Origin: Synechococcus sp. Tobar12-5m-g | Lineage (GTDB): Bacteria; Cyanobacteriota; Cyanobacteriia; PCC-6307; Cyanobiaceae | Assembly: GCF_024345415.1 (NCBI RefSeq) | Contig: NZ_JAGQBB010000004.1 | Span: 1 to 64,000, forward strand | DNA: 64,000 bases | Reading direction: 5' to 3' | In this document: in pieces, positions 1 to 64,000 of the stretch | Layout: each line of letters begins with the position of its first letter | Position numbering within the stretch: position 1 is the first letter of the stretch | Made by a program: the position numbers and the translations under genes | The notes under the pieces: generated by a model | The model's database searches: none | Told to the model about the DNA's origin: nothing | The model's input: the letters and a program-made list of their open reading frames with translations, nothing else

Positions 1-20
1 GCCCCATCCGCCGGCGGACA

Positions 21-431
21 TCAGCCTTGACGGCCTCGCTGTATGGACGCATTGGTCGGTTCCATCAGGCCCCCTGGTGATTGGAATGGTCGGGATGGAG
101 AGGCTTCATCTTTCCTGGCAGAGGGGGGTCGCAGATCCGCTGGCAAGCTGCCGATGCGTCGACGGACGAGCGGCATCGCCAGGGTGGTCATGCGGCTCAG
201 CCGGCAGCGGGACGACATCTTCAGACGGCTCTGACTGAATTGTGGGTGGTCTGCTGGGATATCAAGCTCATCGCTGCTGGCTGCCCCCGCAACCTTTGAG
301 CTGATGAAAGCCAGGAGAACGTCCTGATGCCGCTCGCTCAGGCCGATCACCATCGCCGGGCGTGGCTTGACGTTGGGCCCATCGGTAAACGGGAAGGCCA
401 CCAGGACGATGTCAAAGCGAGCCAGCATCAA
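21..431 (-). CDS. MazF/PemK-type toxin (mRNA interferase family)
   Basis: The 136-residue protein begins with the family pattern FDIVLVAFPFTDG...KPRPAMVI, then LLAFISSK and DHPQFSQSRLKMSS. This is the usual fold of type II toxins that cleave mRNA. The N-terminal 95 residues look normal. After about residue 98 the protein becomes Ser/Pro/Arg-rich and unlike the family, so a late frameshift or read-out into non-coding sequence is possible. Its first codon overlaps the stop of the upstream antitoxin-like gene by 4 nt (ATGA), as expected for a co-translated pair. The toxin assignment comes from the pattern; activity is inferred. Confidence 0.75.
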   Translation of the reverse strand: MMLARFDIVLVAFPFTDGPNVKPRPAMVIGLSERHQDVLLAFISSKVAGAASSDELDIPADHPQFSQSRLKMSSRCRLSRMTTLAMPLVRRRIGSLPADLRPPSARKDEASPSRPFQSPGGLMEPTNASIQRGRQG

Positions 432-646
432 GCGGCCACGATCGTTTCGCCGTCCGTGAAGCTGTAGAGATCAGGTTCCTGGGCAAGGTCATCGAAGGCC
501 TGACCCGCCAGGGCCATTTCGGCCAGCTCGTGGTCGCTGAGCTCGCCTGAATCCTGGCCTAACTGCTCCAGCAGCCAGCGTCGATCAGCATCGGGCAGGC
601 TGCGGATGACCTCCAGGAGGTTCCTGGTGAGTTGTGGATTGGTCAT
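428..646 (-). CDS. Putative antitoxin partner of the MazF-like toxin
   Basis: A small acidic protein of 72 residues encoded directly upstream of the MazF-like toxin, with a 4-nt overlap. It has a helical N-terminal half (LLEVIRSLPDADRRWLLEQL) and an acidic tail (DLYSFTDGETIVAA), like short antitoxins that lack an obvious MazE swapped-hairpin motif. The family cannot be named from sequence alone; the role is inferred from position, size and charge. Only 36 nt separate it from the end of vapC, so this pair may be read through from the vapBC promoter. Confidence 0.65.
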   Translation of the reverse strand: MTNPQLTRNLLEVIRSLPDADRRWLLEQLGQDSGELSDHELAEMALAGQAFDDLAQEPDLYSFTDGETIVAA

Positions 647-682
647 GGTCTGAGGTTATCGCCGCCGAGCGGGGCGGCAGCC

Positions 683-1072
683 TCAGGCAGCCTCCAGCCC
701 AAGGTGTTCCACGTAGGGCAGGAAGTCCCGGTCGCTGAACAGCAGTGGCAGGTTCGCCTCGATGCAGGCGGTGGCGATGATCCCGTCGACCGTCTTGGCC
801 GGCGTGATGCCGCGGCGGCGCAGCTCCCGGTAACTTTCCGCCGCTTTCCAGGCATTGCGTGCCCCCAGCATCGGCAGGAGCGCCAGGGAGCGGAACAGCT
901 GGCGAGCTGTGGCCACGTCCTTCTCCTGTCGGAAGCCCTGCACCACCTCCACCAGGATCAGATCGCCGATTGCGATCGGCGTGACACCGAGCAGGCCATC
1001 GAAGCGCTCCACCTCTGGCGAGCTGAACCCATTGAAAAAGTCGATCCAGACCGAGGAGTCGACAACGATCAC
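683..1072 (-). CDS. vapC: PIN-domain ribonuclease toxin VapC
   Basis: A 129-residue PIN-domain protein. The acidic metal-binding residues are visible: D5 in VVDSSVWIDFF, E42 in LILVEVVQGF, D96 in TVDGIIATACIE and D114/D116 in LLFSDRDF. VapC toxins are Mg-dependent ribonucleases, often against tRNA or rRNA. The start overlaps the vapB stop by 4 nt. The length is normal for the family and all catalytic residues are present, so the toxin is probably intact. Confidence 0.88.
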   Translation of the reverse strand: MIVVDSSVWIDFFNGFSSPEVERFDGLLGVTPIAIGDLILVEVVQGFRQEKDVATARQLFRSLALLPMLGARNAWKAAESYRELRRRGITPAKTVDGIIATACIEANLPLLFSDRDFLPYVEHLGLEAA

Positions 1073-1302
1073 GACAGATCCTGGTCTCCTGGTTCCTCAG
1101 GCTCCGGATCGGCGTCGAGGCGTTTGGCCTCCAGGTCACCCTCCCAGCGGAGCTGGCCGCGGAAGGAGCGGATTTCCCCCTGCTGATGCAGCCGCACCAG
1201 GGTGCGCAGCCCCAGCTCCACCGCCTCTCGCTTGCTGCGGGCACCGGAGGCCTGCATCGCCTGCCGCATCAGGGCGTCGTCGATGACGATGTTGGTGCGC
1301 AT
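1069..1302 (-). CDS. vapB: VapB-type antitoxin
   Basis: The start at 1302 gives a 77-residue protein beginning MRTNIVIDDALM, the classic ribbon-helix-helix start of VapB antitoxins (MRTNIVIDD, then SKREAVELGLRTLV). A longer reading from 1365 would add 21 residues that run through the predicted operator, so it is rejected. The C-terminal half (about residues 45-77) is acidic and should bind VapC. It overlaps vapC by 4 nt. An inverted repeat 36 nt upstream is the probable autoregulation site. Confidence 0.88.
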   Translation of the reverse strand: MRTNIVIDDALMRQAMQASGARSKREAVELGLRTLVRLHQQGEIRSFRGQLRWEGDLEAKRLDADPEPEEPGDQDLS

Positions 1303-1337
1303 GGGCGGTTCGCACGGAGGGCCCGTGACGGTTGCCG

Positions 1338-1367
1338 ATGTGTATAGCCTAGTCAGTTCATACACAT
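1338..1367 (-). promoter_or_regulatory. Perfect inverted repeat, likely VapBC operator
   Basis: The arms ATGTGTAT (1338-1345) and ATACACAT (1360-1367) are exact reverse complements, separated by 14 nt, and lie just upstream of vapB. On the minus strand the downstream arm contains a -10-like TATACA. VapBC complexes typically bind such dyads and repress their own promoter. The same region lies between vapB and the divergent collagen-like gene. Confidence 0.6.
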
Positions 1368-1432
1368 TAAGTCAGCGTTGCCGCGCTGCTCGCATCAGTG
1401 GCAATAGGACGTGAAAACGGCCTGCTGAGCTG

Positions 1433-1879
1433 ATGACCTCCTGGGCGAACACCGGCTCGATCCGTGGACCGCAGGGGGTGCCTGGACCTACAGGTCCTGC
1501 TGGCAGCACGGGCGCCACGGGGCCGCAGGGCAACAGCGGGCCGCAGGGACCAGCCGGCCCCGCCGGCAGCCAGGGGCCATCGGGAACCACCGGCCCAGCC
1601 GGCAGCGTGGGAGCGGCTGGACCCCAGGGCCCGGCTGGCCCGCAGGGCACCGCCGGCACCGGCATCAACTTCAAGGGCAGTGTTCCCAACATCGCCTCCC
1701 TGCCGATCACGGACCGGCAGCAGGGGGACGCCTACATCGTTCAGAACGAGAACAACAACCTTTACAGCTGGAACGCATCGACCAGCACCTGGATCAACGC
1801 CGGGCCGATCTCAGGCCCCGCGGGGCCCGCTGGTCCCACAGGCAGCGTCGGCCCGGTGGGTCCGACCGGACCAACCTGA
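1433..1879 (+). CDS. Collagen-like (Gly-X-Y) phage-tail-fibre-type protein, part before an in-frame TGA
   Basis: This part encodes 148 residues. After a short head ([12 protein letters not shown]) it has a Gly-X-Y collagen repeat of about 60 residues. A small globular segment follows (about residues 77-123, with [17 protein letters not shown] and [17 protein letters not shown]), then Gly-X-Y repeats resume. This layout is common in phage tail fibres. The reading frame meets TGA at 1877-1879 inside the second repeat block but continues open to 2080, so the original gene was probably 1433-2080 (215 residues). Loss of one Gly codon (GGA to TGA) would explain it. Sequencing error, pseudogene and UGA readthrough are all possible. 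Confidence 0.7.
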
Positions 1880-2080
1880 CCGGCAGGTAGCACCGGCGCT
1901 GCTGGACCGCAAGGCATTCAGGGACCGATCGGTGCCACCGGCGGCGCAGGCCCTGCCGGCAGCCGCGGTACGGGCTGGTTCGTGGGCAGCGGCCCGCCGC
2001 CGGCCTCGATCCCCGGCCAGATCACTGGTGACCTCTACCTCGATCAGAGCAACGGCGACGTCTACAAGCTCAACCCGTGA
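1880..2080 (+). other. In-frame continuation of the collagen-like fibre gene after the TGA
   Basis: The frame of the preceding gene continues for 66 codons, encoding more Gly-X-Y repeats (GSTGAAGPQGIQGPIGATGG). It ends in GTGWFVGSGPPP...GQITGDLYLDQSNGDVYKLNP, a tail seen at the ends of many collagen-like phage fibres. Phasing and composition show that this was part of the same protein. The downstream gene starts 8 nt after its stop. Confidence 0.7.
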
Positions 2081-2087
2081 CCCTCTG

Positions 2088-2513
2088 ATGCCGAACTGGG
2101 TTCCAAGGATTGACACGCCCCGTCGGGCCAGTGAGCAGCAGACCAGCGGGCCGCTGACTGGCCCGTCCGTGGCAGATCTGACCTTTGCCGGCCTTGGTGT
2201 CGATGGCCTGTTTCTGGAGGTGAGTTGCTCGACACCGGCCTGGGTGACCTTCTACGACTCTGCGGCGGCGCGAACGGCCGACGGGGCGCGGCCAATCGAG
2301 GAGGACCCGCCACTCTCGGCCGGCGTGCTGCTCGATCTGCGCTTCTCCTCTGACGCGCTCCTGCTCAAGCAGGCGCCGGGTTGCAGCTACAGCAACGGCG
2401 AGAACCCCCTGCAGCAGAGGCTCTGGGCGCGCGTGCGCACCGAAGCGGCTGGCGCCCACACGGCCACCTTGGGCGTGCTGGCCCTGGTGCTCAACGATTC
2501 GGCGGGCGGCTGA
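2088..2513 (+). CDS. Phage-tail-like protein of the fibre cassette
   Basis: The product is 141 residues. The ATG at 2088 was chosen because the longer open frame upstream is only a shadow of the collagen-like gene. The protein has no signal peptide and looks like a compact beta-rich domain (LFLEVSCSTPAWVTFYDSAAARTAD...GVLLDLRF). Similar small proteins occur beside collagen-like fibre genes in phage-derived clusters, but that comparison is from memory. It overlaps the next gene at TGATG. Exact function unknown. Confidence 0.6.
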   Translation: MPNWVPRIDTPRRASEQQTSGPLTGPSVADLTFAGLGVDGLFLEVSCSTPAWVTFYDSAAARTADGARPIEEDPPLSAGVLLDLRFSSDALLLKQAPGCSYSNGENPLQQRLWARVRTEAAGAHTATLGVLALVLNDSAGG

Positions 2514-3382
2514 TGGCGGCGACGATCACCGATCTCAGCCGCCGGGGGGACCAAGGCTTTGCGCTGCCGGCCTTGTTTGGCGAGGCCCATGCCCTGCTGA
2601 TGGCCTGGATCACAGCGGCCAACGGTCAGAACCCCAGCCAGCTGCTGAGCTTGCTCACCGGCCCCGCCGGGGCGCCGGGCTTCTGCGGCTGGACGCTCAA
2701 GGCACGGCTCGCGGCGCTCAGCAGCGGCCAGCCGGTGGAGCTGATCAGCCAGTGGGTGGCGAACCTGAGCACCGGCGCAGTGACGACCCACGCCGGCCTG
2801 GCCTCGGGATTCACCGCCGGCACGGCCCTGGGTGGCCACGGCAGCCTCACCGGCGGGGTGGGCACCGCCAGCTCATTGATCACCCTGCCCCCTCAACCGC
2901 TGCCCCTGGGGGCGGTGGTGGCCTCCTCCCTGGCGGCAGGCCAGGAGTTCTTATGTTTTGCCTTCTCTCAGCACTCCTTCTCCAACCGCCAGGCGGTGGC
3001 GCTGCTGATCGCCAAGGACGTGGTCTCCGCTCAGTGGCACCTCTCGCTCACCGACATGGCCGGGGTAATTGCGGCGGTGGCCTGGAACCTGGCGCGGCCC
3101 CAGGTGATGCTCTCCACCGCCTTCCGCGCTGACTTCTTCTCATCGGCGGCGCCGCTGATGCTGGTGCGCCCGGCCCAGTGGGTGCCGATCACACCCAGCG
3201 TCGTGTACACCACGCCACTGCCACCGGTGCAGTGGTGGGACCCGGTGGCGTTGCCGGCGGACCTGGCGCTTTACAACCGCACCTTCACAAGCTTGGGCTA
3301 CATCAAGCCGGCCGATGGCAGCGAGTGGCTGCAGCTCGGCCCCTCACGCCTGGTGGTGCGGCTCAAGGATCCGGTGAGCTGA
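2513..3382 (+). CDS. Phage-tail-like protein, 289 residues
   Basis: The gene is translationally coupled to the preceding one by TGATG. The protein starts MAATITDLSRRGDQGFALPALFGEAHALLMAWI. A long Ala/Gly/Leu-rich body follows, and the C-terminal domain has several Trp and Pro residues (QWVPITPSVV, PVQWWDPV). There is no signal peptide or enzyme motif. Together with its neighbours it looks like a distal-tail or fibre-attachment protein, but I do not recognise a named family. The next gene starts 4 nt after its stop. Confidence 0.55.
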   Translation: MAATITDLSRRGDQGFALPALFGEAHALLMAWITAANGQNPSQLLSLLTGPAGAPGFCGWTLKARLAALSSGQPVELISQWVANLSTGAVTTHAGLASGFTAGTALGGHGSLTGGVGTASSLITLPPQPLPLGAVVASSLAAGQEFLCFAFSQHSFSNRQAVALLIAKDVVSAQWHLSLTDMAGVIAAVAWNLARPQVMLSTAFRADFFSSAAPLMLVRPAQWVPITPSVVYTTPLPPVQWWDPVALPADLALYNRTFTSLGYIKPADGSEWLQLGPSRLVVRLKDPVS

Positions 3383-3386
3383 CGCG

Positions 3387-4583
3387 ATGACCCTCACCTG
3401 CTCCGCTCTGCAATGGCCGCTCTGGAACTGGACCAGCAAGCTGGCCACTGATCCGGGCATGAAGCTGGCGGAGGCCTTCAGCGCCTTCTCGGCGGAGGTG
3501 AATGCCACGCCGGCCAATGCCCTGGTGCCGCTCTCGCTCGTCAAGGATCACAGCGCCGCGACAGGCTCCATCACCTACGGCTACGTCTGGCGGCTAGGCC
3601 ATCCCCAGACGCCGGTGCTGCTCAGCTTCTCCAACAGCTCCAAGGTTCAGGGCTACAACTCCAGCAGCAGCTCCGCCCGCCTGCAACTGGGCCTCGAGAG
3701 TGCCTATACCAACGACAGCAGCAACGGCGGCTACGGCAGCTTTTCGGCGACCCTCTTCAGCGTCAATGCCGGCCTGTCGCATTACGCCTCGGATGGAACG
3801 CCGGCCTGGGATCTGGCTGGCTTTCTGCTGATTCAGGCGGATACGACGCCAGGCCGTGAGTTCTTCTGCTACACGATCGCGCCGATCGGCACCGATATCA
3901 ACACGCAGAATCACACCCTGCTGTTGTTCCGCTCGCCGGCGGTCAGCGGCTGGAGTGTTGTTCTCAACCGCTCCAACTCCTACCCCGGCATGTTCTATTC
4001 ACAGAACAGCTACACCTGGAGCAACAACGCCCTGGTGGCGGCCTCGATCATTCCGCTCCCGCCCACCGGCAGTGACCAGCAACTGATCCGCGGTTGCGGG
4101 TTGTATGCCAACACCACCAGCGGCATTTTCGCGCCGGGGATCATCCAGCCACGCATCACGCTGCCGGACTGCTTCTGGTTGGGCAGCAACCAGCTCTCGG
4201 ACCCGCGCCGCCTGGGCCGGGTGAGCAACCCCGGTGGAGCCGGCACCTTCTACCAGCTGGCGGCGGCCTACAGCGGCGCCACCGACCTCTGGTATCTGCA
4301 CCCACCGGGTACGCAGCCACAGGCGGGCTGGGACACGGTCGGTTCCTTGCCTTGGCAAACGATCCCGGATCGGTTGAGCTTCTGCCCGTTGCTCACCCCA
4401 GGTCCGGTGGCGATGGGTCCAGGCACCGGCCCGGATTTCCTGATCGACTGGTCAACCGCGGCCCTCGGTGCCCCGGGCGTCCGCCAGCACCCCTTCTATG
4501 CCAAGCAGCTCCAGGGGGGCGGGGGAACGGGTGGCGGCAGTGGCCGGCCGAGCACGGGAGTGCTGTGGCCCCGGGGGGTGTGA
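3387..4583 (+). CDS. Phage-tail-like protein, 398 residues, last gene of the cassette
   Basis: The protein is rich in Ser, Asn and aromatic residues (VQGYNSSSSSARLQLGLESAY, NSYPGMFYSQNSYTWSNN), typical of beta-structured receptor-binding or tail-tip proteins. It ends in a Gly-rich linker (GGGGTGGGSG) and a short tail. No signal peptide or catalytic motif is seen. It is the fourth tightly packed plus-strand gene and meets the kinase/WYL gene head-on 56 nt downstream. Function is inferred from context only. Confidence 0.55.
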   Translation: MTLTCSALQWPLWNWTSKLATDPGMKLAEAFSAFSAEVNATPANALVPLSLVKDHSAATGSITYGYVWRLGHPQTPVLLSFSNSSKVQGYNSSSSSARLQLGLESAYTNDSSNGGYGSFSATLFSVNAGLSHYASDGTPAWDLAGFLLIQADTTPGREFFCYTIAPIGTDINTQNHTLLLFRSPAVSGWSVVLNRSNSYPGMFYSQNSYTWSNNALVAASIIPLPPTGSDQQLIRGCGLYANTTSGIFAPGIIQPRITLPDCFWLGSNQLSDPRRLGRVSNPGGAGTFYQLAAAYSGATDLWYLHPPGTQPQAGWDTVGSLPWQTIPDRLSFCPLLTPGPVAMGPGTGPDFLIDWSTAALGAPGVRQHPFYAKQLQGGGGTGGGSGRPSTGVLWPRGV

Positions 4584-4639
4584 GGCCCGCCACCTTCTGG
4601 CACACCTACTCACGGACCATTCGCAGGTCGGCGTTGCCC

Positions 4640-6886
4640 TCAACGCTCAGCCTTCTCCAGCACCGTTCCACGTCGGCCCATCGCGCCTGCGGCCCCCCGC
4701 CGTTGGGGCACCCGCTGTTTCTTGATTTCCCTTCTCCTGGGGTACGCCGCCAGGGCGGACTGGAGCCAGTGCCGGTGCTCTCGTTGCAGAGACAGCGGCG
4801 ACTCAATCCGCACCCCGCCGCCGAGGGCATACAGCCAGCGGCGCAGGTCCTGGTCACGCTCGAGGGTCCAGAGCGGCAGGTCGATCTCCACCGGGTAGGG
4901 GTGGCTGGAGCGGCTGCAGGGCAGCAGCTCTGCCTGCTCGCCCAGCGCGCTGATCACCCCATCACCAGGCAGGGGTCGCGACAGGCGCACCGCCGCCGCC
5001 GGGAAGCGCCGCACCTCCTCACGCAGCAGGGCAAAGGCGGTGGCATCACAGCTCAGCTGCAAGGTGCCCATGGCCTTGCTGCGCTGCTCCGATGGCGTCC
5101 CGCAAACTGCTTGCTGCGCCTGGATGGCATCACCGAACTCAAGGCTGCCGCAGCAGTGCTGCAAGGTTTCGCCACGCCGCAGCGCCGCCGCATGGGACGG
5201 CTGGCTGCGGCAACTGCCGATTTCGATCCGGCGCAGCCCCAGCTGATCGATTCGCCGGCAGGCCAGCAACCCCTCCGTCTGGCCGATGTGGTCATGCTCA
5301 AACAGCAGATACCAGGCGCTGGTGTGGAAGATCAGCTGCAAGGGCCATCCACGGATCTCTTCCACACCGGCGTGGGAGGCGGCCAAGGTGGTGAACACCA
5401 CCCTCTGATGCTGCTGAATGGCGCCGCGCAGCTGCTCGGCCTGCTCGGTATTGAGCAGGGTGCCGCTCCTTCGCTGATCTCCCGCCAGCAGGGAACGGTT
5501 GAAGTAGGCCCGCACCGGCGGCACGGCCTCTATGACGATGCCGCTGCGTTGCAACCGCCTGCCCAGCTCCCTGGCGATGGCCTGTCCGCTGGGATCACCG
5601 AGCCGATCGGCATTGGCCTGCAGCAGCCCGTGGATTTCCACCTGCAGCGGCAAGGGCAGCAGCGAGGCGCCGAGGGCATAGCCATGGCGGCCACTGCCTG
5701 CCGCATCACGAAAGCCATAGGGCGTGAGGATCGCGGTGATGCTCTGGTGCAACTGGCGGGGAGTCCAGCAGTGACGGCCGCCGCTGAGCGTCTTGAGCCG
5801 AGCGGCGAGGTGATGGTCGATCGCCACCCCCTCCTGTCGATCAAAGGGGTGGTGAAGGATGTGGCGCAGCAGGGTGAGCGCACGGCAAAAGGTCTCGCGA
5901 TCGCCGAGCGCAGACCAGCCGCCCGCGGTGAGCGGTTGCGTCGCCGGCCAGGGCGGCGGCTCCACCGCCCGCATCGGCCCTGGCTTTGCCTGCTCGCAGC
6001 GGCCTGGCCAGGCGGCGGTGAACCCCTGCTGCCGCAACCAGTTCAGGTCGGCGGCGATCGCGCCCACATCCGCATAGCAAGGCCCGTGCAGCTGGCTGAG
6101 CTGGGCTGCTGCCCGCTCGGCCAGTCCCGCAGACTCCTCGGGGGAGGCCTGGACGTTGGTGGCGGTCAGTTCCGGCTGACGGCTGAGCAGCTGGATCAGG
6201 TGGAGCAGCCGCTCGCACTCCAGCAGGCGCGAATAGGCATGGGGGATCAGCCGGGCGTCCCGGTTGCGGGCGGCGCTGATCCGCCGCTCCAGCTTTGCCA
6301 GCACTGCCTGTAGGTGTGGCTCCAGCGGCTCATGGTGATGGGGTTCGACGCAGACCACCGCCGCGAAACCTTCCGAGCGGCTGGGCGAGAAGGCGGCCTG
6401 GGCCAGCAGGGAGACGTGGTTGTCGATCACCTGCTCGGGGATGCTGTGATCACGGTGTTGGTTCCACTGCTGGCAGAGCTCACGCGGTGTGCTCAGCCAC
6501 CAGCCGATCCACTCCACCGGCACCGGCAGCTCCAGCTTCTGGGTGATCGCCAGCCGCCAGGCCCGGCGCGAGAAGGTGGCTTCCACGATCACCGGGGCGC
6601 CTGAGCTGACAGCCTCCTGGATGCGCTGGTGCATCACCGCGGCGATGTCATCCCATGGGCCAAAGACGCCGCGATCACCAAAGATTTCGGCGCGAATGTC
6701 GCGGCTGCTGATGTAACAGGGGGGAGGCTCCTCAGTGCCGCTCAGCAGCGCGGCCAGGTGGCGGGCGAGCGTGGACTTACCGCTGGCCGGTGGGCCGATC
6801 AGCAGGTGGCAGCGGAGTGGGCGTTGCGGCGTCGCCGAGCAGCTGCTGAGTTGCTCGGCCGTCGTCGATGGAATGAAGCGAGTCAT
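4640..6886 (-). CDS. P-loop kinase / WYL-domain fusion protein
   Basis: A 748-residue protein from the ATG at 6886; an ATG at 6955 would add 23 residues, and neither has a clear ribosome-binding site. An N-terminal P-loop (CHLLIGPPASGKST, about residues 28-41), then DIRAEIFGD and VIVEATFSRR, resembles zeta-toxin-like or polynucleotide-kinase-like kinases. A helical middle of about 350 residues follows, then a WYL-type domain near residue 520 (AWYLLFEHD ... ACRRIDQLGLRRI). WYL domains bind ligands, often in defence or SOS regulators. Here the fusion has a kinase instead of the usual DNA-binding domain. It sits beside the phage-tail-like cassette. Substrate and function are unknown. Confidence 0.75.
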   Translation of the reverse strand: MTRFIPSTTAEQLSSCSATPQRPLRCHLLIGPPASGKSTLARHLAALLSGTEEPPPCYISSRDIRAEIFGDRGVFGPWDDIAAVMHQRIQEAVSSGAPVIVEATFSRRAWRLAITQKLELPVPVEWIGWWLSTPRELCQQWNQHRDHSIPEQVIDNHVSLLAQAAFSPSRSEGFAAVVCVEPHHHEPLEPHLQAVLAKLERRISAARNRDARLIPHAYSRLLECERLLHLIQLLSRQPELTATNVQASPEESAGLAERAAAQLSQLHGPCYADVGAIAADLNWLRQQGFTAAWPGRCEQAKPGPMRAVEPPPWPATQPLTAGGWSALGDRETFCRALTLLRHILHHPFDRQEGVAIDHHLAARLKTLSGGRHCWTPRQLHQSITAILTPYGFRDAAGSGRHGYALGASLLPLPLQVEIHGLLQANADRLGDPSGQAIARELGRRLQRSGIVIEAVPPVRAYFNRSLLAGDQRRSGTLLNTEQAEQLRGAIQQHQRVVFTTLAASHAGVEEIRGWPLQLIFHTSAWYLLFEHDHIGQTEGLLACRRIDQLGLRRIEIGSCRSQPSHAAALRRGETLQHCCGSLEFGDAIQAQQAVCGTPSEQRSKAMGTLQLSCDATAFALLREEVRRFPAAAVRLSRPLPGDGVISALGEQAELLPCSRSSHPYPVEIDLPLWTLERDQDLRRWLYALGGGVRIESPLSLQREHRHWLQSALAAYPRRREIKKQRVPQRRGAAGAMGRRGTVLEKAER

Positions 6887-6983
6887 GGGCGTTGGAATAA
6901 AGGACACATCCCCAGCTCCATTGGGCAGCAAGTGGCGCTGCCATTCCTGCTGCATTCATCACGATTCGGTAGCGGTACTTGCC

Positions 6984-7712
6984 GTGCTGGTGGCGGTCAG
7001 TACCAAAGGCCGATTACGGCCGTGGTGGCAGGAGCATTCCGCAACCCGCCGACCAGCGCGAAATCCGCTGCCTGCTCCGATTCCACCTCCTCTGCGCCCT
7101 GCCACCGGCCTGCGTGTGGCCTCTGGCCCGTTCCATCAGCACCTGCTCGACGACCTCGCCCCTCCGGGGCCGACTCCGCTGCTGTGGCGGAGCCTGAGCC
7201 AGTGGGGCGAGCTGCTGCGTGCTGGCGAGCTGGAGGCGGTGCTGCTGGCGAGCGTTGGCCCTGATCTGGAGGCACCACCTGCACCGGTCGAGGGGATGGA
7301 GTGGCTGCCCCTGGGCCGCTGGGGGTTGCTCCTCGCCTGCCGTTTGAACGGCCACGATTCCGCCGCCGCGCCGCCGCCCCGGACCTTCCGGTTCCTGGCA
7401 CCGCCGGTGGCGGCGGCACCGGCGCTCCATCACGCCCTGGAGGAGCAGCAGCTGGCGGCCATCACCCCGCTCGATGCGGTTGCTGCCACCGACTGGCTGG
7501 CGGCGTTGCAACGGGGTGATGGGCTGCTGCCGGTGCCGCCGTCGCTGCTGCAGACCAGCCCCTGGCGGGAGGCCTCACTGACGGCGGTGTGGCCATGGGA
7601 GCCGCTCGTGGAGCGTCTCTGGCTGCTGGTGCCCCCGGAGCTCGCCGGAAGTGCGGCCGTTCTGTCTCTGGCCGCCAGGCTGCGGGAGCGGATCGCAGCG
7701 GCTTCAAGATGA
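6984..7712 (+). CDS. LysR-like effector-domain protein without a DNA-binding domain (probable remnant)
   Basis: From about codon 42 (GLRVASGPFHQHLLDDL) the protein resembles the substrate-binding half of LysR-type regulators, with a matching C-terminal region (LTAVWPWEPLVERLWLLVPPELAG). No winged helix-turn-helix is present upstream in any frame; the frame upstream only shadows the kinase gene. There is no ATG, and the GTG at 6984 is a guess. It is either a truncated regulator or a gene of unknown type with Pro/Ala-rich sequence. The identification is tentative. Confidence 0.4.
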   Translation: MLVAVSTKGRLRPWWQEHSATRRPARNPLPAPIPPPLRPATGLRVASGPFHQHLLDDLAPPGPTPLLWRSLSQWGELLRAGELEAVLLASVGPDLEAPPAPVEGMEWLPLGRWGLLLACRLNGHDSAAAPPPRTFRFLAPPVAAAPALHHALEEQQLAAITPLDAVAATDWLAALQRGDGLLPVPPSLLQTSPWREASLTAVWPWEPLVERLWLLVPPELAGSAAVLSLAARLRERIAAASR

Positions 7713-7839
7713 CGGTCTCAAGGCTCACCAAGTGCAGCAGCTCCAAGCGGTTACGTTCAAGCACCGCCATCGCCTCCCCCACCCGTATGGCTCTGTCCTC
7801 CCCGATCAAGAGCACGGCAAAGGCGACGTGTTGTTCTGT

Positions 7840-8340
7840 TCAGTGGAGCAGTTGGACCATCACCAGGGCATCGACATAACCCAGCTGCCTGTGACGAAAT
7901 GCCCCCGGCAGGGTGCCGATGATCTGAAAGCCGTTCTGCTGCCAGCAGCGGATGCCGGCGGTGTTGGTGCTCACCACCAGGTTGAACTGCATCGCCCGGA
8001 AGCCAAGCCGCCGGGCGGCCTGGAGCGAGTGCCGGCAGAGGCGGCTGCCGACGCCCTGGAGCCGGCAGTGCTCGGCTACCACGTAGCCGGCGTTGGCCAC
8101 ATGGGCGCCGAGGGCGAGGGAGTTGGGCCTGAGGTAGTAGGTGCCCACCACGGCTCCGGTGGCACCGATGGCCACCATGACGGCCTGGCTCTGTTCCACC
8201 CACAGGGCCCCGGCCTCGCTCTCGCTGATCGCCGGATCGTGGGGGAAGGTGTCCCCGGCGCGGAACACCGGCTCCAGCAGCCGCCACACTCCAGGCCAGT
8301 CGTTTGGCTCAAACGGGCGGATCTGCAGCGGGGATGCCAC
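7840..8340 (-). CDS. GNAT-family N-acetyltransferase
   Basis: The protein is 166 residues, the normal GNAT size. It shows the N-terminal strand/helix MASPLQIRPFEPNDWPGVWRL, the central strand AVVGTYYLRPNS and the acetyl-CoA pyrophosphate-binding loop CRLQGVGSRLCRHSLQAAR. The motif-B region FNLVVSTNTAGIRCWQQNGFQ is also present. It transfers an acetyl group from acetyl-CoA to an unknown amine. It is divergent from the YjbQ gene with 56 nt between starts. Confidence 0.85.
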   Translation of the reverse strand: MASPLQIRPFEPNDWPGVWRLLEPVFRAGDTFPHDPAISESEAGALWVEQSQAVMVAIGATGAVVGTYYLRPNSLALGAHVANAGYVVAEHCRLQGVGSRLCRHSLQAARRLGFRAMQFNLVVSTNTAGIRCWQQNGFQIIGTLPGAFRHRQLGYVDALVMVQLLH

Positions 8341-8396
8341 CGGGGCCGGGGATGCCGATCATCAGTGCTGTGATTGTCACGCCCTTTGTTGCCGCC

Positions 8397-8801
8397 ATGC
8401 GTGAGCTGCTGCACTTCGCCACCCATCGGGCCCAGGAGCTGGTGGACATCACTGAGGCCGTGACCGCGGTGGTGCGGCGCAGCGGCATCGCCGACGGGCT
8501 GGTGCATGTCTACGCCCAGGGCGCTACCGCGGCTGTGATGATTCAGGAGAACTGGGATGAGAGCGTTCAGGAGGACGTGATCGATTTCCTGCGCCAGCAG
8601 ATCCCGAAAGGTGTCTGGAAGCATGACGCCCAGGACGGCAACGGTGATGCCCACCTCAAAGCCGGTCTGGTGGGGCCGTCGGAAACCATCCCGCTGATCG
8701 ACGGACACCTGGGCCTGTCGCGCTGGCAGAACATTTTCTTCTGCGAGTTCGATGGCCCGCGCCAGGAGCGCTCGGTGGTGGTCACGGTGCTGGTCGCCTG
8801 A
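8397..8801 (+). CDS. YjbQ/UPF0047 family protein
   Basis: A 134-residue protein matching the UPF0047 family in length and pattern: LVDITEAVTAVVRRSG, then VHVYAQGATAAVMIQENWD, and the ending LSRWQNIFFCEFDGPRQERSVVVTVL. Members are trimers; some show weak thiamine-phosphate-synthase activity, but the physiological role is unsettled. The ATG at 8397 fits family length better than the in-frame ATGs at 8334 and 8352. A strong hairpin follows 14 nt after the stop. Confidence 0.85.
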   Translation: MRELLHFATHRAQELVDITEAVTAVVRRSGIADGLVHVYAQGATAAVMIQENWDESVQEDVIDFLRQQIPKGVWKHDAQDGNGDAHLKAGLVGPSETIPLIDGHLGLSRWQNIFFCEFDGPRQERSVVVTVLVA

Positions 8802-8815
8802 TCACCCCATAACGG

Positions 8816-8839
8816 AAGGCGCCCCGTGGGGGGCGCCTT
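8816..8839 (+). terminator. GC-rich hairpin after the YjbQ gene
   Basis: AAGGCGCCCC (8816-8825) pairs perfectly with GGGGCGCCTT (8830-8839) around a 4-nt loop. It follows the stop codon closely and fits an intrinsic terminator stem, although no T-run follows, which weakens the call. Confidence 0.6.
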
Positions 8840-9447
8840 GGCACCGGTTGCGGATCATCGCCTTGGCATCTGGGGCCTGACCGATCGGGTGTCTGTGTTT
8901 CACGCATGGCCTGTCTGGGGCCTGGCAGGTAAGGGATGGGATCACGTCTCCGGGAAGAGATGCTCGGGGCTTGACCTTCTCGGCTGTGATCCGGGCCCGG
9001 GTTATGCAGCCCGGGATTTGAACACGCGGGGAACAGAACTGGCATATCGCTCTCTGCGGTTACGGGATGGCGTTCGCGCTGCGCCATCAAGTTCACGAGT
9101 GGTTTCACGCATCTTTGGCGCACCTCCGCTTTGGGCACCGGCTCGGGTGATCCCTGGCCGGACTCTCTTGGAGGGTGAGGGTCGGGTTGGCTACCGGGCC
9201 TCCCCTCAACTTCAAAGTACGCCTCTTTTCAGGCTTCAGCGGCTTCCAGGAGTACCTGTTCCCGTACCACTCTTGCGGCTTGTTCGGCGCAAGGACTCGC
9301 AGGCCTCGCGGTCGCCACTTGGAGGGGTTGGCTCGCGAGTCAGCGCTGACGGCTCAGCGGGAGGATTCGCACCCTCAGGTCAGGGCCGCCAACCGGCTGT
9401 CGCTCTGGATCCAGCTGGGTACGGTGCCGATAGAGGCGAGCGATGGA
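8840..9447. other. 608 bp with no recognisable gene
   Basis: No open frame here looks like a protein on either strand, and I could not fold it into a tRNA, tmRNA, RNase P RNA or SRP RNA. What can be seen is a GC-rich stem (CCGGGC 8991-8996 with GCCCGG 9009-9014) and a repeated word TTTCACGCAT near 8898 and 9102. It may be eroded mobile DNA or an unrecognised structured RNA. Confidence 0.4.
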
Positions 9448-9642
9448 ATGCTGCGTGAGCTGGTGCTGGCCATCGGACTCCCCGTGGTCCTGCTGGTGCT
9501 GGCGGTGCTGGCCCTGGAGCACTGGGGCGATCGAATGCCGCGCTGGCTGCAACGCCTCTCCCAGCGGCCCTCCCTGCTGTGGAACACCGGCATCGGCCTG
9601 ATCATCGGCCTGTCGCTGCTGCGCTGGCTGCTGCAGCGCTGA
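9448..9642 (+). CDS. Small membrane protein, 64 residues
   Basis: The ATG at 9448 gives a hydrophobic segment at about residues 4-23 (ELVLAIGLPVVLLVLAVLAL). A short loop with DRMPRWLQRLSQRPSLLWN follows, then a second hydrophobic helix (GIGLIIGLSLLRWLL). This suggests a two-pass hairpin in the membrane. The longer open frame upstream lies in the unexplained region and is not supported. No function is recognisable. It converges with the DUF5615-type toxin gene with only 5 nt between stops. Confidence 0.6.
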   Translation: MLRELVLAIGLPVVLLVLAVLALEHWGDRMPRWLQRLSQRPSLLWNTGIGLIIGLSLLRWLLQR

Positions 9643-9647
9643 GGTGT

Positions 9648-9968
9648 TCAGGGAATGAACAGTTCCTCGTAGCCGCCGCTTTCGATGGCAGCGACCGCTG
9701 CCTGAAGCTCGCCTGTGACCTGGCGAATCCGCGGCCAGCTGGTTGTTGTCAGCACCAGGATCGCGATGCTGCGCCCGCTCAGATTCTGCTGATAACGCAG
9801 GTTGGTATCGGTGGTGATCAGGAGCTCGTAGCCCTCCTGCTCCGCCAAGCGAATCAGTTCGCCATTGGTGACGGTCGACCAACCCAGCTCATAAGCCGTG
9901 GCAATCACATGGCCGGTCAATGAACGGCGAAGAGGAACGGGTGTCCCCTGGTCAAACAGGATCCGCAC
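9648..9968 (-). CDS. DUF5615-type PIN-like toxin
   Basis: A 106-residue protein starting MRILFDQGTPVPLRRSL and containing LLITTDTNLRYQQNLSGRSIAILVL. This is the pattern of DUF5615 (Mut7-C-like PIN fold) proteins, with conserved Asp residues D6 and D54. Such proteins pair with DUF433 proteins in a type II toxin-antitoxin arrangement. It starts with GTG immediately after the antitoxin stop (TGA then GTG), so the pair is probably translationally coupled. Toxicity is inferred. Confidence 0.78.
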   Translation of the reverse strand: MRILFDQGTPVPLRRSLTGHVIATAYELGWSTVTNGELIRLAEQEGYELLITTDTNLRYQQNLSGRSIAILVLTTTSWPRIRQVTGELQAAVAAIESGGYEELFIP

Positions 9969-10211
9969 TCAAGCCAGTGCGGCAGCTGCGGTGCTCCGAG
10001 CAGCGTGCTCCAGGACCAGCCGGGACTGCTCAAGGCTTACCCCTGGGAACAGTTCGACGAATTCAGCCAAGGAGACGCCGTCTTCCAGGTTTTCAAACAG
10101 AGCCGCCACTGGAATCCGGGTACCGCGGAACACCCAGGCGCCGCTCACGCGCTGAGGATCACGCTCCACAGCACTGCAGCCTGCCCAGCCCAGATCGGTT
10201 TGCGTGGTCAT
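9969..10211 (-). CDS. DUF433-type antitoxin
   Basis: From the ATG at 10211 the gene encodes 80 residues with the DUF433 core RVSGAWVFRGTRIPVAALFENLEDG and SLAEFVELFPGVSLEQSRLVLEHA. This core is a helix-turn-helix-like fold. The longer open frame to 10475 shadows the rad52-like gene. Directly upstream of the DUF5615 toxin, it is the likely DNA-binding antitoxin and autoregulator. Confidence 0.8.
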   Translation of the reverse strand: MTTQTDLGWAGCSAVERDPQRVSGAWVFRGTRIPVAALFENLEDGVSLAEFVELFPGVSLEQSRLVLEHAARSTAAAALA

Positions 10212-10281
10212 GGCCCTCAGGGCGGCCGGACTCATGAATGGTAGGCAGCACCTCCTACCTGAGCTGCCGGATGACTGGATC

Positions 10282-11223
10282 TCAGGCAACGGTCTGGTGC
10301 TGCACCAGGAAGGCCTCGATCCAGTCGTGGTGTTGCTTCTGGGTAATGCGATTCGCGATGGAGGTGGCCTCCTCCGGGACTTGAAACCGCTTGCGGAAGG
10401 CCTTGGTGAATCCCTCCAGCTGGGGCTGGGGAAGGCTGCGGATGGTGGCGTGAATCCGCCGGATCGTGGTGCCATCGAGGGGCAGCAAGGCCGGATCTTC
10501 TTGGGCCTCCTGGATACCGTCAGCCGCTGCAGCGTCGGAGTACTGGCCTACGGGTGGGTGGATGCTGGGGCGGTGACCGTTGCCAGCCGGTGAGCGCCGC
10601 AGTGAGCCGTTTCCGGCAGCGGCATTGGCTGTTATCCCGTTTGGGGAGTGGGGCGGTATGTCGCCCCGAGAGGTGTGCTCGGTGATGCCCCCCCGTGAGG
10701 GGACCCCCGAGACGCTTGAGGTGACCTCTCGCTGCTGCTTGTCGTACAACGCCAGCCCGAACGGGTTCCCGAAGGTCATCAACGCCCGCTTCATGGCGTC
10801 GGTCTCGGCTTCCTTGAGGGCGGATTCATGGGCCTGGCCCAGGTCGACGTCGATGCCGTGGCCGGCGCCGCTGCCTTCCCGCACGATCCCGCCGACGATC
10901 ACCCGCACCCGGGCGGTGTAGGTGACGCCCCAGCCGTCACGTTGCGGTGGATCGGAGGGCTTACTTGGCTCACGGCCGATGCGGCGTTCCGCCTGGGAGA
11001 CGCACTGCAACGCGACCGTCTCCCGCTGCCAGCCGTCGAACCCAAAGATCCGGTTGGCCTCGGCGATTGCCACCCAGCCCTCGATGTAGCTGACCTTGCC
11101 TCGGCCCTGGTCGCGCTGCTTGACGTTGGCGCGACTCAAGGGTGCCGCAAGTGCAGCGACCTGCTCGGCGGTGAGGGCGGACGCCTGAGCGAAAGAGCGG
11201 TCGATGGTCGTTGTCGTGGTCAT
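10282..11223 (-). CDS. Rad52/Rad22-family single-strand annealing protein
   Basis: The 313-residue protein has the Rad52 signature block. It includes ANVKQRDQGRGKVSYIEGWVA (about residues 33-53), NRIFGFDGWQRETVAL, a beta-strand YTARVRVIVGGIVREGSGAGHG, and AHESALKEAETDAMKRALMTFGNPFG. The core ends near residue 165. A Gly/Pro-rich linker and a C-terminal helical segment follow (about 240-313). Proteins of this family anneal complementary single strands and are common in phages. It is the distal gene of a minus-strand run with Gp157-like and SLOG proteins. Confidence 0.88.
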   Translation of the reverse strand: MTTTTTIDRSFAQASALTAEQVAALAAPLSRANVKQRDQGRGKVSYIEGWVAIAEANRIFGFDGWQRETVALQCVSQAERRIGREPSKPSDPPQRDGWGVTYTARVRVIVGGIVREGSGAGHGIDVDLGQAHESALKEAETDAMKRALMTFGNPFGLALYDKQQREVTSSVSGVPSRGGITEHTSRGDIPPHSPNGITANAAAGNGSLRRSPAGNGHRPSIHPPVGQYSDAAAADGIQEAQEDPALLPLDGTTIRRIHATIRSLPQPQLEGFTKAFRKRFQVPEEATSIANRITQKQHHDWIEAFLVQHQTVA

Positions 11224-11259
11224 GGCATTAAGGGGCAGGGTGGGAACAAGCGATGGGAG

Positions 11260-11472
11260 TCAGCTGGCGGGGCTGCCGGCGGGCACGGACTCGATCAGCA
11301 CCCAGCAGGGCGGATCGCTGCAGTGGATGTGATCGGGCGAAGGCCGTCGGCCCGGCTGGCGGGTGATGGGCACCACCCAGCTGCTCAGCCGTGTGGACCA
11401 GATGTGGCCCCTGGGCCGTGGGCTGGTGGGTGTGGTGTTGGCGGTTGTGCTGCCGTAGGTGGAGAGATCCAT
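11260..11472 (-). CDS. Small hypothetical protein between Rad52-like and Gp157-like genes
   Basis: A 70-residue frame starting MDLSTYGSTTANTTPTSPRP, then HIWSTRLSSWVVPITRQPG and ending in a segment with two Cys (HCSDPPCWVLIESVPAG). The ATG at 11472 avoids overlap with the upstream gene. Position in the co-oriented run supports it being real, but no family is recognised and it could be non-coding. Confidence 0.45.
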   Translation of the reverse strand: MDLSTYGSTTANTTPTSPRPRGHIWSTRLSSWVVPITRQPGRRPSPDHIHCSDPPCWVLIESVPAGSPAS

Positions 11473-11582
11473 GGCTTCTGGTGGTGGGTGGAGGTGATGG
11501 CCTGGCTGGTGATGGCGCTGACGAAATTCCCTGGGCCCGCCCCTGCAGCGGACCCCTATCGAGGGGGCCTCTGGCCCCCCGC

Positions 11583-12215
11583 TCAGTGGATGCGCCAGTT
11601 GCGGTGGGAGAGGAGCTGGGCTCCCGGGATTTGCTGGCCGGCCTTGAGGGCCTGCTTGATGGCGGCCTTGTCGGGCTGGCTGGTGGTCTTGACCGTCAGC
11701 CACTCGGGAGCCAGGGCCTGCTCGTCGTCGATCTCGACGGTCTGGGATCTGCGGCTTGTGAGCTCGTGATTGGGGAAGCTGAACCGGGTGGCCTGCGGCT
11801 GCAGCCGGGTGAGCACCAGCACGAGGGACTCCTCCAGGGCATCGGCCCGACTGGAATCGCCACTGGCCAGGGCGGTGAGGCGTTTGGCCTGCTGCTGGCG
11901 GTAGGCGGCCTGGCCGCGCAGGTGCTCGATGACCCAGCAGGTGGCATCGGCCTTGGCCGCCAGGGCCGCCTTGTTGCCCTCCTCGGCCAGCAGGGCGGCC
12001 TCCAACTCAGCGAGGGCCTGACTGCGGGAGTCGTCGTCATCGGCCTCCAGCTGCTCGGCCAGCTGGCCGATGGCGGTGGTGAGCTCCTGGGCCTCGATGC
12101 CCAGCTGCCAGAGCGAACCCGAGCGCTGGAGAGAGCAGGCCGGGCCAGCGGCCTCTGGAGCAGACACCGCAAGGGCAGTGGCGTAAGCGGCAGGGATGGG
12201 GGTGAGAACGGACAT
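11583..12215 (-). CDS. Siphovirus Gp157-like protein
   Basis: The start at 12215 gives 210 residues. The N-terminal two thirds are acidic and helical with coiled-coil character (ELTTAIGQLAEQLEADDDDSRSQALAELEAALLAEE). The C-terminal part (QALAPEWLTVKTTSQPDKAAIKQALKAGQ, then GAQLLSHRNWRIH) matches my memory of the Gp157 family of phage and prophage genes. Those proteins usually sit next to annealing proteins, as here. The role in the phage replication/recombination module is not established. Confidence 0.75.
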   Translation of the reverse strand: MSVLTPIPAAYATALAVSAPEAAGPACSLQRSGSLWQLGIEAQELTTAIGQLAEQLEADDDDSRSQALAELEAALLAEEGNKAALAAKADATCWVIEHLRGQAAYRQQQAKRLTALASGDSSRADALEESLVLVLTRLQPQATRFSFPNHELTSRRSQTVEIDDEQALAPEWLTVKTTSQPDKAAIKQALKAGQQIPGAQLLSHRNWRIH

Positions 12216-12265
12216 GACGGTGAGAAGGCGATGGGAAACGGAGGGGCCCACAGGCGCGGAAGGCT

Positions 12266-12763
12266 TCAGGGGCAAGAAGCAGCAGCGGGATCGGCCCAGC
12301 GAGCGGCGGATGGGCTGACCTCCATCACGGCGATCGGCACCGGGGAACGGGAGGCCATGCGGCGGGCTTCGCTCACCAGCGAGGCCGTGCCGGACCCACC
12401 GGGGAAGGCCACCACCAGCACGGAGGTGGAGACACCAGGGGAGGTGTGGGCCTCGGCCCTGGCCACGGCCAGCTCGAGCAGCTTCCGGTTGCGGATCGGC
12501 CCGGCGGCCCGGCCATGGCGCCGCCATTCGGCGGGCATGACCAGCGCCGACCAGCCCAGCTGATGGGCGGCTCGGGCAATGGCGGCATCGGCACCGCGGG
12601 CCCCGCCGTGGAGCAGCAAATGGACCAGCCGGCCGCCGCTGCGGGCCAGCAGCTCAGCGGCAACGCGCTGATGGGGCCAGTCCAGATCACGGCCGCCGCC
12701 GGCCGCGATCACAAGGGAGCGACCGGGGCCCACTTCGGGCCTGGATGACATACAAAGAGCCAT
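12266..12763 (-). CDS. SLOG-superfamily (DUF2493-like) nucleotide-binding protein
   Basis: Starting at the ATG at 12763 this encodes 165 residues; ATG 12751 and TTG 12787 are alternatives. It has the glycine-rich start IAAGGGRDLDW, then LLLHGGARGADAAIARAAHQLGW, PAEWRRHGRAAGPIRNRKLLE and VVAFPGGSGTASLVSEA. This is the Rossmann-like pattern of DUF2493/YspA-type SLOG proteins. They are thought to bind nucleotides or nucleotide-derived signals and are frequent in phages and defence loci. It is the first gene of the rad52-like run, 50 nt before the Gp157-like gene. Confidence 0.82.
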   Translation of the reverse strand: MALCMSSRPEVGPGRSLVIAAGGGRDLDWPHQRVAAELLARSGGRLVHLLLHGGARGADAAIARAAHQLGWSALVMPAEWRRHGRAAGPIRNRKLLELAVARAEAHTSPGVSTSVLVVAFPGGSGTASLVSEARRMASRSPVPIAVMEVSPSAARWADPAAASCP

Positions 12764-12892
12764 GGAATCAGTTGCCGTGGATGACAACTGATCGGGGCAT
12801 CAAGGCCGCTCAGACATATGCGGCGTTGATGGCGAGATCAGGGGATGACGTTGCCGCAGGCGATGGGCTCGGGGCCTTTGGCGCGACCCTTA

Positions 12893-12913
12893 TTCTACCA
12901 GTACAAATGCACT
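12893..12913 (-). promoter_or_regulatory. LexA-like box next to a -10 element upstream of the SLOG/Gp157/Rad52 run
   Basis: On the minus strand, AGTGCATTTGTACT (12913-12900) matches the cyanobacterial LexA consensus RGTACNNNDGTWCB at all but one position. It is followed after one base by TAGAAT (12898-12893), a plausible -10. The site lies 130 nt upstream of the first gene. Repression by LexA and induction by DNA damage would fit a recombination operon. The site was found by eye only. Confidence 0.45.
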
Positions 12914-13479
12914 TGAGGAGTGCCAGAGCCGCTGCAAGCACTTGGATCTGAGGAGTTCGGGCTCATGCTCACAGGCCTGGATTGAGTGACAGCCAGCTGG
13001 CCATCTTTGCGGCCGGCCTGGGGCTCCAGGCCTGATGGACAGCCGCGCAACCGCGCGAGGTAACCCCTGGCCATCAGCGCCCTTGATCTATCACCTGCCG
13101 GCCGGATGAGCAGCGGCACCGCAGCCGCGGGAGAGCCACCGGGCAGCCGTGACCTGAGCGCACCCATCCCGGCGGCGGCGAGGGGAGATCAGATTCACGC
13201 GAGCGCAAGGGTCGGCGAAGCCGACTTGTCCCGCCCTTGCGCCGCGTGACACCCTGCATCCCCGCCGCCGGGTGGTCTCCGTCCTTGTGCGCCTGAGGTG
13301 TCTTCTTCTTGAGCGATCAACTGCAAGAGATGCAAGAGAAAGTCCCGGTCTGCCTCCGGCTGATCAATGGCCGGCTTTAGTGCCCAGCGACCACCACGGG
13401 CGCAGCTGGCCGGCACAGAACCCTTGAAAGCCCAGAAACAGGCAAGTTTCTCTTGCACTTTCTCTTGCAAGTAAAAAAG
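12914..13479. other. Region between the recombination run and tRNA-Pro, no gene recognised
   Basis: No convincing coding frame is seen. Minus-strand frames at 12895-13167 and 13195-13470 (TTG start, tandem CAAGAGAAA codons) have compositions unlike proteins and no recognisable domain. The segment holds short direct and inverted repeats and a small hairpin near 13205-13225. Lying next to the tRNA 3' end, it is where an island attachment site and integrase would be expected, but no integrase is recognisable. Confidence 0.4.
13322..13470. repeat. TGCAAGAGAAA repeats, direct and inverted
   Basis: TGCAAGAGAAAGT at 13331-13343 has an exact 13-bp inverted copy, ACTTTCTCTTGCA, at 13457-13469. A further partial copy precedes each (13322-13330 and 13447-13457), so two tandem pairs face one another across 113 nt. 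They lie close to the tRNA-Pro 3' end. They could be recombinase or excisionase binding sites, or the ends of a small non-autonomous element. Confidence 0.55.
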
Positions 13480-13508
13480 AAGGGTTCCCGGTTTCGCCGA
13501 GAACCCTT
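13480..13508 (-). terminator. Intrinsic terminator of the tRNA-Pro gene
   Basis: On the minus strand AAGGGTTC...CGG pairs with CCG...GAACCCTT (12-position stem, one A-C mismatch, 5-nt loop). It is followed by TCTTTTTT. The hairpin starts 12 nt after the tRNA 3' end and has the full hairpin plus T-run form. Confidence 0.85.
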
Positions 13509-13519
13509 GCTATCACTGA

Positions 13520-13593
13520 TCGGGGCGACAGGATTCGAACCTGCGACCTAGTGCTCCCAAAGCACCCGCGCTACCAAGCTGCGCCACGCCCCG
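13520..13593 (-). tRNA. tRNA-Pro (anticodon UGG)
   Basis: The minus strand folds as a standard cloverleaf of 74 nt. The acceptor stem is CGGGGCG/CGCCCCG with discriminator A, the D-arm is GCGCAGCTTGGTAGCGC, and the anticodon stem-loop is GGTGC-TTTGGGA-GCACT with anticodon TGG. The T-arm contains GGTTCGAATCC. The CCA end is not encoded. Genes on its 3' side (lower coordinates) are accessory and those on its 5' side are core, consistent with use as an island integration site. Confidence 0.95.
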
Positions 13594-13667
13594 AATGGAT
13601 GACTCTACCTGTACCCCCAGTCATCCCAGGAGATCGGATCAGAAGGTCAGAACCCTTCATGCCTGAC

Positions 13668-13708
13668 CTGTGGATGTTTTCCCTTGACGGAAACCCTTTT
13701 CTCCACAG
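13668..13708. promoter_or_regulatory. Inverted repeat between tRNA-Pro and the next gene
   Basis: CTGTGGA (13668-13674) and TCCACAG (13702-13708) form a 7-bp dyad enclosing a smaller one (TTTCC/GGAAA) and a TTGACG hexamer. The arms resemble halves of DnaA boxes with mismatches. It lies upstream of the tRNA gene in a 175-nt gap and may be regulatory; no factor can be named. Confidence 0.3.
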
Positions 13709-13768
13709 AGGTTGAAAAATACCTCTTGCGTCGAATGGCAAGAGAGCCATACCACGGAGCAGGGGTTT

Positions 13769-14038
13769 TCAGTGCATCAGACCCGGCCACGTCCCCGGGT
13801 AGCGCAGGGTGCGCCAGTCACCCCGGGGGGTGCTCACTTCGATCCCGATCCCAATGGGCTGTTCCACAGCGCCGACCTGCTTCTGCCACCAGTCAAGGGC
13901 CGCTTCCCAGGCGGCATCCATCGACTCGAAATGGTCATCAAGGACCGGATGGGGCGAACACTGCTGATCCACCAGCCGGTAGAGACGACCTTTGCTGGCG
14001 TTCAAAAGAGACCTGACGCCAAGATGGGAGTACGCCAT
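13769..14038 (-). CDS. Conserved-looking cyanobacterial hypothetical protein
   Basis: The protein has 89 residues, starting MAYSHLGVRSLLNASKGRLYRLVDQQ. A helical, Trp-rich centre follows (SMDAAWEAALDWWQKQVG), then IGIGIEVSTPRGDWRTLRYPG. Composition and codon pattern look protein-like and compact. No domain is recognised and there is no signal peptide. It lies just on the core side of tRNA-Pro, on the same strand. Confidence 0.6.
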   Translation of the reverse strand: MAYSHLGVRSLLNASKGRLYRLVDQQCSPHPVLDDHFESMDAAWEAALDWWQKQVGAVEQPIGIGIEVSTPRGDWRTLRYPGTWPGLMH

Positions 14039-14140
14039 GGGGTGAGCTGAAGCATCAACCGATTGTGGAGGCTGTGCCAGCTGCTGACTGTCACCTTGAT
14101 TACCAAGGGTGTTGTTCGTTACCTTCTCATGCCGATCCGA

Positions 14141-14548
14141 TCAGGAAGCTTCCAGCTGGGCGATGCAGTCGATCTCGATCCGGGCACCTTTTGGCAGAGC
14201 GGCCACTTCCACGCAGGCCCGTGCCGGAGAGACCCCGGCCCCGAACATTTCGGCATAGATCTGGTTCACCGCCACGAAATCGGCCAGGTCGGCCAGAAAC
14301 ACTGTCGTGCGCACCACCTGCCGGGGTGTGCAACCGGCGGCGGCCAGCACCGCTTCGAGATTGGCCAGCACCTGCCGGGTCTCGGCTTCCACATCACCTT
14401 CTCCCACCATCTGCCCGGTGGAGGGGTCGAGGGCGATCTGGCCCGAGCAGAACAGCAGCCCGCCGGCCTTGACGGCCTGGTTGTAGGGGCCGACAGGAGC
14501 CGGGGCCGCAGCCGTGTTGATCGCCTCAGGCGGGGAAGCGCCGACCAT
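14141..14548 (-). CDS. ridA: RidA-family reactive intermediate deaminase
   Basis: From the ATG at 14548 the product is 135 residues, close to the usual length of about 130. Family motifs are present: APAPVGPYNQAVKAGGLLFCSGQIALDP, QVLANLEAVLAAAG, VVRTTVFLADLADFVAVN and the C-terminal PARACVEVAALPKGARIEIDCIA with the conserved Arg. RidA hydrolyses reactive enamine/imine intermediates formed by PLP enzymes and releases ammonia. A longer reading from 14626 overlaps the neighbouring ABC gene start and is unlikely. Confidence 0.92.
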   Translation of the reverse strand: MVGASPPEAINTAAAPAPVGPYNQAVKAGGLLFCSGQIALDPSTGQMVGEGDVEAETRQVLANLEAVLAAAGCTPRQVVRTTVFLADLADFVAVNQIYAEMFGAGVSPARACVEVAALPKGARIEIDCIAQLEAS

Positions 14549-14613
14549 GACAGGGGAAGATGGGGTGCTGAGCGTAGGGGAGGTGGCCGATCGGCAGGAT
14601 CCCACAACCACCT

Positions 14614-15837
14614 TTGAGTCGATCACCGATCCCCGGATTCTCTCCCCCCGTTGAGGCTGCCTGGAGCGAGGCGCCCCACCGTGACCAGGTCCGGCTTGAG
14701 AATGTCTGGCACCGCTATGGCAGGGCCACCGGCGGGCCTGCGCCCGCTGCGGCCATGGGCGATGGCTGGACCCTGGAAGCGATCAACTTCAACCTCCGCC
14801 CCGGCGAACTGGTGGGCCTGCTCGGACCCTCCGGCTGTGGCAAGACCACCTTGCTGCGTCTGGTGGCCGGATTCGAGCGGCCCAGCCTGGGCCGCATCCT
14901 GATCAAGGGCCAGGAGGTGGCTGGGTCCAGGCGCTGGGTGGCGCCGGAGCGCCGAGGGGTCGGCATGGTGTTTCAGGACTACGCCCTGTTTCCCCATCTC
15001 GACGCCTGGCGCAACACCTGCTTTGGCCTGAAACCCCGCCAGGACCGCAGCCGGGCCAGTTGGTTGCTGGAGCTGCTTGGTCTGAAGGGACTGGAGCACC
15101 GCTACCCCCACGAGCTCTCCGGCGGCCAGCGCCAGCGCCTGGCCCTGGCCCGAGCTCTGGCGCCGGGTCCCTCTCTGCTGTTGCTCGATGAGCCCTTCTC
15201 CAACCTGGATGTGGAGGTGCGCTTGCGACTGCGCAGTGAGCTCCCCGGCGTGCTCAGCCGCTGCGGGGCCAGCGGCGTGATCGTGACCCACGATCCCGAA
15301 GAGGCCCTGGCGATCTGCGATCGGGTGGCGGTTCTGGAAGCCGGCCGCATCCACCAGTGCGCCAGCCCCCGCCAGCTGGTCTCCAGCCCGGCCAGTGCCT
15401 TCGTCGGACGCTTCGTCTTGCAGGGCAATCTGCTTCCGGCCGCTTGGGAAGGGCAGCGTCTGCGCACCCCGTTGGGCTGGCTGGAGCGGGCGGTTCCACA
15501 GGCGAACTCGTACCTGGCTGGCCTGTCAGGCGAAGGCAAGGCTGGTCCCCTGGAGGTGTTGCTCGACCCCACGGCCCTGGAGTTGATCGCCGATCCGGAC
15601 GGCGCAGCCTGGGTGATGGGGCGCGAGTTTCTGGGACGGGATTGGTTGCTCCAGGTTCACCTGGAGCAACCCTCCAGGCCTCCCCTCAAGCTGAGATTGC
15701 GTCTTCCCCTGGACCAGGAATTCAGCAACGGACAACGCTGCCGGTTGCGCATCCGCCCGTCCCAGTCGGCCTTGCTCTTCCCCGCAGGGCTCCGGGTGGT
15801 GGGCGTGTCAGACGATGGGGAGCTCAGCGGCTCCTGA
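14614..15837 (+). CDS. futC: Iron(III)-type ABC transporter ATP-binding protein
   Basis: A 407-residue ATPase with Walker A GPSGCGKTT, Q-loop VFQDYALFPHL, signature LSGGQRQRLALARAL and Walker B LLLLDEPFSNLD. The C-terminal regulatory region (about 250-400) is TOBE/FbpC-like. FbpC/FutC proteins energise ferric-iron import with a periplasmic FutA and membrane FutB, neither of which is in this window. The start appears to be TTG at 14614; no ATG occurs before the ATPase core. A related substrate such as sulfate or spermidine cannot be excluded. Confidence 0.8.
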   Translation: MSRSPIPGFSPPVEAAWSEAPHRDQVRLENVWHRYGRATGGPAPAAAMGDGWTLEAINFNLRPGELVGLLGPSGCGKTTLLRLVAGFERPSLGRILIKGQEVAGSRRWVAPERRGVGMVFQDYALFPHLDAWRNTCFGLKPRQDRSRASWLLELLGLKGLEHRYPHELSGGQRQRLALARALAPGPSLLLLDEPFSNLDVEVRLRLRSELPGVLSRCGASGVIVTHDPEEALAICDRVAVLEAGRIHQCASPRQLVSSPASAFVGRFVLQGNLLPAAWEGQRLRTPLGWLERAVPQANSYLAGLSGEGKAGPLEVLLDPTALELIADPDGAAWVMGREFLGRDWLLQVHLEQPSRPPLKLRLRLPLDQEFSNGQRCRLRIRPSQSALLFPAGLRVVGVSDDGELSGS

Positions 15838-16629
15838 TCCCGTCCACTGTTCCTTCTGCTGACGCCGCTCCGCCAGCTGCCGAGGGCCCGAGACCATCAG
15901 GAAGAGATTCGTGGCGCGCTCCAGGCCGATCGTGCTGGGAATGGTGAACGCCCCTAGGCGTCGTCGCGCTTCCACCTCGGCAAGACGCGCCGCGATCGCC
16001 GCCCGGCTAGCCGGTTCCACGTCCACGGCCGTGACGGCCCAGCGCAGGTTGGCCAGGGTGTACTCATGGGCGCACCAGACCCGGGTGGCGGCAGGGAGGG
16101 CGGCGAGGCGCTGCAGGGCGTGATGCATCTGCTCCGGCGTTCCTTCACGCAGGCGCCCGCACCCGCCTCCGAACAACACATCACCGCAGAACAGCTCCCC
16201 CTGGCCGCCAGGAACCGGCGGCAGCAGGAAGGCCAGATGGGAACGGGTGTGGCCGGGCAGCTCCAGCACCTCCACCCGCCGCCCCAGCAGTTCGATCACA
16301 TCCCCCTCCGCCACCGGATGGGTCTGCAAGGGGATGCGCTCGCGATCGGCGGCGCTGGCGATCACCTCGGCCCGGGGCCAGCGCCGCAGCAAGGCCGGTG
16401 TTCCGCCGATGTGGTCGCGATGGTGGTGGGTCTGGAGCACGGCGACCAGCTTCAGCCGATGCTCCTGCAGCCAGGTGGCCACCGGCTCCGCCACACCTGG
16501 GTCCACCACCACCGCTTCGGTGCCGTTGCGGAGCACCATCACAACATTGTCGGTGAGGATCGGAATCAGCCCCACATCCACGGCCACCTTCCCTGCCACC
16601 GCCCCAGCTCCATTGCCAAGACCGTCCAT
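15808..16629 (-). CDS. gloB: Hydroxyacylglutathione hydrolase (glyoxalase II)
   Basis: A metallo-beta-lactamase-fold enzyme of 273 residues from the ATG at 16629. The metal-binding motif [10 protein letters not shown] is clear, followed by [24 protein letters not shown] and [13 protein letters not shown], all standard for GloB. It hydrolyses S-lactoylglutathione in methylglyoxal detoxification in the cytosol. The stop lies within the last 30 nt of the convergent futC gene. Confidence 0.92.
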
Positions 16630-16706
16630 GGGACCGTCCGGCGATGCCAGCCTGGGCTCGCCCTGCTCTGCGCCCATCGTTAAAGTCCAGTTTGCGGTGC
16701 AGTTCC

Positions 16707-17366
16707 ATGATCACCGTCGCCCTGGCAAAAGGTGCCCTCCTCAAGGATTCGGTTCGGCGCTTCGCCGCCGCAGGCCTCGATTTCAGCCCCCTGCTCGATG
16801 ACGACAACCGCCAGCTGATGGTGCCAAGCCCCTGCGGCACGGCCCGTGCCCTGCTGGTTCGTAATGCCGATGTGCCTGTTTATGTGGCCTACGGCCAGGC
16901 CCAGTTGGGCGTCGTTGGCGACGATGTGCTGCGGGAGCATCGCCTGCCGGTGGCACCGCTGCTGGATCTCGGCTTTGGCGGTTGCCGCATGGCGGTGGCC
17001 GTCAAGGCGAGCAGCGGCTACCGCCGGGCCTCCGATCTGCCGGCCCACTGCCGCGTGGCCAGCAAGTTCGTGCGTTGCGCTGAAGCGTTCTTCGATCAGC
17101 TTGATCTGCCGGTGGAGCTGATCCATCTGACAGGATCGGTGGAGCTGGGTCCGATCACCGGCATGTCCGAGGCGATCGTCGATCTGGTGGCCACCGGCCG
17201 CACCCTTCGGGATAACGGCCTCGTGGCGATCGAAGATCTGTTCACCAGCACGGCCCGCCTGATCGGCCATCCGATCGCGCTGCGCCTCGATCATGGATCG
17301 CTGCAGACGATCGTGGACCAGATCGCCACGGCAGCCCCCGCGGCCCGTCCACCGGTGCCGGCCTGA
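16707..17366 (+). CDS. hisG: ATP phosphoribosyltransferase, short form
   Basis: The 219-residue protein starts [20 protein letters not shown] and has [21 protein letters not shown] plus the PRPP-binding loop [22 protein letters not shown]. The length identifies the short HisG form, which lacks the C-terminal regulatory domain and needs HisZ as partner. It catalyses the first step of histidine synthesis. The stop overlaps the start of the next gene (TGATGG). Confidence 0.95.
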
Positions 17367-19165
17367 TGGCCAATCTGGATCGTCAACGCTTGCTGCGGCT
17401 GCTGCCCTACCTGGGCCGCGATCGACGCCGCCTGCTGCTCACCCTGCTGCTGCTGATCCCGGTGGCCCTGGCAGCGGCCATCCAGCCGCTGCTGGTCGGC
17501 CAGGCGATTTCCGTGCTGCGCAAAGAACCCACCGTCGCCTGGCTGAGCGGGCTTGCTGTGCCCCAGGCCATGCACCTGCTGGTGCTGCTGCTCCTCGCCG
17601 CGGTGCTGCTGCGGCTGGCCCTGCAGGGAATCCAGAGCTACAGCGTCCAGGCGGTGGGCCAGCGCCTCACCGCCCGGATCCGTGACGACCTCTTCCGCCA
17701 TGCCATGGAACTGTCGCTCCGGTTCCATGACCGCACGCCAGTGGGCAAGCTGCTCACCCGGCTCACCAGTGACGTCGACGCCCTGGCCGAGGTGTTCGGC
17801 AGCGGGGCCGTCGGGGTTCTGGCTGACCTGGTCACCCTGCTGGTGATCGCCATCACCATGCTGATGATCGAACCCCGGCTCGGGGCCCTGCTGCTGGGGA
17901 TCCAGGTCCCGGTCGTGCTGGTGATCCTCTGGCTGCAGGGGCGGTATCGCAAGGCCAATTACCGGGTCCGCGAGGAACTCAGCCAGCTCAACGCCGATCT
18001 TCAGGAGAACCTCCAGGGCCTTGAGGTGGTGCAGATGTTCCGGCGGGAGGCCATCAACAGCCGCCGGTTCGCCCACACCACCGATGCCTACCGCGAGGCG
18101 GTGGGGGGCACGATCTTCTACGACAGCTCCATCTCCGCCTTCATCGAATGGGTGGCCCTGAGCGCGGTGGCCCTGGTGCTCGCCCTGGGGGGCTGGATGG
18201 TGACCAGCGGCGCCATGGGTCTGGGCACCCTCACCACGTTCATCCTCTTCTCCCAGCGCCTCTTCGATCCACTGCGTCAGCTGGCGGAACGTTTCACCCA
18301 GATCCAGGGAGGACTCACGGCCGTCGAGCGGATCGGTGAATTGCTGGAGCAACCGATCGAGATCAGCGACCTCGCCGATGTCCAGCGCAGCCAGGCGGCG
18401 CTGCGTTCCGGCCGGGAGCGGGCCAGCGCCGGCGAGGTGGTGTTCGAGGACGTGTCCTTTGCCTACCGCCCCGACGACCCGATTCTCACTGGCCTGAGTT
18501 TCCGCATTGCCCCGGGGGAGCATGTGGCCCTGGTGGGCCCCACCGGCTCTGGCAAGACCACGGTGATTCGCCTGCTCTGCCGGCTTTACGAACCCCAGCG
18601 GGGCAGGATCCTTCTCGATGGCATCGATATCCAGGAACTGCCGATCGCCACCCTGCGCCAGCGGCTCGGTGTGGTGCTGCAGGACACCTTCCTGTTCAGC
18701 GGCAATGTGGCTGACAACCTGCGCCTGGATGCGGCGATCGAGGACGGCGAGCTCGAGAGGCTCTGCCATGAACTCGGCCTCGACGCCCTGCTGCGCCGCC
18801 TGCCCGACGGTCTGGCCACGGAACTCAGGGAGCGGGGCGGCAACCTCTCCTCGGGGGAGCGTCAGTTGCTCTCCGTGGTGCGCGTCGCGATCCGGAATCC
18901 CTCGGTGCTGATCCTCGACGAGGCCACCGCCTTCATGGATCCCTCCACCGAGGCCACCCTGCAACGGGACCTCGACAAGCTGCTGCACGCCCGGACGGCG
19001 ATCGTGATCGCTCACCGCCTGGCCACGGTGGAATCCGCAGACCGCATCCTGGTGCTGCGCAAGGGGCGGCTGATAGAGCAGGGCAGCCACCAGCAGCTGC
19101 GCGCTGCCCATGGGCTCTACGCCCAGCTGGCCGACCTGCAGGAACGGGGGCTCGTCAAGCTCTGA
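17366..19165 (+). CDS. ABC exporter, fused membrane and ATPase domains
   Basis: A 599-residue half-transporter of the MsbA/multidrug type. Six membrane helices lie in the first 310 residues. The ATPase domain starts near residue 355, with Walker A GPTGSGKTTVI, Q-loop VLQDTFLFSG, signature LSSGERQLLSVVRVA, Walker B SVLILDEATAFMD and H-loop AHRLATV. It should act as a homodimer in the plasma membrane; the substrate is unknown. It is coupled to hisG by a 1-nt overlap, probably without functional relation. Confidence 0.92.
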   Translation: MANLDRQRLLRLLPYLGRDRRRLLLTLLLLIPVALAAAIQPLLVGQAISVLRKEPTVAWLSGLAVPQAMHLLVLLLLAAVLLRLALQGIQSYSVQAVGQRLTARIRDDLFRHAMELSLRFHDRTPVGKLLTRLTSDVDALAEVFGSGAVGVLADLVTLLVIAITMLMIEPRLGALLLGIQVPVVLVILWLQGRYRKANYRVREELSQLNADLQENLQGLEVVQMFRREAINSRRFAHTTDAYREAVGGTIFYDSSISAFIEWVALSAVALVLALGGWMVTSGAMGLGTLTTFILFSQRLFDPLRQLAERFTQIQGGLTAVERIGELLEQPIEISDLADVQRSQAALRSGRERASAGEVVFEDVSFAYRPDDPILTGLSFRIAPGEHVALVGPTGSGKTTVIRLLCRLYEPQRGRILLDGIDIQELPIATLRQRLGVVLQDTFLFSGNVADNLRLDAAIEDGELERLCHELGLDALLRRLPDGLATELRERGGNLSSGERQLLSVVRVAIRNPSVLILDEATAFMDPSTEATLQRDLDKLLHARTAIVIAHRLATVESADRILVLRKGRLIEQGSHQQLRAAHGLYAQLADLQERGLVKL

Positions 19166-19198
19166 GCGGAAGCTCCGAGATCGGGCAGGATCAGAGCG

Positions 19199-19711
19199 AT
19201 GCCAGGCTGCCTTCCCCAGGATTTGGATCCTTCCGCCGATTGGTCCAGTCTCTACGGCCCCCAGTGCCGGATCTGTACGAGCGCGAATCCCCAGATCCAG
19301 CTGGTGTTGAGCCTCGACAAGGAGATCGACCTGATCGAACTCGAGCGACTCTGTGATGCCGTGGGCTGGAGCCGCCGGCCGCTGCGGCGTGTGCGCAAGG
19401 CGCTGGAGAACAGCCTGCTGCGGGTCGGGCTGTGGCGGCACGATCCCAGGCTCCCCAAGCTGGTGGGCTTTGCCCGCTGCACCGGCGACGGCGTTCTGGA
19501 GGCCACCGTCTGGGACGTCGCCGTCCATCCCACCTATCAGGGGACGGGCCTGGGTCGGGAACTGATGGCCTACGTGCTGGAGCGGTTGAGGCTGATGGAA
19601 GTGGATCGGGTGAGCCTCTTCGCCGACCCGGATGTGGTGGGGTTCTACGAACTGCAGGGATGGGAGCTGGAGCCCAGGCAGCGCCGCTGCGCCTTCTGGT
19701 ATTCCCCCTGA
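19199..19711 (+). CDS. GNAT-family acetyltransferase, plastid Ycf52/NSI-like
   Basis: This 170-residue GNAT protein has a leader containing [10 protein letters not shown] and a core with [43 protein letters not shown], including the acetyl-CoA loop. [22 protein letters not shown] follows. The layout resembles the GNAT group shared by cyanobacteria and plastids (Ycf52 and nuclear NSI relatives); that comparison is from memory. The target is unknown. Confidence 0.8.
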
Positions 19712-19733
19712 TCAGCCAGGAGGCTGGGCAGGC

Positions 19734-20885
19734 TCAGCCGTTGCGGCGCAACTCGGCCGGTCGCAGGTTGAGGCTGAGGGTCCGGTCGCCGCGGCGCACC
19801 CGCACCGTCAGCTCCTGGCCGACCTTGCCGCCATCCACCGCCACCTGCACGTCGGAAGGGTTCTTCACCCGCTTGTCTCCCACCTGCTCGATCAGGTCGC
19901 AGGCCTGAAGCCCCCCCTGGTCGGCGGGGCTGCCTTTCAAAACGTCGACCACCACGACGCCGTTGATTTCGGGCAGGCGGCACTTGGTGGTGGTGGCATT
20001 GATCTCCCTGGCCAGTTGGGGGGTGAGGGCCTGCAGGCGCACACCGATGTACGGGTGAGAAACCCTGCCGTTCTCGAGGATCTGGGCGGCGATCTGGCGG
20101 GCGAGGTTGACCGGGATCGCAAAGCTGAGTCCACCACCCGGCGCCTGCCGAATCGCCGTGTTGACGCCAATCACCTGGCCGCTGTCGTTGATCAGCGGAC
20201 CGCCGCTGTTTCCGGGGTTGACGGCAGCATCCGTCTGGATGTACGGCACTCGCTGACCTTCCCCGATCGCATTGGTGCGCTGGATGGCGCTGATGATCCC
20301 TGCCGTCACCGTGTTGTCGAGACCGAGCGGGTTACCGATCGCAATCGCCCATTCTCCCGGCCTCACCTTGGTCGAGTCACCGAGGGGGGCCACCGGCAGT
20401 CCCTGGGCCACCACCTTCACCACCGCGATGTCGGTGAGGGGATCGCCGCCCAGCACCTTGCCGTTGAAACTGCGCCCGTCCGGCAGGGTCACCGAGACTT
20501 CGTTGGTCCCTTCCACCACATGGGCATTGGTGATGATCACCCCGTCGGAACGGGTGATGAAGCCGGACCCCTGGCCCTGCTGCTGCTGGATCGCCGGGGC
20601 ACCGCCGAACAGGCCGCCGAGCGGATTGATCACCCGCTTGACCGTGTCGATCCTCACGACGGCGGGTCCCACCTTGTCGACGGCCTCGACGATGAAGCGA
20701 TTGCCGGCCAGCAGCGGGGCGGCCGTTGGAGCGTCACTCACCTTCGGCGGTGCAGCCGGTTTCCCCTTCTGCTCCAGCAGGTTCGGAACGCCCAGGTTGC
20801 AGCCCCCCAGCAGCACAGCGGCGCTGGCCGCGGCGATCAGGCAACGCACCAGAGCTGCCGGGGGAGTGGGCCGTTCAGGGGTCAT
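19734..20885 (-). CDS. HtrA/Deg-type serine protease, predicted lipoprotein
   Basis: From the ATG at 20885 the product is 383 residues. It has a signal peptide ending in a lipobox (LLGGCN), so the mature protein should be lipid-anchored. The trypsin-like domain shows the triad His in ITNAHVVEG, Asp in [11 protein letters not shown] and Ser in [11 protein letters not shown] single PDZ domain follows (about residues 275-375). Deg proteases degrade damaged proteins in the periplasm or thylakoid lumen. It is divergent from dnaA with 96 nt between starts. Confidence 0.9.
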
Positions 20886-20981
20886 GGAGAGGGGAGAGGT
20901 TCCAGGCCACGTGCCGCCTGCAGCAAGCAGGTCGGAGGCTGGGGATCTGCCTATATTCGGCCACTGTGGGACGAGGCGGAG

Positions 20982-22400
<1,419 letters not shown>

Positions 22401-22425
22401 GCCGCCCTGCCAACTTGGGGGATGG

Positions 22426-23394
22426 TCAGGTGAGGGGGAGGCTGGGGTCGAGCCCCTCCACCTCTCCTTGAAACACACGGCTGGAGGTGATGTCAGCCGC
22501 TTCGATCGTGATCAGATCCCGCTTGGTCAGGCCCGGCCCCAGGTGATTGAACAGCCGGTTGGCCTGGCGCATCCTGGCCCGGTCGATGGCGTTGCGGATT
22601 GAGCGGGCATTGGCGAAGAAGGGGAGCTGCATGCGCCGCCGGATATAATCAGCAAAAGCGGAGCTTGCTTCCTCGCTGAAGCGATAACTCTCCGCCGCCA
22701 TGATCAACTTAGCAATGGCCAGAAGCTCACTGGCGGTGTAATCAGGGAAGTCGATGTGGTTGGCTACCCGCGAAGACAGCCCGGGGTTGGACTGGTAGAA
22801 CACATCCATTCGATCCTTGTAGCCGGCGAAGATCACCACCAGATCGTCGCGGTTGCTCTCCATCACCTGCAGCAGAATTTCAATGGCCTCGGCGCCATAG
22901 TCCCGCTCGTTCTCCGGCCGGTAGAGGTAGTAGGCCTCGTCGATGAACAGCACGCCGCCCATGGCCCTCTTCAGCATCTCCCGGGTTTTCGGAGCGGTGT
23001 GGCCGATGTACTGGCCGACCAGGTCATCCCGGGTGGCGGTGACCAGGTGGCCCTTGCGCACATAGCCGAGCCGGTGCAGGATCTCGGAAATCCGCTCTGC
23101 CACCGTTGTTTTGCCCGTGCCGGGATGTCCGGTGAACGACATGTGCAGGCTGGGGGCACCGGTGGCCAGGCCGACCTGCTTGCGGGCCCGCTCAACAACC
23201 AGCAGGGCGGCGATCTCGCGGATCCGCGTTTTGACAGGTCGCAGGCCGATCAACTCCCGATCGAGCTGCTCGAGCACCTCGTCAACACCGGTACCGTCAT
23301 AGGCGGCGCGCAGATCGACGGGGGTGTCGTCATCGACGGCTCCCTGACCCACTGGCTGAAGCGGACTGGGCGGCCAGTCGCTGCGGGGCTCCAT
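22426..23394 (-). CDS. cbbX: Rubisco activase CbbX (AAA+)
   Basis: 322 residues with Walker [10 protein letters not shown] (89-97), the pore loop GQYIGHT, Walker [13 protein letters not shown] (147-158) and a sensor region [11 protein letters not shown]. CbbX is a hexameric AAA+ motor that remodels inhibited Rubisco by tugging the large-subunit C-terminus. It is the last gene of the long CO2-fixation cluster and overlaps the acRAF-like gene by 1-3 nt. It converges on dnaA with 25 nt between. Confidence 0.93.
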
Positions 23395-23651
23395 CAGGGC
23401 ACCAGGGCGTCGATGGCGGCGGCGAAGGCATGGTCGATGGCCCCGAGCGGGGTTCCGAGCTCCTCGGCCCGCAGCGTGATGTTCACGTAGGTGCGCCCGA
23501 AGCTGATGTCCGGATACCGCCCCTGCTGCTCGCAGAAGTCGTTGAGGAGATCGAGGAAGGCGCGGTTGCTGGCGTAGTCCTCGAATTCGATGCGGCGCTC
23601 GAGGCGGTCGGCCTGCTCGGGTTTGGGGCGTGGTGTCCAGGGCTGGTCCAT
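23394..23651 (-). CDS. acRAF: alpha-carboxysome Rubisco assembly factor, PCD-like
   Basis: The 85-residue protein has the pterin carbinolamine dehydratase-like fold pattern [45 protein letters not shown]. In carboxysome clusters this PCD-like protein (acRAF) helps Rubisco fold and assemble and has lost dehydratase activity. The typical PCD active-site histidines are not visible. It is translationally coupled with cbbX and 4 nt downstream of chpX, fitting a role with Rubisco. Confidence 0.85.
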
Positions 23652-23655
23652 GGGG

Positions 23656-24813
23656 TCAGGCTACGGGAGGCTTGACAGCGAGGCAGTCGGTGCGGGCAAC
23701 CGCCAGCCGGCTGGCCCAGGCAGCGGCATAGGCCCGGTTGGCCGAGCGGGCCTGCGGATCGGTGCTGCCCAGGGGGTGGGGGAAGGTGCCCCGAATGGCG
23801 GCATTGGTGACGCAGAACATTGACTTCTGAAAGCTCATGCAGATCTTCACGCGCACGTCTCCCTCCCCGCGGGTGCGCTGGAGGTACCAGCTGTGCAGGC
23901 GCTCCGGCAGGTGGCGGTACATGTCCTGCATCAGCAGGCTCGGCGGGATCCCGGACCCCATGGTCGGCAGCGGATCGGCATAGAGGGCGCCGTAGGCGAA
24001 CTGGGCCTGATCCGGTGAGATCTGGTGGGCCTGGGCATTGAAGCTGACCGTTCCCAGGAACGGCATGCCCCGCAGGAACACCGCCTCCACGTAGGGCACG
24101 GCCACGTCCACCAGAAAGGTGAGGCCTGCCTCCGGCGGCAGCACCCAGAGGTGCTCGCCCGCCACCTCGACCCCGTAGGTGATCGGATTGGCGGCGGCGG
24201 CCACCAGACCCGCCTTGAGGAACTCCACGACGGCGTCGATCGAGTCCATCTGCCCATCGGCCTCGGCGCGGGCCAGATCGAGGAACAGATCGCTCATCAC
24301 CCGCCAGAACTGGCCCAGGGCGTGGGTGGTGGCGGCGGCTCGGATCAGCTCAATCAGGAAGCTAGGGAAGAGCGGATGGAGCAGGGCCAGCAGGGGATCG
24401 CGGCGCGTCTTTTTTGAGATGATCGCTGCGCAGCTGGCGGCGAAGGGCTCCGAATCCAGGTAGGCATCGAGGCCACCGGTGCCGTGCCAGAGCATCGCCT
24501 TCATGCAGTACTCGGCGTACTCGAAGTTGATCCGATCGTGGTTCAGATGGCGCCAGATTTTGGCTGGGCTGTTGTCGCCATCGAGGTACTTGAACAGCGG
24601 GAAGGGCAGCAGAAGCTGGCGCTCAGCCTGGAAAATCAGGTTGGTGCTGTAGGCATCGAGCACTTCGCCGTAACTGTTCAGCACATCCACCACCTCGATC
24701 AGGTGGTCGGGCGTGTTGGCCAGCAGGGTTTCGCCGCCGAGCAATTTGGCCTCCAGTTCGGCGGCGCTGGGCATCCCACCGCTGTGAACCAGATCGGCTG
24801 GGATGATCGGCAT
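23656..24813 (-). CDS. chpX: CO2 hydration protein ChpX (CupB)
   Basis: A 385-residue protein with the CupA/CupB family pattern: PAKIWRHLNHDRINFEYAEYCMKAMLWHGTGGLDAYLD near residues 83-120, HPLFPSFLIELIRA and DAVVEFLKAGLVAAAANPITYG. It partners NdhD4/NdhF4 in the constitutive, low-affinity NDH-1MS' complex, which converts CO2 to bicarbonate at the thylakoid. The start overlaps the ndhD4 stop (TAATG), supporting co-translation. ChpX is preferred over ChpY because of the ndhF4/ndhD4 neighbours. Confidence 0.9.
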   Translation of the reverse strand: MPIIPADLVHSGGMPSAAELEAKLLGGETLLANTPDHLIEVVDVLNSYGEVLDAYSTNLIFQAERQLLLPFPLFKYLDGDNSPAKIWRHLNHDRINFEYAEYCMKAMLWHGTGGLDAYLDSEPFAASCAAIISKKTRRDPLLALLHPLFPSFLIELIRAAATTHALGQFWRVMSDLFLDLARAEADGQMDSIDAVVEFLKAGLVAAAANPITYGVEVAGEHLWVLPPEAGLTFLVDVAVPYVEAVFLRGMPFLGTVSFNAQAHQISPDQAQFAYGALYADPLPTMGSGIPPSLLMQDMYRHLPERLHSWYLQRTRGEGDVRVKICMSFQKSMFCVTNAAIRGTFPHPLGSTDPQARSANRAYAAAWASRLAVARTDCLAVKPPVA

Positions 24814-26339
24814 TAGCCGAGGCCCCCGGTTTGCAGGGCGGCCGCCAGGGCAGGCAGCTGCACCATGGCCGTGGTGGCAGCCTCACTGAGTTTGCCTAGC
24901 CCGTAGGGCAACAGCCCGATCGCAAACACCGCCACAGCCAGGGCCATGGCAGGGATGGTTTCGCGGGGGGCAACCGCGGCAAGGTTCACATCAAGCCGGC
25001 CATGGGCCACTGGATCGATGAGCGGCGTTACCGCCAGCCGGCCGAAGAAGGCACGGTTCACCAGCAGCAGGAAGTACACCGCCGTCAGGCCCGAGCCCAC
25101 CATCGAGAGCAGCGTGGCCACGGGGTAGGCGCTGATGCTGCCGCGGAACACCATGAATTCGGAGATGAAGCCCGCCATGCCCGGCATGCCGGCGCTCGCC
25201 ATCACCCCCACGATCATTAAGGTGCCGGTGAACGGCAGGCCACGCTCGGGGTTGAGCAGGCCGTGCAGCACCGTGAGATCACGGGTGCCGGTTTTGCGAT
25301 ACACGATCCCCACCAGCAGGAACAGCAGCGCTGAGATCAGGCCGTGGCTCACCATCTGGAACACCGCCCCGAGGATCGACACTGGCGTGACCGCCGCAGC
25401 TGCAAGCAGGATGTACCCCATGTGGCCCACGGAGCTGAAGGCCACCATCCGTTTCATGTCTGTTTGGGCGATCGCCGCCAGGGAGCCAAACAGCACCGAA
25501 ACCGCCGCCCAGATCGCCAGCCCCGGTGCCAGCAGCGCCCAGGCCTCCGGGAACAACCCCATGCAGAAGCGCAGCAGCCCGTAAGTGCCGAGCTTCAGCA
25601 GCACCCCCGCCAGCAGCACCGAAACCGGCGTGGAAGCCTGGGTGTGGGCATCGGGTAGCCAGTTGTGGAAAGGAAACAGCGGCACCTTGATGCCGAAGCC
25701 GATCAGCAGCGCCCCCAGCAACACCAGCTGGCTACCCATCGCCAGCCGTTCGCTGGTGACAGGCGTGAGGCTGAAATCCACCGTGCCGGTGTACAGGGCA
25801 AGGCCCAGGAAGGCCCCCAGGATCAGCATCCCGGAAGCGGCGGTGAAGATCAGGAACTTGGTGGACGCATAGGCCCGGTTGACCCCGCCCCAAACGGCGA
25901 TCAGGCACCACAGGGGGATCAGTTCGAGTTCATAGAAGAGGAAGAAGAGCAGCAGGTTCTCGGCCAGAAAGGCACCATTGACGGCCCCACTGATCACCAG
26001 CAGCAGGGCGAAATAGATGCGCGGCCGCTTGTCGATGTCGCGGGTGCAGATGCCCGCCACCAGGGTTAAGGCACCGTTGATCAGCACCAGAGGCAACGAG
26101 AGCCCATCAACGCCGAGCTTGTATTCGAGCCCCAGGATGTCGACCCAAGGGAAGGACTCCTGCAGTTGCATGGCGCTGTTGCCGGGGTCGAAGCGGGCCA
26201 GCACCACCAGGCTCCAGGCCATCTGCAGGCCCAGCACCAGCAGCGTGACCGTGCGCATGCGCCCCTCTGCCGGCCTGCCGGGCCAGAGGGCCAGCAACAG
26301 GACTCCGGCGAAAGGAATCAGCAGCAGGATGCTCAGCAT
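24813..26339 (-). CDS. ndhD4: NDH-1 subunit NdhD4
   Basis: 508 residues from the ATG at 26339; a longer frame to 26456 shadows ndhF4. It is an antiporter-like membrane subunit with about 14 hydrophobic helices. Family hallmarks are LLFFLFYELELIPLWCLIAVWGG (essential Glu), FGIKVPLFPFHNWLPDAHTQA and DMKRMVAFSSVGHMGYILL. With NdhF4 and ChpX it forms the proton-pumping arm of the low-affinity CO2-uptake complex. It is translationally coupled to chpX. Confidence 0.9.
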   Translation of the reverse strand: MLSILLLIPFAGVLLLALWPGRPAEGRMRTVTLLVLGLQMAWSLVVLARFDPGNSAMQLQESFPWVDILGLEYKLGVDGLSLPLVLINGALTLVAGICTRDIDKRPRIYFALLLVISGAVNGAFLAENLLLFFLFYELELIPLWCLIAVWGGVNRAYASTKFLIFTAASGMLILGAFLGLALYTGTVDFSLTPVTSERLAMGSQLVLLGALLIGFGIKVPLFPFHNWLPDAHTQASTPVSVLLAGVLLKLGTYGLLRFCMGLFPEAWALLAPGLAIWAAVSVLFGSLAAIAQTDMKRMVAFSSVGHMGYILLAAAAVTPVSILGAVFQMVSHGLISALLFLLVGIVYRKTGTRDLTVLHGLLNPERGLPFTGTLMIVGVMASAGMPGMAGFISEFMVFRGSISAYPVATLLSMVGSGLTAVYFLLLVNRAFFGRLAVTPLIDPVAHGRLDVNLAAVAPRETIPAMALAVAVFAIGLLPYGLGKLSEAATTAMVQLPALAAALQTGGLG

Positions 26340-26349
26340 GGTGGGCCCC

Positions 26350-28209
26350 TCATCTGTTGAACCACTGCAGGGGTAACCACTGCAGCGAGGCCAGCAGCAG
26401 CACGATCGCCGCAACAACCGTGAGCACATAGCTCTGCAGCTGGCCGCTAACCACAAGCTTCAGACCCTCGGCGCTGGCAAGAGACAGCCGCCCGATGCCG
26501 TTCACCAGACCGTTGACGAGCGTACGGTCGAACCAGACGGTCAGCCGGGCCAGTCCCGCCACCGCCGCCACGATCGTCACCCGGTAAATCTTCTCGGTGT
26601 AGAAGTCGAAGGCGAGCAGGTCCCGCAGCGCTCTCAACGGCTGGAGCATCGATCGCGACCAGAACGTGTCCAGCCCCACAAGGGCGCCGGCGGTCACCCC
26701 GACCAGGCCGCTGGCGCAAACGGCGATGGCGGTGATCCGGGAGAAGGACGCCAGGCCGGGCACGGGATCAAGCCGGGCCATCAGGGCCGGCATCAAGGCC
26801 ACCAGCACAGTGAGGATCACCATCGGCAGGGCCATGAGCCAGTTCACTTCTGGAGCACGCTTGGTTTTCGGCTTGGCCGGGCCGAGGAAAACCTGGCGGT
26901 ACACGCGCGTGAGGTTGAACGCCGTCAGGACGTTGGTGAGGAGCACCACGGCGGCGAAGAACGGGGCCCTGGAGCCCAGCCCCTCCACCATCAGGCCGAA
27001 GCTCCAGAAACAGCCCAGGGGTAGCAGGCCCACCAGTCCGGCGCCGGCCACCAGGTAGGCCGTGGTGGTGGCCGGCATGCGCGACCCCATGCCTCCCAGT
27101 TCGGTGAGGTCCTGGCAGTTCGTGGTGGCGATCACGCTGCCCACGCTCATGAAGAGCAGCGCCTTGGCCAGTCCGTGGGCGAACAGCAGCAGCAGGGCAA
27201 TCCCCGGTTGCTGCAGGGCGATGGCGATGAACACCAGACCCAGGTAGGAGGTGGTGGAGTAGGAGAAGGCCCGCTTGATGTCCACCTGGGCGATGGCCAC
27301 CAGGGCCCCAGCCACGGCGCTGATGGTGCCCACAACCAGCAGCACGTTGACGGCCAGGGGCGATAAGCGCAGCAGCGGCATCACCTTCAGCAGCACCAGG
27401 GCGCCGGCGGTGACGACCACCGAGTTGCGCAGAATCGAGGCTGGATTCGGCCCCTCCATCGCCTCATCCAGCCACAGGTGCATGGGGAACTGGGCACATT
27501 TGCCCATCGGACCGGCGATCAGCCCCAGGCCCAGCAGCGTCCCGGCCATGGGCGAGAACGCACCACTGGCGTCGGCCTCGGCAGCCCAGACGTAAAGGTC
27601 CTTGAACTCCATTGAGCCCGCCCAGGCCGAGAGCGCCACCATGCCCATCAGCAGAAGCACATCACCCACCCGCTTGGTGAGAAAGGCGTCGCGGGCGGCG
27701 GTCACCACCAGGGGCTGGGCATACCAGAAGCCCACCAGGAGGTAGGTGGAGAGGGTGAGCATCTCCAGCAGGAAATAGCTCATGAACAGGCTGCTGCTCA
27801 GCACCACTCCTGCCAGGGCTCCCTCGAAGAAGCCAACCAGGGCATAGAAACGGGCCAGCGACCATTCCTTGTCCAGGTAGCCGAGGGCGTACACCTGGCC
27901 CAGCAGGCTCATCCCGGTGACCAGCTCGAGCGCCGCCAGGTTCGTGAGCGAAAGGTCGAAGCCGATGCGCAGGTCCAGATCGGCGGCGCGGAACCAGGCA
28001 AACTCAAGGTGCTGGGGCCCCAGCTGCCACACCTGCTGCAGGATCAGGCTGCTGTGCACCACCGCCAACAGGGTGCCGAGCAGGTTGAGGTAGGCCGCCG
28101 GCCGGGGGCCGTTGCGCCTGATCCATCCGGCCGCCCACGGCAGGGAGAGCACGACGCTGCCGAACCCGTAGAGCGGGATCAGCCAGACCATCTGGATGGA
28201 GTGGGGCAT
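26350..28209 (-). CDS. ndhF4: NDH-1 subunit NdhF4
   Basis: The ATG at 28209 gives 619 residues; 10 extra residues are possible from 28239. It is a polytopic antiporter-like subunit with LLEMLTLSTYLLVGFWYAQP, GPMGKCAQFPMHLWLDEAMEGPNPASILRNS and VDIKRAFSYSTTSYLGLVFI, plus a C-terminal extension typical of NdhF. It acts in the CO2-uptake NDH-1 complex. It begins 207 nt after the ferritin-like gene, a gap long enough for its own promoter, and ends 10 nt before ndhD4. Confidence 0.9.
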   Translation of the reverse strand: MPHSIQMVWLIPLYGFGSVVLSLPWAAGWIRRNGPRPAAYLNLLGTLLAVVHSSLILQQVWQLGPQHLEFAWFRAADLDLRIGFDLSLTNLAALELVTGMSLLGQVYALGYLDKEWSLARFYALVGFFEGALAGVVLSSSLFMSYFLLEMLTLSTYLLVGFWYAQPLVVTAARDAFLTKRVGDVLLLMGMVALSAWAGSMEFKDLYVWAAEADASGAFSPMAGTLLGLGLIAGPMGKCAQFPMHLWLDEAMEGPNPASILRNSVVVTAGALVLLKVMPLLRLSPLAVNVLLVVGTISAVAGALVAIAQVDIKRAFSYSTTSYLGLVFIAIALQQPGIALLLLFAHGLAKALLFMSVGSVIATTNCQDLTELGGMGSRMPATTTAYLVAGAGLVGLLPLGCFWSFGLMVEGLGSRAPFFAAVVLLTNVLTAFNLTRVYRQVFLGPAKPKTKRAPEVNWLMALPMVILTVLVALMPALMARLDPVPGLASFSRITAIAVCASGLVGVTAGALVGLDTFWSRSMLQPLRALRDLLAFDFYTEKIYRVTIVAAVAGLARLTVWFDRTLVNGLVNGIGRLSLASAEGLKLVVSGQLQSYVLTVVAAIVLLLASLQWLPLQWFNR

Positions 28210-28307
28210 GGGCAACGCCAAGGTCAGAGCCGACCGCAACGGGTCAACTGGATGGGTCGATCGATCGCCGCATTTGGGTATCCGGGTCTGTTCATTGTCA
28301 TCTCTCC

Positions 28308-28322
28308 AGCAGAACCTCTGCT
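28308..28322. promoter_or_regulatory. Perfect dyad in the ndhF4 upstream region
   Basis: AGCAGA-ACC-TCTGCT is a perfect 6-3-6 palindrome 99 nt upstream of ndhF4, in the only sizeable gap within the downstream half of the cluster. It may be an operator for separate control of the CO2-uptake genes, or an RNA hairpin. No known consensus (for example NdhR/CcmR) is matched. Confidence 0.35.
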
Positions 28323-28415
28323 AAAGGCTCGGGGCGATGCCTGCGCCGGCTCCAGCCGTCGTGGCCGATGGGTCGGCCGGATCGGTTCAAACGATGAAGC
28401 GAAACGTCACCATCA

Positions 28416-28895
28416 TTAAAAGGTGGCTCTCTGATCCACTCCCCCCAGGCCATTGCGGTCGATCTGCCCAAGCCATTCCTTCAGATCTTCGCCATGCTGC
28501 CGCTCCTCCTCACACAGGTCACGAAAAAAGGAGCCATTCGACTCATCACGCACGACCGTGCAGAAGCGCGCCGCTTCGTCGTAGAGCAGAACCAGATCCT
28601 CCTCAAGTTCGAGGTCTTGATGGAGAAGCTGATACAGATCGGACCCGGTCCACACCGGCCGCAACTGGGAGGCGGCAGGGGCTACCCCCAGCGTGAGCAT
28701 GCGCTCGATGATCCGCTCGGCATGCCGCAGCTCTTCTACGGTTTCACGCCGGAACCGATCGGCAGCCTCAGCCTGACCCCACAGGGCGACCAGGGAGGTC
28801 TGGGTCATGTACTGCTGCACCGCGGAGTATTCAAGGGTGAGGGCCCTGCCCAGGTAGCCCAGCACCCGTGGATGAACACCGACCACCACGCTCAA
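28416..28895 (-). CDS. Bacterioferritin-like protein of the carboxysome cluster
   Basis: The protein is 159 residues with a four-helix ferritin-like layout. Metal ligands are visible: E22 (LEYSAVQQYM), E55 and H58 (EELRHAE), E98 (LELEEDL), E131 and H134 (EEERQHGEDL). A ferritin-like gene is common in cso operons, where its role is unclear; iron storage or redox protection is suggested. It overlaps csoS1E by 4 nt, so the two are probably co-expressed. Confidence 0.85.
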   Translation of the reverse strand: MSVVVGVHPRVLGYLGRALTLEYSAVQQYMTQTSLVALWGQAEAADRFRRETVEELRHAERIIERMLTLGVAPAASQLRPVWTGSDLYQLLHQDLELEEDLVLLYDEAARFCTVVRDESNGSFFRDLCEEERQHGEDLKEWLGQIDRNGLGGVDQRATF

Positions 28896-29443
28896 CTCCT
28901 CCGGTCAGCACCGCTGGGGACAAGAACGGGCTCCACTTCGACATGGGGACGGGCGATGATGTGGGCTGCGACCAGGCCGTCGCCAACCCGCTCACAGGCA
29001 TCGGCTCCAGCCCGAACGGCCGCATTCACCGCTCCGGTTTCGCCGCGCACCATGACGGTGACATAGCCGCCTCCCACGAATTCGCGGGACACCAGGGTGA
29101 CTTCGGCGGCTTTGGTCATGGCGTCAGCCGCCTCGATGGCGGGGACAAGGCCGCGGGTCTCGATCATGCCGAGGGCGATGCCGTGAGGAAGAGAGGCCAT
29201 GGCGGGTTTCGTTGGGGTGGGTTGGGGGGATCTTGGGGACGGGGGCTTGCTGGGCCTGGAGCCCTGCTCGGCTGGAGTGGAAGGAGGAGTGGCCGGAGGA
29301 TCCTGGGTCTCCGGGGTGTCTGGGACGGCGGGGGTGGCTGGGGCGGCCGCAGCCGCTGGCAATGCTTTGGCCGTGGTGCTGCTCACGCTCCGACTGGCGG
29401 TGGTGCGACGGGAGGAGGGTTGTCGGGGCGTGGGAGTGGCCAT
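28892..29443 (-). CDS. csoS1E: BMC shell protein CsoS1E with N-terminal extension
   Basis: 183 residues. The first 80 are Pro/Ala/Ser/Thr-rich and probably disordered. From residue 82 a complete hexameric BMC domain follows (GIALGMIETRGLVPAIEAAD ... GDGLVAAHIIARPHVEVEP), closely similar to the CsoS1 at the operon head. Known alpha-cyanobacterial CsoS1E proteins share this layout. The ATG at 29200 could start a CsoS1-sized product, but no ribosome-binding site precedes it. It lies downstream of csoS4B and overlaps the ferritin-like gene. Confidence 0.88.
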   Translation of the reverse strand: MATPTPRQPSSRRTTASRSVSSTTAKALPAAAAAPATPAVPDTPETQDPPATPPSTPAEQGSRPSKPPSPRSPQPTPTKPAMASLPHGIALGMIETRGLVPAIEAADAMTKAAEVTLVSREFVGGGYVTVMVRGETGAVNAAVRAGADACERVGDGLVAAHIIARPHVEVEPVLVPSGADRRS

Positions 29444-29513
29444 GGAGGCGGAATCGAATGGACGGGATCAGGTGGAGGGAAGCAGCGAGGGGAGGGCTTG
29501 AAGCCGGGGGGAT

Positions 29514-29765
29514 TCAGCCATCTGGATCCCAGAAATCAATGATCCCACCGATGGTGAGGTCGGTCTGGAGGTCGGGATCGCCGGAGGCAAACCGTGCTGC
29601 CGAGCCACTGGCGGTGAACACCCAGTTGCCTGGAGAGGCGCCGACCGGATCCACCGCGACACTGAATTTTCCCTTGTTGGAACGCAGCACCCGCAGATTG
29701 CAATGGCGCAGACCATCCACCCGTTGGCTGCAGACCAGGGAACCCGTCACCTGCATGATCTCCAT
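29514..29765 (-). CDS. csoS4B: Carboxysome vertex protein CsoS4B
   Basis: The 83-residue BMC-P (pentamer) protein begins MEIMQVTGSLVCSQRVDGLRH and contains VDPVGASPGNWVFTASGSAAR and TDLTIGGIIDFWDPD. CsoS4 pentamers cap the vertices of the icosahedral shell. It overlaps csoS4A by 1 nt (TGATG). The 70 nt before csoS1E is short. Confidence 0.93.
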   Translation of the reverse strand: MEIMQVTGSLVCSQRVDGLRHCNLRVLRSNKGKFSVAVDPVGASPGNWVFTASGSAARFASGDPDLQTDLTIGGIIDFWDPDG

Positions 29766-30037
29766 CAGGCTCGGCCCTCGGGTGCATTGCCGCTTTCGGG
29801 ATCCCAATGGTCGATGATCCCCACGATGGTGAGATCGCTGGGGTAGGACTTGCTGCCGGCCGCCTCGCGGGCCGCTGAACTTCCCACGCAGATCACCCAA
29901 TCCCCAGGGATGCAACCCACCGCATCCACCGCCACTTTCTGGGAGCTGCCATCAAGCACGACCTGGAGGTGCTTGTGCTCGAAGCCCGGGATCCGATTGG
30001 TGGAAACGAGCGGCTTGACGACCTTGCAGATCAACAT
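29765..30037 (-). CDS. csoS4A: Carboxysome vertex protein CsoS4A
   Basis: The 90-residue pentameric BMC-P protein starts MLICKVVKPLVSTNRIPGFEHKHL and contains VDAVGCIPGDWVICVGSSAAREAAGSKSYPSDLTIVGIIDHWDP. It is one of two paralogous vertex proteins; both are tightly packed after csoSCA (1 nt gap) and before csoS4B. Confidence 0.94.
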   Translation of the reverse strand: MLICKVVKPLVSTNRIPGFEHKHLQVVLDGSSQKVAVDAVGCIPGDWVICVGSSAAREAAGSKSYPSDLTIVGIIDHWDPESGNAPEGRA

Positions 30038-30038
30038 C

Positions 30039-31664
30039 TCAATGCCCCCCTGCCGCGTCGAGGTTGATGGATGACCCTACGGCCTCGGCAGGGGCATGCT
30101 GGTCTCGGTCCCGCACCGTGAGCAGGGTGTGGAGCAGGCCCTCCCGGCAAAGCTCCCCGTAGCGGCTGCGGAGGGCGGCTTCGGCGCGACGGCCGTGCTG
30201 AATGGCCCGCTCCCTCGCGCCGGGCACACTGCCGTGGTAGTCGAACCGAACCACCACCGGAACGGGCAAGCCTCGCGACACGTTCAGTCCGGTGAAGATC
30301 TTCACGCCGACATCAAGATCGGCGGCACCTTCCTCGACGGTGTCGAGGTGGGCGAAGTAGGTGAGATTGCGCAGGTGAATTTCCTTGAAACCGATGCCCA
30401 CGCCAATGAAGCGCTCGGCGTGGCCGGCGTCGGGATAGGCACCGCCATGGAAGGTGCGCACATAATCGATCTGGGAGATGTTGTGCTCCACCAGCCGTGT
30501 GATCATTGTCACCATGCCCTCGTCGGGTTCGCCGGCAGCTGCCGCCGCCACCATCGAGCGAAGCTTGTGGCGGCCAGCCTCAGGGTTCAGCTGCAGGGTG
30601 GCGGCATGGGCCTCGCCGGCATCGAGCCAGGTGTCGAGGTCCGTGGTGCCATCCCTGGAGGGCACATGGACCCGGATCGCATCGGTGTCGGTGTCGAGCC
30701 CGATCAGCAGCAGATCCACGGAGGCCCCGCAGCAGAAGCTGTTCTCGACCGCCTGCTGGAAGTCCATCAGCCGTGACATTCCGCTGGAGGCGGCGAGGGT
30801 GTCATTGGACTGGTGCGCCGCGCAGCCTTCATGGCTCGGGTCCACGGAGCTGAAGTGGTACACCACCACCTTGAGGTAACGGGTGGGCGCACTGGCCTGG
30901 TTCGGGCGACCTTCCCGGTAGCGCAGGTGCTCGGTCTTCACCCACCGATCCACAGTGTCCTCAACGTCGAACATCGCTCCGGCATGGGGCCGGCGTCGCA
31001 CCGAGCTGAACGGCAGACGAAGGGCGTAGCTGATCGTGTGGGCCAGGCGGCCATCGGCGCAGGGGGTCACATCAAGCAGATGGAAACCGCAATCCAGCAG
31101 AAAGGCATTGAAGGCCTGGGCGGCGGGGGTGCCATCGCGGCAATCGAGTGGATCATCACGAAAGAACGATTCACTCACCTGTCCATAGGTTTCGAAGACG
31201 CACCAGGCAAAGAGGGTGCGCATGTCGAGCTGGCTGACCCAGGCCTTCTCAAGGATGGCCGTGGGCAGGGAAAACCCGAGCTCAGCTTCGGCATGGCGCT
31301 GGGCCTGCGCAACGAAATGGTCGTCATGCTGCAGGGCGGAGAGCCGTTTCAGCACGGGGACGATCCGATCGAAGGCCCCCTTCACCGAGGACTCGTAGTC
31401 ATGCAACCGAGCGTTGCCGGCCTGGTCAGCCAGGGGATGACTCGGTCCCGTGGTGATCGGCCGCCAACGGCGTACGGGGCGGTCCCTGGCAGGCTCGCTT
31501 CGCTGGGCCGGCGCGATCTTGGCCTGGTGATCCGGGGTTTCGAGTGCAAGGCCGGGAATCTCGGCGGGGAACAGGCCCATCGGCCGGTCCGATGGGGGCC
31601 GCCGGCTTGGCGCTGTTGGCGCCAAGGGCCGATCCCCGGTGGCATGGCGTCGCGGGATTGGCAA
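30039..31664 (-). CDS. csoSCA: Carboxysomal carbonic anhydrase CsoSCA (CsoS3)
   Basis: A 541-residue protein whose disordered N-terminus (about 1-80, Arg/Pro-rich) may bind Rubisco or shell. The active site is intact: zinc ligands C202 (DVTPCADGR), H270 (VVVYHF) and C281 (SHEGCAAH), with the D204/R206 pair. The spacing matches the Halothiobacillus enzyme. It dehydrates bicarbonate to CO2 inside the shell. It follows csoS2 after 34 nt and precedes csoS4A directly. Confidence 0.95.
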   Translation of the reverse strand: MPIPRRHATGDRPLAPTAPSRRPPSDRPMGLFPAEIPGLALETPDHQAKIAPAQRSEPARDRPVRRWRPITTGPSHPLADQAGNARLHDYESSVKGAFDRIVPVLKRLSALQHDDHFVAQAQRHAEAELGFSLPTAILEKAWVSQLDMRTLFAWCVFETYGQVSESFFRDDPLDCRDGTPAAQAFNAFLLDCGFHLLDVTPCADGRLAHTISYALRLPFSSVRRRPHAGAMFDVEDTVDRWVKTEHLRYREGRPNQASAPTRYLKVVVYHFSSVDPSHEGCAAHQSNDTLAASSGMSRLMDFQQAVENSFCCGASVDLLLIGLDTDTDAIRVHVPSRDGTTDLDTWLDAGEAHAATLQLNPEAGRHKLRSMVAAAAAGEPDEGMVTMITRLVEHNISQIDYVRTFHGGAYPDAGHAERFIGVGIGFKEIHLRNLTYFAHLDTVEEGAADLDVGVKIFTGLNVSRGLPVPVVVRFDYHGSVPGARERAIQHGRRAEAALRSRYGELCREGLLHTLLTVRDRDQHAPAEAVGSSINLDAAGGH

Positions 31665-31698
31665 GGTCAGCTCAGGGGGGAGAAGGGAAACGATGCCA

Positions 31699-34065
31699 TC
31701 AACCTCGGGCGCCGCCTGAGACCGTGATCAGGGAACCCTGGTCGGTGTTGCCGCTGGAGCCGGTCACGCGGCTGACCGGTTTCGTCACCTCTTCGTTGCG
31801 CTTGGGCTGGACCCCAGCCATGGCCGGCATCGGGCCGGTGCGGGTCGGATTGCGGCGACGGGCCGAGACCCCTTCGGTGCCCGTGACCCGCTTGCCCCGG
31901 TCCCAGTCATCTCCCGTGATGTGCAGACCGGCGGAGATGCCTTCACCGGTGACCCGAGAAACCGGTCGGCTGTCTTCATCGACGCTGACGGGAGCCTTGG
32001 CGGGAACATTCATGGCCGCACCGGCGTAGTGGGGAGCGCGGCGGTCAAAACGGAACTGCTCGGTGCCAGTGACCTTGTCACCGGCCAGGTCAAAAGGGCC
32101 GGTGATCCTGGCGCTGGTTTCATAGCGCGTGCCGGTGACGGCACCGCTGCGTTCAGGCTGCTGCTGGGCCGCCCTCGCCGGGGACTGGACGCTGAACTGT
32201 TGCCAGGGCTGGGGTTCCAGGGGCTGGGGAAAATCAGCCGCGGGGCTCTGGGCAACAGCGCAGGCCTCGTTGTACTGATCCACACCCACGTAGGGGGTGC
32301 CGGTGAGGGGTTCGCAGGCCCCCTTGCTGGCGCCCGTCATCACGCCACCGATGCCCGGCTGAATGCCGCTGAGCCTTGGCCCCGGGGTGCCACGGCCCAT
32401 CGGGGTGCGCTGACGAATGGTGTTGACCGCCGAAGGGGCGCACCATTCGCCTGCTTGCTCCAGGCCCGCATAGGGGGTGCCGGTGACCGCCTTGCAGGTG
32501 CCGGGTTCATCGCCGGTGACCTTGGACGAGCGTCCGGTGCTGGTGCCGGAGACCACCAATTGCTTGTTGGTTAGGCTGAAGCTCACCTTGGCGGCCTCGG
32601 CTTCAGGGCGGGCACCGCAGAAATTGTCGTACTGCTGGCTGCCGATGTATTCATCCCCCGTGACCCGGCGGCAGGTGCCGGGCTCATTGCCGGTGACCTT
32701 GTCGCTGCGGCCGACGAGGGTGCCGGTGATGCCCGTTCCCCGCAGGGTGTGCACCTGTCCCACCTTGGCGGGGGCCTTCCCTGGGGTGGCTGTGGAATCG
32801 GAGCCGACGTACTGGGTGCCGGTGGTGCGAAGGCCGGCGCCGTGCTCGTCGCCGGTCACCTTCTCGGAACGGCCGACCATCACGCCGGAGACGGGCCGGC
32901 CGGCCAGGGTCTGGCCGAGCCCGACCTTGCGGGGGGCAGGGCTTGACACGCCGCAGTAAGCGGCCGACTGGTTCGCGGAGAGATACTCGGTGCCGGTGAC
33001 GATCTTGCAGGTCCCTGGCTCATCACCGGTGACCTTCTCGGAGCGACCGACCTCATTGCCGGTGACTTTGTTGCCATGGCTGGTGGCCGTCACTGCCACC
33101 TTGGCTGGCTGCAGGGGCTGGGGCTCGCTCTGGCAGAACGACCGGAAGATATCGGCGCCCATGTATTCGGTGCCGGTGATCGGCCGACAGGTGCTCGCTT
33201 CATTCCCGGTGGTCTTCAGGGAGCGGGTGGCCTGGGTGCCGGTCACCAGCTGGCCACGGCTGGTCTCACCAACACCCACCTTCCAGGTGGCGTCCTGGGC
33301 ACCAGCCACCTTGCTGGGGCCTCGGCGAGGTCCCGTCGGCCTGGTGACTCCTGTGCAACCGCCGACGGCAGCCGCACCGTTCTTGCTTTTCAGATCTCGA
33401 ATGCGATGGGCCAGATCCCGGCTGCTCATGTCGGGATTGGTCTGCCGCACCACGGCGGCGGTGCCGGTGGAACCATTGATGGCGGCCGACTTGCCGTGCT
33501 TGGACTGGGCTTCGCGGCGGGCGAGGACCACGGCACGGCTGGGGTTGTGCTGGGCGGAACGCTTCGGCCCGTTGCGATGATTCGGGTTGGACTTGGTGGC
33601 TTGGCGCTGGGCCGAACCTTCGCTGAACAACGGCCTGGAGGCGCGGGTTGGTTCGGTCGTGCTGGCTTTGGCCGAAGCTGCAACGGCCGGTTCAAAGGCG
33701 GTGGCCGCCGGGCTGGCCGGCGCCGGGGCGGTGCGGGTGCGGTCCTTGCTGGTGTCAGCACGCTTGCCCCGCTTGCTGAGGGCCTCGCGGCGAGCCAGCA
33801 CCAGATCGCGGCTGGGGTTGGAAATCGGAGCACGGTTGCGGGGCTGGCTGCTTGCCTGGTGGCGGCTGGCAGGACCGGGCTGGCTCAACATGGGCACGGG
33901 TAGCGCCGATGCGACGACGGTTGCAGCAGCCCGGGTCGGGCGGGCCTCGGAGGCGCTGCGGACCCGGTCGGGACTGCTGGCAAAACGCTTCTCAGCCGTT
34001 TTTCCGGCGGTGGAGAGCGCCAAACGACGTGCAAGGGCCGCTTCGCGACTGGATTGAGTTGCCAT
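31699..34065 (-). CDS. csoS2: Carboxysome scaffold protein CsoS2
   Basis: This intrinsically disordered protein of 788 residues starts at the ATG at 34065. Four N-terminal repeats of the LARR.A.S..GK type occur (near residues 6-22, 85-100, 175-190 and 217-232) and bind Rubisco. A middle region has about six repeats with GRSEKVTGDEPGTCK-VTGTEY patterns and paired Cys. A C-terminal region ends in a conserved short peptide (ITVSGGARG) that anchors to the shell. Some bacteria make a short form by -1 frameshifting; I could not identify a slippery site. A hairpin separates it from cbbS. Confidence 0.95.
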   Translation of the reverse strand: MATQSSREAALARRLALSTAGKTAEKRFASSPDRVRSASEARPTRAAATVVASALPVPMLSQPGPASRHQASSQPRNRAPISNPSRDLVLARREALSKRGKRADTSKDRTRTAPAPASPAATAFEPAVAASAKASTTEPTRASRPLFSEGSAQRQATKSNPNHRNGPKRSAQHNPSRAVVLARREAQSKHGKSAAINGSTGTAAVVRQTNPDMSSRDLAHRIRDLKSKNGAAAVGGCTGVTRPTGPRRGPSKVAGAQDATWKVGVGETSRGQLVTGTQATRSLKTTGNEASTCRPITGTEYMGADIFRSFCQSEPQPLQPAKVAVTATSHGNKVTGNEVGRSEKVTGDEPGTCKIVTGTEYLSANQSAAYCGVSSPAPRKVGLGQTLAGRPVSGVMVGRSEKVTGDEHGAGLRTTGTQYVGSDSTATPGKAPAKVGQVHTLRGTGITGTLVGRSDKVTGNEPGTCRRVTGDEYIGSQQYDNFCGARPEAEAAKVSFSLTNKQLVVSGTSTGRSSKVTGDEPGTCKAVTGTPYAGLEQAGEWCAPSAVNTIRQRTPMGRGTPGPRLSGIQPGIGGVMTGASKGACEPLTGTPYVGVDQYNEACAVAQSPAADFPQPLEPQPWQQFSVQSPARAAQQQPERSGAVTGTRYETSARITGPFDLAGDKVTGTEQFRFDRRAPHYAGAAMNVPAKAPVSVDEDSRPVSRVTGEGISAGLHITGDDWDRGKRVTGTEGVSARRRNPTRTGPMPAMAGVQPKRNEEVTKPVSRVTGSSGNTDQGSLITVSGGARG

Positions 34066-34110
34066 ATCCGCCCGGTGAGTAAGTGGCCTGAACAATTCAG
34101 AGGTAAGGGT

Positions 34111-34132
34111 GGTCCCGGCTTATGCCGGGACC
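34111..34132 (-). promoter_or_regulatory. Stem-loop between cbbS and csoS2
   Basis: GGTCCCGGC and GCCGGGACC pair perfectly (9 bp) around the loop TTAT, in the 78-nt gap after cbbS. There is no T-run. Such a stem would protect the cbbLS transcript 3' end or partly terminate, helping Rubisco exceed CsoS2 in amount. The stem is clear; the role is inferred. Confidence 0.7.
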
Positions 34133-34143
34133 TGCTATTCCCT

Positions 34144-34485
34144 TCAGCGTGCTTCGAACACGACGAAACAGGAGCCCTGGCTCTGGGTGTAGGCGTCGTA
34201 GCCGACGAGCCGGACATGGTGATCGGGGTAGGCCCGATGGCAGGCCTCGAGTTCGCTGACGATCACGCCGAGATCCTTCTCACCGAAGAAGGGCAGCTTC
34301 CAGTACGACCAATAGGTGACCATGGAGCGGCTGGGATGAACGTGCTCGACCAGGGGACTCCAGCCCTGGGCAATGATGTAAGCGATCTGGTCGTAGATCT
34401 CGTCCTGGGAGAAGGGGGGCAGAAAGCCGAATGTCTCCAGGGTGGCGACTGTTTGATAGTCACCCACGGTGCTCATGAAGGGCAT
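34144..34485 (-). CDS. cbbS: Rubisco small subunit, Form IA
   Basis: The 113-residue protein has YQTVATLETFGFLPPFSQDEIYDQIAYIIAQGW, YWSYWKLPFFG and FVVFEAR, typical of carboxysomal Form IA small subunits. Eight copies cap the large-subunit octamer. It begins 38 nt after cbbL. A second Met at residue 4 is also a possible start. Confidence 0.96.
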   Translation of the reverse strand: MPFMSTVGDYQTVATLETFGFLPPFSQDEIYDQIAYIIAQGWSPLVEHVHPSRSMVTYWSYWKLPFFGEKDLGVIVSELEACHRAYPDHHVRLVGYDAYTQSQGSCFVVFEAR

Positions 34486-34523
34486 GGGGGGCCTTGGTTG
34501 GGTGGAGGGGAACAGGGAACGCT

Positions 34524-35936
34524 TCAGTTGACGTCAAGCTTGTCGACGGTGTCGAACTCGAACTTGATCTCCTTCCAGGTCTCGAGGGCGATCGCCAGCT
34601 CAGGGCTGTGCTTGGCCGCTTCGAGCAGGATGTCGCGGCTTTCCTTCTCGATCTCGCGTCCGGCGTTGCGGGCCTTGACGCAGGCTTCGAGGGCGACGCG
34701 GTTGGCGGCGGCGCCTGCGGCGGATCCCCAGGGGTGGCCGTGGGTGCCACCACCGAACTGGAGCACGGAGTCGTCACCGAAGATCGCCACCAGGGCGGGC
34801 ATGTGCCAGACGTGGATGCCGCCGGAAGCCACGGCGAAGACGCCGGGCATCGAACCCCAGTCCTGATCGAAGAAGTTGCCGCGGCTGCGATCTTCGGGGA
34901 TGAAGGATTCGCGCAGCTGGTCGATGAAGCCCAGGGTGGTCTGGCGATCACCTTCGAGCTTGCCCACCACGGTGCCGGTGTGGAGCTGGTCACCACCGGA
35001 GAGGCGCAGGCACTTGGCCAGCACCCGGAAGTGAATGCCGTGCTTGGGATGGCGGTCGATCACCGCGTGCATGGCGCGGTGAATGTGCAGCAGCATGCCG
35101 TTCTTGCGGCACCACTTCGACAGACCGGTGTTGGCGGTGAAGCCCCCGGTGATGTAGTCGTGCATGATGATCGGCTGACCCAGTTCCTTGGCGAACTCGG
35201 CCCGCTCGTACATCTCTTCCGGGGTGGCGGCGGTGCAGTTGAGGTAGTGCCCCTTCTTCTCCCCGGTTTCCTGCTGGGCCGACTCAACGGCTTCAGCGAC
35301 GAACTCAAAACGGTTCTGCCAGCGCTGGAACGGCTGGGAGTTGATGTTCTCGTCGTCCTTGGTGAAGTCGAGACCGCCGCGGAGGCATTCGTAGACCACC
35401 CGGCCGTAGTTCTTGCCGGAGAGGCCGAGCTTCGGCTTGATGGTGCAACCGAGCAGGGGACGGCCGTACTTGTTCATCCGGTCGCGCTCGACGCAGATGC
35501 CGTTCGGCGGTCCCGGGCAGGTCTTGATGAAGGCCATCGGGAAGCGGATGTCTTCCAGGCGCAGGTGGCGCAGGGCCTTGAAGCCGAACACGTTGCCCAC
35601 CAGGGAGGTGAGCACGTTGGTGATCGAGCCCTCCTCGAACAGGTCGAGGGGGTAGGCGATGAAGGCGTAGAAGGATTCCTTGTCGCCTGGAACGTCTTCG
35701 ATGCGATAGCAGCGGCCCTTGTAGAAGTCGAGGTCGGTGAGGAGTTCAGACCAGACCGCCGACCAGGTGCCGGTGGAGGATTCAGCGGCCACGGCGGCTG
35801 CCACCTCTTCGCGGGGAACACCTTCCTGGCCGGTGACCTTGAAGCAGGCCAGCAGGTCGGTGTCCAGGGGAACGTAGTCAGGAGTCCAGTAGGTATCCCT
35901 GTACTCCTTGACCCCGGCGTCGAATTTCTTGCTCAT
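34524..35936 (-). CDS. cbbL: Rubisco large subunit, Form IA
   Basis: The 470-residue large subunit has the catalytic loop [17 protein letters not shown] and the carbamylated-Lys motif [11 protein letters not shown]. The C-terminal loop region [18 protein letters not shown] is also present. The N-terminus ([19 protein letters not shown]) is of the proteobacterial-type Form IA found in alpha-cyanobacteria. It carboxylates RuBP in the carboxysome. It lies second in the operon, 73 nt after csoS1. Confidence 0.97.
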
Positions 35937-36009
35937 GGGGAGAATCTGTGGGTGGATCGGTTGGGAAGGGGAGGGCTGGGCGCCCGTCGGTTCAGGGGCG
36001 CGTCAGATC

Positions 36010-36321
36010 TCAGTCCTTCGACCCGACTCCGAAGCTGCTGGTCAGGGCCGGCTCCACTTCCCTGTGGGGACGGGCAATGATGTGGGCAGCCACGAGGCCG
36101 TCGCCGACCCGCTCGCAGGCGTCAGCCCCGGCGCGAACGGCGGCGTTGACGGCGCCCGTTTCGCCGCGTACGAGGACGGTGACGTAGCCACCACCCACGA
36201 ACTCACGGCCGATCAGGCGGACTTCCGCCGCTTTGGTCATCGCGTCAGCAGCTTCGATGGCAGGCACCAGGCCGCGCGTTTCGATCATGCCGAGGGCAAT
36301 GCCCATGGTTTCACTCGCCAT
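36010..36321 (-). CDS. csoS1: Major carboxysome shell protein CsoS1
   Basis: A 103-residue BMC-H protein (MGIALGMIETRGLVPAIEAADAMTKAAEV ... GDGLVAAHIIARPHREVEPAL). Hexamers tile the shell facets. It is the first gene of the cluster. GGAG lies 6 nt before the ATG at 36321, a good ribosome-binding site. CsoS1D, usually found just upstream in related genomes, is not in this window; its place is taken by divergent chlN. Confidence 0.95.
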   Translation of the reverse strand: MASETMGIALGMIETRGLVPAIEAADAMTKAAEVRLIGREFVGGGYVTVLVRGETGAVNAAVRAGADACERVGDGLVAAHIIARPHREVEPALTSSFGVGSKD

Positions 36322-36432
36322 TGACGACTCCGGGACAGAGAAAGGAGGTTCGATGAGAACAGTGCTCTTCGACGTACCCCGCCGTCAAGCCAATTGGGTG
36401 TTCTTTCCCATCAAGGTCCGTAGTGGTCTCGA

Positions 36433-36469
36433 TAAGCAGTGCTCATCCTTGCTTAGAACCATGAAGCAA
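36433..36469. promoter_or_regulatory. Interleaved dyads in the csoS1-chlN divergent region, LysR-type site candidate
   Basis: TTGCTT (36449-36454) and AAGCAA (36464-36469) form a perfect dyad with a symmetric T-N11-A core. TAAGCA (36433-36438) and TGCTTA (36450-36455) form a second, overlapping dyad. The sites lie 112 to 149 nt upstream of csoS1 and 87 to 123 nt upstream of chlN. Overlapping T-N11-A dyads are characteristic of LysR-type regulators such as CbbR/RbcR. Binding is inferred. Confidence 0.5.
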
Positions 36470-36543
36470 TATGAAGGAAACAGCGAAACCGGGCGACGGA
36501 ATTCCTTCGTCGGGGCGGCTGGGAGTAGCCAGGAAGAGTTTGA

Positions 36544-39401
<2,858 letters not shown>

Positions 39402-39499
39402 TTGATCCGGGGAGGATGTTTCGGTTTGCACCACCCGCTCGCAGGGCCGGCTCCACTGGTCTTCCATGGAGCAAGTGCCAGTGTCTGGCCCCGCTTTAG

Positions 39500-40417
<918 letters not shown>

Positions 40418-40500
40418 CGCACAGGCCGCCAACGGAGTCTGGCGGACGTCCATTGCTCCCTGCTGAGTCCGGGGCCTGAGGATCATCCCGGACGCAATCG

Positions 40501-41670
40501 ATGAAAATCGTGCTGGCGCCAGATTCCTTCAAGGGCTCGATGACGGCCATGGAGGTGTGCAACGCTCTTCAACAGGGTGTGTGCCGCATCGTGCCCGGCG
40601 CTGAATTGGTTGCCCTGCCGATGGCCGATGGCGGTGAAGGCACCACCGAGGCCCTCGTCGCCGCCTGCGGTGGTGAGCTTGTCAGGGTTGCTGCCAGCGG
40701 GCCCCTGCCGGGCCACCGGCAATCGGTCGAAGGCGTGATCGGCTTGATTCACGGAGGACGCACCGCGGTGATCGAGATGGCCTGTGTCTCGGGGTTGCCT
40801 CTCGTGCCCTTGTCCAGGCGAAATCCACTCCACACCACCACCTATGGCACCGGCCAGCTGATCGCTGCCGCCCTGGATCGGGGCGCGCGCCAGCTGATCG
40901 TGGGGATCGGCGGCTCGGCCACCAATGATCTGGGCGCCGGCATGGCCCAGGCGCTTGGCGTCCGCTTCCTGCGGGCCGATGGGACGGAGTTGCTCGAGCC
41001 GATCACGGCTGAACGGTTGGCCGACGTGGCCCGGATCGATCCAGCAGGTCTCCATCCGGCTGTGGCCCGGAGCCGCATCCTGGTGGCCTGTGATGTGGAC
41101 AACCCGCTGCTGGGGCCCCAGGGCTGCAGTGCGGTCTACGGTCCACAGAAGGGGGCCAGCCCTGCGGTTGTGGCCAGGCTCGAAGCCACCCTCGCCGGCG
41201 CGATCGATCTGATCGAAGCGACCCTGGGCCTTTGGGTCCGGCTTCAGCCCGGCGCCGGTGCGGCCGGGGGCCTGGGCGCCGGGCTGATGGCCTTTCTCGG
41301 CGCCGAACTGCGACCGGGTATCGACCTGGTCCTGGAGGCCAGCGGCTTTGCCGCAGCCATTCAGGGTGCGCAGCTGGTCTTGACCGGCGAGGGCAGGATC
41401 GACCAGCAGACAACCCATGGCAAAACGATCAGTGGCGTGGCACGCCTCTCGCAGCAGCAGGGAGTGCCGGTGGTGGCCATCGTCGGCAGCATCGGTGCCG
41501 GCGCTGATCTCCTCTACCGCAGCGGTTTGACCAGCATCGTCTCCCTGGTGCCGGGTCCGGTGAGCCTTCAAAACGCCATGGAGCAGGGCCGGGGCATGGT
41601 GGCGGACACAGCCGAACGGGTGATGCGGCTGTTCCTGGCCAGGGGCAGCGGGGCGAGCCCAGGCGGCTGA
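40501..41670 (+). CDS. glxK: Glycerate kinase
   Basis: The 389-residue GlxK/GarK-type enzyme starts MKIVLAPDSFKGSMTAMEVC and contains PMADGGEGTTEALV, LIVGIGGSATNDLGAGMAQALG, GAGAAGGLGAGLMAFLGAEL and TGEGRIDQQTTHGKT. It phosphorylates glycerate, in cyanobacteria as part of photorespiratory salvage of 2-phosphoglycolate. It follows chlL after 83 nt. Confidence 0.93.
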   Translation: MKIVLAPDSFKGSMTAMEVCNALQQGVCRIVPGAELVALPMADGGEGTTEALVAACGGELVRVAASGPLPGHRQSVEGVIGLIHGGRTAVIEMACVSGLPLVPLSRRNPLHTTTYGTGQLIAAALDRGARQLIVGIGGSATNDLGAGMAQALGVRFLRADGTELLEPITAERLADVARIDPAGLHPAVARSRILVACDVDNPLLGPQGCSAVYGPQKGASPAVVARLEATLAGAIDLIEATLGLWVRLQPGAGAAGGLGAGLMAFLGAELRPGIDLVLEASGFAAAIQGAQLVLTGEGRIDQQTTHGKTISGVARLSQQQGVPVVAIVGSIGAGADLLYRSGLTSIVSLVPGPVSLQNAMEQGRGMVADTAERVMRLFLARGSGASPGG

Positions 41671-41695
41671 AAACGCGCTGGTTTTCTTGAAGCTG

Positions 41696-42583
41696 TCAGA
41701 TCTCCGCTGCCGCCCGCTCCACCAGCCGCCGCGCCACCGCCTGCACACCGGTATGGGCATAGGTGTCGGTGAAGGCATCAAGAAAGGCGGCCAGCTGATC
41801 CATCCGCCCTTGCCAGGGTCCGATGCTGCCCTCCAGGGCCTGCACCGCTTTCTGCCCCGAAAGGCCCAGCTGGCCCACGAAACCACCGGCCCAGCCCAGC
41901 CACTGATCCACCCCTTTGCGCAGGAAGCCCATGTGGGCCTCATCACCCCGGCCCGGAATCAGGGCAGCCATCCGGCCATAGGCCGGCAGCTTGCGAAGCT
42001 CGCCGCTGCCGGCGGCTCCCAGCAGGCCATCAAGCCTTTGCAAGGCCTGATCGCCGAGGGGCAAGAGGCCATCGAAACAGATCAGGGCCGCCATCCTCAC
42101 CCGGGCCTCGCCGGCGTAATCAGCCAGAGCGGCGCCAAAGTCGCCGAAGCTGTCACCTGGCAAGCCGTTCACCTGGGTGAAGGCCAGCAGCTCGGCACCC
42201 ACCTTCAAGCTCAGGTCCACCGCCTGCAGGGTGTCGCTGGGGGGCGTGATGCTGGAGATCCGCTTGAGCAGGGGAAGCCCCGCCGTGACGTTGGCCAGAA
42301 AACGCAACCCGCCGGTGGCGTGCTGCGACCGGTTGACCGCGTCATAGAGGCTGAGCGCTCGGCCGTAGCCTTCGGCGCGGGCACCGCTGAGCTGGTCCGC
42401 CCGGGCCCGAACCAGGCGGATCAATTCAGGATCGTTGCTGCCGATCACCTCGCGAATCAGCTGATCGGCGCTGGTGGGGTTGCTCCAGCCGCCGGGCACG
42501 AGGGTGCTGATGCCCTTGAGCGCCAGCACGGTGAGATCACGACGGGGCAGGCGCTCGAGGCGCTCCAGAACGGTTCGGCTCAT
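41696..42583 (-). CDS. Conserved-looking cyanobacterial hypothetical protein
   Basis: A 295-residue, mostly helical soluble protein starting MSRTVLERLERLPRRDLTVLALKGI. No signal peptide, membrane helix or enzyme motif is seen. It overlaps the upstream gene by 4 nt (ATGA), so the two are likely one transcription unit. The unit sits between glycerate kinase and por. No function can be assigned. Confidence 0.7.
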   Translation of the reverse strand: MSRTVLERLERLPRRDLTVLALKGISTLVPGGWSNPTSADQLIREVIGSNDPELIRLVRARADQLSGARAEGYGRALSLYDAVNRSQHATGGLRFLANVTAGLPLLKRISSITPPSDTLQAVDLSLKVGAELLAFTQVNGLPGDSFGDFGAALADYAGEARVRMAALICFDGLLPLGDQALQRLDGLLGAAGSGELRKLPAYGRMAALIPGRGDEAHMGFLRKGVDQWLGWAGGFVGQLGLSGQKAVQALEGSIGPWQGRMDQLAAFLDAFTDTYAHTGVQAVARRLVERAAAEI

Positions 42584-43173
42584 GCGGCGGGCTGCAGGGC
42601 GGGCTGGCGTTCAGCGTTCGGCGCGAGCTGGTGCAGCGGATCACCGCTGGCTGGAGGCAGCTGCTTGCCCATGGCACCGGCGGACGGCTCCAGGGCCGCC
42701 AACCGGGGCAGATCGAAGGCGCCCAGCAGGGCGTGACGGCGGTCCGGATCCAGGCCACTGCCCTGGCCGATCACCTTGACCTGGAATCGATCCGCCACCA
42801 GCAGGGCACTGGCCTGGGGCCCCTGCTCCACCAGGGGCCACCCCTTGATCTGCTGGCCGCTCGATTGGAACTTGGCCCTGGCCTCCGGGGCCGTGGTGGT
42901 GTCGGAGATGGCGAGCAACGCCAGCAGTTCGCCACCGCGCTTGAGCTTGGCCTCGCTGAAGCCCCGCTTCTCCTGGCTGAACACCACCTCCTCACCGGCC
43001 CCTGGTGCGGGGAAGAGACGGTTGAAGGCCGTGCCATTGACCACCTCCTGCTTGGAGATGTCGCCGACGGTGCCGCCCGGCAACCAATCGGAGAAGGGAA
43101 GCAGCAGCAGCCCGCCAACGAGCAGCAGGCCAGCCAGTCCAAGACCAAGGACCCAGCGCAATGGACGCGGCAT
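42580..43173 (-). CDS. Membrane-anchored hypothetical protein
   Basis: From the ATG at 43173 the product is 197 residues. Its N-terminal signal anchor (WVLGLGLAGLLLVGGLLLLPF, about residues 6-26) is followed by a soluble domain with SQEKRGFSEAKLKRGGELLALLAISDT. That predicts an extra-cytoplasmic or lumenal domain. The family is not recognised. It is coupled to the following gene. Confidence 0.7.
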   Translation of the reverse strand: MPRPLRWVLGLGLAGLLLVGGLLLLPFSDWLPGGTVGDISKQEVVNGTAFNRLFPAPGAGEEVVFSQEKRGFSEAKLKRGGELLALLAISDTTTAPEARAKFQSSGQQIKGWPLVEQGPQASALLVADRFQVKVIGQGSGLDPDRRHALLGAFDLPRLAALEPSAGAMGKQLPPASGDPLHQLAPNAERQPALQPAA

Positions 43174-43238
43174 CGGCGTTCTCCTGTTCGGAATTGGTCT
43201 TGGACCAGCCATGTCCTAGCAGCGTTTGCCAGGTCAGC

Positions 43239-44273
<1,035 letters not shown>

Positions 44274-44333
44274 TCAACCTGAAGGGCAGAAGAATTCAAC
44301 AGAAGAACATCGTTGCCAGCCAGGCCTCACGGC

Positions 44334-44810
44334 TCAGAGACGGGATTGCAGCGAACGGGATTGCCTGGGCTCTTCCCAGACCACCCGCAGCCGATTCGGA
44401 GCGATCCACTGGTCCTGCTCCCGCATCATTTGCTGTTCACCTTCCAGGGCAAAGAGATTGTCGAAGCGGGTCTGGGCCCGGCGCAGTCGGGCGGTTTCGA
44501 TGTCGAGAATGGCGCTGAGCTCGCTGTGACGATCCAGACGTTGCTGGTAGGCGGAGGCCAGATGGGTCAGGCTCACGGCGGCCAGCAAGCCGAGCCCCAG
44601 CTTGACGGACAGGCCGATCACGCTGCAGAGAAACTCCTGACGCTCGCTGGAAGGCACCGGAAAGGTGAGCGGCGCAGACGAGGAATCGGCCCGCCCCTCC
44701 AGGGAACGGAGACCAACCCCGGCAGGCCTTGAGGGTCGGTCCCTGACCAGGCCCCTGGGGCCACGAACCTGAAGACTGCCCAGGGAACGGGAGGGCTGCG
44801 CGGTGGTCAA
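44334..44810 (-). CDS. Single-pass membrane hypothetical protein
   Basis: 158 residues if started at TTG 44810; the open frame extends to 44927 but would overlap psaM. A basic, Pro-rich N-terminus is followed by a membrane helix near residue 70 (VIGLSVKLGLGLLAAVSLTHL). A predicted coiled coil follows (RLDRHSELSAILDIETARLRRAQTRFDNLF), and the protein ends WIAPNRLRVVWEE. The layout recalls small septum or envelope proteins, but no family is assigned. The start is uncertain. Confidence 0.6.
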   Translation of the reverse strand: MTTAQPSRSLGSLQVRGPRGLVRDRPSRPAGVGLRSLEGRADSSSAPLTFPVPSSERQEFLCSVIGLSVKLGLGLLAAVSLTHLASAYQQRLDRHSELSAILDIETARLRRAQTRFDNLFALEGEQQMMREQDQWIAPNRLRVVWEEPRQSRSLQSRL

Positions 44811-44877
44811 GGCAGAGCTGCGTTGTTCGCCCGCTTCTAACAGCTTCTGTGGGGCGTGCCAAGGCCCTGGCTCTGGA

Positions 44878-44982
44878 TCAGGCGTTGTAGAGGCTGACGC
44901 ATAGGCGAATCGCCAGCACGCCGGCATGGGCGGCTACCACGAGTGCGATCAGCACTTCCACCTGGCTGAGTGTTGTGACCAT
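44878..44982 (-). CDS. psaM: Photosystem I subunit XII, PsaM
   Basis: A 34-residue peptide starting MVTTLSQVEVLIALVVAAHA and ending LAIRLCVSLYNA. The single helix with ALVVA, LA.RL and LY at matching spacing is the PsaM pattern. The frame is open to 45063, but that would leave only 8 nt to the divergent gene; the ATG at 44982 gives family length. PsaM sits at the trimer face of photosystem I. Confidence 0.8.
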   Translation of the reverse strand: MVTTLSQVEVLIALVVAAHAGVLAIRLCVSLYNA

Positions 44983-45071
44983 GGCCGACGATGAGGAATG
45001 ATTGTCGCCACCATTGTTCAGCTCGATCTCACCGGTTGCCGCCCCAGGCCCCTCGGTTGTCATAGCTCTTG

Positions 45072-45566
45072 ATGGCTTTCTCCTCGACCACGCTGACGAT
45101 TTCCGCCAGCCAGATCCGCTCCCTCGATCTCGGCCCCCTCCAACCCTGGCGTGATCTCTCCGCGGCGGCCCTGCTGGAGCGCGCCGGAGAGCTCGAACTT
45201 GGCTTCGCGTGGCCCCGGACCGACGGTGATCCCCGGGAACTCTCGGAGTTGGCCGAACTGCGGCTCTGGAGCCTGCGGGCCGATGCGCTCCTTCCCTGGC
45301 TGCCGTTGGTGCTGGAGCGAAGCAGCGGCCAACTCTGTCGCCATGTGGCGATGTTGCTGCCCCATGGCTTCAGCCGCAGCGAGGGCATCCGCTTCGCCCC
45401 GGAGTGTCTGGAGCTCTGGATCACCCATCGCCTCTTCCTGCTCGACGACTGGAGCCGACTCCATGGCCTCAGTTGCCGAGGCGGGCTGGCGGAGATGGCG
45501 GCGATGCTGGGCTTCGAGCTGGATCCCGCCTTCTGGGAGCCCCTCAGCCGTTCAGCCCCAGGCTGA
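45072..45566 (+). CDS. CRR6-family NDH-1 assembly factor (DUF1817)
   Basis: The 164-residue protein starts MAFSSTTLTISASQIRSLDLGPLQPW. It has the family blocks DPRELSELAELRLWSLRADALLPWLP, RHVAMLLPHGFSRSEGIRFAPE.LELWI and MLGFELDPAFWE. In plants CRR6 and in Synechocystis its homologue help mature NdhI for NDH-1. That links it to the NDH-1 CO2-uptake genes elsewhere in the window. It is divergent from psaM. Confidence 0.85.
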   Translation: MAFSSTTLTISASQIRSLDLGPLQPWRDLSAAALLERAGELELGFAWPRTDGDPRELSELAELRLWSLRADALLPWLPLVLERSSGQLCRHVAMLLPHGFSRSEGIRFAPECLELWITHRLFLLDDWSRLHGLSCRGGLAEMAAMLGFELDPAFWEPLSRSAPG

Positions 45567-45720
45567 TCGCCCGACGGCCGGCATCGGCGGCCAGCAGCAG
45601 GGTGACCAGCTGCAGCAACCAGGCCAGGTTCTGCCCGCTGACGCGGTGCAGCCGGTCTGCCGACCACCGGGCGGAGAAGGCAGCGGTTCCCCCTAGCACG
45701 ATCGCCATCGCGGCCACCAT
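45544..45720 (-). CDS. Small membrane protein, 58 residues
   Basis: A short frame reads MVAAMAIVLGGTAAFSARWSAD, then RVSGQNLAWLLQLVTLLLAADAGRRAISL. It has two hydrophobic segments with an Arg/Ser loop, as in a two-pass small protein. Its last 23 nt overlap the convergent CRR6-like gene. Protein-like composition and fit to the otherwise empty gap support it, but no family is known. Confidence 0.5.
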   Translation of the reverse strand: MVAAMAIVLGGTAAFSARWSADRLHRVSGQNLAWLLQLVTLLLAADAGRRAISLGLNG

Positions 45721-45746
45721 GGTGGGATCCTGAGCGTTCCGGTCCG

Positions 45747-46541
45747 TTGGCTCCAGGATCTCCCATCGCTTCCCCGTTTCCGAGCCGCTGGCGCTGGATT
45801 CCGCCGCTCGCCAACCTGGGCGACTGGCAGATGGCCCTGGATGACTGGCTGCTCGACGAGCTGGTGGCAGGTCGGGGTTCGGCGGTTTTTCGCCTTTACA
45901 CCTGGTCCGTGCCCACCCTCTCCCTTGGCTTTCACCAGCGCAGGCTCGAGGCCCACTGGGGACTTTTGGAGGAGCAGGGGCGGATCGCCCTGGTGCGGCG
46001 ACCCAGCGGCGGCCGGGCCGTCCTGCACGGTGGCTGCCTCACCTATGCGCTGCTCTGGCCCGACGCCCCGGGGCCGCGAACCCTGGCCTATCGCCTTGCC
46101 AGCCTCTGGCTGCAGGAGGGGTTGGCGAGCCTGGGCCACCCACTGCGCTTTGGAGTCGGGACGACCAACCAGCAAAGCCCCAGCTGTTTCGCCACCAGCA
46201 CCGCCGCTGATCTGGTCGAAGCCGACGGGGCCAAGCGGGTCGGCAGCGCCCAGCTGTGGCGCCAGGGCCACCTCCTCCAGCACGGCAGCCTGCAGCTCGA
46301 TCCCACTCCTGAACTTTGGAAGGCCGTGTTCGGCATGGAACCGCCACCGCTTCCAGCGTTGCCGATCGGGGCAGAGGCCCTGGTGAACCATCTCCGCCGT
46401 GCGGCAGAAGTGGGCCTGGGGGGGAAGCCTTTCGACGAGCAGCCGCTCAGTAGGGGGGAGTTGGCCGCGATCGAGCCCCGCAGGGAGCGGTTCCAGCTCA
46501 GGGCGGCGGCCTCCGCGCCTTCCCTCAGTCCCCTGAACTGA
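45747..46541 (+). CDS. Lipoyl/octanoyl transferase-type enzyme (LplA/LipM family)
   Basis: The 264-residue biotin/lipoate A/B ligase-fold protein has NLGDWQMALDDWLLDE, LVRRPSGGRAVLHGGCLTYALL and SCFATSTAADLVEADGAKRVGSAQLW. The Cys in SCFA sits where LipM-type octanoyltransferases have their catalytic Cys. The Lys in AKRVGSAQ is the usual substrate-contact position. It should transfer octanoate or lipoate to carrier-protein lysines. The start is TTG at 45747; the GGR in place of GGG is slightly unusual. Confidence 0.8.
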   Translation: MAPGSPIASPFPSRWRWIPPLANLGDWQMALDDWLLDELVAGRGSAVFRLYTWSVPTLSLGFHQRRLEAHWGLLEEQGRIALVRRPSGGRAVLHGGCLTYALLWPDAPGPRTLAYRLASLWLQEGLASLGHPLRFGVGTTNQQSPSCFATSTAADLVEADGAKRVGSAQLWRQGHLLQHGSLQLDPTPELWKAVFGMEPPPLPALPIGAEALVNHLRRAAEVGLGGKPFDEQPLSRGELAAIEPRRERFQLRAAASAPSLSPLN

Positions 46542-47799
46542 CCGCCGCGGTGGTGGCTGGATCCAGGGGACTGGAGCCGGCGATGCCGCGGGCCACCTGG
46601 CCAAGGGCCAGACCCATCGGGTAGGCACCCTGGCGCCGGGCAGCCTCGAGCAAGGGTGTCGGCAGGCGGAGCCCCAGGCGCTTGAGGACGGCTTCGGACA
46701 GTTCGGGTCGCTCGATCGTGCCGGCGGGAAGGCCCGCGGCACTGAGCACCAGCAGACGGTTCACCCCCGGCTCATCGAGTTGTAAGGCGGCCTGCCACAG
46801 CGGCGCCGCTTCCCCGATCGAGGCGAGCGAACTGAGGGGCTCGAGGTGATCACCCACCCGTTCGAGGTCCCAGCGCTGCACCGGCAGCGACTGCAGGGCC
46901 CCGTCATCGATCCGGCCCCGCCAGCGGCCCCGATCGCAGACCAGGATCCAGTCGGCGCTCTGGGCTGAATCGTCGCTGCGGCGCATTCCACTGAATTCCT
47001 TCAGCGTGGCATCCGCTTCGAGGACGCGAAAGCGACGGCCGGTCGCATCGCGAACCTTCAGATCCCGCAGGGCAGCCTCCAGGGAGAGCAGCTGGAGCTG
47101 ATTCCGGGAAGAACCAAGGCCGAACCAGCCCAACAGGATCAACCAGAAGGCTCCAAAACCTCCGCCCCGCAACACCAGCAGCGTGCCCATGCCGATTGCC
47201 ATCAGCGACAGGAAGCGGCCGATCCCCGCCGCCACCTGGATACCGCGGCGCTGGCTGCCGGTGTATTGCCAGACCAGGGCCTTGACGATCAAGCCACCGT
47301 CGAGGGGAAGGCCGGGAAGAAGATTGAACAGGCCCAGAACCAGATTGAGGGCTCCAAGCTGTTGCACCATTTCACCGGCCAGGGGGGAGAGATGGGAGAC
47401 GGAATGGCTGGCGAACAGCAGCAGCCCAGCCAGCACCAGGCTCACGAGCGGCCCAGCGGCGGCAACCTGGAGGGCAGCCAGCGCCGTGCTGCACTCCCGC
47501 TCCACCGTGGCGACACCGCCGAGCAGGAACAAGGTGATGCTCCGCACTTTGACCCCATGGGCGATGGCCACAAGCGAATGGCCCAGCTCGTGAAGCAACA
47601 CCGAGACGAACAGCAGAAGAGCCGTGGCCAGCGCGAGCAGCCAGAGGCTGAACGGGGAAGCCTGGCCGGCGAACTGGGCGCCGTATTGCTGCTGGAAGCC
47701 CACGGTGGCCAGGCCCAGGATCACGAACCAGCTGGGATGGATGCGCAGGGGTATCCCCTGGATCCTGAACAGCAACCAACCCTCGCCCACGCGATTCAT
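46525..47799 (-). CDS. Site-2-type membrane metalloprotease with CBS region
   Basis: From the ATG at 47799 there are 424 residues. Membrane helices carry the zinc motif LLHELGHSLVA (about residues 65-75) and the second motif NLLPGLPLDGG near 160-170. The C-terminal half (about 240-380) looks like a CBS pair (GRRFRVLEADATLKEF ... RWRGRIDD). Such M50B proteases cut membrane-spanning anti-sigma factors or other substrates, with CBS domains sensing nucleotides. It overlaps the end of the convergent ligase gene by 17 nt. Confidence 0.88.
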   Translation of the reverse strand: MNRVGEGWLLFRIQGIPLRIHPSWFVILGLATVGFQQQYGAQFAGQASPFSLWLLALATALLLFVSVLLHELGHSLVAIAHGVKVRSITLFLLGGVATVERECSTALAALQVAAAGPLVSLVLAGLLLFASHSVSHLSPLAGEMVQQLGALNLVLGLFNLLPGLPLDGGLIVKALVWQYTGSQRRGIQVAAGIGRFLSLMAIGMGTLLVLRGGGFGAFWLILLGWFGLGSSRNQLQLLSLEAALRDLKVRDATGRRFRVLEADATLKEFSGMRRSDDSAQSADWILVCDRGRWRGRIDDGALQSLPVQRWDLERVGDHLEPLSSLASIGEAAPLWQAALQLDEPGVNRLLVLSAAGLPAGTIERPELSEAVLKRLGLRLPTPLLEAARRQGAYPMGLALGQVARGIAGSSPLDPATTAAVSSGD

Positions 47800-47869
47800 T
47801 CCGGCTATGACTCCGGCGGACCGGTGTCGTCGAAGTCTGATCCTAGAAAGGCCACCGCACCCCTCCGCC

Positions 47870-48532
47870 GTGCCCTCTCCGTTGTTGAAGATCTGCGGCC
47901 TCCGCCAGCAGAGCCAGGCGGCGGCAGTGGCAGGCCTGGGGGTGGATGCCTTAGGGGTGATCGGCGTTCCCGGTTCACCCCGCTGGCTGGAGCCGGCCCA
48001 CCGGCCGGCCCTGTTTGCCGCCATGGGGCAGGCCAATCCCCGTTGTCGTGGCGTGCTGGTGGTGGCCGACCCCTCGGACGACGACCTGGAAAACCTCAGG
48101 CCGGTGCGGGGGGGGCACGATGTGGTGCAGTTGCATGGCCAGGAATCGCCCCAGCGTTGCCACCAGCTGGGCGAACGGCTGGGTTGCCCCCTCTGGAAAG
48201 CCCTTCGCCTCCGCCACCCTGAAGACCTGCAACGGGTCTCGGCCTATAGGGGTGTGGTGGAGGCGGTGTTGCTCGATGCCTGGGTGCCCGACCAGCTGGG
48301 AGGCACTGGCCAGCGAATCCCGCTGGAATGGTTGGTCGGCTTCCGGCCGCCCATGCCGTGGTGGCTGGCCGGCGGCATCTCTGCTTCGACCGTGGCGATG
48401 GTGCTGAGGGCCGTGCAACCAGACGGACTCGATGCATCGAGTTCGGTGGAGCTGGCCCCGGGCGTCAAGGACATCGAGCGGGTGGTCAAGCTGCTGAGCG
48501 TCGTCAAGGGACCCGAAGGGGAGGGACGTTGA
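47870..48532 (+). CDS. trpF: Phosphoribosylanthranilate isomerase
   Basis: A 220-residue TIM-barrel enzyme starting at GTG 47870 with PLLKICGLRQQSQAAAV (catalytic Cys), VVQLHGQESPQRC, AVLLDAW (catalytic Asp) and the phosphate loop WWLAGGIS with DASSSVELAPGVKD. It catalyses the isomerisation step of tryptophan synthesis. The upstream open frame shadows the protease gene. Confidence 0.95.
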   Translation: MPSPLLKICGLRQQSQAAAVAGLGVDALGVIGVPGSPRWLEPAHRPALFAAMGQANPRCRGVLVVADPSDDDLENLRPVRGGHDVVQLHGQESPQRCHQLGERLGCPLWKALRLRHPEDLQRVSAYRGVVEAVLLDAWVPDQLGGTGQRIPLEWLVGFRPPMPWWLAGGISASTVAMVLRAVQPDGLDASSSVELAPGVKDIERVVKLLSVVKGPEGEGR

Positions 48533-48624
48533 GCCAGCCCTGGTCACCCGGGAGATTCCAGGCCAGGATCCATTGGGTTGGCCGTGCCCTCAGGCCTCCC
48601 ACGACAGCCCATCGATCTCCTGCC

Positions 48625-49167
48625 TTGCCATTTCTTCCCCTGTCATTCCTTCCCCAGCCCTCTGGCGCCGTCAGTTGTTTTCTCTTGATCGGCGCCGCTT
48701 GGATGGCTGCACCGATCGTGTCGCCGCGAGCCGCCCTGACTCAAGGCATGCTGCCTGGCTGCCAACTCGTCGACGGGAGCCTGCAGTGCGTCCCGGGATT
48801 GAGCGCCGATCCCGAGCAGCAGATTCAGATTCTGCGCAAGGAAATCAGTCTTGATCAAAGCCTCGAGTCGGCAATCGGCCAGGATCGGGGGCGTCTCGAA
48901 CAGGTGCTGATCAGCGGCCAAGCGGAGGTGGGGGCCATCCTGCGAGCAACTGTCGCGGGCCCGGGGGAAGGGTTGTTTCACTGGTACCGACTCGCCCCCA
49001 CCCAGCAGAGCTGGCAACTGATTCCTGAAGCGAAAGGATCGACTTACCTGGTCTCGGTCACGGATGTGGGCAACCAGGTGATGGTTGTTTCCGTCACGGG
49101 ATCTTCAGGAACAACGCGTCGCACCAGCTCAATACCCATCGGGCCGATCAAACTGCCGACTCCTTAA
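48625..49167 (+). CDS. Predicted secreted hypothetical protein
   Basis: From TTG 48625 (the best in-frame candidate; no ATG precedes) this gives 180 residues. It has a hydrophobic start (FLLIGAAWMAAPIVSPRAA) consistent with a signal peptide and a Cys pair (GCQLVDGSLQCVPG). A domain with ISLDQSLESAIGQDRGRLEQVLI follows. No family is recognised. It follows trpF on the same strand. The exact start is uncertain. Confidence 0.5.
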   Translation: MPFLPLSFLPQPSGAVSCFLLIGAAWMAAPIVSPRAALTQGMLPGCQLVDGSLQCVPGLSADPEQQIQILRKEISLDQSLESAIGQDRGRLEQVLISGQAEVGAILRATVAGPGEGLFHWYRLAPTQQSWQLIPEAKGSTYLVSVTDVGNQVMVVSVTGSSGTTRRTSSIPIGPIKLPTP

Positions 49168-49219
49168 TCGGCGGAGCGGAGCTTCCGGAAATGAATCATA
49201 TTGATGCGAAGCCACCAGC

Positions 49220-49975
49220 TCAGGTGGAGAGCATCGATTCCTGCTGACGAACCAACTCGAAGAACTCCTGTTTCAGGCTGGGGTCATGGCGGAAGTCGCC
49301 ACGGACAACGGAGTTCACCATGCTGGTCTGGGGTTCCTTCACGCCGCGCCACTTCATGCAATAGTGCTGGGCTTTGACCAGAATCGCCAGCCCCTGGGGG
49401 CAGCAGAGCCGTTCAATCTCGTCGGCGAGAATCATCACCGCTTCTTCCTGGATGTGGGGGCGGGAGAAGACCCAGTCGACCACGCGAGCAAACTTGGAGA
49501 GCCCAATGACCCGGTCGCCAGGTTTGATACCGATCCAGCAGTTTCCGAGGATCGGAACAAGATGGTGGGAGCAAGCCGAACGGATGCTGATCGGCCCGAC
49601 GGTGTAGATCTCATCCAGCTTCTTGACATTGGGGAAGCTGGCAATCTTGGGCTGCTTGTGGTAGCGACCTTTAAAGACTTCATGGAGATACATCCGAGCG
49701 ACCCGCTCAGCGGTTTCTTCCGTGTTGTGATCATTGTCGATATCAATCACCAGGCTGCGGAGCATCTCCCGCACCTTGCCGGCAACCTCAATCTCCAGCT
49801 GGTCAAGCTCGCCATCCTGAAGGTAGTCGGCGATGTTGTCGTTCGCGAAGAAGGAAACGCCGGCCTGCTGGAGGCGCTCACGAATCCGCAGACTGACCGG
49901 CGCAGGGCCGACCGCAGGCGCCGTAGCCCTGGGCATGGAAGAGGAAGGGAGGGTGGAAGTCATGGAAGACGTCAT
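49220..49975 (-). CDS. folE: GTP cyclohydrolase I
   Basis: 251 residues with ETAERVARMYLHEVFKGRY, the zinc site RSACSHHLVPILG and the C-terminal AQHYCMKWRGVKE...SMVNSVVRGDFR. CSHH replaces the more usual CEHH; the zinc-binding Cys and His are kept. It makes dihydroneopterin triphosphate for folate and pterins. The start overlaps the stop of the SDR gene by 4 nt. Confidence 0.92.
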   Translation of the reverse strand: MTSSMTSTLPSSSMPRATAPAVGPAPVSLRIRERLQQAGVSFFANDNIADYLQDGELDQLEIEVAGKVREMLRSLVIDIDNDHNTEETAERVARMYLHEVFKGRYHKQPKIASFPNVKKLDEIYTVGPISIRSACSHHLVPILGNCWIGIKPGDRVIGLSKFARVVDWVFSRPHIQEEAVMILADEIERLCCPQGLAILVKAQHYCMKWRGVKEPQTSMVNSVVRGDFRHDPSLKQEFFELVRQQESMLST

Positions 49976-50682
49976 TGAGCGCCGGTGGCTGGCATGAGGG
50001 TGAGATCTTCCACCACTTGGGAGGAAGGCTGTTGAGCAAGAAACAGGAGTGCTTCAGCCGCTTGGTCGGCACTTAGCATGGCACGGGTATCGAACGACGC
50101 GTGGACGGTATCCGCCCCCCAGAGAGGGGTATCCACCGAACCGAGGGTCAGGGTGCAGACCCTGACCCCATGGCTGCGCTCTTCTTCGGCAAGGCAACGG
50201 CTGAAAGCCTCCAGGGCGGCCTTCGAGGTGCAGTAAGCCCCCCAATCGGGGAAGACCTTCCGGGCCGCATGGCTGCTGACATTGATGATCAGGCCGCCCT
50301 CGATGCCCCGGAGGGTGGGCAGAACGGCCTGACAGACCTGAAAGACGCTGGTGAGGTTGAGCTGCATCAACCATTGCCAGTGATCAAGGGACATCTTGGC
50401 CAGGGATCCAGTATAGGCGGCACCAGCGTTGTTGATCACCACGCTCGGGGTGAGTCCAGCGGAAAGCAGTTGGTCGATCGAGGGGCCGATCGATTCGGCC
50501 TGGTTGAGATCCGCTTCGATGACTTCGATCTGAACATCGCAGCTACGCAGTGAATCAGCCACGGCTTCCAGGTCTGAGCGGGTTCGAGCCAAGAGCAAAA
50601 GATCCCAGCCAGCCGAAGCGAAACGCCGGGCGGCCGCCGCCCCTATCCCCCTGGAGGCACCCGTGATCAGAACAGCAGCCAA
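49972..50682 (-). CDS. Short-chain dehydrogenase/reductase
   Basis: The 236-residue SDR has the cofactor motif LITGASRGIGAAA, NNAGAAYTG, INVSSHAARKVF and the catalytic YCTSK (Tyr and Lys at usual spacing). The reaction is unknown. Overlap with folE suggests a pterin-related reduction (sepiapterin or dihydropteridine type), but this is inference from context. Confidence 0.85.
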   Translation of the reverse strand: MAAVLITGASRGIGAAAARRFASAGWDLLLLARTRSDLEAVADSLRSCDVQIEVIEADLNQAESIGPSIDQLLSAGLTPSVVINNAGAAYTGSLAKMSLDHWQWLMQLNLTSVFQVCQAVLPTLRGIEGGLIINVSSHAARKVFPDWGAYCTSKAALEAFSRCLAEEERSHGVRVCTLTLGSVDTPLWGADTVHASFDTRAMLSADQAAEALLFLAQQPSSQVVEDLTLMPATGAQ

Positions 50683-50747
50683 ACCATCACCGTGTCCATT
50701 TTTAGCTTAAACATTCGATTCGACACCAATCGATTAACAACTTGATT

Positions 50748-51737
50748 TTAGGTGCTCAGTGAAGAATCCGTGGCCCCCGCCTCAATGAACCGTCCCATCC
50801 GACGGAACTTCTCGTAGCGCTGGTTCAAGAGTTCGGATTCACGCAACCGGCCGAGATCCTCCAGTTGCTCCAGAAGGGCGGCCCTCAGGGTCTGGGCCGC
50901 CTGCACCGGTGACCAGTGGTTCCCTCCCGAAGGTTCGCTGAGCACCGCGTCGATCACGCCGAGTTGAAGCAGATCGGCGGCGGTGATCTTGAGGGCCGCC
51001 GCCGCCGCCGGTGCCTTGGCGGCATCACGCCAGAGAATCGAGGCGCAGGCTTCCGGGCTCGCCACGGTGTAGACACTGTGCTCGAACATGAGCAAGCGAT
51101 CGGCCACACCGATGCCAAGGGCTCCGCCGGAGCCGCCTTCTCCGATCACGGTGGCGATGATGGGAACCCGCAAGCGGAACATCTCCCGAAGGTTGACGGC
51201 GATCGCCTCCCCCTGGCCCTGCTCTTCAGCCAGCACGCCCGCATAGGCGCCAGGTGTGTCGATGAAGCTGATGATCGGGAGGCGGAAGCGATCGGCGTGA
51301 TCCATCAGGCGCATCGCCTTTCGATAGCCCCCCGGAGAAGCCATGCCGAAGTTACGGGCCACGTTCTCCTTGGTGTCACGACCTTTCTGCTGGCCCAGCA
51401 GCACCACCGCCTGATCGCCAATCCTGCCCACCCCGCCCACCAGGGCCCGGTCGTCGAAGCCCCGGCGATCGCCGTGCAGTTCAAGCCATTCCTCGGTGAT
51501 CACCTGGATGTAATCGAGGGTGCTGGGGCGCTGCGGATGGCGTGCCACCTGGATCTTCTGGGATGGGGTCAGCGCACTGAAGATGTCCTCCCGTCGGCGG
51601 GCCGCGAGGGTTTCCAGTTGAAGCAATTGCTGGCTGACATCCACTTCCGAATCCTTGGCGAGCTGGCGGATCTGTTCAATCTGCTCCTCCAATTCAACGA
51701 GGGGCTTTTCGAAGTCGAGCAGGGGTCGGCGGGCCAT
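50748..51737 (-). CDS. accA: Acetyl-CoA carboxylase carboxyltransferase subunit alpha
   Basis: The 329-residue protein starts [20 protein letters not shown] and has the crotonase-like core: [50 protein letters not shown] and [23 protein letters not shown]. With AccD it transfers the carboxyl group from biotin to acetyl-CoA, the first committed step of fatty-acid synthesis. It lies directly downstream of the acyl-ACP reductase gene, 27 nt apart, linking fatty-acid supply and alkane output. Confidence 0.95.
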
Positions 51738-51764
51738 CGGGGAGGGGGGAGGAACGTCTGTCGT

Positions 51765-52817
51765 TCAGAGAACGACGCCGGCCAAGGAGAGGATCCCGGC
51801 GGGATCAAGGCCCAGGGGCTTGAACCCATGGCGGCCGGAGGCTGCGCCGATCTGCTCCATCGTCTGGGTGGTGATTCGGTTTCGACCCCAGCTGAAATTC
51901 GTGTGCCAACCCTCGAACTCCAACAGGATCGCCTCGGCGAAGCAGGCAAACATCTGTCGCTTCGGGTTCTCCATATCGGCCACCTCCAACATCTGCCAAT
52001 CGATGTCGGTGAAGAACTCAACAATGCCCCCCTTCAGCACATGAATTCCCTGGGCATTCACCTTCGAGTCAAGATTCTTTGGATAGCCTCCGTCAATCAT
52101 CAGGCAGGGGGTTTTGAGCGTCCGCCAATCAATCTCCAGGGACTGGGGAAGACTGGCCACCCACACGACCACGTCGGCTTCGGGAAGGGCCTCCTCCAGA
52201 GCAAGAATCCGACCAGAACCGAGGGCCGTCTGCAGATCGAGCAGGCGCTGCTGGTGGCGGGCCACCAGCAGCAATTCGCCAACGCCGGTCTTGTTCTGCA
52301 ACCACCGGCAGACGGCGCTGCCGATGTCGCCGGTGGCACCGACCACCGCAACCTTGGCCCTGGCCAGATCGATGCCCAGCAGCGGGGCATTGACTTCCAG
52401 CTGACGGCAGATCACCCAGGCGGTGTGGGTGTTGCCGGTGGTGAACCGCTCCCAATCCAGGGTGGTTGAGCGAATCTGCTGAACCTTGGCCAGATCGAAG
52501 TTCTCGAAAATGATCGAGGTGAAGCCACCCAGGGCCGTGATGGCCAGGCCCTGTTTCTGGGCCAGCTCCATGGCGTTCAGCACCTTGCGCGTGGCCGTCT
52601 TGAAGCGGGACAACATCTCTGGGACGAAACAGGAATCGATGTAAGCGCCCTCGATGGTCGTCCCAGACGGGCTCGTGAGAGAGAGCCTTTCGAGAAGCTG
52701 GGGGGGTGCGCTGCACCACATGTCGAGATCACCTTCGGCGTAGTCGTCGTATCCCAGGTTTCGCGCCTTCTGCCGGGCCTCCTCGAAGTTGCTGGAATGT
52801 CCGATCAAACCAAACAT
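51765..52817 (-). CDS. aar: Long-chain acyl-ACP reductase
   Basis: The 350-residue enzyme starts [23 protein letters not shown] and has the Rossmann motif [38 protein letters not shown] and a C-terminal [22 protein letters not shown] are also present. It reduces fatty acyl-ACP to fatty aldehyde with NADPH. It is the partner of ado upstream, forming the cyanobacterial alkane pathway. Confidence 0.95.
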
Positions 52818-52904
52818 GGGAGCTGAACCTTTCGAGGCGAACGGACGTCCGCGGACCACTTGGTAGCGCAGAATACCTGTTCACGCCGACTCCCCGTTGC
52901 TGAG

Positions 52905-52926
52905 GGCTAGGAGAAATTGCCTAGCC
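52905..52926 (-). promoter_or_regulatory. Stem-loop at the end of ado
   Basis: GGCTAGG (52905-52911) and CCTAGCC (52920-52926) pair perfectly around an 8-nt loop, and the stem includes the ado stop codon. No T-run follows on the minus strand. It could partly terminate or stabilise the ado transcript before aar. Confidence 0.5.
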
Positions 52927-53637
52927 GACCAACGCCGCTGCTGCCATGCGGGCAATCTCCCTGCTGGTGAAACCGATCTCGGCAAGGGCTTCCTGGTAAG
53001 CGATCAGGAAATCCTCGATCAGCCCTTCCTTCTCCATCTTGAGAACGGCGGCATCGCCGGCAACCTGATCGAGCATCTGACGCACCAGGGGGAGGTTCTG
53101 GCGGTTGGCGATTTCCAGCTCGTTGCGGCTGGTCTCGAGGTTGGCCTTCAGCCATTCCTGGCCGTAGTTCAGGTGGGTGTACTCATCCTGGACCACCCCT
53201 TCGGTGATCTTGCGGGCAAACGGATCAGCAACGGGGATGTAGATGTGATAAGCCGCGATGGCGAAGGCTTCGATCAACAGGGCCTGAATCAGCAGGCAGG
53301 TCACCACCTTGCCTTCAGCCAGAGCCACCTGAAAATTGCCGTGGAGCGGGGAGAAGAAGTCCTTGGCGAAAGGCATGTCTGCAACGACATCCAGGTTCCT
53401 GGCGCAGGCCTGGAAGCCCTTCATGTGCTTCAGCTCCATCCGCGCCAGACGGGCGAGCTCCTCGGCTTGGTCGGGAATCAGGGTTCCCAGGGAGATGTAG
53501 TTGTCATGGGCTTCCTGTTCACCCTCGATCACGATCGCGTTGATGCGGCTGTAGGCATCCTTGTAGGCTGGAGTGGTGAAATCCGGCAGGGCTTCGCGAA
53601 GGGCCGAGGTGCTTTCCGCAACGGGCATGGCAGCCAA
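52921..53637 (-). CDS. ado: Aldehyde-deformylating oxygenase
   Basis: A 238-residue ferritin-like diiron enzyme. The ligands are present: E40, E68 and H71 (MELKHMKGF), E123 ([12 protein letters not shown]), E152 and H155 (DEYTHLNYG). It converts fatty aldehyde plus oxygen to an alkane one carbon shorter and formate. It precedes aar by about 100 nt, the standard cyanobacterial order. Confidence 0.96.
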
Positions 53638-53681
53638 GATTCAGAGATGAAGCAACTGTAACCATCACCGGGCCAATCGGT

Positions 53682-54533
53682 TCAGCCCCGCGGTGGCCAA
53701 CGGCTCTGCAGCAACGCCTCAAGCAACTGCTTCCAGCCGGTCACCAGCTCGTGGAACAGTGCTTCGCCAAGCTCGGCGCTGGCGCCACCGGCATTTCCGA
53801 TCACCCCCGAGGCGGAAAGGTCGGCGGTGAGCCAGGCATTCGGCACGGCCCCCTCCAGGCTCCAGCCCGGCGGAGGCAAATCCCTTGAACCCTGGCCCGG
53901 CACTCCATCGTGGGGGCGCTCCCTCCCCACCAGCTCCGGGGCCAGGTGAAGCATCAGGCTGGTTTCGGCCAGGGCGGCGTGGAGCCCTTCATGGCGCTCG
54001 GGTTCCGGCACAAGTCTGGCCACTCCCTCTGGTCCGCTCCAGAGGAAGCAGGGCAGCACCGCCATCGCCGGCTGGCGGGCCCGCAGCTGCCGCGCAGCCA
54101 CCTGCAGCAAGGCGATCTGACCACCATGGGCATTGAAGAGAATGAGCCGATCAAACCCGGCAGCGGCCAGATCGCGGCCCACCGCCATCACCAGGGGGAG
54201 CAGGGCTTCGGCGCCAAGATTGAGAGTTCCGGGGAAGCCCTGATGCTCCGGAGAGAACCCGAAGCTGGAGAGGGGCAACCGCCAGATCGGCAGCTCCTCG
54301 GAAACCAGTTCGAGAACAGAATCCAAGATCCGCTCGGCAAAGAGGGCATCGGTGCAGAGCGGCAGGTGGGGACCGTGCTGCTCGATCGCCCCGAACGGCC
54401 AGATCACCGTGCTGCCAGGCCGGGCTGCCGCCCGCCGCACCTCCGGCCAGGGCAGGTGATCCAGTGATCGCTGCCGAACTCCTGGGGTTGGAGGATCCGC
54501 TGTGCCGTCGCGACCCATCTGGGAAAGCCCCAC
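53682..54533 (-). CDS. Creatininase-family amidohydrolase
   Basis: The 283-residue protein has the family motifs VIWPFGAIEQHGPHLPLCTDALFAE (metal-binding Glu, His, Asp) and FNAHGGQIALLQVAARQL. The C-terminal ASGVIGNAGGASAELGEALF is also typical. Family members open cyclic amides or act in cofactor pathways; the substrate here is unknown. It is divergent from the S1-domain gene. Confidence 0.88.
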   Translation of the reverse strand: MGLSQMGRDGTADPPTPGVRQRSLDHLPWPEVRRAAARPGSTVIWPFGAIEQHGPHLPLCTDALFAERILDSVLELVSEELPIWRLPLSSFGFSPEHQGFPGTLNLGAEALLPLVMAVGRDLAAAGFDRLILFNAHGGQIALLQVAARQLRARQPAMAVLPCFLWSGPEGVARLVPEPERHEGLHAALAETSLMLHLAPELVGRERPHDGVPGQGSRDLPPPGWSLEGAVPNAWLTADLSASGVIGNAGGASAELGEALFHELVTGWKQLLEALLQSRWPPRG

Positions 54534-54579
54534 ACCGATGATCCTTACAGTGTGGAACTACCCGAGTTCCGTGGGGACC

Positions 54580-55881
54580 ATGGCCGGATCCGAGCAGCAG
54601 TCATCGCCAGATCCCCAGGCGGGATCGCGGCGGCCGGTTCCACCTTCCGTCTCGCGACTCCAACCATCCACCCCCCCGCGCAAACCCCTGCAGGTGCTCC
54701 ACCTCAGCCGCAAGGAGCAGGATCAGGCCCCTCCGGTTGACGACTCCGTCGCCGTCCCTGCCAGAACGCCAGCAGCGGCCCCCGTCAGGGCCGGAGTGTC
54801 CGGCCAGCCGTCGGTGCCGGTCGGCTCCGATGACGACCGCTTTGAAACCGCAAGCCTCGAGGGGCTGACCATGGCCGATCTGCTGGGCCCTGCCAGCACC
54901 GCTCAGCGGGGGGCCGGCGGTGCAGGGGCCAGGGTGCGCACCGGAGGCGACCGCGAGGCGAAGCCCGCCTCAGCGCCGGCCCGCACCGTGGATGAGTTCG
55001 ACTTCGATGAGGAGGCCTTCCTGGCCGCCCTGGACGAAAACGAACCGGTGGGGGCCACTGGCGACGTGGTCAAAGGGGTGGTTCTGACCGTCGAGAGTGA
55101 TGGCGTGTATGTCGACATCGGCGGCAAGGCCCCCGGCTTCATGCCGAAGAGCGAGTGTGGCCTGGGGGTCATCGTCAATGTCAAGGAACGCTTCCCCAAA
55201 GGTCTTCCGGTGGAAGTGCTGGTCACCCGGGAGCAGAACGCCGATGGCATGGTCACCGTCAGTGCCCGCGCCCTGGCCCTGCGCCAGAGCTGGGACAAGG
55301 TCAAGCAGCTGGAGAAGGACGGCAAGGTGGTGCAGGTCAAGGTGACCGGCTTCAACCGAGGTGGGATCACCTGTGACCTGGAGGGGCTGCGCGCCTTCAT
55401 TCCCCGCTCCCAGTTGATCCATGGGGAGAACCACGAGGAACTGGTCGGCAAAACCCTCGGTGCCGCCTTCCTCGAAGTGAGCATCGAAACCCTCAAGCTG
55501 GTGCTATCCGAGAAGCGGGCCGCCTCGGCCGCCCGCTTCTCGGAGCTTGAAGTGGGCCAGCTCGTCGAGGGGCAGGTGGTGGCCGTCAAGCCCTATGGCC
55601 TGTTCGTCGACCTCGGAGGGGTCAGCGGCTTGTTGCACCAGTCGTGCATCACCGGTGGAACCATGCGCGACCTTCGCGAGGTCTTCGACCAGGGGGATCG
55701 GCTCCGTGCCCTGATCACCCAGATCGATCCGGCCCGCGGCCGCATCGGGCTCAACACCGCCCTGCTCGAGGGCCAACCAGGCGAATTGTTGATCGACAAG
55801 GACAAGGTGATGGCGGAGGCCGAAGACCGCGCCAACCGGGCCCGCAATGCCCTGCGTCAGCAGGAGCAGATCGCCGGATGA
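54580..55881 (+). CDS. S1-domain RNA-binding protein (ribosomal protein S1 homologue)
   Basis: 433 residues from the ATG at 54580. About 140 N-terminal residues are Pro/Ala-rich and low-complexity. At least three S1 domains follow: GDVVKGVVLTVESDGVYVDIGGK, VQVKVTGFNRGGITCDLEGLRAFIP and LVEGQVVAVKPYGLFVDLGGVSGLLH. A charged helical tail ends the protein. Cyanobacteria have two S1 paralogues; the long disordered leader suggests the less canonical one. It overlaps the Tab2-like gene by 4 nt, hinting at shared control of translation. Confidence 0.87.
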   Translation: MAGSEQQSSPDPQAGSRRPVPPSVSRLQPSTPPRKPLQVLHLSRKEQDQAPPVDDSVAVPARTPAAAPVRAGVSGQPSVPVGSDDDRFETASLEGLTMADLLGPASTAQRGAGGAGARVRTGGDREAKPASAPARTVDEFDFDEEAFLAALDENEPVGATGDVVKGVVLTVESDGVYVDIGGKAPGFMPKSECGLGVIVNVKERFPKGLPVEVLVTREQNADGMVTVSARALALRQSWDKVKQLEKDGKVVQVKVTGFNRGGITCDLEGLRAFIPRSQLIHGENHEELVGKTLGAAFLEVSIETLKLVLSEKRAASAARFSELEVGQLVEGQVVAVKPYGLFVDLGGVSGLLHQSCITGGTMRDLREVFDQGDRLRALITQIDPARGRIGLNTALLEGQPGELLIDKDKVMAEAEDRANRARNALRQQEQIAG

Positions 55882-56783
55882 GCAAGGCTGTCCCCGCCAA
55901 CGCCGGCCCGGCCGTCGTCGTTGCCGCTGACTGGGAACTGGATTACTACTCCCGACCGGTGCTCGAGTCCGATGGCAAGAAGCGCTGGGAACTGTTGATC
56001 TGCTCCACGCCGGCCTTCGCCGCCAGCGATCCTGGATTCCGATGGGTCAAGCTCTGCCCTGCCACCAGTGTCAACTCGGTCTGGCTGCAGGGAGCCTTGA
56101 GTGAGGCCTTGGCCGCCGCCGCCCTGGAGGGCTATCCACCTCCGCGCCGGCTGCGCTGCTGGCGGGCCTCGATGCGCACGATGGTCCAGAGAGCCGCCGA
56201 AGCGATTGGACTTGAGGTCATCCCCAGCCGTCGCTGTTACGCCCTCTTCGACTGGCTTCACGAAAGGGAGCAGCGGGTGTACCCCGAAGAACCCGGCTAC
56301 CTTTGCGGTCCGCTGGCTCCGGCCCCGATCCCGATTTCGCCGCCGGCCGTGCTCTTGCCCGAATCCGTCCGGGGAGATAGCTGGAGCTGGGCCAGCCTGC
56401 CGATGGGCGCAATCCGCGAGGCCGCCGACTGGGAGATCGGTTTCAATGGGCTGGGTGCCCTGCCGGCCGGATTGGGCGATGACGTGTCCGTTCCCGGGAT
56501 TCGTTTGTTCAGCGTCCATCGGGCCCTGGCGATCGCCGGCTGGATGGCGGGGCTGGAGCCCGTGCGGCTTCGCCTCAGCGGCGAGTCGCTCGTGCTCGAG
56601 GCCAGCCTGGAGAACTCCTGGCTGCTGGGCAAGGTGGTGGAGGCAGAGGCTGAGGAAGCCCAAGCCGCCTTCAGCGCCTCCCGCCTGGAGGCTGGAGGAT
56701 TGCAGTTCATCGCAGTGCAGAGCAGCCCGGCGTCGGAGCGTTTCGAGGGCTTCTGGTTGTTGCGAGATCTACCGGAGCCCTGA
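55878..56783 (+). CDS. Tab2/Atab2-like RNA-binding protein
   Basis: The 301-residue protein starts with WELDYYSRPVLESDGKKRWELLIC. It has PRRLRCWRASMRTMVQRAAEAIGLEVIPSRRCYALFDWLHERE and a C-terminal ASERFEGFWLLRDLPEP. This is the Tab2 (DUF1092) pattern. In algae and plants Tab2/Atab2 is needed for translation of photosystem I mRNA. The overlap with an S1-domain gene fits a role in translation of photosystem transcripts. Confidence 0.88.
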   Translation: MSKAVPANAGPAVVVAADWELDYYSRPVLESDGKKRWELLICSTPAFAASDPGFRWVKLCPATSVNSVWLQGALSEALAAAALEGYPPPRRLRCWRASMRTMVQRAAEAIGLEVIPSRRCYALFDWLHEREQRVYPEEPGYLCGPLAPAPIPISPPAVLLPESVRGDSWSWASLPMGAIREAADWEIGFNGLGALPAGLGDDVSVPGIRLFSVHRALAIAGWMAGLEPVRLRLSGESLVLEASLENSWLLGKVVEAEAEEAQAAFSASRLEAGGLQFIAVQSSPASERFEGFWLLRDLPEP

Positions 56784-56807
56784 GCCTCCTCAACGGGATT
56801 GATTGTC

Positions 56808-57641
56808 ATGGCCGAAGCCATCGAACCGCCGTTTGATCGCCCTGATCGGGCCTTCAACACCCTGCCCGGCTGGACCTGGGTGGGCACCTATGGCGGCTAC
56901 GTTCTGCAGGCCGATCTGCTCGCCGATTTCGAGCATGGCTTCTTCACCCGCCAGTGGGGCGGCCGCGGCCCGGAGGAACTGGCCGCGGCGATCAGCGCCG
57001 GTGTGAGCGTGCATCGAACCCGTCAGATCCACAGTGCCACCGTGCTCGGGGCCGACCGGGCGACCTGTGAGCCATGGCCCGAGGCGGACGGGCTGGTCAG
57101 TCGAGGGGGGGGGCAGAGCCTCTGGGTCTGCGGGGCTGATTGCACCCCGGTGCTGATCGCCGATCCTGCCACCGGGCAGGTGGCGGCTTGTCATGCCGGC
57201 TGGCGTGGCGTGGCTGGCCGCATTGTTCCCGCAGCGATCCTTCAGTTGGAGCGCCAGGGCAGCCGCCGCCAGGATCTTCGGGTGGCCCTTGGTCCCGCGA
57301 TCAGTGGTCCGGCCTATCAGGTGCAGGCGGATGTGGCCATCCAGGTGGGCGCCAGCCTGGGGGCCGAAGCGGAAGCGGCCCGATCCGGTGGGGAAGCCGC
57401 GGGCGCGGATCCGATGGAGGCCTTGCGAAGGGCCGGTGGCTTGCTCGATGATCCCCGGCCTGAGCGCGTGCGGCTCGACATCCGGGCTGCAACCGCGTGC
57501 CAGTTGCACCATGAAGGGCTGTCGGCTACACAAATCAGCGTTTGCCCGCTTTGTACCGTGGCGGAACCGCTTCTGTTTCATTCCTGGCGCCGTGATCAGG
57601 TCAAGGCAGTGCAGTGGAGCGGCATCGTGGCCCAGGCCTGA
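56808..57641 (+). CDS. pgeF: Laccase-domain purine-nucleoside phosphorylase (YfiH/PgeF family)
   Basis: 277 residues from the ATG at 56808. The family metal and active-site motifs are RTRQIHSATVLG, VCGADCTPVLIAD and ACHAGWRGVAGRI. The C-terminal ISVCPLCTVAEPLLFHSWRRD is also standard. Members act on purine nucleosides and, in some species, edit cell-wall precursors. Either role could apply here. Confidence 0.9.
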   Translation: MAEAIEPPFDRPDRAFNTLPGWTWVGTYGGYVLQADLLADFEHGFFTRQWGGRGPEELAAAISAGVSVHRTRQIHSATVLGADRATCEPWPEADGLVSRGGGQSLWVCGADCTPVLIADPATGQVAACHAGWRGVAGRIVPAAILQLERQGSRRQDLRVALGPAISGPAYQVQADVAIQVGASLGAEAEAARSGGEAAGADPMEALRRAGGLLDDPRPERVRLDIRAATACQLHHEGLSATQISVCPLCTVAEPLLFHSWRRDQVKAVQWSGIVAQA

Positions 57642-57744
57642 GCATCCATCATCCCAGCTTGGAAGCCGGACGAAACCGCCGCGTGCCGTTCCCAGGCATG
57701 GACCAGCGGAAGATCAATCGCCAAGGCGCGATCATGTCCATAAC

Positions 57745-57773
57745 TTGCCAGATGGGCGATGACCTTATACAAT
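57745..57773 (+). promoter_or_regulatory. Sigma70-type promoter of the cyAbrB gene
   Basis: TTGCCA (57745-57750) and TACAAT (57768-57773) are separated by 17 nt, a near-consensus pair. The predicted transcript would start about 20 nt before the ATG at 57800, which supports that start over upstream in-frame ATGs. Confidence 0.7.
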
Positions 57774-57799
57774 CATGGGAATTCAACGAGTCTGTCAAC

Positions 57800-58162
57800 A
57801 TGCTCACAGGTGCTGATCTTCTTGCCAAGGTGAAGGAGATGGGAGATGTCAGCAAATCCGATATCGTGCGGGCTTGCGGGTATGTCTCATCAAAGAAGGA
57901 TGGCAGCGAGCGGCTCAACTTCACCGCCTTCTACGAAGCCCTGCTCAATGCCAAGGGTGTGGATTTCGGCCTTGGCACAAAGGTCGGAAGGGGAGGCCGC
58001 AAGCTCAGCTTCACGACCAAAATTCAATTCAACGGCAACCTGATGGTGGGGAAGGCTTACACCAGTCTGCTGGATCTCAAACCCGGTGACGAGTTTCAGA
58101 TCAAGTTGGGTCGCAAGCAGATCCGTTTGATCCCCCTGGGTGCGGAAGACGAAGACGAGTGA
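57800..58162 (+). CDS. cyAbrB-type transcriptional regulator
   Basis: The 120-residue protein has a cyanobacteria-specific N-terminus (MLTGADLLAKVKEMGDVSKSDIVRACGYVSSKKDGSERLN). Its AbrB-like DNA-binding end contains FNGNLMVGKAYTSLLDLKPGDEFQIKLGRKQIRLIPLG. cyAbrB proteins tune carbon and nitrogen gene expression, often as abundant nucleoid-like factors. Its last 62 nt overlap the convergent FAD oxidoreductase gene, so antisense interference is possible. Confidence 0.92.
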   Translation: MLTGADLLAKVKEMGDVSKSDIVRACGYVSSKKDGSERLNFTAFYEALLNAKGVDFGLGTKVGRGGRKLSFTTKIQFNGNLMVGKAYTSLLDLKPGDEFQIKLGRKQIRLIPLGAEDEDE

Positions 58163-59912
58163 GGGCCACGGCTTCCGCCACCTTGATGCCATCGATTCCT
58201 GCTGAAAGGATTCCACCGGCATAGCCGGCCCCTTCTCCGGCTGGATAGAGGCCCTGGGTGTTGATGCTCTGCAGATTCTCCCCCCGCGGTATGCGCACCG
58301 GGGATGACGTCCTGGTCTCCACCCCGGTCAACAGGGCATCGGCCATGCTGAAGCCTGGGATCGAACGTTCGAAGGCCGGCAAGGCTTCCCGGATCGCCGC
58401 CGCGGCGAAGTCGGGCAGGCAGGCCTCAAGGTTGGCCTCGATGACCCCGGGGGCGTAGGACGCCTGAAGTAAGGGACTGCTCCGTTCGCCATGGCTCCCG
58501 GGGTTTCCTGGACTGGCCTGGGTACCCGACAGGAAATCCCCGACCCGTTGGCAGGGCGCCCGGTAGGTGCTGCCGCCCAGGGCGAAGGCCTTGGCTTCCC
58601 AGTGGCGCTGGAAGGCCACACCGGCCAGAGGGTCATTGGCTCCGCAGCCGTAGGGCTCCAGGTCACTGAGCTCAAGACCCACCACGATGCCGCTGTTGGC
58701 ATTGCGTTCATTGCGGGAATGCTGGCTCATGCCGTTGGTGACCAGATGGCCTGGCTCCGAAGCGGCGGCCACCACCAGGCCCCCAGGGCACATGCAGAAG
58801 CTGTAGACACTGCGGCCATTGCTGCAGTGATGCACCAGCTTGTACTCCGCCGCCCCCAGCCGTGGGTGGCCAGCGAAGGCGCCCCATCGGGCCCGGTCGA
58901 TCAGCGGCTGGGGATGCTCAATGCGCAGCCCGATCGAGAATGGCTTGGCCTCAATGGCCACCCCGCGGGCCTGCAACATGGCGAAGGTGTCACGGGCGCT
59001 GTGGCCCACGGCCAGCACCACCTGCTCGGCCGCCAGCACGGTGCCATCCGCCAGGCGGACACCAACCACCCGTTGGTGCCCCATTCGGTCGCCGACGAAG
59101 GGGTCCCGGCTGCCCTGGTTGCCGCTGGCTGGGGGCTCAAGGGCTGTGGTCTCGATTCCCACCACCCTGGCCTCGAAGCGGATCTCGCCGCCGAGGGCTT
59201 CGATTCTGGCGCGGAGCCCCCGCACGACGGTGGCCAGCTTGAAGGTGCCGATGTGGGGGCGATGCAGATGCAGGATGTCGGGGTTGGCTCCGCAGGCCAC
59301 CAATTCCTCCAGCACCTTGCGGCCGTGGTGCTGAGGGTCACGGACCTGGCTGTAAAGCTTGCCGTCGGAAAAGGTTCCGGCACCCCCCTCGCCGAACTGC
59401 ACATTGGATTCCGGATCGAAGGGGCGTTGACCGCGCCAGAAGCCGAAGGTGTCAGCACTCCTTTCCTTCACCGGCTTGCCCCGCTCCAGGAGCAGGGGGC
59501 GGAACCCCATCTGGGCCAGCAGCAAGGCGGCGAAGTAACCACAGGGGCCTGCGCCGATCACGATCGGGCGTGGTCGGGAGCAACCGGGGCCATCCCCAGG
59601 TGCCCTGCCCACGAACCGGTAGGTCCGATCGGGGCTGGGTCGCAGCTGGGGGTCATGGGCCAGGCGGCGCCGCACCCGAGCGCCGCAGTCGAGCTCCAGA
59701 TCGAGGCTATAGCTGAACTGGATGGCGGAGCGGCAGCGGGCATCGATGCTGCGCTTCACCACCTCCATCCCCAGCAGGGCCTCTGCGGGGAGGCCCAGCC
59801 GCGCCAGCACCGCCTGCCGCAGCTCGTCGGCGGAGTGGTCCAGGGGGACCTTGAGTTCGCTCAGCCGGAACACAGGGCCTGCTCGCCGGAGGGGATGTCG
59901 CTTCCCCACCAT
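58101..59912 (-). CDS. FAD-dependent oxidoreductase (NAD(FAD)-utilising dehydrogenase family)
   Basis: 603 residues from the ATG at 59912. A small N-terminal domain (FRLSELKVPLDHSADELRQAVLARLG) precedes the FAD-binding Rossmann motif IVIGAGPCGYFAALLLAQMGFRP. NVQFGEGGAGTFSDGKLYSQ and YPAGEGAGYAGGILSAGIDG (C-terminal FAD contact) follow. This is a widespread family of unknown substrate, found in many bacteria and plastids. Confidence 0.88.
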   Translation of the reverse strand: MVGKRHPLRRAGPVFRLSELKVPLDHSADELRQAVLARLGLPAEALLGMEVVKRSIDARCRSAIQFSYSLDLELDCGARVRRRLAHDPQLRPSPDRTYRFVGRAPGDGPGCSRPRPIVIGAGPCGYFAALLLAQMGFRPLLLERGKPVKERSADTFGFWRGQRPFDPESNVQFGEGGAGTFSDGKLYSQVRDPQHHGRKVLEELVACGANPDILHLHRPHIGTFKLATVVRGLRARIEALGGEIRFEARVVGIETTALEPPASGNQGSRDPFVGDRMGHQRVVGVRLADGTVLAAEQVVLAVGHSARDTFAMLQARGVAIEAKPFSIGLRIEHPQPLIDRARWGAFAGHPRLGAAEYKLVHHCSNGRSVYSFCMCPGGLVVAAASEPGHLVTNGMSQHSRNERNANSGIVVGLELSDLEPYGCGANDPLAGVAFQRHWEAKAFALGGSTYRAPCQRVGDFLSGTQASPGNPGSHGERSSPLLQASYAPGVIEANLEACLPDFAAAAIREALPAFERSIPGFSMADALLTGVETRTSSPVRIPRGENLQSINTQGLYPAGEGAGYAGGILSAGIDGIKVAEAVALTRLRLPHPGGSNGSACDPT

Positions 59913-60174
59913 TCCAGCAGCCAGGCCCCAGCCGCTGCCGGCCACTGTCAAGCTTGGTGGATCCGATCCCCTCGCAGAGCCCCGTTCCCATGGGTGTGAC
60001 CCACTGCCCACTCTGCGTTGGACTGGCGGTGCTGAGCGCCGTTCGCTTCAGCGCCCATGCCCTGCTGATCTGGAACGTGCGCCGATCCCCGACACGACCC
60101 GCTTCGCAGCAGGGATCCCTGCCACGTCTGCAACCGCAGGCGATCTAGGGTCTGGCCTGAGTTTCAGCCTGTTG

Positions 60175-60987
60175 ATGGCCCTGCATGCCACCTACTTCGG
60201 CGCCAATGGCTGGTTGCTGGAGTTCGGTTCTCTGCGGGTGCTGCTCGACCCCTGGCTTACCGGCACCCTGGAGTTTCCACCAGGTCCATGGTTGTTTCAG
60301 GGCCGCTTGGCCCAACCCTGGCCGGTGCCCCAGCGGCTCGACCTGTTGCTGCTCAGCCAGGGATTACCCGACCACAGCCATCCGGCCAGTCTGGAGCTGC
60401 TGGAGAAGTCCCTGCCGGTGGTGGGCTCAGCGGCCGCCGCTCAACGGGTGCAGGCGCTGGGATTCTCCTCCGTGACGGCACTGACGCCCGGGCAACACCA
60501 TGACTTTGCTGGCCTGCGAATCACGGCCACCGCCGGAGCCCCGGTCCCCCAGGTGGAGAACGGCTACCTGCTGGAGCACGCCGAAGGGCGGCTCTACGTG
60601 GAACCGCACGGTTTTCTGGCGCCGGACCTGCCGGCCCAACCGCTGGACGCGGTGATCACACCGGTTGTCGATCTGGGGTTGCCCCTGGCCGGGGCTTTTG
60701 TCAAGGGGCGGCAGGTGTTGCCGAGGTTGTTGGAGCGTTTTGAACCCCTGACGGTGCTGGCCAGCACCGCAGGCGGGGAGGCGGATTACACGGGACTGCT
60801 CACCAAACTGTTGTGGCAGGAGGGCACGGCGGCAGCGGCGGCGGCCTTGTTGACGACCCCGCCACTGGACCGCCCCAGCCTTCCTTCGGACCTGCCCGGG
60901 GCCAGCCGCTTCATCGATCCGGTGCCTGGTGTGCGCTATAGCCTGGCCGCAAAACCCACTTGCTTGGTGGCTAAGGCGCCGGAGTGA
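60175..60987 (+). CDS. MBL-fold metal-dependent hydrolase-like protein
   Basis: The 270-residue protein starts MALHATYFGANGWLLEFGSLRVLLDPWLTG, the opening of UlaG-like metallo-beta-lactamase-fold proteins. The first metal motif is altered: SQGLPDHSHPASLELLE has DHSH without the full HxHxDH. That is common in the cyanobacterial/plastid subgroup. Substrate unknown. It overlaps the convergent binding-protein-like gene by 17 nt. Confidence 0.8.
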   Translation: MALHATYFGANGWLLEFGSLRVLLDPWLTGTLEFPPGPWLFQGRLAQPWPVPQRLDLLLLSQGLPDHSHPASLELLEKSLPVVGSAAAAQRVQALGFSSVTALTPGQHHDFAGLRITATAGAPVPQVENGYLLEHAEGRLYVEPHGFLAPDLPAQPLDAVITPVVDLGLPLAGAFVKGRQVLPRLLERFEPLTVLASTAGGEADYTGLLTKLLWQEGTAAAAAALLTTPPLDRPSLPSDLPGASRFIDPVPGVRYSLAAKPTCLVAKAPE

Positions 60988-62158
60988 GCGGCAGGGGCTG
61001 CACGGGTGTGAGCTGAAGCTCGCCGGTTGGAGGATTGGCTGCGGAAAGGTCGAGGCGGCTGGCGGCACCCTTGATGGCAAGGCCGGAGCCCTGGGAGCGG
61101 GCCTGGAGTGCGGCGCAGAGGTCGAGGGGTTTGGCCTTGGGATCGAGCCAGTCGAGCTGCCAGAGGTCCTTGCTTGCCGCGCCACGGGAAGCAAGGACCG
61201 TCAGTTGTCCGGTGTCATAGCCGGCCGCCTCGACCAGACCTGGATTGAACCCATGGCTGCGCTGGAAGGCCTGCTCGAACCGGCTCCAGCCAGGCCCCCG
61301 GGTGAGGGGCTCGACACCCAGCTGGGGATTGCGCAGCGATCTCTTGACCGGAAACGGCCAAACCAGCGTGAGGCTTCCCGGCAGGGCGGCCCTGGCCACG
61401 GCCTTGGCCAGGGGTGAGTCAGGCGAGGTCATCACCATCAGAGCCTCTGGCTGGTACCAGCTGATGTCATCGAGCAGTTGCTCGATCGCCGCCTCACTCG
61501 GCTTGGAGACAGCTATGGGACCGTTGGTGGGTCCCACCACCCAGCCGCCAGCACCGCTGAGGGTTTCCGCAAATCGGCCTGCCAGGGCCGCCAGCTCGAC
61601 GTTGCCGTCATGGATCACCATCGCCTTGCCACGGGCCTGATCGACCAGAGCCCGGGCCAGGCGGTCCGCCTCCTGGCTGCGGGCCGGCAGCACCGGCCAC
61701 AGCCGATCGGCCCCAGCTTGGCTCGGTAAACGCTGCAGGGAACTCCCCCGTTGCAAGGGGAAGAGAACGCTGATGTTCTGTTGTTGTGCCAACAGGCCAT
61801 AGGGCAGCAAGGACACGGCTGGGGGGGCGATCAGCAGCCTGGGTATCGTGCGGCCCAGCAGGAAGGGCCTGGGATCCTCTCCGGTCGGCAGCCAGCCCAG
61901 TTCCAACGATGGTGGGATGACCCCGCAGGCCCTGGCTTCGGCCATTGCCAGGCCATAGCCCCGCCGCAGGCCATCGCCGACGCTGGCCACCTGGCCATCG
62001 GCCGGAAGCAGCATGAGCACCTGGCCGCCGATGGCGCTGCTGGCACCCAGGCTCTGAACACCGATCAGGCTGGCGGCCAGACCCATCGCCCCCCAGCGGA
62101 AAGCCCAGGGGCGGACCGAGCCGGAACGGGTGCTGGAATCAACCTCGCCTCTCCCCAT
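60971..62158 (-). CDS. Periplasmic-binding-fold protein (type I), secreted
   Basis: The 395-residue protein has an N-terminal signal sequence (AMGLAASLIGVQSLGASSA, about residues 24-42). A two-lobe fold follows (QVLMLLPADGQVASVGDGLRRGYGLAMAEA ... KAMVIHDGNVELAALAGRFAETLSGAG ... EALMVMTSPDSPLAKAV). It resembles LivK-type receptors or LpoA-like cell-wall regulators. It has no neighbouring permease, so the latter or a sensory role is equally likely. Coupled with the next gene by a 20-nt overlap. Confidence 0.75.
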   Translation of the reverse strand: MGRGEVDSSTRSGSVRPWAFRWGAMGLAASLIGVQSLGASSAIGGQVLMLLPADGQVASVGDGLRRGYGLAMAEARACGVIPPSLELGWLPTGEDPRPFLLGRTIPRLLIAPPAVSLLPYGLLAQQQNISVLFPLQRGSSLQRLPSQAGADRLWPVLPARSQEADRLARALVDQARGKAMVIHDGNVELAALAGRFAETLSGAGGWVVGPTNGPIAVSKPSEAAIEQLLDDISWYQPEALMVMTSPDSPLAKAVARAALPGSLTLVWPFPVKRSLRNPQLGVEPLTRGPGWSRFEQAFQRSHGFNPGLVEAAGYDTGQLTVLASRGAASKDLWQLDWLDPKAKPLDLCAALQARSQGSGLAIKGAASRLDLSAANPPTGELQLTPVQPLPLTPAP

Positions 62159-62414
62159 GGTCCATCGCCTTCGGCGGTGGCAGGTTAGGTGGCTCTCCGT
62201 CCACTGCTGGCTCCTTGTCAGGGACAGGCCCGGCAGGCTCCGGCAGCAACTGGCTGAGCAGGCCCGTGGCCAGCAGAATGGCGCCCAGGGCTGCGGCCAG
62301 GGTCCTGTTACCCCCCCCCTCTGCCTGGCTCCAGACGCTTGCGGACAGGAAGGCTCCCCCCAGCAGAAGACTGGGGACGAGCACGATGCCCTTGGCCGTG
62401 CGGTTCAGGCCCAT
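62139..62414 (-). CDS. Two-pass membrane hypothetical protein
   Basis: From the ATG at 62414 there are 91 residues with two hydrophobic helices (GIVLVPSLLLGGAFLSASVW and TLAAALGAILLATGLLSQLL). A Pro-rich polar tail ends in KAMDHGERRG. It overlaps its neighbours on both sides by 10 and 20 nt, so it belongs to one transcription unit with the nuclease-like and binding-fold genes. Function unknown. Confidence 0.65.
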   Translation of the reverse strand: MGLNRTAKGIVLVPSLLLGGAFLSASVWSQAEGGGNRTLAAALGAILLATGLLSQLLPEPAGPVPDKEPAVDGEPPNLPPPKAMDHGERRG

Positions 62415-62800
62415 GGCGGGGAAGTCGCAGCCAAGGGAGGGCAACCCACCGGGGCGCTGGACTGATCCAGCCCGGTGGCCAGGCCCTCCCTCACCAGGCC
62501 AGAGCCGAGATCCTCCCCGGTCGAGAGAATCGACACCCTGGCGAGCAAGACGCCATCGGTGCTGCCCAGCGGCCGGAGGTTCACGCGGGTGCGCCGCGGC
62601 AACGCCTGACGCAGCCACGCTGTGGCGGCCAGGGAGTGGGCGGCATCCACGGCGACGCAACCCAGCTGAACGGGATAGCTGCGATTCTGATCGCCGACCT
62701 GCAAGAGGTCTGCGCCCCTCACCTGCAGGACCTCGGCGGCTTGGGCCCTCGGAGCTGCCGCGAAAAGCACCAGCAGAGCGACCATGAAGGCCAGAAGCAT
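62405..62800 (-). CDS. Secreted thermonuclease-fold-like protein
   Basis: From the ATG at 62800 there are 131 residues. A signal peptide (LLAFMVALLVLFAAAPRAQA) precedes a small beta-rich domain with YPVQLGCVAVDAAHSLAATAWLRQALPRRTRVNLRPLG and GSGLVREGLATG. This recalls staphylococcal-nuclease folds. The catalytic Arg-Asp-Glu set is not clearly kept, so it may be a non-enzymatic relative. Confidence 0.65.
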   Translation of the reverse strand: MLLAFMVALLVLFAAAPRAQAAEVLQVRGADLLQVGDQNRSYPVQLGCVAVDAAHSLAATAWLRQALPRRTRVNLRPLGSTDGVLLARVSILSTGEDLGSGLVREGLATGLDQSSAPVGCPPLAATSPPWA

Positions 62801-62841
62801 CGACCATGGGTTGGATCGATGGCGCGGCTGGGGGATGGCGC

Positions 62842-64000
62842 TCAGAGCTTGGCGCCGCAGGTGGGGCAGAACAGGTGGGCGCTGACCGTGGTGGATCCAC
62901 AGGACCCGCACTGCCGGGTGGTATCGATCGCCAGCTCGGGATGGCTGGGCAAGCCGACCATCTGGGCATTGCTGGCCCCGGGGGGGACCATCGGGTAACA
63001 GTTCTCGTTGCGGCGGACCCGCACATCGATCAGAGCCGGGCCGGGATGGGCCAGGGCGGCAGCCAGATCGTCCAGCAACCTGGAGCGATCGGTGATCAGC
63101 ACCCCCCGGACTCCGAAGGCTTCGGCAAGGGCCGGGAAATCGGGCATGCCAGCGCTCATCTCGGAGGCGGAATAGCGCTCGCCATAAAAACTTTCCTGCC
63201 ATTGGCGCACCATGCCCTGCCAGCCGTTGTTGATGATCACGATCTTTACCGGCAATTGATATTGCGAGAGGGTGCCGAGCTCCTGAATGTTCATCAGGAT
63301 GCTGGCATCGCCCGCCACGCAGACCACCGCTTCGGAGGGGTGTGCCACCTGGACACCGAGGGCGGCTGGCAGGCCGAAGCCCATCGTGCCGAGGCCAGCG
63401 CTGCTGATCCAGTGGCGTGGTGGGTTGTTGAGGAACTGGGCCGCCCACATCTGGTGCTGGCCCACGTCCGTGGTGATGAAGGCATCGGGGACCAGTTGGC
63501 GCAGGGCCAGGAGGACCTCCTGGGGAGCGATCGGCCCCTTGGGTTCGGGAACCACCAAGGGGTAATGGCGCTTCCAGCTGTCGATCCGCTCCAGCCAGGC
63601 TGTGGTGCGGTTGGTGGCCGGTTCATCGGCTGAAGCCGCCAGCAGGGCCTCAAGGGCCTGGCGCACATCGGCAACGATCGGCACCTCGGGAACACGAACC
63701 TTGCCCACCTCGGCCGCATCGATGTCGATGTGAATCACCTGGGCGCGGGGAGCGAAACTGTCGATCCGGCCGGTGACGCGATCATCGAAACGGGCACCTG
63801 CAGCAATCAGCAGGTCGCATTCGGTGACGGCGAAGTTGGCATAGGCCGTGCCATGCATGCCGAGCATGCCCACCGCCAAGCGATGGCGCTCATCGAAGGA
63901 TCCCTTGCCCATCAAGGTGGTGGTGACCGGAAGGGCAAACCGTTCGGCCAGTTGCTTCACCGCTTCATGGGCCCCGGAGCCGACGGCGCCGCCACCCACG
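62842..64000 (-). CDS. ilvB: Acetolactate synthase large subunit, partial at the right edge
   Basis: The C-terminal 386 codons of a thiamine-diphosphate enzyme; the start lies beyond the window. It has TTLMGKGSFDERH, the FAD/ThDP regions and the ThDP motif GDASILMNIQELGTL...IINNGWQGMVRQWQ. After the normal end (VPPGASNAQMVGLPSHPEL) the protein carries a short tail with two CxxC pairs (CGSCGST, then FCPTCGAKL), a predicted zinc ribbon. It makes acetolactate for branched-chain amino acids. Confidence 0.93.
   Translation of the reverse strand, partial: VGGGAVGSGAHEAVKQLAERFALPVTTTLMGKGSFDERHRLAVGMLGMHGTAYANFAVTECDLLIAAGARFDDRVTGRIDSFAPRAQVIHIDIDAAEVGKVRVPEVPIVADVRQALEALLAASADEPATNRTTAWLERIDSWKRHYPLVVPEPKGPIAPQEVLLALRQLVPDAFITTDVGQHQMWAAQFLNNPPRHWISSAGLGTMGFGLPAALGVQVAHPSEAVVCVAGDASILMNIQELGTLSQYQLPVKIVIINNGWQGMVRQWQESFYGERYSASEMSAGMPDFPALAEAFGVRGVLITDRSRLLDDLAAALAHPGPALIDVRVRRNENCYPMVPPGASNAQMVGLPSHPELAIDTTRQCGSCGSTTVSAHLFCPTCGAKL

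What the first reader, a model, noticed from the sequence alone, without database searches (positions are those of the whole stretch)
4640..6886. Fusion of a zeta-toxin-like P-loop kinase with a WYL domain
WYL domains are usually attached to helix-turn-helix regulators or to effectors in phage defence. Here the partner is a kinase-like P-loop domain, with a long unassigned helical region between. Located in a mobile island next to phage genes and toxins, it could be a ligand-gated defence kinase.
Basis: partly seen in the sequence, partly recalled or inferred. Interest (0 to 1): 0.7.

Follow-up and report, generated by a model that had tools for sequence, protein, structure and literature searches.

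The report
Polynucleotide-kinase-fused WYL defence regulator
This cyanobacterial gene fuses an RNA/DNA-end kinase domain to a complete WYL-type gene switch; its relatives repeatedly sit beside bacterial immune systems (type III CRISPR, DISARM), but the copy in this window has lost a key catalytic residue of the kinase and has no recognisable immune system next to it.

Summary
The fusion is real: one ORF, window 4640-6955 (-), 771 aa. The N-terminal P-loop domain is not zeta-toxin-like. Its nearest solved relative, by profile and by predicted fold, is the Clostridium thermocellum polynucleotide 5'-kinase. The "unassigned helical region" plus the C-terminus match the WYL transcription factor DriD (wHTH, three-helix bundle, WYL, WCX). 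So it is polynucleotide kinase + complete WYL regulator. The architecture is common in cyanobacteria, often multi-copy; no viral copy of the fusion was found. Outside picocyanobacteria, 23 of 44 fusion loci lie within 9 kb of type III CRISPR genes, against 2 of 35 for stand-alone kinases and 13 of 23 for stand-alone WYL relatives. Freshwater picocyanobacterial copies sit head-to-head with a LysR-type regulator, in 8 loci at the head of a class-1 DISARM operon. The best reading is a nucleic-acid-sensing regulator of defence operons. The window copy is a derived branch: the catalytic Asp became Arg, two more active-site residues changed, the LysR partner lost its DNA-binding domain, and no CRISPR or DISARM is nearby; yet dN/dS is 0.13-0.22. 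"Ligand-gated defence kinase" is therefore doubtful for this copy. No operator was found; activity, ligand and regulation are untested.

The parts
4640..6955 (-). Fused gene, 771 aa: polynucleotide-kinase-like domain + wHTH/three-helix bundle + WYL + WCX (possible alternative start at 6886)
   Evidence: homologues; dN/dS 0.13-0.22
6341..6826 (-). P-loop polynucleotide-kinase-like domain (residues 44-205)
   Evidence: AAA_33; PHROG 505 'polynucleotide kinase'; C. thermocellum Pnkp kinase 4gp6 by profile E 5e-10 and by fold E 1.4e-8, TM 0.73 on the target
6701..6703 (-). Codon of residue 85: Arg in place of the catalytic Asp (Asp38 of C. thermocellum Pnkp) that 54 of 58 family members keep
5900..6340 (-). 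Helical connector (residues 206-352), partly low confidence; residues 278-313 may be an additional HTH-like unit (inference)
   Evidence: AF2 secondary structure and pLDDT
5468..5899 (-). Predicted winged-HTH and three-helix-bundle region of a WYL regulator (residues 353-496); wing 418-434 low confidence
   Evidence: DriD aligned over about 400 columns, more than WYL+WCX alone can fill; stand-alone homologues of about 390-460 aa align from about here
5207..5467 (-). WYL domain, five-stranded barrel (residues 497-583); W548-Y549-L550 and invariant R568, R583
4736..5206 (-). C-terminal WCX (WYL C-terminal extension) region (residues 584-740)
   Evidence: Pfam WCX (E 0.019 here; 3.8e-6 in homologue L041); fold
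7110..7706 (+). Remnant of the divergent LysR-type partner: effector-binding half only; the HTH half is missing (ORF called at 6735-7712)
   Evidence: matches partner residues about 90-280; no convincing HTH match in the window; partner family is LysR-type by profile and fold; intact partner beside relatives

Best explanation
The gene belongs to a cyanobacterial family of transcription regulators in which a DriD/PafB-like WYL protein (wHTH, three-helix bundle, WYL ligand domain, WCX dimerisation domain) carries an N-terminal polynucleotide-kinase domain. Proposed working: the kinase domain docks an NTP and a nucleic-acid 5' end, the WYL domain binds single-stranded nucleic acid or a nucleotide ligand, and the joint occupancy switches DNA binding at the divergent promoter of the neighbouring defence operon (type III CRISPR, class-1 DISARM, or a reverse-transcriptase locus), often together with a LysR-type co-regulator in picocyanobacteria. 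Shown: architecture, predicted fold, family-wide catalytic residues, gene neighbourhoods, and loss of the catalytic Asp in the window branch. Inferred: regulation of the neighbour, nature of the ligand, kinase activity in the main family. The window copy is a derived branch, most likely kinase-dead, which keeps the P-loop and the regulator half under purifying selection; what it now controls is unknown.
For: Fold and profile matches to C. thermocellum Pnkp at the N-terminus and to DriD/PafBC at the C-terminus. Type III genes within 9 kb of 23 of 44 non-picocyanobacterial fusion loci versus 2 of 35 stand-alone kinases (Fisher P 6e-6), in at least nine genome families. The fusion is divergent from cas10 in Leptolyngbya, Euhalothece, Cyanobacterium aponinum and others, and at the end of the cas10-cmr run in PCC 7002 pAQ6 and PCC 7003. 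LysR partner divergent and adjacent in 54 cases. Partner followed by DrmD (8 loci at over 900 bits, 7 more with related SNF2 helicases), DrmMI in 6 of them; 5 adjacent DrmD-fusion pairs among 18 genomes with both, about 0.14 expected. Stand-alone WYL homologues have the same CRISPR neighbourhood (13 of 23), so the association travels with the regulator half. Published WYL regulators work this way: DriD and PafBC are activated by ssDNA (PMC12340889, PMC11804915), and BrxR-type regulators control defence loci (PMC9122601, PMC9122589).
Against: No shared operator palindrome was found in the divergent intergenic regions. The model has pTM 0.54 and the wing of the wHTH is below pLDDT 50. About half of the loci have no recognised defence genes nearby, including the window. 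An effector or repair role is not excluded: methyltransferase and AlkB genes follow the fusion on pAQ5, pAQ6 and the PCC 7003 plasmid. Neighbourhood counts are not corrected for shared ancestry.
Confidence: 0.68

Rival explanations
1. Ligand-gated effector kinase: WYL senses an infection signal and unleashes the kinase to phosphorylate RNA, DNA or nucleotides, causing dormancy.
For: Catalytic Asp conserved in 54 of 58 family members; defence neighbourhoods; a kinase-like domain fused to the ring nuclease Csx3 is common in cyanobacterial type III-B loci (PMC7371418).
Against: The C-terminal half looks like a full transcription factor, not only a sensor. The window branch lost the catalytic Asp yet remains under purifying selection. 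The CRISPR link is as strong for WYL homologues without any kinase.
Confidence: 0.12
2. RNA/DNA-end repair enzyme with built-in regulation: the kinase heals 5'-OH ends left by type III RNases or ribotoxins, and the WYL half induces the repair genes.
For: Closest relatives are end-healing kinases, including the Pnkp1 of an RNA repair complex; methyltransferase and AlkB genes follow the fusion on pAQ5, pAQ6 and the PCC 7003 plasmid, and AlkB lies near the stand-alone kinase of pSYSA.
Against: No phosphatase or ligase was seen next to it in the annotated regions read; the methyltransferase is a weak generic hit, not Hen1; the window copy's catalytic site is altered.
Confidence: 0.12
3. The window copy is a decaying relic without function.
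For: Catalytic Asp lost, partner truncated; a second copy in the same genome is broken (G000:C1:47225-48668) and one close orthologue is frameshifted (L033).
Against: Intact ORF in five of the six members of the branch, the window included, and dN/dS 0.13-0.22 in all parts.
Confidence: 0.08

Closest known systems
DriD / PafBC (ssDNA-activated WYL transcription activators)
   Same: Predicted wHTH, three-helix bundle, WYL and WCX in the same order over about 400 aligned columns
   Different: Extra N-terminal kinase domain and helical connector; linked to defence operons rather than to a DNA-damage regulon; ligand unknown
BrxR/CapW-type WYL regulators of defence systems (PMC9122601, PMC9122589)
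   Same: WYL regulator encoded beside diverse defence systems
   Different: Those are wHTH-WYL proteins; no kinase and no DISARM is mentioned in PMC9122601, and the systems here are type III CRISPR and DISARM
Bacterial polynucleotide kinases (C. thermocellum Pnkp kinase domain, Pnkp1)
   Same: P-loop fold, Walker A, Asp-x-x-Arg and lid-Arg motifs across the family
   Different: No phosphatase or ligase domain; fused to a regulator; the window branch lacks the catalytic Asp
Csx3-kinase fusion (Csx3') of cyanobacterial type III-B loci (PMC7371418)
   Same: Kinase/transferase-like domain fused to another domain, beside type III-B in cyanobacteria
   Different: There the partner is a ring nuclease, not a WYL regulator; whether the two kinase domains are close was not compared beyond a weak PADLOC Csx3-AAA hit (E 0.026)
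WYL-enzyme fusions listed by Makarova et al. 2014 (PMC4012209)
   Same: WYL fused to an enzymatic domain
   Different: The main text lists Cas3, exoRNase, Mrr-like, HNH, helicase, AbiGII-like, BRCT and TerB, no kinase; its supplement was not readable here

Membership tests
Zeta toxin | Zeta_toxin sequence family and an epsilon-type antitoxin alongside | tested here: not met
   No Zeta_toxin among Pfam hits up to E 1; neighbour is a LysR remnant
Polynucleotide kinase (CthPnkp type) | P-loop kinase fold closest to Pnkp | tested here: met
Polynucleotide kinase (CthPnkp type) | Catalytic Asp and full set of lid Arg residues | tested here: not met
   Window branch has Arg at the Asp position, Glu for Asp125 and His for Arg170 (Arg168 kept); 54 of 58 family members keep the Asp
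Polynucleotide kinase (CthPnkp type) | 5'-OH kinase activity | not testable with these tools
   Needs protein
WYL transcription regulator (DriD/PafBC kind) | WYL plus WCX | tested here: met
   PADLOC WYL E 6e-11; fold; Pfam alone is below cut-off
WYL transcription regulator (DriD/PafBC kind) | wHTH and three-helix bundle before WYL | tested here: met
   Foldseek to full-length DriD over about 400 columns; by predicted model only, wing of low confidence
WYL transcription regulator (DriD/PafBC kind) | Binds promoter DNA and a single-stranded nucleic acid ligand | not testable with these tools
   No shared operator palindrome found
Defence-system WYL regulator (BrxR/CapW kind) | Encoded beside a defence system | tested here: inconclusive
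   Met for the family, not met for the window copy: G000 has no DrmD match and no CRISPR genes were seen among its neighbours
LysR-type regulator (partner) | LysR HTH plus effector-binding domain | tested here: not met
   Met for the partner family; the window copy lacks the HTH half

The most novel reading that the evidence does not exclude
The family is an RNA-end-sensing transcription factor: the kinase domain captures and phosphorylates 5'-OH oligonucleotides made during infection (type III target cleavage products or linearised oligoadenylates) and the WYL half reads the product to switch the neighbouring CRISPR or DISARM operon; the window branch has become a pseudokinase sensor.
Probability: 0.22. 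Interest if true: 0.85.

Novelty: new variant of a known kind. Interest (0 to 1): 0.55.

Why it matters
How type III CRISPR and DISARM operons are switched on is largely open. This family puts a nucleic-acid-end enzyme and a nucleic-acid-sensing regulator in one polypeptide beside those operons, including on plasmid pAQ6 of the laboratory strain Picosynechococcus PCC 7002, so the link between RNA/DNA ends and immune gene expression can be tested directly. The branch in this window that lost the catalytic Asp is a natural control.

Tried and rejected
Zeta toxin (no profile support). Viral origin of the fusion: none in IMG/VR at the sensitivity used, and phage records give only stand-alone kinases of Bacillus phages. 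Shared inverted-repeat operators in fusion/cas10 and fusion/LysR intergenic regions: nothing consistently beyond shuffles. Single origin of the fusion: the kinase tree mixes fusions and stand-alone kinases with weak deep support, so not decided. A shifted catalytic Asp (residue 86) as substitute: it is Glu or Gly in two orthologues, so not conserved. NCBIfam gave no usable family. My first reading of the about 1,100-aa neighbour as a type I restriction subunit was wrong: it is DrmD of DISARM.

Full report
WHAT IS THERE. The ORF at 4640-6955 (-) encodes 771 aa. Pfam sees AAA_33 at residues 50-178 (E 3e-16) and only weak WYL and WCX hits; PADLOC's WYL model is clear over 504-735 (E 6e-11). An alignment of 58 full-length homologues gave an AlphaFold2 model with mean pLDDT 74.6 and pTM 0.54, so domains are usable but their arrangement is not. 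Foldseek against the PDB ranks the C. thermocellum polynucleotide kinase first (4gp6, E 1.4e-8, TM 0.73 on the target) and then full-length DriD and PafBC over about 400 columns. The sequence profile independently ranks the same kinase first (E 5e-10), followed by seryl-tRNA(Sec) kinase and Pnkp1, and PHROGs calls it polynucleotide kinase. Hence the protein is a polynucleotide-kinase-like domain, a helical connector, and a complete WYL regulator.

WHERE IT OCCURS. In 201 genomes of the window's family, 52 carry a relative, many in several copies and some broken. In 291 genomes of the class, 188 match at least one half, and about 30 places carry a near full-length fusion. All full-length plasmid hits are cyanobacterial. 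The viral collections hold no fusion at the sensitivity used.

NEIGHBOURHOODS. On plasmids the gene lies next to type III-B modules: divergent from cas10 in Leptolyngbya BL0902, Euhalothece and Cyanobacterium aponinum, and after the cas10-cmr run in PCC 7002 pAQ6, PCC 7003 and Nostoc UHCC 0870. With one uniform search, 23 of 44 distinct fusion loci, nearly all outside the picocyanobacteria, have type III genes within 9 kb, against 2 of 35 stand-alone kinase loci (Fisher P 6e-6) and 13 of 23 stand-alone WYL loci. The count is a lower bound because many contigs are short; it is not corrected for ancestry, but at least nine genome families contribute. The Cas10s checked mostly keep GGDD, so oligoadenylate signalling is possible there. 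Three fusions sit behind a reverse-transcriptase gene. In freshwater picocyanobacteria a divergent gene adjoins the fusion in 54 cases; the best PDB hits of its profile are LysR-type HTHs and its model (pLDDT 86.8) matches full-length LysR-type regulators (all 50 hits listed). In 8 loci this LysR gene is followed on the same strand by DrmD of class-1 DISARM, and in 6 of these DrmMI is seen as well; 7 further loci hold more distant SNF2 helicases. Independently, 5 of 18 genomes with both genes have them adjacent, where about 0.14 pairs are expected.

THE WINDOW COPY. It belongs to a tight branch (window, L122/L030, L031, L032, L033, L034); the members put in the tree are one clade (100/100) nested in the picocyanobacterial fusions on a long stem. 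In this branch the Asp that aligns with Asp38 of C. thermocellum Pnkp is Arg, Asp125 is Glu and Arg170 is His, while Walker A, Arg88 and Arg168 remain; the other 54 aligned homologues keep the Asp. That this Asp is catalytic rests on established knowledge of the Pnkp family and on a product-complex crystal sequence in which it is Asn. dN/dS is nevertheless 0.13-0.22 in all parts, so the protein is maintained. Its LysR partner retains only the effector half. G000 has no DrmD match, and the annotated neighbours are toxin-antitoxin genes, a collagen-type tail fibre gene, Rad52 and a Gam-like protein.

MECHANISM. DriD and PafBC are WYL activators triggered by single-stranded DNA (PMC12340889, PMC11804915); the WYL1 protein of type VI-D CRISPR binds ssRNA (PMC6547453). 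By analogy the kinase-WYL proteins probably read nucleic-acid ends or fragments and switch the neighbouring defence promoter. Regulation, ligand and kinase activity are inference; the anatomy, catalytic residues and neighbourhoods are shown by computation.

NOVELTY. The published main-text list of WYL fusions has no kinase (PMC4012209), and the annotated records name the gene only as a WYL, AAA, ATP-binding or hypothetical protein. A recent type III survey set WYL proteins aside (PMC11229360). Supplements and subscription papers could not be read, so priority is not proven. I rate it a new variant of a known kind.

Noticed in passing
window 21-1365 (-): PemK/MazF-like toxin gene (21-431) with a small ORF upstream, and a VapBC-type PIN toxin/antitoxin pair (683-1365).
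   Followed up: partly
window 9648-10475 (-): DUF5615 PIN-like protein next to a DUF433 protein, a common toxin-antitoxin-like pair.
   Followed up: partly
window 10282-12787 (-): Rad52-like annealase, Sipho_Gp157/Mu Gam-like protein and a YspA/SLOG protein: a phage-type recombination set near tRNA-Pro (13518-13594), parts of it kept in several relatives.
   Followed up: partly
L134 6981-11055 and L181 6997-11037: Reverse-transcriptase gene, a gene of unknown function (no Pfam hit, tested on L134) and the kinase-WYL fusion in a row on cyanobacterial plasmids; possibly an undescribed RT defence locus.
   Followed up: no
L133 11144-12668, L134 11139-12663, L178 11144-12668, L135 8986-10657: Methyltransferase and AlkB dioxygenase genes directly follow the fusion on PCC 7002 and PCC 7003 plasmids; AlkB also lies near the stand-alone kinase on pSYSA.
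   Followed up: no
window 51765-53637 (-): Two adjacent genes that read like the cyanobacterial alkane pathway (acyl-ACP reductase and aldehyde-deformylating oxygenase), recognised from the translations only, in the stretch of lower G+C.
   Followed up: no

Follow-up and report, generated by a model that had tools for sequence, protein, structure and literature searches.

In proteobacterial cbb operons the RuBisCO genes are regulated by the LysR-type protein CbbR, whose sites carry a T-N11-A core like that of the box described here, and these operons are usually divergent to the CbbR gene, while in the genome analysed here the LysR-type gene lies on another contig. Among cyanobacteria, the closest described counterpart is RbcR (Sll0998) of Synechocystis sp. 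PCC 6803, for which a 2026 review citing Bolay et al. 2022 gives the motif ATTA(G/A)-N5-(C/T)TAAT (PMC13249358). According to that review, RbcR activates transcription when bound some 90 nt ahead of the start, and its targets comprise RuBisCO, carboxysome shell genes (ccmK2K1LMN) and others. The same source summarizes two further LysR-type systems of inorganic-carbon control, NdhR/CcmR with ATAG-N8-CTAT sites and CmpR with TTA-N7/8-TAA sites, and RbcR is given as the LysR-type regulator of Prochlorococcus MED4 (PMC6778093).

The box analysed here was located in the window, that is, the whole stretch of 64,000 nucleotides of Synechococcus sp. Tobar12-5m-g that was analysed. It resembles the Synechocystis RbcR sites, as the review presents them, not only in being a 15-bp T-N11-A dyad with ATNAG/CTNAT half-sites and five free bases, but also in lying about 90 nt upstream of a start, in our case a predicted one, and in its association with RuBisCO and carboxysome shell genes. 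Eight of the ten bases specified by the published consensus fit. The two exceptions are positions 3 and 13, occupied by T and A in Synechocystis, where our box has G and T in the csoS1 sense and the family shows mostly A, C or G at position 3 and T at position 13. The targets also differ, since the Synechocystis sites named in the review serve rbcLXS and ccmKLMN, whereas the binding predicted here would concern the cso operon of an alpha-carboxysome. The half-sites and spacing of the NdhR/CcmR and CmpR sites, as summarized there, do not fit the box, and the genome holds no second PF00126 gene. Neither a published RbcR site in a cso operon nor a link between chlN and csoS1 turned up in the literature searches, so that the predicted RbcR-type site of the cso operon appears to be new relative to the literature searched, although this kind of site is already known.

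The csoS1-chlN intergenic region and its two perfect dyads

The genes csoS1 and chlN form a divergent pair with 234 nt between them, in agreement with the preliminary description of this DNA, and the genes downstream of the box follow the order csoS1-rbcL-csoS2, all of them RuBisCO/carboxysome genes.

36010..36321, minus strand: csoS1, opening gene of the cso operon, encoding a carboxysome shell protein (BMC domain PF00936, E 1.5e-26)
34524..35936, minus strand: rbcL, RuBisCO large subunit, next gene of the operon (PF00016 and PF02788)
31699..34095, minus strand: csoS2 (PF12288)
36556..37809, plus strand: chlN, divergent neighbour, unlikely target of the box (PF00148; its only match in the genome is itself)
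36433..36455, no strand: dyad 1, right arm fortuitous (unconserved in 6/6 relatives, chance-level)
36449..36469, no strand: dyad 2, fortuitous (unconserved in 6/6 relatives, chance-level)

That description had regarded the two overlapping dyads as a LysR-type site shared by the cso and chlNBL operons. Both dyads are indeed present with perfect 6-bp arms (TAAGCA-N11-TGCTTA and TTGCTT-N9-AAGCAA) and overlap by 7 nt, but they are no commoner than chance: when the 234-nt region was dinucleotide-shuffled 2000 times, 21% of the shuffled copies contained at least two perfect dyads with 6-bp arms and 3-15 nt spacers, and so did 110 of the 273 window tiles of the same 234-nt length. Nor are they conserved: the six relatives with the same divergent arrangement keep 4, 1, 2, 1, 4 and 3 of the six pairs of dyad 1, and 2, 0, 2, 0, 0 and 4 of those of dyad 2, so that neither dyad is retained in any of them. 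For the dyads as originally drawn, this is the very outcome that the preliminary description had named as refuting its proposal. This chance-level frequency and the loss in all six relatives rule out both dyads as operators. An alignment by eye suggested that dyad 2 might have diverged from the chlN element ATCCCRAARAGWTTT, but a motif scan gave this no support. The T-N11-A core described along with the dyads is real, yet it sits in a different dyad, ATAAGC-N3-GCTCAT (36432-36446), which is shorter and imperfect and overlaps the left edge of the named ones. The perfect dyad pair is a coincidence, which led by chance to a real overlapping site.

A conserved 15-bp box upstream of csoS1

36432..36446, no strand: LysR-type (RbcR-like) box ATAAG-N5-CTCAT, in the csoS1 sense ATGAG-N5-CTTAT (scan of csoS1 upstream regions and 7-genome alignment)

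The broader proposal that a LysR-type (RbcR/CbbR-like) site might occur in this intergenic region fared better, as this conserved box appears to be one. It contains T36433-N11-A36445, both bases being invariant across the seven genomes in which csoS1 and chlN are adjacent (our own and six relatives). In these genomes 13 of the 15 columns of ATAAGC-N3-GCTCAT are identical and the two variable columns are central. Ranked by conservation in the same alignment, the box is the ninth of 219 windows of 15 nt, behind windows that include the csoS1 -35 and -10 elements, and invariant columns amount to 53 of 110 in the csoS1-side flank versus 15 of 109 on the chlN side.

The wider comparison started from 91 family genomes, of which 82 were analysed after dropping eight without a csoS1 match (G001, G023, G030, G044, G047, G068, G081 and G089) and G014, in which the only match was weaker and paralogue-like. 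A sequence of the form ATNAG-N5-CTNAT begins between -121 and -129 of csoS1 in all 82 genomes (79 exact, three with one mismatch), while outside the -110 to -140 zone of the same 500-bp upstream regions the best match was exact in 1/82. Positions 1, 2, 4, 5, 11, 12, 14 and 15 are near-invariant (80-82 of 82 each), with T at position 2 and A at position 14 in every genome, and the centre bases 7-9 are free; the resulting family motif is ATNAG-N5-CTTAT. In our own genome, a search with ATRAGCNNNGCTYAT at 0 mismatches returned this box as the sole site, and the looser ATNAGYNNNGCTNAT returned few sites, several of them within long open frames; five of the further box-like loci gave no match in Rfam. 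Direct repeat D2 (36355-36370), considered as a possible second box, was discarded, as T-N11-A is missing there and the repeat is the -10 region of csoS1. The box is a real and strongly conserved site of the alpha-carboxysome operon, probably of the RbcR type.

Arrangement of the csoS1 promoter

36410..36413, minus strand: TGAT, half-site-like element and candidate activation half-site, 18 nt downstream of the box (putative role)
36383..36388, minus strand: csoS1 -35 element TTGACG (conservation of TTGAC)
36359..36364, minus strand: csoS1 -10-like element CACTGT, with an 18-nt spacer (conservation of an A2/T6 hexamer)
36352..36352, minus strand: predicted csoS1 transcription start, 7 nt past the -10 (geometry only)

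These elements keep nearly fixed distances throughout the family. TGAT or TAAT stands exactly 18 nt from the end of the box in 76/82 genomes, and TTGAC is present in all 82 csoS1 upstream regions, 43 nt past the box in 74 of them. A hexamer with A at its second and T at its sixth position follows with an 18-nt spacing in 78/82 and a 17-nt spacing in one, none being called in the remaining three. This -10-like hexamer is of the CANNGT type (CATTGT in 32 genomes, CATGGT in 14), which is not a consensus sigma-70 -10, and a generic sigma-70 scan of 36250-36650 found no promoter. The nearly fixed spacings among box, -35 and -10, together with a start assumed 7 nt past the -10, place the centre of the box at -87, a position shared by 73 of the 79 genomes with a called -10. 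Directly downstream of the -10, GAACATTCC is widespread in the csoS1 leaders of the family (L096-L177) and might correspond to the initial transcribed region.

RbcR as the candidate regulator

A single PF00126 (LysR-type) gene was detected in the genome (G000:C2, E 9.6e-24). Exactly one such gene occurs in 40 of 56 family genomes, more than one in 10, and none in six, all of which are 53-81% complete. A profile of our gene retrieves genes 81-95% identical to it in records named Cyanobium, Synechococcus and Prochlorococcus, and the gene is 67-70% identical to four class-level cyanobacterial ones in a comparison set without Sll0998. Many helix-turn-helix residues are invariant between the family and these class-level orthologues, and the best solved relative, 5y2v, is annotated as 'Rubisco operon transcriptional regulator'. 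No NCBIfam model reached the cut-off among the 25 matches listed for the gene, and no obvious box was seen by eye upstream of it. Farther afield, a modest independent control comes from 12 class-level genomes: five of them have an exact ATNAR-N5-YTNAT less than 600 bp upstream of rbcL, although not at a constant distance, versus 5.5% of shuffles. An exact match to the stricter form of the box was seen in 1/12.

The prediction that RbcR controls the RuBisCO-carboxysome operon is well supported. We consider it very probable that the box is the recognition site of RbcR, the sole LysR-type regulator here, within the csoS1-rbcL-csoS2 promoter, and that chlNBL is a mere neighbour, probably with a promoter of its own. 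It seems unlikely that the box is read instead by some dyad-binding regulator outside the LysR family, its LysR-like geometry being coincidental: such a factor might account for the departure from the Synechocystis consensus and for similar palindromes in the different setting of DUF2811 genes, but the T-N11-A core, the ATNAG/CTNAT half-sites, a centre at -87 and a target operon with RuBisCO genes all fit RbcR.

In several genera, two DUF2811 (PF10929) paralogues are preceded by those palindromes (e.g. ATCAGCACTGCTGAT), which were seen at L092/L262 (G000:C1:297615) and L263 (G000:C6) in our genome and at several loci of relatives (L264-L281). Ten aligned loci show in their leaders CTTGACA and repeats of TTTTCCACA, which we take to resemble DnaA boxes. 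These palindromes could possibly represent further RbcR targets or the sites of another regulator.

The chlN side and the proposed coupling with chlNBL

The separation of csoS1 and chlN in much of the family allows a direct test of which gene owns the box. The two genes are directly divergent, 231-290 nt apart, in seven of 79 chlN loci (our own genome and six relatives); elsewhere they are often apart, with chlN kilobases off in some genomes. These loci include two from outside the family (L079 and L080) and leave out the partial matches of G045 and G089 and a second copy in G004; their chlN starts were extrapolated from the protein of the window and may be off in relatives.

The preliminary description envisaged a site common to both operons, so that carbon fixation and dark chlorophyll synthesis would be co-controlled. 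Such a reading, in which the RbcR box would also activate or repress chlNBL in the small clade with adjacent csoS1 and chlN, can draw on the presence of the box between both genes in 7/7 adjacent genomes, at 121-124 nt from its start to the chlN ATG in five of them; with a short chlN leader, it would also lie near -90 to -100 of the chlN start. However, an exact box was found in the 600-bp chlN upstream region of only one of the 72 non-adjacent loci, about the level of shuffles (1.2%). In the other two adjacent genomes the distance to chlN grows to 158 and 180 nt while that to csoS1 stays at 125, and the chlN side is the poorly conserved one. The near-fixed spacing to csoS1, which holds even in genomes with chlN kilobases off, the varying spacing to chlN and the chance-level occurrence in non-adjacent chlN upstream regions assign the site to csoS1. 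Moreover, many chlN promoters have an element of their own, ATCCCRAARAGWTTT, present with at most two mismatches in 42/79 chlN upstream regions. Co-control of cso and chlNBL is thus not supported and is unlikely. In five close genomes the geometry does permit a capture of chlNBL by the RbcR box, which lies about 117 nt from the chlN ATG. We regard such a capture in the small Cyanobium-like clade with adjacent csoS1 and chlN as improbable; if true, light-independent chlorophyll synthesis would track the inorganic-carbon signal in those strains only.

The element ATCCCRAARAGWTTT stands about 63-70 nt before the chlN start in Prochlorococcus-like genomes and farther upstream in some others (L010-L078), and two adjacent genomes keep a copy with three mismatches at -76/-77. 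No known regulator was recognized for ATCCCRAARAGWTTT in these upstream regions.

That the region is conserved by common descent alone and its dyads have no function, which does hold for the two perfect ones, is hardly conceivable for the box, whose arms are near-invariant in 82 genomes around free bases and at a near-fixed distance.

A family member of 2.5 Mb and 95% completeness (G047; L024, L227) lacks any BMC-domain match. Its rbcL-rbcS genes form a directly divergent pair with chlN and seem to have kept a csoS1-type promoter (by eye, a one-mismatch box and TTGACG), and genes that we presume from sequence features to be nif-like lie near this locus. This looks like a case of carboxysome loss with RuBisCO retained. 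Our own genome also contains an encapsulin-like gene (L216, G000:C6:7754; PF19307, similar to the type 2A shell protein SrpI).

Proposed mechanism and implications

In the mechanism that we propose, an RbcR tetramer would occupy both the 15-bp T-N11-A box, at about -87, and the weaker TGAT half-site two helical turns downstream. RbcR bound in this way would most likely recruit RNA polymerase to the non-consensus TTGAC/CANNGT promoter, which would activate csoS1-rbcL-csoS2. The presumed trigger, judging from what is known of the regulator family, would be a Calvin-cycle metabolite signalling low inorganic carbon. The chlNBL genes would merely have been brought close in one small clade, most likely keeping their own promoter.

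For the abundant marine and freshwater picocyanobacteria, these data provide a concrete model of cis-site and promoter for the RuBisCO-carboxysome operon, and would link to this operon what is usually the single LysR-type regulator of picocyanobacteria, while the coupling suggested for carbon fixation and chlorophyll synthesis in the dark is removed.
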